A DNA stretch of 29,458 bases from a virus. Made by a program: the position numbers and the translations under genes. Below, in pieces: positions 1-29,458 of the stretch. The notes beneath the pieces were generated by a model that was not told where the DNA came from, ran no database searches, and worked only from the letters and a program-made list of their open reading frames with translations. The stretch spans positions 2,366 through 31,823 of the IMG/VR virus record IMGVR_UViG_3300030380_001903; one strand, 5' to 3'. Numbering within the stretch: the first letter of the stretch is position 1; each line of letters starts with the position of its first letter.

Positions 1-156
1 CTTCCCCACGTTATCAAGGCCAAGACAAAGATTAAACTCTCCTCTTTTTAAAACTAAGTTCTCATCTAGTTTACAACCTATTTTAAGACCTTGCTTTATT
101 TTACCGTCTTTATAGTCATATAAATATTTAAGTGCGTTGTCGTCTTTTACTATCAT
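1..156 (-). CDS. Replicative helicase / RecA-type ATPase, N-terminal part (runs off the window)
   Basis: Reading from the ATG at 156 gives 52 codons open to the edge of the window. The peptide ends NLCLGLDNVGK, which has the form of the start of a P-loop (Walker A) in phage DnaB-like or RecA-fold ATPases of the type GxxNVGKT. The part seen contains the short leader and first beta strand before the P-loop; the rest lies beyond position 1. Its ATG overlaps the stop of the upstream replication gene as ATGA, suggesting translational coupling. By family knowledge such an ATPase next to a DUF1376-like protein would act as the phage replicative helicase or its loader. The assignment rests on one incomplete motif. 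Confidence 0.6.
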   Translation of the reverse strand, partial: MIVKDDNALKYLYDYKDGKIKQGLKIGCKLDENLVLKRGEFNLCLGLDNVGK

Positions 157-569
157 TTTGTTAAAAGTTTTTTAACCTCATCAGATACTTTTAAGACGTT
201 GTCATTTTCATATTTATCTTTTATGTTCTTTTCTTTTCTTAATGCTTTAGCATTGCTTAAGCTATGCTTACCGCCTTTTCTTCCTGACTCAACTCTTTTA
301 TTGTGTGCTTCTTTACGTTCTTTGTATTGTTTATCAAGCCAGTCAATAACAATATTTTTATTTTTTTGTTTAACTATTCCGACTTTTATTAGACTTTCAT
401 AGTCGTCTGGAATTATTCTTTTGTATTGTTCAAATGGAACTTTACATTCTTTGCTCCAATAGTAGCAGACTACTTTCATAAAAGAGCCTTGTTGCTTTAG
501 GCTTAAAAAACTTATTGTTCCCGTTAGCCATTGATTTGGGTTGAATTTAAACCAAGGTAAATCTGTCAT
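153..569 (-). CDS. Phage replication protein, DUF1376-like winged-helix N-terminal domain
   Basis: A 138-aa protein. Its N-terminus (PWFKFNPNQWLTGTISFLS, then KQQGSFMKVVCYYW) resembles DUF1376 / replisome-organizer N-terminal domains, where a winged helix binds origin DNA. Residues 1-85 look like this folded domain. From about residue 86 to 138 the protein is Lys-rich and probably a flexible linker or partner-binding tail. It sits directly upstream of the partial helicase and downstream of recombination genes, so a role in origin recognition and helicase recruitment is likely (inference). The DNA coding for roughly residues 100-110 carries three 11-bp repeats, similar in layout to the lambda origin inside gene O. 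The start at 569 has an A-rich leader. Confidence 0.6.
   Translation of the reverse strand: MTDLPWFKFNPNQWLTGTISFLSLKQQGSFMKVVCYYWSKECKVPFEQYKRIIPDDYESLIKVGIVKQKNKNIVIDWLDKQYKERKEAHNKRVESGRKGGKHSLSNAKALRKEKNIKDKYENDNVLKVSDEVKKLLTK
241..273. repeat. Three 11-bp iteron-like repeats inside the replication gene
   Basis: Three adjacent 11-bp units on the plus strand: aatgctttagc (241-251), attgcttaagc (252-262) and tatgcttaccg (263-273), with shared core nTGCTTnn. They are preceded by a pyrimidine-rich stretch (about 222-240). A longer five-unit version with the same core and the same pyrimidine-rich flank lies at 25268-25322. The spacing is close to one helical turn, as expected for initiator binding sites. 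The location, in the codons for the linker of the replication protein, is inferred to be the phage origin by analogy with lambda O; nothing here proves binding. Confidence 0.5.
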
Positions 570-584
570 TGTTGTTTAGTTTGT

Positions 585-944
585 TTATGTTGTTAAATAT
601 TTAATAGGTAATAATATTCCTTTGCTTGTGTTATTATCACCTCCTGAAACTCTTATAAGGGTTTTTAATTTACAAAGTTTTTTTAATTTATTAGTTTCAA
701 TTAAAATTATTTGTTCATTACTAATAACAAACGCCCACCATTTTGCTTGTGTTGTGCTTATGCCACTAAGTTTATCTCTTGACATATATTCAATAAAAAC
801 ATTGCCTGTACATTTGTTTTTTATAGCGTCTCTGTCGGTTTTAACTTCAATAGTTTTTCCTTTTAATTTAATAATGTTATAAAGTAAATTTTCTCCTTTG
901 TTACCTAGTTTTAAATCGTATTTAAAATCACTATTAAAATCCAT
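585..944 (-). CDS. PD-(D/E)XK nuclease-like protein (Holliday-junction-resolvase type)
   Basis: A 119-aa protein with GKTIEVKTDRDA at about residues 29-40, an E-x-K active-site pattern. It is followed by TGNVFIEYMSR and SGISTTQAKWWAFVI, which together match a widespread small phage family with a PD-(D/E)XK-like core (E near residue 18 in GNKGENLL, then EVK). Such proteins are usually considered resolvase- or nuclease-like; the activity is inferred. It lies in the replication block, its ATG overlaps the stop of the upstream gene as TAATG, and a 15-base gap separates it from the replication protein. Confidence 0.55.
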   Translation of the reverse strand: MDFNSDFKYDLKLGNKGENLLYNIIKLKGKTIEVKTDRDAIKNKCTGNVFIEYMSRDKLSGISTTQAKWWAFVISNEQIILIETNKLKKLCKLKTLIRVSGGDNNTSKGILLPIKYLTT

Positions 945-1225
945 TAATTATTAAGTTTTAAATTATTAACGTAAAAGTCCTTTTCTTCTTTGCTTATGTC
1001 TTCCCATTTGTAAATAGGAGTGGAACAATAGTCCCACTCGTTATTGTAATAAGCCTCTCTCTTGTAATTTGGTATTGGTTTTACTGGTACAGGCTTATAA
1101 AGTTGACATAAATAAATAGAATCAAGTTCCCATTGTTCTGCTAATTCTGGTATTGTATAACCTTCAATCAACAATTCTTGTATAAGACTCGAAAACCATT
1201 CCGAACTTCTTTTTATTGAACTCAT
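944..1225 (-). CDS. Hypothetical protein with possible helix-turn-helix
   Basis: A 93-aa protein not recognised as a named family. Residues 17-43 contain LIEGYTIPELAEQWELD and SIYLCQLY, which fits a helix-turn-helix (tip-el-ae-...-sIylcqLy). The C-terminal half is rich in Tyr, Pro and Glu and has no clear domain. It sits between the SSB-like gene (17-base gap) and the PD-(D/E)XK gene (TAATG overlap), so it is probably co-transcribed with the replication genes. A DNA-binding accessory role is possible but not shown. Confidence 0.5.
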   Translation of the reverse strand: MSSIKRSSEWFSSLIQELLIEGYTIPELAEQWELDSIYLCQLYKPVPVKPIPNYKREAYYNNEWDYCSTPIYKWEDISKEEKDFYVNNLKLNN

Positions 1226-1242
1226 CTATTATCTGTTTTAAC

Positions 1243-1518
1243 TTAAAAGGGTAAATCATTTGACGACTCCCAGGCGTCTGACTCTTGCTTTACAGGCTGT
1301 GCTTGACTTTCTGTATCAGGCTTCCAAGTATCAACAGAAACAGCAACGTTTTTTCCGTATTGGTCAGTCACGTCATTTACGTTTATATTTAATTTGATAA
1401 ACTTATTACCGTTAAACTCTTGAATGTAATCTTTAATTTTAGACGGGTTAATTGTTACTTTTATCCAATTGTCTGTCATTTTTTTACCGCTTCCGCAGTA
1501 TATTGTTTTTTCTTTCAT
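1243..1518 (-). CDS. Single-stranded DNA-binding protein-like
   Basis: A 91-aa protein whose C-terminus (DAWESSNDLPF) has the acidic-to-hydrophobic tip of SSB proteins, where a final DxPF recruits partner proteins. The front part (residues 1-60, including WIKVTINPSKIKDYI and KFIKLNINVNDV) is beta-rich and fits a compact OB-fold, followed by a Gln/Glu/Ser-rich linker (about 67-83). It is short for an SSB (bacterial SSBs are about 170 aa), as often seen in phages. The position beside exonuclease, annealing-like and resolvase-like genes supports a role in recombination and replication. The OB fold is inferred; the tail is seen directly. Confidence 0.6.
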   Translation of the reverse strand: MKEKTIYCGSGKKMTDNWIKVTINPSKIKDYIQEFNGNKFIKLNINVNDVTDQYGKNVAVSVDTWKPDTESQAQPVKQESDAWESSNDLPF

Positions 1519-1537
1519 TTTTATTTGTTTTTATTTG

Positions 1538-1807
1538 TTAATTTCTTTTTGCTTTTAAAACTCTTGTCGTAAAAAAACCGTCAAATTCAGGAAATTTTTT
1601 CATCATTTTTCTAGCGTAATCAGGTCTATAATTATTATTTACTTTGTATTTATGTCTTTGTTCTAAAGAACTATTCCATCTTATTATCTCAAATATACCA
1701 TTAGCTGAATATTTAGAAAAACCTTTGTCTTTAGCTTCAAAAGTATACTTTTTAAATTGTTTCCATATATGAGGGTTATCTTTGTCGTATGTTTTAAAAT
1801 CTATCAT
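1538..1807 (-). CDS. Conserved phage protein of unknown function
   Basis: An 89-aa protein with KYTFEAKDKGFSKYSANGIF, EIIRW and YKVNNNYRPDYARKMMKKFP, a pattern shared by a common small phage family that has no established function. It is mostly helical with aromatic residues and no transmembrane segment. The gene lies between the YqaJ-like nuclease (12-base gap) and the SSB-like gene (19-base gap), with the A-rich leader seen in this block. Its company suggests DNA metabolism, but no catalytic motif is visible. Confidence 0.6.
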   Translation of the reverse strand: MIDFKTYDKDNPHIWKQFKKYTFEAKDKGFSKYSANGIFEIIRWNSSLEQRHKYKVNNNYRPDYARKMMKKFPEFDGFFTTRVLKAKRN

Positions 1808-1819
1808 TGTTATTTGTTT

Positions 1820-2470
1820 TTATTTATTTAGGTTTATTTTTATGTATTCTCTACAGTCTTTAACTCTACTGTAAATGCTTTCAATGACAGCGTCATCTCT
1901 TTGAATGTCAAACACTTTAATTCTATATTTAGAATCTATATGACTATACTTATAATGATTGCTAAAAGACTCATAATTGTCTGAGTTACTAAACTTATAT
2001 TCTCTCTCAATTAGTTCGTCAGGTGTGTCCATAAGTGTATAGATTAATTTATAATTATCTAATCCTGTCAGAGCCATATAACCCTGAGCCTGGTAAAAAT
2101 ATGCTTTGTTTGGTATTGCGTCAAAAAACAAAGGAAAGCTATAACAATCCCAACTATTTTTAACGTCAATTATATGGTCTGTAAGTATTGCGTCAGGCGT
2201 TCCAGTTAAAAAGTCGTTTTCAAAACTCTTTTCATTTTTAATTAGTTCGTCATAACCTAAGTTTTCTGCAACGTAATTAAGTGACTCCTGTTCAACTTTA
2301 TTTCCTTTGTCTGTGTATTTACTACTAAACTCTTTTTTACGTCCGTAGATTTGTTCTTTTAGCCAGTCTTGACAATAAGACATAGTTGTCTTAGATATTG
2401 TTTCGGTCTTCCTTGCTGGGTTAGTCATTATTTGACCAATTGCCGAGCATCTTATTTTAAATTTTTTCAT
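1820..2470 (-). CDS. YqaJ / lambda-exonuclease-like PD-(D/E)XK nuclease
   Basis: A 216-aa protein. Active-site elements of the YqaJ/lambda-exo fold appear in order: KGNKVEQES (about 56-64, first acidic residue), FLTGTPDAIL (88-97, the G-x-PD motif) and HIIDVKNSW (99-107, the D-x-K motif), then YFYQAQGYMALTG, the Gln-containing helix typical of the fold. The protein is expected to be a 5'-3' double-strand exonuclease that makes 3' single strands for annealing. It overlaps by ATGA with the upstream gene at 2467-2847, a probable annealing partner, giving a Red-like two-component recombination system (inference). Confidence 0.75.
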   Translation of the reverse strand: MKKFKIRCSAIGQIMTNPARKTETISKTTMSYCQDWLKEQIYGRKKEFSSKYTDKGNKVEQESLNYVAENLGYDELIKNEKSFENDFLTGTPDAILTDHIIDVKNSWDCYSFPLFFDAIPNKAYFYQAQGYMALTGLDNYKLIYTLMDTPDELIEREYKFSNSDNYESFSNHYKYSHIDSKYRIKVFDIQRDDAVIESIYSRVKDCREYIKINLNK

Positions 2471-2847
2471 TGTTTTCTTTCAAAATTGTCAGATTCGTCT
2501 TCTCCGAATACGCCTAAACTGTAAAGTCCTGATAATTTCAATACGACTCTTGACATTGCTCTCTTCTCAGCGATTGCAACAGGATAAGCATTTCTATTAT
2601 TTTCTGGACTTGCTTCGCCATATGTCTCAATAACAACGTCATTAAGTTGTCCGACTGCTTTTATTACGCAAGTTTTTCGCTCTGGACTATAATGTTTTAA
2701 GTCGTATTCTATTTTGATATTTAAATTCGCTTGAATTTTGTCGATTCCTGACCTCGTTATTATTTGATAATGAGGGTGCTTAAACGTGTCTTCAACGTCT
2801 AAGTTGTACTCTATAAAGAGACGGTTTAGTTGTTCTTTTCGTGTCAT
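2467..2847 (-). CDS. Putative recombination protein (small ERF/Rad52-like annealing protein?)
   Basis: A 126-aa protein. The C-terminal half (ETYGEASPENN, AYPVAIAEKRAMSRVVLKLS, LYSLGVFGEDE) resembles a phage family whose YPxAxAEKRAxxRxxLKL helix is reminiscent of the conserved helix in ERF/Rad52-like annealing proteins; the N-terminal half is beta-rich. The gene lies directly before the YqaJ-like exonuclease with an ATGA overlap, the standard position for a single-strand annealing protein. It is shorter than ERF (about 200 aa), so it may be a reduced or divergent member. The function is mainly inferred from context. The first 56 bases overlap the end of the upstream gene. Confidence 0.5.
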   Translation of the reverse strand: MTRKEQLNRLFIEYNLDVEDTFKHPHYQIITRSGIDKIQANLNIKIEYDLKHYSPERKTCVIKAVGQLNDVVIETYGEASPENNRNAYPVAIAEKRAMSRVVLKLSGLYSLGVFGEDESDNFERKQ

Positions 2848-3139
2848 AATTTTTAATTTTAACTATTGATTGTTTTATTGTTTTAAGTCGTTTAGGAAAG
2901 TAATTATAATTAATTAATTTTAATTTATAATCTATCTCGTTAAATATTTCGAGATATTCCTCAAATCGTTCTTTGTGTATTATTATGTCTTTGCGACTAG
3001 GTGTCCAGGTCTTTGAACTTAATAATCTTTTGTTGTAATTTATTCTTATTACTAAAAGTCTAAGTTCATTATATAAGTCTTTAGACGCTTCAAAGCGTTC
3101 CCACTCTTCTAAATATTCGCTGTAACTATTCCAACTCAT
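2792..3139 (-). CDS. Hypothetical protein, helical, basic
   Basis: A 115-aa protein not recognised. It is rich in Lys, Arg, Tyr and Glu, with predicted helices over most of its length (for example EYLEEWERFEASKDLYNELR near the N-terminus). It ends in a basic tail (KRTTKPSLYRVQLRR) that overlaps the start of the possible annealing protein by 56 bases in another frame, so part of the tail is constrained by two genes. The ATG overlaps the stop of the upstream 65-aa gene as ATGA. Its place in the recombination operon is the only hint to its job. Confidence 0.5.
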   Translation of the reverse strand: MSWNSYSEYLEEWERFEASKDLYNELRLLVIRINYNKRLLSSKTWTPSRKDIIIHKERFEEYLEIFNEIDYKLKLINYNYFPKRLKTIKQSIVKIKNYDTKRTTKPSLYRVQLRR

Positions 3140-3333
3140 AACAATTCTTTTACTTTGTTAATAATGTTATAAACCTCATCAAACTCGCCTGTGTCAACTA
3201 TTAAATGATAATTAGTCTGAAAGCTAGTAAACTCTATTTTTGTTGGGTTGCCTTCTGTATTGTCAATTAAAACTTTAACGTCTGTGTTGTCGTCTTTAAA
3301 TTGATAAGTTCTCTTTGTTGCTGTTGCTTCCAT
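3136..3333 (-). CDS. Hypothetical small protein
   Basis: A 65-aa protein not recognised. It begins MEATATKRTYQFKDD and then looks like a few beta strands (VKVLIDN, KIEFTSFQT, NYHLIVDTG) followed by a C-terminal helix (FDEVYNIINKVKELL). The compact alpha/beta layout suggests a folded single-domain protein. The 4-base gap to the upstream ribbon-helix-helix gene and the ATGA overlap with the next gene show it is part of the operon. Confidence 0.5.
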   Translation of the reverse strand: MEATATKRTYQFKDDNTDVKVLIDNTEGNPTKIEFTSFQTNYHLIVDTGEFDEVYNIINKVKELL

Positions 3334-3337
3334 TGTT

Positions 3338-3475
3338 TTAGTTTTTGTTGTTTATATATTCTTCCATAAATGAGACTAATAATTTAGAGTAACTAACTCC
3401 GTTCTCTTCTGCTTTCTCAACAAATTTCATCATTGTCTCTCTTTTGTCTTCAGGGATATAAAATGTTCTTACCAT
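3338..3475 (-). CDS. Ribbon-helix-helix (Arc/MetJ-type) small DNA-binding protein
   Basis: A 45-aa frame that is easy to miss because of its size. It reads MVRTFYIPEDKRETMMKF, then VEKAEENGVSYSKLLVSFME and EYINNKN. This matches the ribbon-helix-helix plan: a short beta strand (VRTFYI), helix A (EDKRETMMKFVEKAEEN), the G-x-S-x-S turn (GVSYSKL) and helix B. Such proteins bind operator DNA as dimers and act as repressors or antitoxins. It sits near the start of the replication operon, so it could autoregulate the operon promoter upstream (inference). The ATG overlaps the preceding stop as TAATG; a 4-base gap separates it from the next gene. Confidence 0.65.
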   Translation of the reverse strand: MVRTFYIPEDKRETMMKFVEKAEENGVSYSKLLVSFMEEYINNKN

Positions 3476-3567
3476 TATGCTATATTTAAAATTATTGTTA
3501 TTGTTAGTTTATAAGCCAAATATAATGAGGCTGTTAAAATTGTTGTTTGTAATATAAGTTTTTTCAT
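3475..3567 (-). CDS. Tiny single-membrane-span peptide (hypothetical)
   Basis: A 30-aa frame: MKKLILQTTILTASLYLAYK, then LTITIILNIA. Two basic residues precede an almost entirely hydrophobic chain long enough for one membrane span. The evidence that it is real is positional: it fills the space between two genes, its stop overlaps the next ATG as TAATG, and its leader (AACAACAATGAAAAAA on the minus strand) is nearly identical to that of the gene at 3573-3797. No function is known; small phage membrane peptides can act on host envelope proteins, but this is speculation. Confidence 0.4.
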   Translation of the reverse strand: MKKLILQTTILTASLYLAYKLTITIILNIA

Positions 3568-3572
3568 TGTTG

Positions 3573-3797
3573 TTAGTTGTTAATAGAATAAAAAATTGAT
3601 TTGTTTAAATTGTAAATACTCGGCATTGATTCAATAGAAAATAAACCTTGATTATCGCACTCAATACCAGAAACTTTTATTTCTGTACCTTGTTTTATTT
3701 TAAACTCATTAAAACCTGTTACTTTAAATAGTTCGCCCGTTGGTTGCCAAATTAATATTGTACCCATTTTGATTTTTTTGATTTCTTCTTTTTTCAT
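3573..3797 (-). CDS. Hypothetical small beta-rich protein, first gene of the replication block
   Basis: A 74-aa protein starting MKKEEIKKIKMGTILIWQPT. A longer frame extends upstream by 15 residues through a Tyr/Ile-rich stretch (YCIYIYIY) that is translated AT repeat, so I place the start at 3797, where the ATG follows the same AACTAACAACA leader as the next gene. Residues 10-60 (GTILIWQPTGELFKVTGF, then EIKVSGIECDN) look like a small SH3-like barrel. No family recognised. It is the first gene after the AT-rich region at 3800-3898. Confidence 0.5.
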   Translation of the reverse strand: MKKEEIKKIKMGTILIWQPTGELFKVTGFNEFKIKQGTEIKVSGIECDNQGLFSIESMPSIYNLNKSIFYSINN

Positions 3798-3816
3798 TGT
3801 TGTTAGTTTTATGTTG

Positions 3817-3843
3817 TAAATATATATATAAATACAATACAAA
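3817..3843 (-). promoter_or_regulatory. Possible Bacteroidetes-type promoter for the replication block
   Basis: On the minus strand a TTTG (3840-3843) is followed by TATATTTA (3817-3824), close to the Bacteroidetes -7 element TAnnTTTG. The 15-base spacer is shorter than the usual 17-20, so this is a weak call. It precedes the first gene of the block (ATG at 3797) and lies in the only AT-rich gap on the left side of the window (3798-3898). Confidence 0.3.
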
Positions 3844-3898
3844 TTACATTTTACTATAACTTTTTTTAAAAAAAAATTAAGTTACTTCGAGAAAATAA

Positions 3899-4945
3899 TT
3901 AGAAAAAATGTGTAAATCTACAAATTTGACCGCCAGTAGGATGGTGTATAAAGCCTTCAATCGCTGGCATATTAAGATAACCTTGTGAGTGATGCCACGA
4001 GTCTGGAGGACTAGGCGAACGCATTGTCTCAACATTAACCGAGACAATATCGTTTGAGCGTTTAGAATGAAAGTGATGCAAATAAATATAGCGTCTATTG
4101 CATTTTGCCCATAAGTGAGGACACTCTGTCGCCATAATTAAAGGCAAGTCGTTTGCTTTGCCTTTGTCGCCGTGACTAAAGCCGATTAAGTTATTTTCAT
4201 AACCTATATATTTTCGAGTAGCTGGAGAAACATCAAAAGAAACATCTTTGCAATTTTTAAAATGAGTCTCGATTAAATTTGATAAGTAAAATCCACTTTG
4301 GTAGTCGTGATTAGATGGGCAAAAAACACAATGAACAGGAGCTACTTTTATTAATTTGTCTATAATATCGACATAAAGTCTTTTAGCCATTAAGAACGTC
4401 TCATACCACATTAATCCGTCAGACTCAACAAAAGTGCCTTTAGTTGTTTTGTTAGGTGTGTCATAATGTAAAATGTCGTTTCCTAGCACTAAACAAATTT
4501 TATTCAATGGAAAGCCTTGAACTTTGTCTAAAATTGATTTAACACCCGTTAAAACGCGAATAACAGCCTCTTGACTGTTATAAGTTTGCCCTGTCTCTAG
4601 TTCAGACGCGACTTTGCCGATATGAACGTCAGCGGGGTCTATAACTAATAAATGATTGTTTAGTTTTTTAGTGTATTGTATTTTATCGTAGTTAGGAGCG
4701 TGGTCTTTAAAAGTCTTTAACATTTCGTCAAAGAACTTATTTTTGTTTTTTTGTCTGTAAAGTGGATTTTTAAAGAATAATGACGAATTTTTAGATTTAA
4801 CCCACCCGTGTTTAATATCGTTAGGGCTAACGCCTTGTTGTTTTGCCTCTTCTTTTATTCTACGATACTCTAAAATAATGTCCTCTTCGTCTTCTTTTAG
4901 ACGATACCTAGCGGCACCTTTGCCTCTTATTCTTTGATTTTTCAC
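3899..4945 (-). CDS. Calcineurin-like metallophosphoesterase
   Basis: A 348-aa protein with the five metal-site motifs of the calcineurin-like phosphoesterase family in order: DPADVHIGK (103-111, D-x-H type), LGNDILHYD (154-162, GND), SNHDY (211-215, NHD), GFSHGDKGK (255-263) and LHHFHS (289-294, H-x-H). The N-terminal 90 residues are helical and basic (DEEDIILEYRRIKEEAKQQG) and may bind DNA. Phage members are often near replication genes and are related to Mre11/SbcD and the small subunit of archaeal Pol II; nuclease or phosphatase activity is inferred. It follows the holin-like gene with a 5-base gap. Confidence 0.8.
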   Translation of the reverse strand: MKNQRIRGKGAARYRLKEDEEDIILEYRRIKEEAKQQGVSPNDIKHGWVKSKNSSLFFKNPLYRQKNKNKFFDEMLKTFKDHAPNYDKIQYTKKLNNHLLVIDPADVHIGKVASELETGQTYNSQEAVIRVLTGVKSILDKVQGFPLNKICLVLGNDILHYDTPNKTTKGTFVESDGLMWYETFLMAKRLYVDIIDKLIKVAPVHCVFCPSNHDYQSGFYLSNLIETHFKNCKDVSFDVSPATRKYIGYENNLIGFSHGDKGKANDLPLIMATECPHLWAKCNRRYIYLHHFHSKRSNDIVSVNVETMRSPSPPDSWHHSQGYLNMPAIEGFIHHPTGGQICRFTHFF

Positions 4946-4950
4946 TTTGT

Positions 4951-5397
4951 TTAGTTTCGCTTTTTAGCAACCGAACCAAAGTAATAACCAACAATTGATA
5001 AAACAATACCTTCTACGATTCCAGTTGTATGTATCATTAACTCGCTGTTATGTTCTGGAACTGTTACAAAAACTATTGCAATAATTAAAAATACAAAACT
5101 AGTCAAACCTATAATTCCTGTTACATTCATCATCCAGTCAACTCCTCCAGATTTAGTCAATTCGACCTCTCTTTTTCTCGCTGACTCTCTGTCTTTAACT
5201 TCTAAATTATATAACTCAACTGTTTGTTGATGTATTTGAGCCTTTTCTTCAGGTGTTAAGTCAGGGTCATTGTCAACTAATTTTTTAACAACTCCTAAAA
5301 TTCCCTTTTCTGGCAATAAATCGCCAACAACATCAAACACTTTAGGCGCTTTATTCTTTAAGAATTGTCCTAATTTACTGTCTTTTAATTTACTCAT
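4951..5397 (-). CDS. Holin-like membrane protein
   Basis: A 148-aa protein with a soluble N-terminal half and two membrane spans near the C-terminus, about residues 92-111 (TGIIGLTSFVFLIIAIVFVT) and 122-141 (HTTGIVEGIVLSIVGYYFGS), ending with a basic tip (KKRN). The EGIVLSIVGYYFGS ending resembles the phage holin family Holin_3TMs. Holins permeabilise the inner membrane and time lysis. It lies directly after the lysin gene (5-base gap), supporting a lysis cassette. The N-terminal region (for example DPDLTPEEKAQIHQQTVELY) is typical for such proteins in Bacteroidetes phages. Confidence 0.65.
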   Translation of the reverse strand: MSKLKDSKLGQFLKNKAPKVFDVVGDLLPEKGILGVVKKLVDNDPDLTPEEKAQIHQQTVELYNLEVKDRESARKREVELTKSGGVDWMMNVTGIIGLTSFVFLIIAIVFVTVPEHNSELMIHTTGIVEGIVLSIVGYYFGSVAKKRN

Positions 5398-5402
5398 TTT
5401 AT

Positions 5403-5996
5403 TTATTTTAAATCTTTTTCGTCTAGTAAAGTATAAGAAAAACTATTACCAAAATATTTCTCTGATTTTTTACATAAATTAATAAATATATCAAACTCAT
5501 CAGAGTTTTGAAATACTTGACAACCCGCTGAATAACCGTCAACAGTTTCGCGTTCTCCTAGACTTGCTCTGTGTATATTAATACCAAAATAACCCGACTC
5601 TGTTTTGTTAGGCAACATATCGAATTTATTGTCTTTGTCGTTATCTCTATACACTTCGACTTCTCCTCCTGTTTGTATTAATGCTGTATATTTACCATTA
5701 TGAGAGCCTAACTTCCAGACACCTCTATATTGATTAGGAACTAATATAGCGCAACCTTTAGGATTCATTGGAGTCTCTAAATATTTTAAACCACTTAGTG
5801 TTGTCGCTTGAAACTCTAAATAATTCCAACGACTTTCGTATTTCCAAAAAATAGAGATACTGTCATTAAATTTATTAGTTGTTGGATTTGACTCTCTAAC
5901 GCCTACAATATTTAAGTTAAAAGGCTTAGAGTCTGACTCAAAAACTTTGTAGCCTTTCGACTTCATTGACGTTATTAAAGTGTCTAATTTACTCAC
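5403..5996 (-). CDS. Putative endolysin with L,D-transpeptidase (YkuD)-like active site
   Basis: A 197-aa protein. The conserved part is FGINIHRA (137-144, with His142) followed by DGYSAGCQVFQN (153-164, with Cys159). His followed some 14-17 residues later by S-x-G-C is the catalytic arrangement of YkuD-type L,D-transpeptidases and L,D-carboxypeptidases; here SAGCQ replaces the usual SHGCxR. The protein would act on peptidoglycan peptides. It lies between a TM/coiled-coil protein and a holin-like protein, so I infer a lytic rather than biosynthetic role. No signal peptide is visible, consistent with holin-dependent release. It overlaps the upstream gene by 8 bases. Confidence 0.6.
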   Translation of the reverse strand: MSKLDTLITSMKSKGYKVFESDSKPFNLNIVGVRESNPTTNKFNDSISIFWKYESRWNYLEFQATTLSGLKYLETPMNPKGCAILVPNQYRGVWKLGSHNGKYTALIQTGGEVEVYRDNDKDNKFDMLPNKTESGYFGINIHRASLGERETVDGYSAGCQVFQNSDEFDIFINLCKKSEKYFGNSFSYTLLDEKDLK

Positions 5997-6288
5997 TAGA
6001 TTTCCTTTTTCTCGTTGCTTTTGTTTTTGCGTTTAATAGTAATCTCTCCTCCATTCTAGCCAACTTTTCTCTTAACGCTGTGTTTTCAGTAATCAAACTG
6101 TCAATTTTTGCTTCTAAGGTAATAATTTTATCTTTAAGTTCTTCAATTACTTTAATAGATAGACCGTCAACTCTTTTCTCTTTGTCGGCTTTAATGTCCA
6201 TTCGTTTTTTAACGAGTTGCCAAATTTCTTTTATTCCTAACCCTCCGACAAGAGCAGTTATCGCCATAAGTAAGCTGTGGTCTTCCAT
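5989..6288 (-). CDS. Small membrane-anchored coiled-coil protein of the lysis cluster
   Basis: A 99-aa protein if translation starts at the ATG at 6288 (MEDHSLLMAITALVGGLGIK). An in-frame ATG at 6312 would add eight residues but would overlap the upstream gene, so I prefer 6288. Residues 5-25 form one membrane span; residues 35-85 form a heptad-like coiled coil (EELKDKIITLEAKIDSLITE, NTALREKLARMEERL). The tail is basic (KTKATRKRKSSE). This plan resembles small holin or spanin-like proteins, but no family could be assigned. It precedes the lysin gene. Confidence 0.55.
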   Translation of the reverse strand: MEDHSLLMAITALVGGLGIKEIWQLVKKRMDIKADKEKRVDGLSIKVIEELKDKIITLEAKIDSLITENTALREKLARMEERLLLNAKTKATRKRKSSE

Positions 6289-6295
6289 TTTTATT

Positions 6296-6415
6296 TTATT
6301 TACCTTGTCCAACGTATTTCTTTTTCCATCCTTTTTGACCTTTAGACGCGTTCTTGCTATGTATGCCAGGACGCTTCTTTTTAGGTTTTTGTATTTTAGC
6401 AGTTAACCCTCTCAT
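6296..6415 (-). CDS. Very small, highly basic phage protein
   Basis: A 39-aa frame: MRGLTAKIQKPKKKRPGIHS, then KNASKGQKGWKKKYVGQGK. More than a third of its residues are Lys or Arg. The KKRPGxHSK...KKxYxGQG pattern matches tiny proteins I recognise from other Bacteroidetes phages, usually left hypothetical. Its ATG overlaps the stop of the upstream 80-aa gene (TAATG) and 7 bases separate it from the lysis-cluster gene. A nucleic-acid-binding role would fit the charge but is not shown. Confidence 0.6.
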   Translation of the reverse strand: MRGLTAKIQKPKKKRPGIHSKNASKGQKGWKKKYVGQGK

Positions 6416-6657
6416 TATTCAGGCATTGGCTCAGACCATTCAGGGCTACTCATAAGAGTAAGTGCTTCTGAATGATTCATTTTATCACCTACTATTGGTA
6501 ATACTCCACTTGTTACATAACTTGGTTCTGTAATGTATGAAAGCAACCCTTGTGTGTTTGCTAAGTTTCTACGCATTGTCTGAGCAGATGTTTGATTTAT
6601 TTGTGAAAAGTCAACTTTTGAAGTTTCTGTTAATTCTATTACTATGTATGTTGCCAT
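6415..6657 (-). CDS. Hypothetical protein after the LamG virion protein
   Basis: An 80-aa protein not recognised. It begins with a beta strand (MATYIVIELTETSKVDFSQI), continues with a helix (TSAQTMRRNLANTQG) and ends acidic (SPEWSEPMPE). The gene is 19 bases after the large LamG protein and ends in a TAATG overlap with the small basic gene, so it probably belongs to the late transcript. A role as tail-fibre accessory or chaperone is possible by position only. Confidence 0.5.
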   Translation of the reverse strand: MATYIVIELTETSKVDFSQINQTSAQTMRRNLANTQGLLSYITEPSYVTSGVLPIVGDKMNHSEALTLMSSPEWSEPMPE

Positions 6658-6676
6658 TTTATTTTTATTTTAATAT

Positions 6677-8917
6677 TTATGTTGGTGTTGATGTTGATTT
6701 AGCGGTTACACTCATATTGTAAGACACTGAATTTGAATTACTGTAAGGTGCATCTCCAGTTTTATTTGTTCCTGATGACATTCCCGAAGATGTTCCTGAA
6801 CCCGTTGCTCCTACTCCATCAACTAAATCTGCTTGAGTCATATTTGCTGAAGTTCCGTTGTTAGTTCCTATTTCATCCAATATAGTCCACTCACTTGTTG
6901 TTGAATTATAAGAAGAATTTACACTTCCTAATCTCCACCAACTTACTGGTGTTACTGCAAAATTATTTAGGTCAAAAGGTTTGCCCTCATTATAGAGAGT
7001 TGCTACTTGCTCTGCTGATAAAGCTGAATTATATAATGATACATTGCTTATTCTACCAGTTAGAGTTTGTGCGCCTGTTTGGTTTTCCCCGTTTGTTGCA
7101 ATGTTTCTGATATATGTTTTAGCAGTAGCGTCTAAATCTGTATATGAAGTTGATGTGTCTGCTCCGTTTAAATATAAATTTAAGTTTGCCCCATCTCTAA
7201 CAATAACTGCGTGAAACCAATCACTGCTATTCATTGGAGAACTACTATAAATAAATGTTTTTGGAGTTGAGCTATTTGATTGGTAAAATGCAAGATATGT
7301 TCCAGCAGATAAAAATATTGTTTGATAATTAGAAGAAACCCCACCTTCTGAAAAACTTCTACCGCCAACTAAACTACCATTTCTTCCAGATGTAGCTCCA
7401 GAATACCAAAATGAAATACTACAAGACGTACCTAAATCAATCGCAGAACCTGTTAAAATGTAATCATTCACCCCATCAAAATCTAAACTAAAACTATCAA
7501 AAGGCGCATTTATAATTAAATCACTTTGCACAAGGTTTGCAACAGTCATTCCGTTTGAAGTCCCTGTGTTAGAATTACTTGAAGCGTCTGGAATACTCCA
7601 ATTTGAACCGTCAAAGGTTGCTGATGCATCTAATTCCCACCACCCTTGTAAACCACTATAAGAAGCTATATTTGGTGGTGTTCCGTAGTTATATAAAGAT
7701 TCAACAGATTCTGTTCCTGTTGCTGGTAAAGCTAAACTATAAATTGAAATATTAGATACATTTCCATTCCAATATTGCACGGTTGTTTTACCTATTAATA
7801 AATCATTGGAGTTACTTGCTAACGTACCAGCCCAACTTGCGTCTGTAATACCATCAGTATAATATTTACCTTGATTTGTTCCATTATAAGTAAAAGCAAT
7901 ATGATGCCAGTTACCATCTTTTAAATCTACAAAAGTTCCCTCAGTTCTTGTCACTCCACTAACAAGTTTATTGCCTCTCATATTTTTTGTAATACCACCT
8001 GAATCTGTTAAAGATATATGTGGTGCGTTTGCAACTCCTCCGTTGTACCAATTATCCTTACCAAATTGAAAAACACCACTTTTAAAAAGCACAGGTGTTG
8101 CACTTGACGTTGATGTTTTTATCCAAGCTGAAACAGAAAAAGCACCAGTTTGATTAAAAGCATTTCCACAATTTATAAAGTCATTTGAGCCATCAAAATT
8201 AAATACATAATCTTGCAATGCTCCATTACTTGCTAAAAACTCACCGTTAAAAGCTGAATTTCCAAGTGGATAATACGCAACAGGTTTTCTACCGTTTGTT
8301 ATTGCCATAGGGTTGCCAACTGCTGAGCCAGTACCATACAATTGCCTTATTTGTGGTTCTGTAAGTGCATAATCAAATATTGATACCTCTGTGATTTTAC
8401 CATTAAAAGGCGAATTATATTTTTGTCCATTACCTATCCAAAAATCACCAATAGAAGCACTTAATGAAGCTGGAATTGTTCCTACATAAGTCATTGAAGA
8501 ACTTTTATCAACTCCGTCTATGTAAAATTTAATTTTATCAGTATCACTTGCTCCACTTGCATTATAAACTAATACCACATTATGCCAACTTCCAGCCGTA
8601 ACCACATCTGTTAATGTTAGATAAGCATATAGGCCACTTGTACCATATTCAAAATACATTCTATTTGCACTACCCCAATACTCAAAAGAAAAAATAGGTG
8701 TAGCAGAATTATCACCAAAAACTACTTGGTTTTGTGAGGTGCTATCTGTATTAGCCCAAAAAGAAATTGATAATTCAGTAGCTGATGGAATTGAAGAAAT
8801 AGCTCCACAATCTATATATTGTGAACTACCATCAAATGATAAAGAGTAGTTTGACACTCTATCTTGATTACTGTTTTCTGGCATAAGCCAACTATTAGAT
8901 ATAAATTCTGTTGCCAT
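6677..8917 (-). CDS. Virion protein with three LamG / concanavalin-like domains
   Basis: A 746-aa protein built from three laminin-G-like (Laminin_G_3, jelly-roll lectin) modules at about residues 22-199, 236-412 and 474-646. Each begins with S/NFDGxxxYIxCG or DFDGVNDYI and contains W-H-x-x-x-V-Y and a short K/YYxDG or YLNGAD strand. Linkers after modules two and three are themselves related (GWWELD...WSIPDASSNSNTGTS and SWWRLG...WTILDEIGTNNGTS). The C-terminus is Ser/Thr/Gly-rich. Such domains bind glycans; a surface virion role in host attachment is inferred. It follows a one-module relative at 8940-9818. Confidence 0.8.
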   Translation of the reverse strand: MATEFISNSWLMPENSNQDRVSNYSLSFDGSSQYIDCGAISSIPSATELSISFWANTDSTSQNQVVFGDNSATPIFSFEYWGSANRMYFEYGTSGLYAYLTLTDVVTAGSWHNVVLVYNASGASDTDKIKFYIDGVDKSSSMTYVGTIPASLSASIGDFWIGNGQKYNSPFNGKITEVSIFDYALTEPQIRQLYGTGSAVGNPMAITNGRKPVAYYPLGNSAFNGEFLASNGALQDYVFNFDGSNDFINCGNAFNQTGAFSVSAWIKTSTSSATPVLFKSGVFQFGKDNWYNGGVANAPHISLTDSGGITKNMRGNKLVSGVTRTEGTFVDLKDGNWHHIAFTYNGTNQGKYYTDGITDASWAGTLASNSNDLLIGKTTVQYWNGNVSNISIYSLALPATGTESVESLYNYGTPPNIASYSGLQGWWELDASATFDGSNWSIPDASSNSNTGTSNGMTVANLVQSDLIINAPFDSFSLDFDGVNDYILTGSAIDLGTSCSISFWYSGATSGRNGSLVGGRSFSEGGVSSNYQTIFLSAGTYLAFYQSNSSTPKTFIYSSSPMNSSDWFHAVIVRDGANLNLYLNGADTSTSYTDLDATAKTYIRNIATNGENQTGAQTLTGRISNVSLYNSALSAEQVATLYNEGKPFDLNNFAVTPVSWWRLGSVNSSYNSTTSEWTILDEIGTNNGTSANMTQADLVDGVGATGSGTSSGMSSGTNKTGDAPYSNSNSVSYNMSVTAKSTSTPT

Positions 8918-8939
8918 ATTTTTTTTAATTAATCATTTT

Positions 8940-9818
8940 TTAATCACCCATTCTAAACCAAGCGGTTGGGTCTGGAGCATTAGTTAAATTATCTAAGTCA
9001 TTTGGTCCTGAAGCTATTTCTGTTACTGCATCTGAACTTAAAGCACTATTCCATATTGCTACTTCATCTATGCTTCCAGTTGTATAAAAAGAAGTTCCTA
9101 ACGCACCTATTTGAAAAACATCACCTGTTGTAGCTGGTAAACTTGATGGAGGTGTTCCAGTTCCAGTTGCAACTAAATTTCCATCTAAATATAATTTACA
9201 ATTTGCCGCACTTGTTCCATCATAAACACCCGTGTAATGATGCCAGTTACTGTCATAAGATTGTGCATATGTTAAAGAAAAACTTCCCGCCCCTGACCCT
9301 CGTGGTGAGAAATAAATATTACCGTCTAAATGCCAATTAATCCAAATACCATTACTACTGTTAATAAATCCTCCTAAACATAAAATTTTGTTAGAAGCAT
9401 CTTTTTTACCCCAAAAAGATATACTACAAACATTAGCGGAATTTAAAGCGGTTATAGGAGCTGAAAAATAATCATCAACCCCATCAAATGTAAAACTACT
9501 TGTGTTTGTGAAAGCGGCCGCTGTGATGCCTAAAGAACGATTCTCAAAAGTTCCACTCGGCAAAGTATAAGTTACTGTATAAGTATTAATAACAGACGTA
9601 GAAAGCGTTATTTCACCCGTTGAAGAGTTTATACTTAATCCCTCTGGTGTTGCTGTAAACGTTCCTCCTGAGTCGCCTGTTATTGTTGGCGTTGGATTGC
9701 TTTCGTCTAATCTGTAACTGCTCTGAGAATAACTAAAAGCGGCAGACTCTGACTTAGTCGCTCCTGATGGAATGTAAAATAATCCGTTTATTTTTTTAGG
9801 GTTAAATATTATTGGCAT
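8940..9818 (-). CDS. Virion protein with Ig-like and single LamG domain
   Basis: A 292-aa protein. Residues about 25-100 ([46 protein letters not shown]) resemble a bacterial Ig-like/cadherin-type repeat. Residues about 105-270 form one LamG-like module ([14 protein letters not shown], then [12 protein letters not shown] and [12 protein letters not shown]). It ends abruptly at TAWFRMGD, a sequence equivalent to the SWWRLG linker inside the next gene, suggesting that the two genes share one ancestral repeat array. Likely a glycan-binding capsid or tail surface protein. Confidence 0.75.
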
Positions 9819-9823
9819 CTCTT

Positions 9824-10291
9824 TTAAGTTATTGGTAAGTTACAATTATCATAATTAAACGGTATTTTAAGTCCTATATTCATTCCAAATCCTGTCAACT
9901 CGTCCTCAAATCTTTCAGTAAAACTAGTCATTGTTGATGAACGAACTAACTGAACTTTTAACCAATCTGAGTTATTAGTCGTTGAGGTCTTTTGCTCAAA
10001 ATATCCTACTAAGTCGAGTAATACTTGACACATATCTGACTTAACGTCATTCTCATTGCTTTCGTCTTTTTTAACTAAGTCCATTGCTAGAACGTTAAAG
10101 TTCCAAGTGAATGTTCCGTCTCCTAAAGTTGCGGGTTGGTCAACTACCCAAAATAGTGGATAGTTAAAATCTAACAATTGATTATGTTCAACTATTTCAA
10201 ATAAATCGCCATTGCCAAAATTCTGTATTTGCTTATGTGCTGTAGCAAAATCAGAAAATTCTTTTAATATTTGATTATAAGTCAATATCAT
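9824..10291 (-). CDS. Putative tail terminator / neck protein
   Basis: A 155-aa protein with [35 protein letters not shown] and a C-terminal beta-rich half ([12 protein letters not shown]). The plan (helix, then YPLxW strand and a long acidic-helix segment) fits small neck or tail-terminator proteins of Bacteroidetes phages. It overlaps the connector gene as ATGA and lies between connector and LamG genes. Such proteins form the ring that ends the tail tube. The assignment is by pattern and position, not by a catalytic or diagnostic motif. Confidence 0.5.
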
Positions 10292-10836
10292 TTTTTAGCG
10301 TTGTTATATTCGTCTCTCCAACAATAAGAAGAACCTGCAGAACCTAAATAGTAACTCGTTTGAAATGCTGTTTTTCTAGGGTTTAAATCGTCTGAGTGTT
10401 CTTTATACTTAGGAAATAAATTATCGTTATCACATAAAAAGTTAATTAATCTTGCTTCTCTCTCTTCTGCTTTGTTTTTCCATTCGTCACGCAAAAACTG
10501 TAAATCTTGGTAGCTTATCGGTTGACTGTTTTCACTCGATTTAGTTGCAACAGACTTATTTCTATACTTAAACAACATAGACGTTGAACATTCGTAAACA
10601 GTCCATTGAGCCATCGCTGGAGCAATATAGTTGTCTAATAAATTAGTCTCATCTGAGTTTAAAGTTCCCGCTGTTATCTTTGTTTTTAAATCGTCATATA
10701 AAGGAGTGCCTAATATTGGATGGATTCTTAACTCCTGGCAGTCTCTAATTGACGGTAAAATCAATCTCATATCAACATTTTCGTCTATTAAAGTTGTGTT
10801 CTTTACATATGCTTCTGATATAAATAAAACTGCCAT
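10288..10836 (-). CDS. Head-tail connector (adaptor-like) protein
   Basis: A 182-aa, mostly helical protein. Residues 20-45 (NVDMRLILPSIRDCQELRIH) and ILGTPLYDDLKTKI resemble head completion/adaptor proteins of the gp6/gp15 type in Bacteroidetes phages (helical bundle, ILGTxLY motif), followed by YIAPAMAQWTVYECSTSM. These proteins attach below the portal. The gene is 3 bases after the portal stop and overlaps the next by ATGA. The C-terminus contains isolated Cys and Trp residues ([14 protein letters not shown]). Confidence 0.6.
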   Translation of the reverse strand: MAVLFISEAYVKNTTLIDENVDMRLILPSIRDCQELRIHPILGTPLYDDLKTKITAGTLNSDETNLLDNYIAPAMAQWTVYECSTSMLFKYRNKSVATKSSENSQPISYQDLQFLRDEWKNKAEEREARLINFLCDNDNLFPKYKEHSDDLNPRKTAFQTSYYLGSAGSSYCWRDEYNNAKK

Positions 10837-10839
10837 AAT

Positions 10840-12690
10840 TTATCTTTTTAATCTTACTACTTGTTGTTGCCAAATATGACGACAAAACGGTGTCGTTTTT
10901 CCTGTCTCTGGGTTATTATACCAACCGCCTCGCTTCGTGAAAATAGATATTCCCGTTTGACCAAAATCGTTAGTTAACAATTCTAATTGCTGTAATGTGT
11001 AACGTTTAGTTGTTGCTAATAACATCATTTTTCTGCAAAAAGGTCTACTTTCTGTCTTTAGTGGCGGTGCGTCTGGTCTTTCAATATATTGATAAACAAT
11101 AAAAATCTCGTCCTGAGGCTTTTGTATTGTTTCTTTTGCGTCTGGTGTCGGTTTAAAATCTTTGTCTAATGCTTTTGCGTCTACTAAGTTTGAGACTGCT
11201 TCGCTAATATCACTTACAGGAACGTTTAAACCTTTGCTTAATTCTGTAATTGGTAAGTCTGGAGTCTTAATTAATAGACTTAAAACATCTTTTTCTAAGT
11301 CGTTTAATACTGTTGTTATTGCAAAAGACTCTTTTCTAATCTGCTCCTCGTACATTTTAGCGTCTTCTAAAGACGTTATTGGGTTAATGTAAGTATCTAA
11401 CACCTCTAAGTCAGTTTCATTGTAACCTGTGTCTTTTAATTGACTTAAAATAATATCATCTAAACTACTTTTTAATTGTACTTGCTGTCCAACTTCTAAA
11501 GGTGCTAAACCTATTTTCTCTCTAATCTCATCTGGAGTCATTACATTAACAACTGTTTGCTCACTAAATTGTCTTTGTACTGGCTCTATTTTAACAATAT
11601 GAACAGGAGTTCCTACAATACCGTTAAAATTAAGTATTGAGTTAATTAACTCATTAAATATTTTTTGCTCTGGGTCTATTTGTAAATTTTGATACAATTG
11701 AGACGCAACTGCTATTTCGTCAGCGTTGTTTCCTAGTCCTGAGCTATCTTTTATGCCAAATAATTTAGGACTCGTTATTCCGTGCGCTGTGAATATTTCT
11801 TCTCTAATTTGGTTGTTTAAGTTTATAAATCTCTCATCTTGTCCGTTAACTGGAATAGGTGTGATTTGTGGATGGTCTGAAGCCTGGTCTGTAAAAGATA
11901 AAAGAGGCTTTCCAGCATTATCTGAGCCTGTCGCATAATCTTTAAAACGTCTTTCGATTTGATGCATTTCCTCCTCTGTTGGTTGACCGTTATTAAAACT
12001 AATTACATAACCAGCAGACAAGTTGTTTTTAATGTTACTTAACGTAAAGTTTGCAATCTGAGCGTCTGACTCTAAATAAGGTATCGCTGAAACATAGTCA
12101 GGTAAAGGGTAAACACCTACGTCTGGTCTATATTCTTTATAATAAATTAAGTAATCAACATCACTCTTTGCGCTATCGTCATAAGGAAAATGCTGTAGTA
12201 TTTTAAAATCATCGTTGTTTTGTGGGTTTCTAGCAGACCAATCGTCAGTATAGTAATAAAGATTATTTTCAACACCGCAACGAATATCGCAAAAGTCAAT
12301 ATGATTAACAGCGGCAATCTTACCATTTTTAGACATTCTAACCTGTAAAGAAAAACCTCCATAAACTTTTTTGTCTTTTGCTAATTTAGCAAGTAAATCG
12401 TCAAGATTTTCGTCTTCATTAGGTGTTCTTAAAAACGCCTCAATATAAGCCTTTTCAGTAAACGATAAATTGCCCTCTATACTAAACCCTTGTCCAACTA
12501 TAAATTTAACCTTAGAGTTAATTATTTGATTATGCTTAGAACTCTCGTTATATAACTTAGTTAAATAATCTGGATATGTATTTTTATAAGGTCGCTCTGT
12601 TCCGTATTCATACCAGTCGCCTTTTTTTGACTCTTTAAACTGAGGTAACTCATAACCTCCAAAATCTAAGGGAATTAATTTTACGCTCAT
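10840..12690 (-). CDS. Portal protein with C-terminal winged-helix and Cys/His domain
   Basis: A 616-aa protein. Residues 1-380 have portal features: KLYNESSKHNQIINSKVKFI near the start, KVYGGFSLQVRMSKNGK (108-124), and LNNQIREEIFTAHGITSPKL with FGIKDSSGLGNNADEIAVAS (291-330), typical of phage portals in Bacteroidetes. Residues about 455-510 look like a winged helix (LEKDVLSLLIKTPDLPITEL, VSDISEAVSNLVDAKAL). Residues 528-610 form another domain with SRPFCRKMM (548-556), KRGGWYNNPETG (586-597) and PFCRHIW (601-607), reminiscent of MuF-type head proteins. The portal is the dodecameric DNA gate of the head. No separate MuF gene is visible. Confidence 0.8.
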   Translation of the reverse strand: MSVKLIPLDFGGYELPQFKESKKGDWYEYGTERPYKNTYPDYLTKLYNESSKHNQIINSKVKFIVGQGFSIEGNLSFTEKAYIEAFLRTPNEDENLDDLLAKLAKDKKVYGGFSLQVRMSKNGKIAAVNHIDFCDIRCGVENNLYYYTDDWSARNPQNNDDFKILQHFPYDDSAKSDVDYLIYYKEYRPDVGVYPLPDYVSAIPYLESDAQIANFTLSNIKNNLSAGYVISFNNGQPTEEEMHQIERRFKDYATGSDNAGKPLLSFTDQASDHPQITPIPVNGQDERFINLNNQIREEIFTAHGITSPKLFGIKDSSGLGNNADEIAVASQLYQNLQIDPEQKIFNELINSILNFNGIVGTPVHIVKIEPVQRQFSEQTVVNVMTPDEIREKIGLAPLEVGQQVQLKSSLDDIILSQLKDTGYNETDLEVLDTYINPITSLEDAKMYEEQIRKESFAITTVLNDLEKDVLSLLIKTPDLPITELSKGLNVPVSDISEAVSNLVDAKALDKDFKPTPDAKETIQKPQDEIFIVYQYIERPDAPPLKTESRPFCRKMMLLATTKRYTLQQLELLTNDFGQTGISIFTKRGGWYNNPETGKTTPFCRHIWQQQVVRLKR

Positions 12691-13088
12691 AATGAAGGAT
12701 TGTAAACAATGTTAGTATTTGTTGCGTTTGTGTGTTGTGTGTAAGACGGAGTATATGTACTATCTAATAATTTAACTTTTCCCTCTTCTACTTTTGTTAA
12801 ACCTGACGGGTCTAAGTTTGTAGAGCTAACTTGCTCAAAAACTTCATAAGAATAAAAACCACCTTTTCCAAGAATTAAACTACCATTAACAGCATCGTTA
12901 ACACCCTCAACAAAATTAAATTCATTGTAACGTGTTTTATTAGTGCTTATGTCTGTCATTATAGTATAGTAACTTACTTTAGTTTGGTCGCTAGTAAATT
13001 TAAACAAATAATTCGGATTTGTTATTGTACTTAACTCATAAAGTGTAGCTACAAAATTAGTGGTTTGGTTCTTATTTAACACTATCAT
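12687..13088 (-). CDS. Hypothetical beta-rich structural protein
   Basis: A 133-aa protein with LYELSTITNPNYLFKFTSDQ, TRYNEFNFVEG and GGFYSYEVFEQVSS, a beta-sandwich-like pattern that I recognise from head genes of Bacteroidetes phages but that has no assigned function. The C-terminus (TQHTNATNTNIVYNPSL) is Asn/Thr-rich. Its stop overlaps the portal ATG and its own start overlaps the stop of the 45-aa gene (ATGA both times), so the three are translated as a coupled series. Confidence 0.55.
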   Translation of the reverse strand: MIVLNKNQTTNFVATLYELSTITNPNYLFKFTSDQTKVSYYTIMTDISTNKTRYNEFNFVEGVNDAVNGSLILGKGGFYSYEVFEQVSSTNLDPSGLTKVEEGKVKLLDSTYTPSYTQHTNATNTNIVYNPSL

Positions 13089-13222
13089 TTTTTAGACTTT
13101 TTCTTTTCTTCGAAAATATGTTCAGCACCTAATTGCTTAAGTAATTTAATATTTTCCTCTTTAACTTCAACTTGAAAGCCTTTTATAAATAACGTGTGAC
13201 CTAAAAACTCTTTTTTTATCAT
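13085..13222 (-). CDS. Small protein of the head operon
   Basis: A 45-aa frame: MIKKEFLGHTLFIKGFQVEV, then KEENIKLLKQLGAEHIFEE and KKKSKK. A short beta pair (LFIKGFQVEV) is followed by a helix and a Lys-rich end. The stop overlaps the next ATG as ATGA, good evidence that it is translated. Similar very small proteins lie before the structural gene in other Bacteroidetes phages; the function is unknown. It is the first gene after the terminator at 13235-13266. Confidence 0.5.
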   Translation of the reverse strand: MIKKEFLGHTLFIKGFQVEVKEENIKLLKQLGAEHIFEEKKKSKK

Positions 13223-13234
13223 AACTTAAATTTT

Positions 13235-13266
13235 TAAAAAAAAGGAGGCGTAATAAAACACCCCCT
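13235..13266 (-). terminator. Intrinsic terminator after the 171-aa structural gene
   Basis: On the minus strand AGGGGGTG (13259-13266) pairs with CGCCTCCT (13243-13250), with two G-T wobbles and an 8-base loop, and is followed by a run of eight or more T. It separates the gene at 13289-13804 from the small gene and portal downstream. It may be leaky, as the following genes have no obvious promoter of their own. Confidence 0.65.
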
Positions 13267-13288
13267 CTTCCAAACAACAAAGAACTAT

Positions 13289-13804
13289 TTATGCAATAGT
13301 TAAACCAGCTACAACTGACGCTTGGACAGCGTAGCAAGGCAATTTCGACTTATCAGTAATTTCAATTTGATACTGATTAGCGTCTCCGAAAGCCTGTCCT
13401 GTTTGTGCAACAAGAGACGAACCTTCAGCAAATGCGTCAGCACCTAAAGCCCAGTATACTCCGTTATTGTCTTTAACAATTACGAAAACTCTTGCCAAAA
13501 TAGCAAGTTTTAACTCGTTAGACTTTACTGCTGATAATTTATTTATTGTAAAAGCGGCAACATTATCGTAAAATGATGTTCCACCTACAGGGTCAATAGT
13601 AGACGTAGACGTTAACGAACCCGATTCCTTTTTAAGATTGTACTTAAAAAAGCTTGTAGCTCCTGCCTGTGTGATAGCAGTAATCTCGTGGTTTGCTAAA
13701 GTAAACGCTGTTACATTATCCCTTTCAGATATAAGAATCTCCTCGATGCCTCCGATGCTATCAGAGCAATCTCTAGAAAATCCTGTGGCTAATGGACAAC
13801 TCAT
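13289..13804 (-). CDS. Virion structural protein (candidate tail tube or head decoration protein)
   Basis: A 171-aa protein beginning MSCPLATGFSRDCSDSIGGI, followed by EEILISERDNVTAF. The N-terminal pattern (CxxATGF...DCxDSxGGI) is common to a family of abundant structural proteins in Bacteroidetes phages next to the capsid gene. The rest is beta-rich with Ala/Gly/Thr. No other good candidate for a major tail protein appears in the window, so tail tube is an attractive guess, while head decoration is also possible from its place just after the capsid gene. It is boxed by terminators on both sides and preceded by a 23-bp palindrome. Confidence 0.55.
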   Translation of the reverse strand: MSCPLATGFSRDCSDSIGGIEEILISERDNVTAFTLANHEITAITQAGATSFFKYNLKKESGSLTSTSTIDPVGGTSFYDNVAAFTINKLSAVKSNELKLAILARVFVIVKDNNGVYWALGADAFAEGSSLVAQTGQAFGDANQYQIEITDKSKLPCYAVQASVVAGLTIA

Positions 13805-13820
13805 ATTAATTTTTTTTTAT

Positions 13821-13843
13821 AACTGTTTGATAATCAAGCAGTT
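13821..13843. promoter_or_regulatory. 23-bp near-perfect palindrome before the structural gene
   Basis: aactgcttgat and its inverse (minus strand AACTGCTTGATTATCAAACAGTT) match at 10 of 11 positions around a central T. It lies 17 bases upstream of the ATG at 13804, after the capsid terminator. In RNA it would form a 5' stem-loop in front of an A-rich leader, and could stabilise the message; as DNA it could be an operator. Neither role is shown. Confidence 0.45.
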
Positions 13844-13849
13844 GGGTTA

Positions 13850-13875
13850 ATAAAAGGGAGTTTTTACACTCCCTT
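13850..13875 (-). terminator. Intrinsic terminator after the major capsid gene
   Basis: On the minus strand AAGGGAGT (13868-13875) pairs perfectly with ACTCCCTT (13854-13861) across a 6-base loop, followed by TTATT. The short T-run suggests partial rather than full termination, which would lower expression downstream of the capsid gene. Confidence 0.6.
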
Positions 13876-13886
13876 AATTCTTATTT

Positions 13887-14828
13887 TTATACTAAAGCAA
13901 ATCTAACAATCTCGTCAGGGAACGCAACGTTCACACCTGTTCTGAAAGCCATTGTTACTTTATATATTCTGTCATTGTCATCGTACCAACTTCTCACGTC
14001 GTTAGCCTCTTCGTCTGGTAAATCAACACCTATAAAAACGTTAGACGCTCTCATTAAGTAAATGTTGTTATTTGATTGAGTCAAACCTGGGTCTGAAACA
14101 ACTTCAATATTTGGGAAACCAATTAAAGGCATAGACTGTGTCTGTCCTTCAGAAACATAATGGAAATAGTTTCCATCAGCTAACGCTCTTTGGTAAGATA
14201 AAAACTGAGCTGGTGCAACAAACAATTTTAAATCGTCTGCGCCTGCGATAGCTTCAGGAGTCAATTCAGCCATTCCTAAAAGGATGCTTATAATATTAGC
14301 TGAAGTATATCCTGTTCCAGTAGTAATCCCTGAAGGGTTACCGTTAACAGCAGTTCCAGCCGCTAAAATTTGCTTATCTAATCCGTCAAACTTACTTAAG
14401 TTGGCCGCACCTGAAGCAGTATCTCCTTGCCAGTATGCTTTCCCTAAAGCGTCTTGAACTTTAGCAATCTTTTGAGCAAAGTAAATCTCCTCGAAAGGAA
14501 CTTCCTCTTTTTCATTAGTAAGACCTTGCTTTAACATAACAGCAGTGTATTTTGCCGCTAGGTCTGTCATACATAAGTCCTCGTGAACTGCAACAGCTCC
14601 AGGAGTTATTGTTCTTTGTGTTAAAGTAGTTGTTCCACTTGCACTTCTAGAACATCCGTCTGCTTGAAAAACAACGTCAGTGTCTAAAATGTTAATTGTA
14701 GTCGGCCCTTTAACACCGTCTTGGATATTAGCATACTCTGCTAGTCTACCCTTTGCAACTGACGCCACTATGATGTCCATTGCATTTTGTTCTGTATACG
14801 CTGGTAACGCACTTACGTCAAAACTCAT
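13887..14828 (-). CDS. Major capsid protein (HK97-like fold inferred)
   Basis: A 313-aa protein starting MSFDVSALPAYTEQNAMDII, with GVKGPTTINILDTDVVFQAD, ALGKAYWQGDTASGAANLSK, AELTPEAIAGADDLKLFVAP and GVNVAFPDEIVRFAL at the end. This pattern (N-terminal tail; a long helix with the AYWQG turn; DDLxLFVxP before a central helix) matches major capsid proteins of Bacteroidetes siphophages. The length is typical. It lies after the scaffold gene by 14 bases and before a terminator hairpin. The promoter-like site upstream of the scaffold (15559-15589) would drive both. Confidence 0.8.
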   Translation of the reverse strand: MSFDVSALPAYTEQNAMDIIVASVAKGRLAEYANIQDGVKGPTTINILDTDVVFQADGCSRSASGTTTLTQRTITPGAVAVHEDLCMTDLAAKYTAVMLKQGLTNEKEEVPFEEIYFAQKIAKVQDALGKAYWQGDTASGAANLSKFDGLDKQILAAGTAVNGNPSGITTGTGYTSANIISILLGMAELTPEAIAGADDLKLFVAPAQFLSYQRALADGNYFHYVSEGQTQSMPLIGFPNIEVVSDPGLTQSNNNIYLMRASNVFIGVDLPDEEANDVRSWYDDNDRIYKVTMAFRTGVNVAFPDEIVRFALV

Positions 14829-14842
14829 AATTTTAATTTTTA

Positions 14843-15526
14843 TTAGTTAATAATTTTTTTAGATTTTAAAACACTTATAATATCTTTTTTAGTGTCTTTT
14901 TTAAATGCTTTGAACGCTGAATTTCTTTTCTTTACAGCGTCTTTTGTTGGTTCGACCAAAAGTTTTTCGGTTAGTTCCAAAAGTTTAGCAAAAGACTCTC
15001 TTAAGTTTGTAACGTCTTTTTTAAGTTCGTTGAACTCTTCAGAAAGTGTAGCTTCCATTCCGAAAACTCTTTCAGTAACAATACTCTCAATAATTTTCTT
15101 TGCTTCTCTCTCTTGAGACTCAGACAAAGGAGTTGACATTTCTTCTTCCTCTTCTTCTTCAGTTTCAACCTCTGGGGCTTCTTCTTCTTCTAACTCAACA
15201 ACCTCAACGATAACACCGCCCTCTGTAACAATCTTACGACCGTCACTAAGTTCGTGTTCACCGTCTGGTGCTGGTAAAAGTTCGCCCTCAACGTCAACAA
15301 CAACAGCCGCTCCGACAACTACTTCAGGCTCAATCTGAGCAACTGTTCCGTCTGCCAAAACAACGTCTTCAAACTTTTCAGTCGTAGACTCTACAGTCTC
15401 CTCGCTTACTTCCGTTTGTTCTGTTTCAGTGGTTTCTGTCTGAATGTTAGATTCTGTTTCAACTTCAACACCTTCGTTTTTGAAAATGCTTTTAATGTCG
15501 TTAAACAATTCTTTTAATTCATTCAT
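14843..15526 (-). CDS. Capsid scaffold-like protein, acidic
   Basis: A 227-aa protein. It begins with a helix (MNELKELFNDIKSIFKNEG), then a Thr/Glu-rich linker, a beta-repeat region at about residues 50-110 (VVLADGTVAQIEPEVVVGAA, LPAPDGEHELSDGRKIVTEG), a run of nearly all Glu (about 111-130), and a helical C-terminal half with a coiled-coil look (EEFNELKKDVTNLRESFAKL) and basic tail. It lies just before the capsid gene, the usual place for a scaffolding protein, with acidic and coiled-coil character typical of the class. The LADGT / PDGEHxLSDG motif is a domain I know from other Bacteroidetes phages without known function. Confidence 0.65.
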   Translation of the reverse strand: MNELKELFNDIKSIFKNEGVEVETESNIQTETTETEQTEVSEETVESTTEKFEDVVLADGTVAQIEPEVVVGAAVVVDVEGELLPAPDGEHELSDGRKIVTEGGVIVEVVELEEEEAPEVETEEEEEEEMSTPLSESQEREAKKIIESIVTERVFGMEATLSEEFNELKKDVTNLRESFAKLLELTEKLLVEPTKDAVKKRNSAFKAFKKDTKKDIISVLKSKKIIN

Positions 15527-15547
15527 AATAAAACTTTTTTATTTAAT

Positions 15548-15589
15548 ATTATATATAACAAATAATTTAATTTTTGAACGTAAACGTTA
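15548..15589 (-). promoter_or_regulatory. Possible promoter for the scaffold-capsid unit
   Basis: The minus-strand 16-mer ATTTGTTATATATAAT (15548-15563) is identical to one upstream of the tail chaperone (24674-24689). Its TTTG is at 15559-15562. A -33 element is weak here (TTTA at 15581-15584, or TAAC at 15586-15589), so the call rests mainly on the shared 16-mer and on position: the only gap (15527-15595) between the protease gene and the scaffold gene. Confidence 0.4.
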
Positions 15590-15595
15590 ATTATT

Positions 15596-16732
15596 TTAAA
15601 TTTTAACACATTTACCGTTTTTCTTTTTATATCCTTTAGGACATTTTTCGTCATATAAAACCTCTGAATGACTCTTACAAGGCATATACCAAGTCTTCCC
15701 TTGATACTCGTGTGTATGATAACCTTCGCAACCTATATTTAGAGCTATTTCTTCCGCTTTCTCTTTTGTACTATAAGCAAGTCTGTCGTCAATTATAGCG
15801 TGATTCTCATCTACTAACATAGAAACAAAATTGTTTTTTTTCTTTTTATATTTCTTAACTACGTCTCTAATCTTTTTAATTAAGTTAGTCGGATATTTAA
15901 CAGTTTTATCTTGTCCAAACATACCCTCGACAGAGAATCCTTTAAAAGTTCCGTCTTTAACCATATTCCAAACCTCATCATTTTCTACTCTCATAGAACC
16001 CCACCAACTTCCGTCAGGTGCGTCTTCAAAACCTTTAGGCGCTTTAATACCTCTTTTAGAATCTATTATTAATGACTCAATAACATAAACACCTTTAGCC
16101 TGTAAGTTATTATCGTGCATTAAATTGACATTTGCGTTAAGACCGTTTTTGAAAAATTTATTTACTATTTTCTCAATTGTTTCTCTACGAAATACAACGT
16201 AATATTTCTCGTTTTTATCGTTTAGTCTAATTATAGGTAAGTCAGCCTTCATAAAGTAACCGCTGACAATTCTCTTTTCTTCGTTTTCTATTTTAAATTC
16301 CTGTCTGTATTTGTCTTTAGTTTTCATTTTATTAATAGCCCAATTAATTCCTGAAGCACCGCCCCAAGCATCCCACATAAGACCGCCACAACCCTCATCA
16401 TAAGGAACGTCTTTATGTTGTTGATGTCTATTAAAAGAAGCCATACGACCAATAGTCTCCCAACTGATTTTCTCTTTATTTGCTAATTGTCTGGCACGAG
16501 TCCAACCGACACGAGTTCCACAGTCTGAGCCGTTTTCCTCTTTGTATTTAATCGCTTTCTTTGCGTTGTTAGACGCTGACTCAGGATAGTCGTTAAACGT
16601 TTCTTCAAACTGATGTTTTTGAAATGCCATCCATTGAGATTCAATGGCAGGGTTGTCGACCAATGCTATCATTGACACACCCGAGTCACCGTCTTCGTCA
16701 ATAATTAATTCTAATAATTCGCTTTTTTCCAT
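15596..16732 (-). CDS. Prohead protease (XkdF-like) with inserted and C-terminal extra domains
   Basis: A 378-aa protein. After a short N-terminal region (VSMIALVDNPAIESQWMAF) comes an inserted module at 48-137 (NAKKAIKYKEENG, CGTRVGWTRARQLANKEKIS, FNRHQQHKDVPYDEGCGGLM, WGGASGINWAI) found in many phage head proteins. Residues 150-275 resemble the XkdF-type serine protease, with NLMHD (203-207), E219 and GFSVEG (265-270) as likely catalytic His and Ser regions. The C-terminus carries HTHEYQGKTWYMPCKSH (339-355) and CPKGYKKKNGKC (364-375), a Cys/His module of unknown role. It would mature the capsid. Neighbours: tape measure before, scaffold after. Confidence 0.7.
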   Translation of the reverse strand: MEKSELLELIIDEDGDSGVSMIALVDNPAIESQWMAFQKHQFEETFNDYPESASNNAKKAIKYKEENGSDCGTRVGWTRARQLANKEKISWETIGRMASFNRHQQHKDVPYDEGCGGLMWDAWGGASGINWAINKMKTKDKYRQEFKIENEEKRIVSGYFMKADLPIIRLNDKNEKYYVVFRRETIEKIVNKFFKNGLNANVNLMHDNNLQAKGVYVIESLIIDSKRGIKAPKGFEDAPDGSWWGSMRVENDEVWNMVKDGTFKGFSVEGMFGQDKTVKYPTNLIKKIRDVVKKYKKKKNNFVSMLVDENHAIIDDRLAYSTKEKAEEIALNIGCEGYHTHEYQGKTWYMPCKSHSEVLYDEKCPKGYKKKNGKCVKI

Positions 16733-16742
16733 AATATAAATT

Positions 16743-18761
16743 TTAACTTAATGTTGCCTGTCCTTGAATGACAGAAACTTGATTTTGTGTGTTAGTAATA
16801 TCTGTCTCAGTAACAAAGACTTGTGTTGGTTCTTGTGGCACTAATGTACTCGTATTTGTAACAGGCGACAATTGAGGAGCAGTTTCTCCGCCTGATAAGT
16901 CTGGAACGTTTCTTCCTCCACCTCCAGGACTACCGCTTTGAAATTGTTGTTTACTTATTGTAGCAACGTTTGCAAGTCCGTTGACAATAGCAAGTCCAGC
17001 GGCTATAAAAGGCTGTGCTGGAAACAATACTGTTTTAGGGTTAGCGGCCGCGGCCGCAAAGATAGCGTTTGCACCTTGATAAGTTTGTATTATTGCCTGA
17101 GCAATTTGTAATCTTTTATTTATTTCAAAGGCTCTCTTTTGACTCTTTTCGTTTTCTTTTGCAAAAGCAGTTGTTAAGTTTATTAAAGCACCAACTCCGT
17201 CAGCGGCTAATTGTAGTTTAGCATCCTCTAAAGCGATTGCTCTCTCTAGCTCTTCCTGTGCCGCTTTTTTCTTTTTCTCCTCAAGTTTAAGACGTTCATC
17301 CTCTTGCTTTTTGTTTGCTTCGTCTGTTAGTTTTTGTTGTTTTTCTTTTTCAGCGTTTAATTTTTCGTTAAACTCTTTTGTAATATCTAATATATTTTGT
17401 TCACTTTGAAATCTTATTAATCGTCTTTCGTTTTTTGTTAACTCTTCATTTTTCAAAAGATGATTTCTTTTCATATTTTCAATCTCAATGAAATCTGCTA
17501 ACTCTTCTGCTTCTGCCTCTTTTCTTGCAACTCTTAACTTATGTCGCGCCTCTTCGTCTTTTTCTAATCTTTTATTTATTTTATCTGTTGTTTTTTTAGA
17601 GTTTTCTGCTAACTTTTTTGTCTGGTCTGCTAATTCTTTTTGAGACGCTTGTACATTAGAAATTTGTTTTAATTCTATTTTTTGTTGATTTTCTCTTAAT
17701 TTAGTTTTAAAATTTGCTAAGTCTTCCTCAAGTTTTTTAATATTTTCAGCATTAGCGCCTTGACTAATAACGTCTAGTTTTCTAAAGTCTGCTAATTGTT
17801 TTTGAGTCTTTTTCTCCTCATCTATTAAAAGTTGCTTAGTTTGTTTTAATTGTTGCAACTCTAATTCTCTAATTTGTTGCGCTGAATCTCCTCTTAATTT
17901 AGCGAGAGCAATCTCTTTGTCTTGATTGTGTTCCATTGCGTCAGTTAAATCGTCTAACGCTTTTCTCTGTGCTTCTATTGCTTTTGCTGTTTTTTCTGAC
18001 TGACTTTCAAAATGTTCAGAGCCTCCTATCCAGTCACCTATCGCGCTAATTGCGGCAGAAATTCCAATTACTAAAGCACCAACTCCAGTCGCTAATATTG
18101 CGGCCTTTAATGCTTTAAAAGAAAACGATGTCGCAACAACCGCTTTATTAAATAATTTAGTAACTGCTGTCGCGGCAACTGTTAAAACGTTGTTTACTTT
18201 TTGCGCTGTGTTTTTAGCTTGTAAAACTAAAGTACTTTCTTTTTCAAGGTTTTTTCTTAATGTTTCAACGCCCATTAAAATACTTTGAGCCGCCTGAAGT
18301 TTAACCATAGTCTCTCGCAACTCTTCACTCTCAACACCACTTAACGCCATAGCACCTTGAAAGGCAGTAAATCCAGCAACGACAGACGTTCCTAAGTCAA
18401 GTGCCGCCTGAAGTTTAACTCCGTCATTTGCCAGTCTATTAACCTCGTTTTGAATATCAATATAACGGTCTTTTAAAGCGGCCGCTTTTTTAATAGCCTC
18501 TCTTCCTAAAGGCGAAGTTCGACCAGCCTCTAACGCGATAGCTTGGTATTGTTGAATCTGTTTATTCATCGCCCGTATATTTACGGGAGCCTCTTCTATT
18601 TCTTTATTTAAAGAGTCAAATTGTTGCTGTAACGTCATTGTCTCTTTTTCAGACGTATCAATTGTTTTATTTAGTTTTTGAGTAGCCTTTTCAAGGTTGC
18701 CTAAATTCGTAACCGCTTTGCCAGTTTTTACGTCTAATTCTAATGCTATTTTTTCTGCCAT
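16743..18761 (-). CDS. Tail tape measure protein
   Basis: A 672-aa protein with long coiled-coil stretches (about 15-75 and 260-540, rich in Lys, Glu, Gln and Leu), a hydrophobic central region at about 190-250 (AAILATGVGALVIGISAAIS) that could cross a membrane at DNA entry, and an Ala-rich C-terminal region (AQAIIQTYQGANAIFAAAAA) followed by a Gly-rich segment (QSGSPGGGGRNVP). This is the usual architecture of siphophage tape measures, with length setting tail length; at about 0.15 nm per residue the tail would be near 100 nm (rule-of-thumb inference). It follows the baseplate protein by one base and precedes the protease. Confidence 0.85.
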   Translation of the reverse strand: MAEKIALELDVKTGKAVTNLGNLEKATQKLNKTIDTSEKETMTLQQQFDSLNKEIEEAPVNIRAMNKQIQQYQAIALEAGRTSPLGREAIKKAAALKDRYIDIQNEVNRLANDGVKLQAALDLGTSVVAGFTAFQGAMALSGVESEELRETMVKLQAAQSILMGVETLRKNLEKESTLVLQAKNTAQKVNNVLTVAATAVTKLFNKAVVATSFSFKALKAAILATGVGALVIGISAAISAIGDWIGGSEHFESQSEKTAKAIEAQRKALDDLTDAMEHNQDKEIALAKLRGDSAQQIRELELQQLKQTKQLLIDEEKKTQKQLADFRKLDVISQGANAENIKKLEEDLANFKTKLRENQQKIELKQISNVQASQKELADQTKKLAENSKKTTDKINKRLEKDEEARHKLRVARKEAEAEELADFIEIENMKRNHLLKNEELTKNERRLIRFQSEQNILDITKEFNEKLNAEKEKQQKLTDEANKKQEDERLKLEEKKKKAAQEELERAIALEDAKLQLAADGVGALINLTTAFAKENEKSQKRAFEINKRLQIAQAIIQTYQGANAIFAAAAANPKTVLFPAQPFIAAGLAIVNGLANVATISKQQFQSGSPGGGGRNVPDLSGGETAPQLSPVTNTSTLVPQEPTQVFVTETDITNTQNQVSVIQGQATLS

Positions 18762-18762
18762 T

Positions 18763-21700
18763 TTATTTAGTGCTTATAATATTGTAAGTAACTCCATCCC
18801 ATTGAACCTGTACAGTGTCGAACGCAGATGTTAATGTGTAAGTTGTCGAGCCATCTATTAAACGAGTTGGTGCGCTTAAGATAGCTTGATTTGCTGAGTG
18901 TAATTTTTTAAACGTCCAAGTTTTCCCGTAAGTTGCTTCTGTTGCAAACGTCATTGTTACGTTACCTCCTGAAGTGTCAATTAAGAAAGTGCTTACACTT
19001 TCAACCGCTTTACTATTTACGCTTACTTCTTTAGTCGCTCCAGGGCCTTGCTCAACTCCGTTTAAAAAGCTAATGTTGTTGTTTGATATTATTGTGTTAT
19101 TAGTATTTAATATACTTACGTTTTTAGAGCCTTGAATTAAATTGTTGTTTCCTGTAATTGTTACATTTTCAGAACCAGCCTCAACGTAATTATTAGAACC
19201 TATTATTGTGATGTTTTTTGCTGTTGCGTCAATATAATTATTAGACCCTAAAGCGTTAATCATATTGTTATTAATAATATTATTATTAGAGTGTTGTATC
19301 ATTCCGCTTTGATACAATGGAGCGTCTTCGTCTGAGATTGTAGCAACGCCTCCGTTAGTTACTGCTGTAGTCGCAGAAAATACAGTCGCTAATTTTATTT
19401 TTAAAAACTCGCATTTAGTCACAGAATTAGACGGATTGTAATTCTCTATTTTATTAAGTCTAAAATAAGCACCATTAAAATAATATTGTTTTTTAAACGA
19501 AAGATTTTTTATGTCGCTAGGCGTAAGATGAAAATAAGCGTTTATTACTTTGCTGTTTGTATCTGTAATCTCAGCTATAAATTTAGAGTGGTATTTATTA
19601 AATAAATTATTGTTCGTAAATGTTATTGTGTTAAACGTATCGTCATAGTAAACTTCTTTAGTAAGTCCGAAATTAATATCTAACGTAGGCGTAAAAGGGT
19701 CGTTAAAGTGACCAGCATAAGGATAAGTTGACTTAAAAGTTGAACTCGGAGTTGTTGATAGTTTGTCTTCTACGTGAATCCAACCCTGAGCGGTTGCTTT
19801 TAAACCTCCGTAATATAAGATTCTAATATTAGACTCAGTTTTTGCCTGTCCGTTGTTTTCGTCATATTTCTTAATTGTCGGAATAACTCTGTCTTGAGTA
19901 AGTTGTCCGACTATCGGAGTGGGCGAAAATATAACTTCAGTCTTTTTTGTATTGTTTAAAAACTCGTTGTTTATTTCGTGCTTTCTTTGTCCGTAAGATT
20001 CATTAAATGTGTCTAAGTATAATTGATTATAATAATCTTTGTCGTCTTTAAATTTGTATAAGTATTCTTTTGAGTCAACTTTAGCCATAGGCAAAGACTC
20101 AATATTTTGTGAATAGTCTAATTTTTCAGACCAATCGACAATAGTGTTGTTATAAAAGTCCTCTCTAGGTTCTATTAATAAATTTTTTTTATTTGCTTCG
20201 TCAGGTTGAATATATAAATTAAACATCTTTACAATAGACATAAAGAAATCCTTTTGTTTTATGTTCTTAGGAATTACGTCAGTATATAAAATACTATTTC
20301 CCTCGACATAAGTATTATTAACAACTTTATTTTTAAAAATACCGTTTGCAACATTTAACTCAACTGTTCCAGTATAAGCCTTTGTTGAACAATCTCCAGA
20401 ACCAAACGCACCAGGCTCAAGGAAAAAAGGTTGTCCTCCTGTACTATAAGAACAACCAGCGTAATATATATCAAATATGTTGTCCTCTTGACCGTATAAA
20501 GAACTTTGAATAACAATTTGTATAATGTCGCCACTTTCGACAAACTCACTTTGAGCAGTAACCCAATAACGATTAGGTTGAACAGATTGTTGTCTAGGGT
20601 CTGTCGTTGACCAAATAGCAGTCCCGTAAGTTTCGCCACCTAAAACAACATCTCTCTTATTGTCAATAGTTTCAAAGTAGTCGTTGTCTGGATAAGTAGC
20701 TCCCGAAGTTGTAACGCTAGTCGTTCCTCCTGGTATTGTATCTGTATAAGTAATGTTAAAACGTTTGCTACCTATAACTCCAGTCTCTACAGGCGTAGTT
20801 GTTCCGAACGGTGTATAAGTGTACCCTCCTTTAGCATTTCCTGCGCTGTCTGTATGTAATAAAAATATTTTTCCTTCTATTGCTGTAATACAGTTTACAT
20901 CGTTTGTCGGTGTTGCTCCTGAGCTATACGCTTGAGGCGTAAACGTTCCCGTTAAATCTACTTGAAATTGAAAATCATAAGAGCCAGTTTGATTACAAGT
21001 ATATTTCCCTGTTGTAGTGTCATAAACTCCGTTAGGGTCTGTCTCTGTAATCATTTTAATATTATAGCTAGGGTCGTCTGTATCTCGATGAGTAATTAAC
21101 GCTTGACTCGCTGAACTAGTCGCTTGAAATTGTGCCTCTGTTGCTGAGAATACTCTTTGACCTATTGACGTTGATGACAACTTAAAGTCTTTGCCACTAA
21201 AAGGAATTATTAATTTATTAAAAGGGTCTGACGTAAAAAACGTTGAGGTGTAAGTATATCCAGCCGCGGCAAACATTTTGTCTATATAATCTTTTGCATA
21301 TGTTGCTGGAAATAAATCTATAACGCCCCACTCGTATAAGTCTAAAGTCGAAGCGTAGTCAATCATTGGATAAACATAACCAGACGAAGCGGACCACGAT
21401 GCAACCTGATTAGCTTTAGTCCAATTGTGATTAAGAGTAGACCAATTCATTGTAGCGTCATCTAGTTCTTTGTCACTTAAAGCACTTACAAAGTTTCCTA
21501 AACGTCCAATAATAACACACTCATAAGAAATTAACCCGTCAATATTATTTACTTTTTTTAATTGTAAATAACCGTCAATTTGCACCTCTCCGTCTACTAA
21601 GTAAACTATATCAGTTTTTAAGTTAGGATTAAAAGTTTGTAAAGAAGTATTAATATCAAAAATGTGTTCAAATATTTTATTAATCTTTTTAGACCCTGGA

Positions 21701-21837
21701 ATAGTTATGGTCTTTGAAAAGTCCGCTTTTCTAGTATCAGGCTTTGCAATGTCAGCAATATTAAAAGTTAAGTTAGGGTTTAAAGACTCTATTAACTCAA
21801 TCGTTTGTCCGTCAATATATAGTTCTTCTTTTATCAT
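18763..21837 (-). CDS. Large distal tail / baseplate protein with beta-helix and fibre-like C-terminus
   Basis: A 1024-aa protein. The N-terminus (LYIDGQTIELIESLNPNLTF, then ADFSKTITIPGSKKIN) is typical of Bacteroidetes phage tail proteins near the tail tip. Much of the middle is beta-rich. At about 851-927 a run of short Asn-rich turns (IIGSNNYVEAGSENVTITGN, NNLIQGSKNVSILNTNN) has the look of stacked beta-helix coils. The last 97 residues (GKTWTFKKLHSANQAIL, RLIDGSTTYTLTS, VQWDGVTYNIIS) match a C-terminal domain common in tail fibres. A hub or receptor-binding role is inferred. It overlaps the 37-aa gene as ATGA. Confidence 0.65.
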   Translation of the reverse strand: MIKEELYIDGQTIELIESLNPNLTFNIADIAKPDTRKADFSKTITIPGSKKINKIFEHIFDINTSLQTFNPNLKTDIVYLVDGEVQIDGYLQLKKVNNIDGLISYECVIIGRLGNFVSALSDKELDDATMNWSTLNHNWTKANQVASWSASSGYVYPMIDYASTLDLYEWGVIDLFPATYAKDYIDKMFAAAGYTYTSTFFTSDPFNKLIIPFSGKDFKLSSTSIGQRVFSATEAQFQATSSASQALITHRDTDDPSYNIKMITETDPNGVYDTTTGKYTCNQTGSYDFQFQVDLTGTFTPQAYSSGATPTNDVNCITAIEGKIFLLHTDSAGNAKGGYTYTPFGTTTPVETGVIGSKRFNITYTDTIPGGTTSVTTSGATYPDNDYFETIDNKRDVVLGGETYGTAIWSTTDPRQQSVQPNRYWVTAQSEFVESGDIIQIVIQSSLYGQEDNIFDIYYAGCSYSTGGQPFFLEPGAFGSGDCSTKAYTGTVELNVANGIFKNKVVNNTYVEGNSILYTDVIPKNIKQKDFFMSIVKMFNLYIQPDEANKKNLLIEPREDFYNNTIVDWSEKLDYSQNIESLPMAKVDSKEYLYKFKDDKDYYNQLYLDTFNESYGQRKHEINNEFLNNTKKTEVIFSPTPIVGQLTQDRVIPTIKKYDENNGQAKTESNIRILYYGGLKATAQGWIHVEDKLSTTPSSTFKSTYPYAGHFNDPFTPTLDINFGLTKEVYYDDTFNTITFTNNNLFNKYHSKFIAEITDTNSKVINAYFHLTPSDIKNLSFKKQYYFNGAYFRLNKIENYNPSNSVTKCEFLKIKLATVFSATTAVTNGGVATISDEDAPLYQSGMIQHSNNNIINNNMINALGSNNYIDATAKNITIIGSNNYVEAGSENVTITGNNNLIQGSKNVSILNTNNTIISNNNISFLNGVEQGPGATKEVSVNSKAVESVSTFLIDTSGGNVTMTFATEATYGKTWTFKKLHSANQAILSAPTRLIDGSTTYTLTSAFDTVQVQWDGVTYNIISTK
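19057..19287 (-). repeat. Coding repeat: Asn-rich beta-helix coils in the baseplate protein
   Basis: Codes for roughly residues 851-927 of the protein at 18763-21837. Units of about 15 residues contain NxxIxGxNNxI (for example NITIIGSNNYV, NVTITGNNNLI, NVSILNTNNTI). The DNA shows matching attattagaacc-like repeats. Asn ladders of this kind support parallel beta-helices in fibre proteins. Confidence 0.5.
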
Positions 21838-21947
21838 CCTGAACAGCTTTCACAGTTATCGTCATCAATGTTACAAGTACGTTCTGGAACTGGCATTTTC
21901 TCCAATTCTCTTAACATCTTTTCAAATTCAGTTTCTTTGTTTTCCAT
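21834..21947 (-). CDS. Very small Cys-containing protein in the tail module
   Basis: A 37-aa frame: MENKETEFEKMLRELEKMPV, then PERTCNIDDDNCESCSG. A short acidic helix is followed by three Cys (C-x7-C-x2-C). It is closely packed: 2 bases after the upstream tail gene, and its stop overlaps the start of the 1024-aa gene as ATGA. The C-terminal CESCSG looks like a short metal- or disulfide-binding tip. Function unknown; tiny proteins of this style exist at this position in related phages, from memory. Confidence 0.5.
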   Translation of the reverse strand: MENKETEFEKMLRELEKMPVPERTCNIDDDNCESCSG

Positions 21948-21949
21948 AG

Positions 21950-23293
21950 TTAAAATCTTTGTCTGTAATTATCAACTCCAAATTCTAAGTTTACCTCTAA
22001 ATTAAATAACTTATCTACTTTACTTCTTTTCTCTTCCCAGTTGCCTTCTATATTTTTTATTGGTATTCTTTTATTGTTTTCGTGTAAGTATATTTCAGGC
22101 GATTCAATCAACTCTAATAACCAATTAAATGTATCTGCGTCAATCCAGTCAGACGTTAATTTCATTTTAGGTTTAGACGTTGTATAGTATTGAACTTTTT
22201 GTCTATCGCTTATTGAGTAATTAATAACACCAACAGACGACAAATTTTCAGGATTCTGTTTGTAAAATTTTCTTTCAATTTCTTCGCTTCGTTTACTAAC
22301 TTTAGTAAAATTAAAACAATCAAAACCGCCTAAAGAATTAAGAAACTCTAAACGTCTAGTCTCGTATCTACATTCTGAGTCAATATTGAAAAACATTTTC
22401 TTAGTCTTTATTGTAGTTGAATTATATAAGGCTACACTGTAAGAAGTTGCTGAGGTTGATATAACAGGCTGACTACCCGACAAAAACTCTGCCGATGCTA
22501 CGTTGTTAAGCGTTTGAGGTGAACAAGCGACACTTACGTGATGTTCTGTGACTCCTGACGGTTTTCTTAACTCTGACGTTGATAAGACAGCTCCTGACGC
22601 GTCATATTCGTCTATAATAACTCTGTCAATTGGATAGTTTACGTGGTCATATAAGAATGACAAATATCCTTCGTCTGTTATTTCGACTTTAACGTTTCCG
22701 CTTTTATTAGCTAGTAATGTATTTGGCTCGTTTGTTAACCAATCTGAACGAGTAGCACCAGAGCCAACAACATAGTCTTTAAATTTGTCTGTAACTTGCC
22801 AGTCGTAAAAGTTTAAAACGTTTCCTCTGTAATTAGGTAAAGCACTATTAAACACAATAAAGTCGTAAAAATTAGCGTCCTCTAAAGGACTAGGAAAAGC
22901 AACTGTTTGGTTTAACGATTGAGTTAGAGTTCCTCCGTTATAATGTTCCCAACCAAAACGAATTTTAAATTGTCTCCAAGAAGCGTCATCGTAATAATTA
23001 GCACCCTCTGAATTGTCAAACATAGCCTCTTGATTAGTTTGATTAATTTCGCTTAGTACGTTTTGTACATATGACTCCATAACTCCATTCATATTAACTC
23101 TTCCGAATCCGTCAGAACGTACAGGAGTTTTTAATCTCGATAATAAGACTACTCCAGTAGTTTCGTATATATCAATAATATATTGAAAGCCCTCATAACC
23201 TCTAGTTGTTGCGTCTGACTCTTTAACAACAATCTCAATAGGGTTATAAACCGTCCTATAATTTTGTGGTAAATTACTTACTGTTAAACTCAT
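21950..23293 (-). CDS. Tail protein (distal tail / baseplate component)
   Basis: A 447-aa, beta-rich protein starting MSLTVSNLPQNYRTVYNPIE and ending with ADTFNWLLELIESPEIYLHE, IPIKNIEGNWEEKRSKVDKL and NLEVNLEFGVDNYRQRF. The ending (a helix, then strands listing W/K/L) resembles distal tail proteins that contact the tail tube. Its position between the HK97-gp10-like protein (ATGA overlap) and the 1024-aa protein fits a tail tip component. No enzyme motif seen. The name is by analogy with gene order in Bacteroidetes siphophages. Confidence 0.5.
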   Translation of the reverse strand: MSLTVSNLPQNYRTVYNPIEIVVKESDATTRGYEGFQYIIDIYETTGVVLLSRLKTPVRSDGFGRVNMNGVMESYVQNVLSEINQTNQEAMFDNSEGANYYDDASWRQFKIRFGWEHYNGGTLTQSLNQTVAFPSPLEDANFYDFIVFNSALPNYRGNVLNFYDWQVTDKFKDYVVGSGATRSDWLTNEPNTLLANKSGNVKVEITDEGYLSFLYDHVNYPIDRVIIDEYDASGAVLSTSELRKPSGVTEHHVSVACSPQTLNNVASAEFLSGSQPVISTSATSYSVALYNSTTIKTKKMFFNIDSECRYETRRLEFLNSLGGFDCFNFTKVSKRSEEIERKFYKQNPENLSSVGVINYSISDRQKVQYYTTSKPKMKLTSDWIDADTFNWLLELIESPEIYLHENNKRIPIKNIEGNWEEKRSKVDKLFNLEVNLEFGVDNYRQRF

Positions 23294-23874
23294 TTCTTTA
23301 ATATTTTTTTCATTCCTTTTGTAAACTTACTTGCAGTTACAATTCTAATATCTTTTTTAAACTTATTAAACGCTTCGCCTGTAAAAGTCTCTTTCATACA
23401 ATCGTCAAAAAAGAATCGAGGTTTAATCCCTTTATATGCAATTACATTTCTTATTATATACTCGTTTAATCCTTTGCTTTGCGCCCATTCTCTTATATGA
23501 CTTACTCTAGGACCTTTTTTAAAACTGTAAGGAGAGTCTGGCGCGTTTATAACCCAGGGTTTTCTGTTTTGTATAGGACCGCTTTTTCTCATTCCTCCGA
23601 TACCTCTAACACCTTTATTTAAAAAGTCGTAATAATCAGCCATATATAAAGTCGCAACCATACGTTGTCCAAATATCTCGATAGGCATACGTATTGTCTC
23701 TTTTAAGTTGCCTTTAAAATTTAGTTGTTTTTCGTCAATAGTTTGTTTTAAACAAAAGACCATTTCGGCGGCAATATTACTCATAACCTCTGACATAGTT
23801 TTAGGATTATCAATAACAACTTCCTCTAACTGAGAAACGTCAAAAGCAAATAAATCAAAAGGTTGCTGACTCAT
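23290..23874 (-). CDS. Neck / tail completion protein, HK97-gp10-like
   Basis: A 194-aa protein with MADYYDFLNKGVRGIGGMRK, DSPYSFKKGPRVSHIREWAQ, YIIRNVIAYKGIKPRFFFDD. The YADYxxxGvrG...SPYSFK...IREWA...I..KGIKPRxFF pattern is that of HK97-gp10-like tail/neck proteins. The start at 23874 overlaps the stop of the frameshifted chaperone as TAATG. It is mostly helical with a basic C-terminus (ASKFTKGMKKILKK). A role in joining tail tube to head is inferred. Confidence 0.6.
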   Translation of the reverse strand: MSQQPFDLFAFDVSQLEEVVIDNPKTMSEVMSNIAAEMVFCLKQTIDEKQLNFKGNLKETIRMPIEIFGQRMVATLYMADYYDFLNKGVRGIGGMRKSGPIQNRKPWVINAPDSPYSFKKGPRVSHIREWAQSKGLNEYIIRNVIAYKGIKPRFFFDDCMKETFTGEAFNKFKKDIRIVTASKFTKGMKKILKK

Positions 23875-24670
23875 TATCTACGTTTTAATTTTTGCATTGA
23901 TTCACTATGTGCCTGTCTTTCCATTTTTTGTTTATCACTATAATAAGCAACTACGTTTAACGCTTTAATAACTTCCCAAGCTAAAATCTCATCCCATTTG
24001 TCAATCCTACTATTTGTAAGATTGTCTAACGTTACCCACCAACCCCAACGCTCAGCAAATCCAGTTCCTCTTTTGACTCTTTCATTATCGTCTTCGCTTT
24101 CGCTATCAAAGAGGTTTTTATATCGTTTGTTAAGTTCGGTAAGTGATTGTAAAAAAAAACACCTATCGGATAAGCAATTGAAATCGGCATATTTTCGAGA
24201 AAGTTGTCTGCTGTCTCTCTAACGACTTCGCCTGTAACTTTAACGTCCCTCCATCTAAACCGCTTCTTCTCAATTGGTCGGCATATCGTAGTTAGTATTT
24301 TATGAAGGTTGTTAAATATTACTTCTTGATTGTCTTTAGCGTCTTGTAAGATTTCCATATTATTAATGTATTCTCCAAACAATAGTTTTTTAGCGTCTAG
24401 TTTAAACTCATACCAATGAGAACCAATCTTAAAACGTTTGTTCTTTAATGTGTTAGGTAACTCAGTATTTAGAAAAGCTAATTTCTTTTTTATTTTATGA
24501 TAATCGTCTAGACTTACGTTCTTAATAACTTCTTTCTTTTCTCCTGTTAATACACAAAGAATATTAATAACCCTTTGTATGTCACTCATTTCAGTGTTTA
24601 ATATAGGTCTTAGATTAATATACTTTTGTAGCGTTATGTCATCCCAGGACGTTGGTACAGTTATTTCCAT
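23874..24670 (-). CDS. Tail assembly chaperone, long form made by a -1 frameshift
   Basis: A second frame opens where the short chaperone frame runs through a T9 tract. Frame 0 reads GTT TTT TTT TAC; slipping back one base after 24152 gives TTA CAA TCA and continues 92 codons to a stop at 23874-23876. The joined product would be 265 aa (173 from frame 0 plus 92). The extension contains GFAERWGWWVTLDNLTN, DKWDEILAWEVIKALNV and VAYYSDKQKMERQAHS, a pattern resembling C-terminal extensions of Bacteroidetes tail chaperones. It has no suitable ATG of its own upstream, and its stop overlaps the next ATG exactly (TAATG). Analogous to lambda gpG/gpGT. A homopolymer error is the main alternative. Confidence 0.65.
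24032..24670 (-). CDS. Tail assembly chaperone, short form
   Basis: A 212-aa protein starting MEITVPTSWDDITLQKYINL, with VINILCVLTGEKKEVIKNVS and GSHWYEFKLDAKKLLFGEYI, resembling tail assembly chaperones of Bacteroidetes phages. Without frameshift it ends ...KESKEELDLLSVGVGG at 24032. Both short and long forms would coat the tape measure during tail assembly. The gene is first in the tail cluster and is preceded by two terminators and a promoter-like site. Residues 171-173 (VFF) sit at the slippery T9 tract. Confidence 0.7.
   Translation of the reverse strand: MEITVPTSWDDITLQKYINLRPILNTEMSDIQRVINILCVLTGEKKEVIKNVSLDDYHKIKKKLAFLNTELPNTLKNKRFKIGSHWYEFKLDAKKLLFGEYINNMEILQDAKDNQEVIFNNLHKILTTICRPIEKKRFRWRDVKVTGEVVRETADNFLENMPISIAYPIGVFFYNHLPNLTNDIKTSLIAKAKTIMKESKEELDLLSVGVGG
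24150..24160 (-). other. Slippery T9 tract for -1 ribosomal frameshift
   Basis: Minus strand GTTTTTTTTTA (nine T at 24151-24159). Frame 0 codons are GTT TTT TTT TAC; a -1 slip of two tRNA-Phe pairs TTT again and continues as TTA CAA. Homopolymeric T tracts of seven or more are efficient slippery sites. No strong downstream stem was identified by eye. Confidence 0.6.
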
Positions 24671-24673
24671 ATT

Positions 24674-24715
24674 ATTATATATAACAAATTTTTCAATATT
24701 TACAATAAAGACAAA
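24674..24715 (-). promoter_or_regulatory. Promoter-like site before the tail cluster
   Basis: On the minus strand TTTG (24712-24715), a 19-base spacer, then AAAATTTG (24685-24692; TTTG at 24685-24688), followed by TTATATATAAT. Geometry fits the Bacteroidetes TTTG-N19-TAnnTTTG pattern although TA is replaced by AA. The 16-mer ATTTGTTATATATAAT is shared with 15548-15563. The TTTG lies in the tail of the second terminator. The leader to the ATG at 24670 would be very short. Confidence 0.5.
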
Positions 24716-24752
24716 AAAAAAGAGGAAACGCTCTTTTGCCGACTTCCTCTTT
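24711..24752 (-). terminator. Second intrinsic terminator before the tail cluster
   Basis: AAGAGGAA (24744-24751) pairs perfectly with TTCCTCTT (24720-24727) around a 16-base loop, followed on the minus strand by T9 (24713-24721 region). It closes the transcript of the 101-aa gene, in tandem with the hairpin at 24787-24815. Confidence 0.65.
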
Positions 24753-24786
24753 TAATCCTTAATTAAACCAAATCAAAACAAATATA

Positions 24787-24815
24787 CAAAAAAAAAGCTA
24801 CTCGTTAAAGTAGCT
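24787..24815 (-). terminator. First intrinsic terminator after the 101-aa gene
   Basis: On the minus strand AGCTACT (24809-24815) pairs with AGTAGCT (24796-24802) across a 6-base loop and is followed by a run of nine T (24788-24796). It stands 26 bases after the stop of the gene at 24841-25146. Confidence 0.75.
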
Positions 24816-24840
24816 CTTAAATTAGTTTTTGTTTTTTATT

Positions 24841-25146
24841 TTATAGTATAATTGGTTTAGAAAAGTAATTAATTACAGTACCGTTTTTAGTGTGGTTTGT
24901 CATATTCATAACGTGTATGTCTCTAATGTCTTTAACTTGACTAATGTCAATAATTTTCTTTAACGTAAACTCGTTTATATTGTGCTGTAGTAATTGATAG
25001 AAGTTGTTTTCACAAGAAACTAAACAAACCAATTTTTTACGTACATTTATTTTGTCTTGTAAAACTTTTAATATCATTGTTTTAGGTTGTGTTAAATTCT
25101 CTCTTTGTTTTTTAGTTCTGTTAATTTTAAATTTTAAATCTTTCAT
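24841..25146 (-). CDS. Hypothetical protein in an isolated transcription unit
   Basis: A 101-aa, basic protein that I do not recognise. The first 40 residues are Lys/Arg-rich (KFKINRTKKQRENLTQPKTM); the middle holds CLVSCENNFYQLLQHNINEF and DISQVKDIRDIHVMNMTNHT, and it ends NYFSKPIIL. It is cut off from its neighbours: promoter-like site with a 16-bp palindrome upstream (25173-25203), two stacked terminators downstream. Single-gene units like this in phage genomes often hold regulators or accessory (host takeover, anti-defence) genes, but there is no direct evidence here. AT-rich leader (AATTAATTAAAACAAACACA before the ATG). Confidence 0.5.
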   Translation of the reverse strand: MKDLKFKINRTKKQRENLTQPKTMILKVLQDKINVRKKLVCLVSCENNFYQLLQHNINEFTLKKIIDISQVKDIRDIHVMNMTNHTKNGTVINYFSKPIIL

Positions 25147-25172
25147 TGTGTTTGTTTTAATTAATTACAATG

Positions 25173-25203
25173 CTAATATATAAATATATTTATAAACTAC
25201 AAA
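25173..25203 (-). promoter_or_regulatory. Promoter-like site with embedded 16-bp palindrome, before the 101-aa gene
   Basis: On the minus strand TTTG (25200-25203), 19-base spacer, TATATTAG (25173-25180; one mismatch to TAnnTTTG). The spacer contains the perfect palindrome tataaatatatttata (25179-25194). The same palindrome sits at the same place relative to the elements in the promoter at 25839-25870. It would transcribe 24841-25146. Confidence 0.55.
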
Positions 25204-25213
25204 ACATTTTTAA

Positions 25214-25267
25214 GTTTTTTTTTATTTTTTTTATCTCTTCTTTTCTCTTCTTATCTTATCTCTTCTT
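25214..25267. repeat. Pyrimidine tract (purine-rich on the minus strand) next to the iterons
   Basis: About 54 bases made almost only of T and C on the plus strand (poly-T, then tctcttctttt-like repeats), with a few A. It lies directly beside the five 11-bp repeats. A shorter pyrimidine-rich stretch flanks the repeats at 222-240 the same way. Such tracts can unwind or form triplex DNA; this is a possible origin feature. Confidence 0.45.
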
Positions 25268-25322
25268 AATGCTTGGGTATTGCTTAAGCATTGCTTAAGT
25301 ATTGCTTAAGGACTGCTCTACC
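25268..25322. repeat. Five tandem 11-bp iteron-like repeats
   Basis: Five adjacent 11-bp units on the plus strand: aatgcttgggt, attgcttaagc, attgcttaagt, attgcttaagg, actgctctacc (25268-25322). The middle three differ only at the last base. The second unit is identical to the one at 252-262 in the replication gene. Position: intergenic, about 65 bases upstream of the promoter for the 101-aa gene and just after the terminator of the candidate ncRNA. It could be an origin or binding site of the phage initiator, or an operator array. Confidence 0.6.
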
Positions 25323-25348
25323 TGTTGAGGTACAAAAATAACCTTGCT

Positions 25349-25366
25349 TAGTCAATAATGACTAAA
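25349..25366. repeat. Perfect inverted repeat
   Basis: TTAGTCA and TGACTAA flank an ATAA spacer. It lies between the iteron array and the terminator hairpin. There is no T-run behind it on either strand, so it is more like a protein binding site or RNA hairpin than a terminator. Confidence 0.45.
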
Positions 25367-25377
25367 TTTTTTTGCAC

Positions 25378-25405
25378 AAAAAAAAAGCCACTTTTTACAG
25401 CGGCT
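25378..25405 (-). terminator. Intrinsic terminator of the candidate ncRNA
   Basis: On the minus strand AGCCGCT (25399-25405) pairs with AGTGGCT (25386-25392) with one G-T wobble, loop of six, followed by about nine T (25378-25386). Confidence 0.7.
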
Positions 25406-25507
25406 ATTTCTTTTTATTATTGTATAATAATTTTACTTTACGTCTAAAGCAACCTATTGTTTAATAGGATTTAAAAAAGTATCTGTAAATAATAGTTAGG
25501 ATTACAG

Positions 25508-25645
25508 TTAGGCTATCAAGGTATTGAAACTATCTACAATATAATATTGCGTATATGTAGTTCTATCTGCCTCCCCAGTTTCAATTGGGTTCATTTTAAA
25601 CTGTGTTTTAAGACTATATTTTTTTTGTCTCCCTTGTCTAAGCAT
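25508..25645 (-). CDS. Possible small ORF within the candidate ncRNA
   Basis: A 45-aa frame from the ATG at 25645: MLRQGRQKKYSLKTQFKMNP, then IETGEADRTTYTQYYIVDSF, ending NTLIA. A second in-frame ATG (MNPIETGEADRTTY...) would give 28 aa. Residue use is protein-like and not merely translated AT sequence, but no family is known, and the same bases form strong hairpins (CAGTTT...AAACTG; CTACA...TGTAG). It may be a real small protein of a short transcript or an accident within an RNA gene. I cannot decide. Confidence 0.25.
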   Translation of the reverse strand: MLRQGRQKKYSLKTQFKMNPIETGEADRTTYTQYYIVDSFNTLIA

Positions 25646-25838
25646 TACCTATTGTCTTGATTACAACATACAATCAGATAGCAATCTTAATATACTAAAT
25701 TAGAATATGTCTTTTTAGACTCAATAATTAACGCAATCTTGCCGTGACTCAGCGTTTTATACTTATAATTTAACTTTTGCTTTCGCAAAAAACAAATTTC
25801 CTATTATTTAAAGAACTCTTGTAAACTTAATTACAGTA

Positions 25839-25870
25839 CAAATATTATAAATATATTTATAACCACCAAA
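25839..25870 (-). promoter_or_regulatory. Promoter-like site with embedded 16-bp palindrome, before the candidate ncRNA
   Basis: On the minus strand TTTG (25867-25870), 19-base spacer, then TAATATTTG (25839-25847), one base longer than TAnnTTTG. The palindrome tataaatatatttata (25846-25861) occupies most of the spacer, exactly as at 25173-25203. It would start an RNA near 25834. Confidence 0.55.
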
Positions 25871-25920
25871 TTATTTTAGAACTTTTTTTAAATTATTTTA
25901 TTCTACCTCTGTAAATTAAT

Positions 25921-27096
25921 TTACCTAATTGAATACCAACCTCGGTTATGTTCCTTTAAATGTATAAGTGCAACGTATCGCAAAGCGTCCATTAAGTGGT
26001 CTAAGCCAATAGGCTTTTGTAAACTATTCCCGTTTTTGTCTGTCGCCCATTTATATGTCCTAAACTCTTTTTTTAAGTTACTACTATTAACAACGTTTAT
26101 GTTATAACGTTTAAGAATGTCTATTCCGTTAAGTATTGAGTCTTTTCCCTTTGCCGCTGGTTTTGCGTTTATGCCTAGTCTATATAACTCTTCTATTGAT
26201 TTAGGTTCAGCACTGTCGCAGATAACCTCATCACGATTAACAATAGGTTTAAGAATTTCTGCCAGGTCTTGATTAGTTAAATTATTTTGATATATAATTT
26301 CTTTAACATATAAGTCTTTGTCTTTTTTATAAACAGCAACACAAGCATTCGGGTCTGTATATCCGAAGTCAAGTCCATACGCTACAAGTTTTGCGTCTGG
26401 CATACTATTAACATATTTAACATTCTCATATATTAATCCACTTATATTTCCGTACTCTCCTAGACCGTATATTTTCCAGAACTCTTTGTCTGTTTGTTTT
26501 AGATATTCTATTTCTTTAATTAATGACTTAGGTAAGAATGAATTGTTTTTATAGTTAGATACTATAACCTCAACGTCTCCGACTTCGTTAGAACGTTTAA
26601 TTTCAATCTCTTGATTAATCCATACTTGCTCATCGTCAGGATTAAAGTCAATAAAGATTTTATTCTCTGTTCTCATTAACAACTGAAAGAACTCCTGTTT
26701 GTATTCTAATTCGTTTGCTTCGTTACAGTATAATATATTTCTTTTAGCACCTCTTAGCTTTTGCTCATCATCTGCCCCTATAAACTCAACAAGACGTTTA
26801 CCTACTCTATATTGTTTTTTAGTTTTATTATGATTGACTAAATTATACCAGCCCTCTTTTTTAAGTATGTCTTCAAAGTCTCTGACAACTGTTCCGTCTA
26901 AGTTCGTACGATATTTACGTACTGTTGTCCATACACCCTCATAACAATATTGACCGTCTCCATAATTGCCACTGATTAACCACAAAGCACACAGTTGATT
27001 TAACGACCAGGTCTTACTACTTCGAGTCCCTCCTCGATTAACTACGATTTTTGATTTACTGTCGTAATTGCGTTCAAAGATTTCAGTCGCTTCCAC
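25921..27096 (-). CDS. terL: Terminase large subunit
   Basis: A 391-aa protein. ATPase motifs: RGGTRSSKT (21-29, Walker A of terminases) and ILYCNEANE (121-129, Walker B with catalytic Glu), then IFIDFNP (147-153, coupling motif). Nuclease motifs: GLDFGYTDP (241-249, Asp243), VICDSAEP (291-298, Asp294) and GLDHLMDALRY (364-374). It cuts and pumps phage DNA into the procapsid through the portal. It matches PBSX/Terminase_3-type proteins in order and size. It overlaps the small subunit by 14 bases. Downstream is the long intergenic region, not the portal; portal lies 13 kb away. Confidence 0.9.
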   Translation of the reverse strand: MEATEIFERNYDSKSKIVVNRGGTRSSKTWSLNQLCALWLISGNYGDGQYCYEGVWTTVRKYRTNLDGTVVRDFEDILKKEGWYNLVNHNKTKKQYRVGKRLVEFIGADDEQKLRGAKRNILYCNEANELEYKQEFFQLLMRTENKIFIDFNPDDEQVWINQEIEIKRSNEVGDVEVIVSNYKNNSFLPKSLIKEIEYLKQTDKEFWKIYGLGEYGNISGLIYENVKYVNSMPDAKLVAYGLDFGYTDPNACVAVYKKDKDLYVKEIIYQNNLTNQDLAEILKPIVNRDEVICDSAEPKSIEELYRLGINAKPAAKGKDSILNGIDILKRYNINVVNSSNLKKEFRTYKWATDKNGNSLQKPIGLDHLMDALRYVALIHLKEHNRGWYSIR

Positions 27097-27553
27097 GCTT
27101 TATATTAATATTGATATTGTGAACTGTTTGTTCTATCTCTTGTTTGTCTGGAGCGTTTAACCCAAACATCTTTGCAATAGAATCATAAGCGCCTCGATAG
27201 TCAGAACCCTTAACCATTTCTTTAAGTAAATAAAACTTTGATTTCTGCTCCTTAGTGAGGTTTTCTTTTGACGCTAAGTCCATAAGATACTCCCAAGATT
27301 TAATCATCTTAAAATAACCCTCAGCGACTTCCTTGCGTGTTATTTCGTACTTATTAGCCTGTTGTGTTTGTAACTCTTTTACCATTGTACTAATATTGTA
27401 CTCAGCTAAGAGGTGACTAGCCTTTGTTGCAATAGTCTCTAACTTAGTGTTTTCTCTAACATCATAAGCACGTCTATAAGCCTCTGACGCATTGCCAGTA
27501 TTAACATACTCTTCAGCAAATTTTCTCTGTTTAGGTGTTAGTTTTATTTTCAT
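27083..27553 (-). CDS. terS: Terminase small subunit
   Basis: A 156-aa protein with the N-terminal helix-turn-helix of the Terminase_2 family: LTPKQRKFAEEYVNTGNASE, AYRRAYDV, TIATKASHLLAEYNI. The C-terminal part is a long helix plus IEQTVHNININIKRGSD. It recognises phage DNA and hands it to TerL, whose ATG overlaps its end by 14 bases. Its own ATG overlaps the preceding 51-aa gene's stop as ATGA. Confidence 0.8.
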   Translation of the reverse strand: MKIKLTPKQRKFAEEYVNTGNASEAYRRAYDVRENTKLETIATKASHLLAEYNISTMVKELQTQQANKYEITRKEVAEGYFKMIKSWEYLMDLASKENLTKEQKSKFYLLKEMVKGSDYRGAYDSIAKMFGLNAPDKQEIEQTVHNININIKRGSD

Positions 27554-27705
27554 AGTTCTTTACTATTCTCTATCACTTGTTTAATAAAATAATCTGGCAA
27601 TGTTCGCCAGTTTTCTTTTGCTTTCATAAACCTTACAAAATAGTTTACAGCTGTTGCTCCGTGCAATTTCTTTTGTTCTTTTATTTCTTTTTGTGTTAGC
27701 TTCAT
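27550..27705 (-). CDS. Hypothetical small protein before terS
   Basis: A 51-aa frame: MKLTQKEIKEQKKLHGATAV, then NYFVRFMKAKENWRTLPDYF and IKQVIENSKEL. Helical, basic at the start. Its stop overlaps the terS ATG as ATGA and its ATG overlaps the stop of the preceding gene as ATGA, so translation is coupled on both sides. No family recognised; a small DNA-binding or packaging accessory role is possible by position. Confidence 0.55.
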   Translation of the reverse strand: MKLTQKEIKEQKKLHGATAVNYFVRFMKAKENWRTLPDYFIKQVIENSKEL

Positions 27706-27845
27706 TTAATATCTGCTAACTGCTTTATGTTAACTTTAAACTGCTTTACGTTACCTTCTTTATAATGAGACACGATAGCATACTTAGAGTCTAGTTTTTT
27801 AATATAGACTTGCTTTCCGTTATATGTTAATCTCCTTTTCATCAT
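27702..27845 (-). CDS. Hypothetical small protein
   Basis: A 47-aa frame from the ATG at 27845 (a second ATG follows at once): MMKRRLTYNGKQVYIKKLDS, then KYAIVSHYKEGNVKQFKVNI and KQLADIK. It looks like a small beta barrel (strands RLTYNGKQVYIKKL, YAIVSHY, QFKVNI), with basic surface. ATGA overlap with the following gene; 7 bases after the preceding gene. Not recognised. Confidence 0.5.
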   Translation of the reverse strand: MMKRRLTYNGKQVYIKKLDSKYAIVSHYKEGNVKQFKVNIKQLADIK

Positions 27846-27852
27846 TTCTTCA

Positions 27853-28071
27853 TTAAGTTTCTTCTCGGTCATCCAATTCATCTGTATATATGTATGATAG
27901 TTCTAAAATTCTAAAGTCGTAATTGTCATTTAATGTCATCGATGAGACTCCGTTAATGCTAAACATCTCATACACTTCGCCATTCATTTCTGAATAGTAG
28001 AATAGTCCCTCTTCGTCTATATAATATCCGTAGCTAACCTTTCCCTTTTTTTCGAGTTCGTTTCGTGACAT
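27853..28071 (-). CDS. Hypothetical acidic small protein
   Basis: A 72-aa protein: begins SRNELEKKGKVSYGYYIDEE, then LFYYSEMNGEVYEMFSINGV and ends TDELDDREET. Beta-rich, strongly acidic at the C-terminus, with many Tyr. No family recognised. The first 38 bases overlap the end of the upstream gene (28034-28309) in another frame. Acidic small phage proteins sometimes mimic DNA, but this one is too divergent to call. Confidence 0.45.
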   Translation of the reverse strand: MSRNELEKKGKVSYGYYIDEEGLFYYSEMNGEVYEMFSINGVSSMTLNDNYDFRILELSYIYTDELDDREET

Positions 28072-28309
28072 TCTTTTTAACTGTTTTCTTTTTTACTACT
28101 TTTTTTTCTGTCTCTTCCTGTCTTAATAACCAACCGTATAATTGAGCCATTTGGTTTTTAACGCAACTATTACACGCCCAACTAATTCGCATCTCTGGAT
28201 TAATTTCTTTTAATATTGGTTCTAATTCTTTTTTTAAAAAGTCTATTCCGATAGTTGACGGAAAAGCACTTGTTAACTTATATATTTTTATTACTTGTTT
28301 AGCATTCAT
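28034..28309 (-). CDS. Hypothetical protein with CxxC motif and Lys-rich tail
   Basis: A 91-aa protein. I choose the ATG at 28309 (MNAKQVIKIYKLTSAF) over one 12 codons upstream because 28309 gives an exact ATGA overlap with the membrane-protein gene before it. Residues 40-60 contain RISWACNSCVKNQMAQLYGW (a C-x2-C pair), and the last 25 residues are nearly all Lys, Arg, Thr and Val (EKKVVKKKTVKKNVTKRTRK). The tail resembles histone-like DNA-binding tails. A small phage family with a CxxC pair and an aromatic helix is known to me, without function. Confidence 0.5.
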   Translation of the reverse strand: MNAKQVIKIYKLTSAFPSTIGIDFLKKELEPILKEINPEMRISWACNSCVKNQMAQLYGWLLRQEETEKKVVKKKTVKKNVTKRTRKKGKG

Positions 28310-28521
28310 AACAATCGTCTCTCTATTATACGCAAAAATAAACAACTAGACAACACAATAGGATTAAAATTTATAAAAAAAACTATTATTGATATCCAGA
28401 ACGTCAGACAAAAGCTACAATTAAAAGGCTTAAAGTCTAATATATTTAACATTGGTCTAGCGTAATCTGACCAAGTTGTCGTTAGTGTTATTATTAAAAT
28501 TATCTCAACCATAGAATTCAT
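28306..28521 (-). CDS. Small membrane protein with CxxCxxFW motif (DUF1360-like)
   Basis: A 71-aa protein with two or three hydrophobic spans (MNSMVEIILIITLTTTW; TFWISIIVFFINFNPIVLSS) and the motif KPFNCSFCLTFW at about residues 31-42. The PF-x-C-x2-C-x2-FW motif at a membrane edge resembles the DUF1360 family and recurs in small Bacteroidetes phage proteins. It may bind a metal or form a disulfide. It overlaps the sigma-like gene by 17 bases and the next gene by ATGA. Function unknown. Confidence 0.5.
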   Translation of the reverse strand: MNSMVEIILIITLTTTWSDYARPMLNILDFKPFNCSFCLTFWISIIVFFINFNPIVLSSCLFLRIIERRLL

Positions 28522-28993
28522 TTAATTGCCATTTTTGTTTTATTCTTTTAGACAGCTCATCTATTTTAAAATTTATAGTTGAGTTGCTTATTTTACTTTT
28601 CTCAGACAGACAAGACTTAATCCCTCTACATATTAAGAGTTGCTCTATAAGTATTTTATCTAAACCTGATAATGAGTTTACTAATTCAATTAAGACCTCA
28701 TCTTTAAAACAACTATTCGAATAAGTGTCTATGTCTTTTAAGTCTTGAAAGTGTGACGGTATATAGTATTTACGTTGATATTGTCCTCTCTCGTTTATTA
28801 TTTGGAATAAACAAAGTTTGTAAATATATTTCTTAACGCTGTTTTCTTTTTCTAATTGTAAAATAAAGTCCTCTCCCTTTTCTAATAAGAGTAAAATAAT
28901 ATCCTGTTTAAAATCTTGTAATTGAACAACTCTATATTCTCGACCAATAAACAAAATAAAATTCTCTATTTTCTTAATTAGCTTGTCATTCAT
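28505..28993 (-). CDS. Sigma-70-like / transcription regulator-like phage protein
   Basis: A 162-aa protein. Residues 20-75 (VVQLQDFKQDIILLLLEKGE, then KYIYKLCLFQIINERGQYQR) follow the pattern of sigma region 2 (D-x-x-Q-[DE]-x-hhh-LL; W/Y-hh-x-hh-x-N-x-x-R). Residues 108-155 (SLSGLDKILIEQLLICRGIK, KISNSTINFKIDELSKRIKQ) follow region 4, a helix-turn-helix. This would direct host RNA polymerase to phage promoters (inference). It lies before the terminase genes with small accessory genes between. Divergent; I have moderate confidence only. Confidence 0.45.
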   Translation of the reverse strand: MNDKLIKKIENFILFIGREYRVVQLQDFKQDIILLLLEKGEDFILQLEKENSVKKYIYKLCLFQIINERGQYQRKYYIPSHFQDLKDIDTYSNSCFKDEVLIELVNSLSGLDKILIEQLLICRGIKSCLSEKSKISNSTINFKIDELSKRIKQKWQLNEFYG

Positions 28994-29002
28994 TTTATAA
29001 AA

Positions 29003-29347
29003 TTAATAATCTTTTTGAACATTATACATTTCTGACTTTAAAAAACTTATGTTGGTACGCATTGAGTCAGCTACACGATAGCCAGATTCTAATAAACGTC
29101 TTAGTCTGTACATCTCAGGAACAGCAACGTTTGCCTCGTTTGTTGCCCTGGCAACGCTAAAACCCTCTTTTACTTTACTATGTATAACAGATTCAAAGTC
29201 TTGATGTGCTTTCGTTCTTATCGTCTCAACGTGATATAACATAGACGTTAATTTTTTTAATTGGTTGTTAAGCGTCTGACCGTCAAAGATGTCAGTTGAA
29301 TTATAGTCATCTATAATATTAGCAATTTTATTTAGTGTTTCTTTCAT
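29003..29347 (-). CDS. Hypothetical helical protein
   Basis: A 114-aa protein not recognised. Almost entirely helical (ETLNKIANIIDDYNSTDIFD, LYHVETIRTKAHQDFESVIH, VARATNEANVAVPEMYRLRR, LLESGYRVADSMRTNISFLK). The amphipathic helices suggest an oligomeric helical bundle. It starts immediately after the methyltransferase stop (ATG at 29347, stop ending at 29348) and ends 9 bases before the sigma-like gene. Confidence 0.5.
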   Translation of the reverse strand: MKETLNKIANIIDDYNSTDIFDGQTLNNQLKKLTSMLYHVETIRTKAHQDFESVIHSKVKEGFSVARATNEANVAVPEMYRLRRLLESGYRVADSMRTNISFLKSEMYNVQKDY

Positions 29348-29458
29348 TTAAAATATAGTTAATTGTTGTTGATGTTGTTTAATTCTTTTCATTGCAGATT
29401 CATAATATTCTTTGTCAAGTTCACAAGCGGTTAAGTCATATCCTAAATTGTGACAAGC
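29348..29458 (-). CDS. DNA methyltransferase, C-terminal end (partial)
   Basis: The last 36 codons of a gene that continues beyond the window: ACHNLGYDLTACELDKEYYE, then SAMKRIKQHQQQLTIF. This is the C-terminal signature of phage N6-adenine/N4-cytosine DNA methyltransferases (small-residue helix, G-x-x-hhxxELDxxYYExAxKRI, then a QLxIF/QLxLF end). It modifies phage DNA, likely to evade restriction. The site it methylates cannot be read here. Confidence 0.7.
   Translation of the reverse strand, partial: ACHNLGYDLTACELDKEYYESAMKRIKQHQQQLTIF

Follow-up and report, generated by a model that had tools for sequence, protein, structure and literature searches.

The closest described systems are the morons of tailed phages (Hendrix, Juhala; described in PMC6814406), the phage RNAs ROOL and GOLLD, of which one ROOL example has 659 nt and GOLLD often more than 800 nt (PMC12286853), and the pRNA of phage phi29. 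The locus described here, located behind a phage gene for the large terminase subunit (terL), resembles a moron in being an extra unit with its own promoter, inserted where relatives have two genes side by side, and swapped between lineages. The unit also has its own terminator, which remains within the likeness to morons. Unlike theirs, its cargo is a structured RNA and not a protein, and since no integrase was found in the carrier records, which are incomplete, the RNA is not evidently a prophage gene, a further difference. It shares with ROOL and GOLLD (PMC12286853) the character of a large, highly structured, phage-encoded non-coding RNA, as predicted from its sequence. In contrast to them, it is about 455 nt long and so falls short of a size over ~550 nt, it lacks a tRNA-island neighbourhood (there is no tRNA gene in the window or the carriers), and it does not match the covariance model of either family, even at permissive thresholds. 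Like phi29 pRNA it is a phage non-coding RNA, in this case adjoining the packaging motor gene, but it is not tied to one terminase, is absent from most close relatives by TerL, and differs in size.

The window, meaning the whole stretch of 29,458 nucleotides that was analysed, is part of a 31.8-kb IMG/VR record. Its TerS and TerL genes both lie on the minus strand, and its TerL is similar to TerLs of Bacteroides and Flavobacterium phages, at less than 60% identity. The host of the carrier phages is probably a member of the marine Flavobacteriaceae. The interval behind terL (25921-24670) consists of two units, the first of which encodes the RNA:

25921-27096, minus strand: terL, 391 aa (PHROG terminase large subunit, E 1.8e-37), upstream neighbour of the RNA unit
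25903-25915, minus strand: conserved TTTACAGAGGTAG block, just after terL, at the left edge of the slot
25839-25870, minus strand: predicted Bacteroidota-type promoter TTTG-N20-AATATTTG (motif match, and reuse before other cassettes)
25380-25834, minus strand: predicted ncRNA transcript of ~455 nt (from promoter, terminator and homologues)
25378-25405, minus strand: intrinsic terminator AGCCGCTGTAAAAAGTGGCT followed by T9 (stem 25386-25405, then 9 T)

The TTTACAGAGGTAG block recurs in L006, L008, L073 and L076 and, in the other lineage introduced below, in L163-L166. A preliminary description of this DNA had proposed a promoter-like site at 25839-25870 and a strong terminator at 25378-25405, enclosing a minus-strand unit of about 450 nt, and all of these elements are found exactly there. 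The Bacteroidota consensus is TTTG...TAnnTTTG at -33/-7, with the sigma-A element TAnnTTTG at -12 to -5 (PMC9723704). The promoter in the window is one base off this consensus, and that of carrier L163 has a perfect TAnnTTTG. The promoter motif alone occurs in the window at chance frequency (3 against 3.6 expected), so that its support rests on the repeated use of its AT block, TATAAATATATTTATA. This block is present in two exact copies, one of them before the second cassette, and in three matches at up to two mismatches (0.18 expected) in the window. It also precedes most of the unrelated small-ORF cassettes in relatives. Placed by the Bacteroidota consensus, transcription is predicted to start at ~25834. 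The terminator is of a type common to the ORF cassettes of relatives and is conserved there; the unit thus has both a predicted promoter, common to other cassettes, and a terminator of its own.

The same description had located the RNA in a space between terL and the tail module. The next gene (24032-24670), however, could not be shown to be a tail gene, and between it and the RNA unit there is another cassette:

25262-25319, minus strand: repeats of 11 bp (TTAAGCAATAC) that separate the first cassette from the second
25160-25207, minus strand: predicted promoter of the second cassette (AT block reuse)
24841-25146, minus strand: second cassette, a 101-aa ORF with no Pfam, PADLOC or PHROG match
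24793-24818, minus strand: terminator of the second cassette
24717-24753, minus strand: covarying hairpin with a nearly invariant GUCGGC-AAA-GAGCG loop and a T-run, at the right edge of the slot

Among TerL relatives the spacing between terL and the gene that follows ranges from 155 to 1447 nt (155-250 nt in L067, L077, L079 and L021), which places the unit between two genes that are adjacent in related phages. Relatives hold in this slot either no cargo, small ORFs or DNA methyltransferases. Typically a promoter and a ~45-nt leader precede a single small ORF, which is followed by a terminator, GAGCCACnGTAAAAAGTGGC or AGAGCTACTTTAACGAGTAGC. These ORFs span 54 to 101 aa and bear no relation to one another, and such cassettes occur singly or in two tandem slots. 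In the window, the first slot is filled by the RNA where relatives have small-ORF cassettes. Judged by these arrangements, the slot behind terL is a cassette-exchange site. The TTAAGCAATAC repeats are followed on the minus strand by a purine-rich AAGAAGAGATAAGATAAG stretch; this part is variable between phages and is a possible recombination joint.

Unrelated small proteins of about 50-101 aa, with the same promoter and terminator types, occur in the window (24841-25146) and in L002, L004, L006, L007, L008 and L028, and the series continues in L070, L073, L140, L142 and L143. They are candidate accessory or counter-defence proteins; methyltransferase excepted, the slot proteins tested have no Pfam match over the curated cut-offs and no PADLOC match. 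DNA methyltransferases lie behind terL in L003, L009, L017, L019, L020, L024, L040-L042, L048, L055-L064, L157 and L161, an assignment seen in many of these loci and tested against Pfam for L157 only. Their variable middle regions suggest exchange of target recognition.

Of 176 sequences, some of which overlap, 121 contain the hairpin at the right edge of the slot, with a single copy per locus, and it occurs in both TerL lineages. Across 26 distinct sequences each of its 8 stem pairs shows compensated variation around a nearly invariant loop, and none of 500 shuffles reaches its covariation score. One possibility is that the hairpin is a terminator whose loop binds a protein and that it insulates the structural operon. 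Right after it, and before the next gene, there is a promoter-like match, TTTG-N19-AAAATTTG, at 24685-24715 on the minus strand.

Pattern scans identified eight carriers of the RNA, the window and seven other IMG/VR contigs. A scan with the promoter and the first conserved string gave L151, L157 and L161, and one with two internal strings added L163-L166. The covariance model of the conserved core (R1, below) has strong matches in these eight only, among 42 records. The seven other contigs form a second lineage, with TerLs that are ~30% identical to that of the window and have their best named relative in Nonlabens phage P12024L, from seawater (52%). The RNA lies behind terL in all eight, with a methyltransferase intervening in L157 and L161. 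The gene on the other side of the slot is likewise homologous between the lineages (23% amino acid identity, E 3e-6), which makes the position of the RNA syntenic. For the RNA core, nucleotide identity between lineages is ~77%, against ~30% for TerL and 23% (amino acids) for the next gene; the RNA has therefore most likely moved sideways between the lineages after their divergence. In L151 the RNA follows a promoter of the type that serves the window's second cassette (the RNA of the window and that of L163 have the other type), and in L002 an ORF101 cassette is followed by a leftover copy of the RNA's 3' tail. These are the traces expected of exchange at shared promoter and terminator blocks. 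That the locus is an exchange-slot cassette common to two phage lineages had been missed by the preliminary description.

The nearness to terL in every carrier would suit a packaging RNA like phi29 pRNA, which would assist the adjacent terminase as DNA is packaged. However, among relatives whose TerLs are almost the same (up to 96% identity) most are without the RNA, which accompanies two TerLs that are only 30% identical, and the same site holds unrelated cargo in relatives. It is thus no constant companion of the packaging ATPase, and a packaging role is very improbable.

No named phage carries the RNA, the set of homologues being small; named phages have no similar DNA beyond one 40-nt chance match, and plasmids have no DNA match to it. 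A 17-mer scan of IMG/VR gave only two matches, both by chance and in coding DNA, and three matches in a scan of GTDB genomes, which lack the spacing and the flank similarity of true carriers, were also taken as chance. A further locus, L076, contains the string GTTCTTTAAGTATT and no ORF, yet fails the covariance model and was not counted as a carrier. Its ORF-free cassette (1382-1736, plus strand) has a similar promoter and terminator, a long closing stem and a fold z of about -2, and might represent another kind of RNA cargo of this slot.

The folded part of the transcript is organized as follows:

25476-25816, minus strand: conserved structured core (model R1) of about 330 nt (alignment A3, pair counts, model search)
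25799-25816, minus strand: 5' strand of P1, the long closing stem (partner 25479-25501)
25479-25501, minus strand: 3' strand of P1 (pair counts)
25767-25798, minus strand: P2, hairpin with GNRA tetraloop, GCGAAAGC, kept in homologues
25759-25765, minus strand: 5' strand of P3 (partner 25639-25645; covariation of U-A to C-G)
25639-25645, minus strand: 3' strand of P3 (same pairing evidence)
25628-25631, minus strand: 5' strand of P4 (partner 25610-25613; GAGA/UCUU to GAGG/CCUU, i.e. A-U to G-C)
25574-25589, minus strand: P5, hairpin CCCA..UGGG, nearly invariant
25578-25584 with 25524-25530, minus strand: P6, candidate pseudoknot of the P5 loop UUGAAAC with GUUUCAA, nearly invariant
25569-25572, minus strand: 5' strand of P7 (partner 25510-25513; series C-G, U-G, U-A)
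25534-25560, minus strand: P8, hairpin (CUACA/UGUAG to CUGUA/UACAG, two compensated pairs)
25424-25472, minus strand: lineage-specific 3' tail hairpins, with a copy in L002 behind the ORF101 cassette

A 468-nt stretch folds 4.2 standard deviations better than its dinucleotide shuffles (z -4.2). The cores have z values of -2.4 to -3.9, compared with -1.2 to +2.1 for ORF cassettes in the same slot, and the consensus fold reaches -58 on the transcribed strand versus -38 on the opposite one; both contrasts are independent of the structure having been chosen on alignment A3. This alignment comprises the six distinct cores of the eight carriers (77-98% identical, with 1-nt indels), five of them closely related. 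In a structure of 62 pairs, 98.4% of cells are paired across the six cores. Five pairs have changed on both sides, which none of 500 shuffles equals and which contrasts with no double changes in all slid versions, for a structure chosen on the alignment that also scored it and with much of the covariation being a contrast of the window with the others, since five of the six cores are close kin. Covarying pairs in homologous regions had been named beforehand as the support to look for, and compensatory changes are indeed present in P3, P4, P7 and P8 (8 carriers, 6 distinct cores).

The GAAA tetraloop stem noted earlier corresponds to P2, the loop of which is GAAA, GUAA or GGAA among homologues, so that GNRA is kept with changes in its second base. 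In L165 an extra A inserted at the bulge of P1 permits a continuous stem. P5 and P6 hardly vary and hence have little covariation support, and there are competing partners for 25510-25513 of P7. A helix GCGUUA/UAAUGC from the single-sequence fold of the window is broken in L157 and L165 and was dropped for P3. The claim of at least seven hairpins holds as regards folding, with P2 and P8 conserved, while the two hairpins past 25478 belong to the lineage-specific tail. Similarly, the reported CCTAACT and AAGATTGC repeats are present, but their second copies are not conserved.

The longest frame of the RNA unit in the window has 45 aa, as was stated earlier together with a doubt about it that proves justified: a 1-nt indel disrupts the frame, which is 14 aa long in L151 and absent from the other carriers. 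All frames are riddled with stops, and no relative carrying the RNA has an intact protein gene in its place. The occupation of the same slot by ORF cassettes in relatives could point to a decayed protein cassette or an idle spacer. Yet nucleotide conservation is high across the stops and 1-nt indels, which refutes a decayed gene for these carriers; ~77% conservation between distant lineages, RNA-like covariation, folding unlike that of ORF cassettes and the lack of a conserved frame leave this explanation scarcely credible.

Rfam contains no family matching the RNA at gathering thresholds, and at permissive thresholds nothing exceeds a gathering score. With its covarying fold and its homologues, this supports the original proposal of a candidate new phage ncRNA. 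In size the RNA is within the range of RNAs that serve a protein partner as guide or template (retron msr-msd, TnpB reRNA) and of self-splicing introns. No reverse transcriptase (RVT_1) is found, adjacent or elsewhere, in five carrier records, some incomplete, nor any TnpB family in the carrier records (incomplete), and the group I and II intron covariance models of Rfam do not match. Such an origin is equally hard to credit.

A base-pairing regulatory RNA, antisense or sRNA, directed at phage or host mRNAs deserves more consideration, as the promoter, terminator and U-tail resemble those of a trans-acting sRNA and A-rich unpaired stretches are present. Complementarity to the phage's own transcripts is nevertheless within that of shuffled controls (longest 12 versus 11-16), and a seed-based sRNA would not usually be so large or have so extensively conserved a folded core, making this alternative unlikely. 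In the absence of a target among its own transcripts, protein binding is preferred over base pairing, with modest confidence.

We consider it probable that the locus is an RNA moron: an accessory structured RNA, transcribed on its own and acting in trans, in the exchange slot behind terL. The unit anatomy, the covarying core of ~330 nt, the lack of a conserved frame, the occurrence in two lineages and the replacement by small-protein cassettes are the sequence support for this moron reading. The RNA would be made independently of the neighbouring genes and would act in trans as a stable folded molecule, which would most likely bind or occupy a protein or nucleoprotein of the host or of a competitor. 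From fast-swapped, dispensable slot cargo a role in host takeover or counter-defence is to be expected, and the RNA, which shares its slot with such cargo, may by analogy have this role. Recombination within the promoters, terminators and flanking blocks that these phages share would exchange the cassettes. More tentatively, the RNA could represent a new class of phage RNA: an effector in the conflict of phage and host, made of RNA only or of RNA and protein, that phages trade in a small-protein slot. It might, for example, be a structured RNA that acts as a decoy for, or an inhibitor of, a defence or RNA-processing protein of flavobacteria.

Overall, the small set of known large phage ncRNAs gains a structured class that has no family in Rfam, and the cassette-exchange slots of phages would trade RNAs as well as proteins. 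The interchangeable small proteins and DNA methyltransferases of the same slot provide a natural swap series for testing the use of its cargo to the phage.
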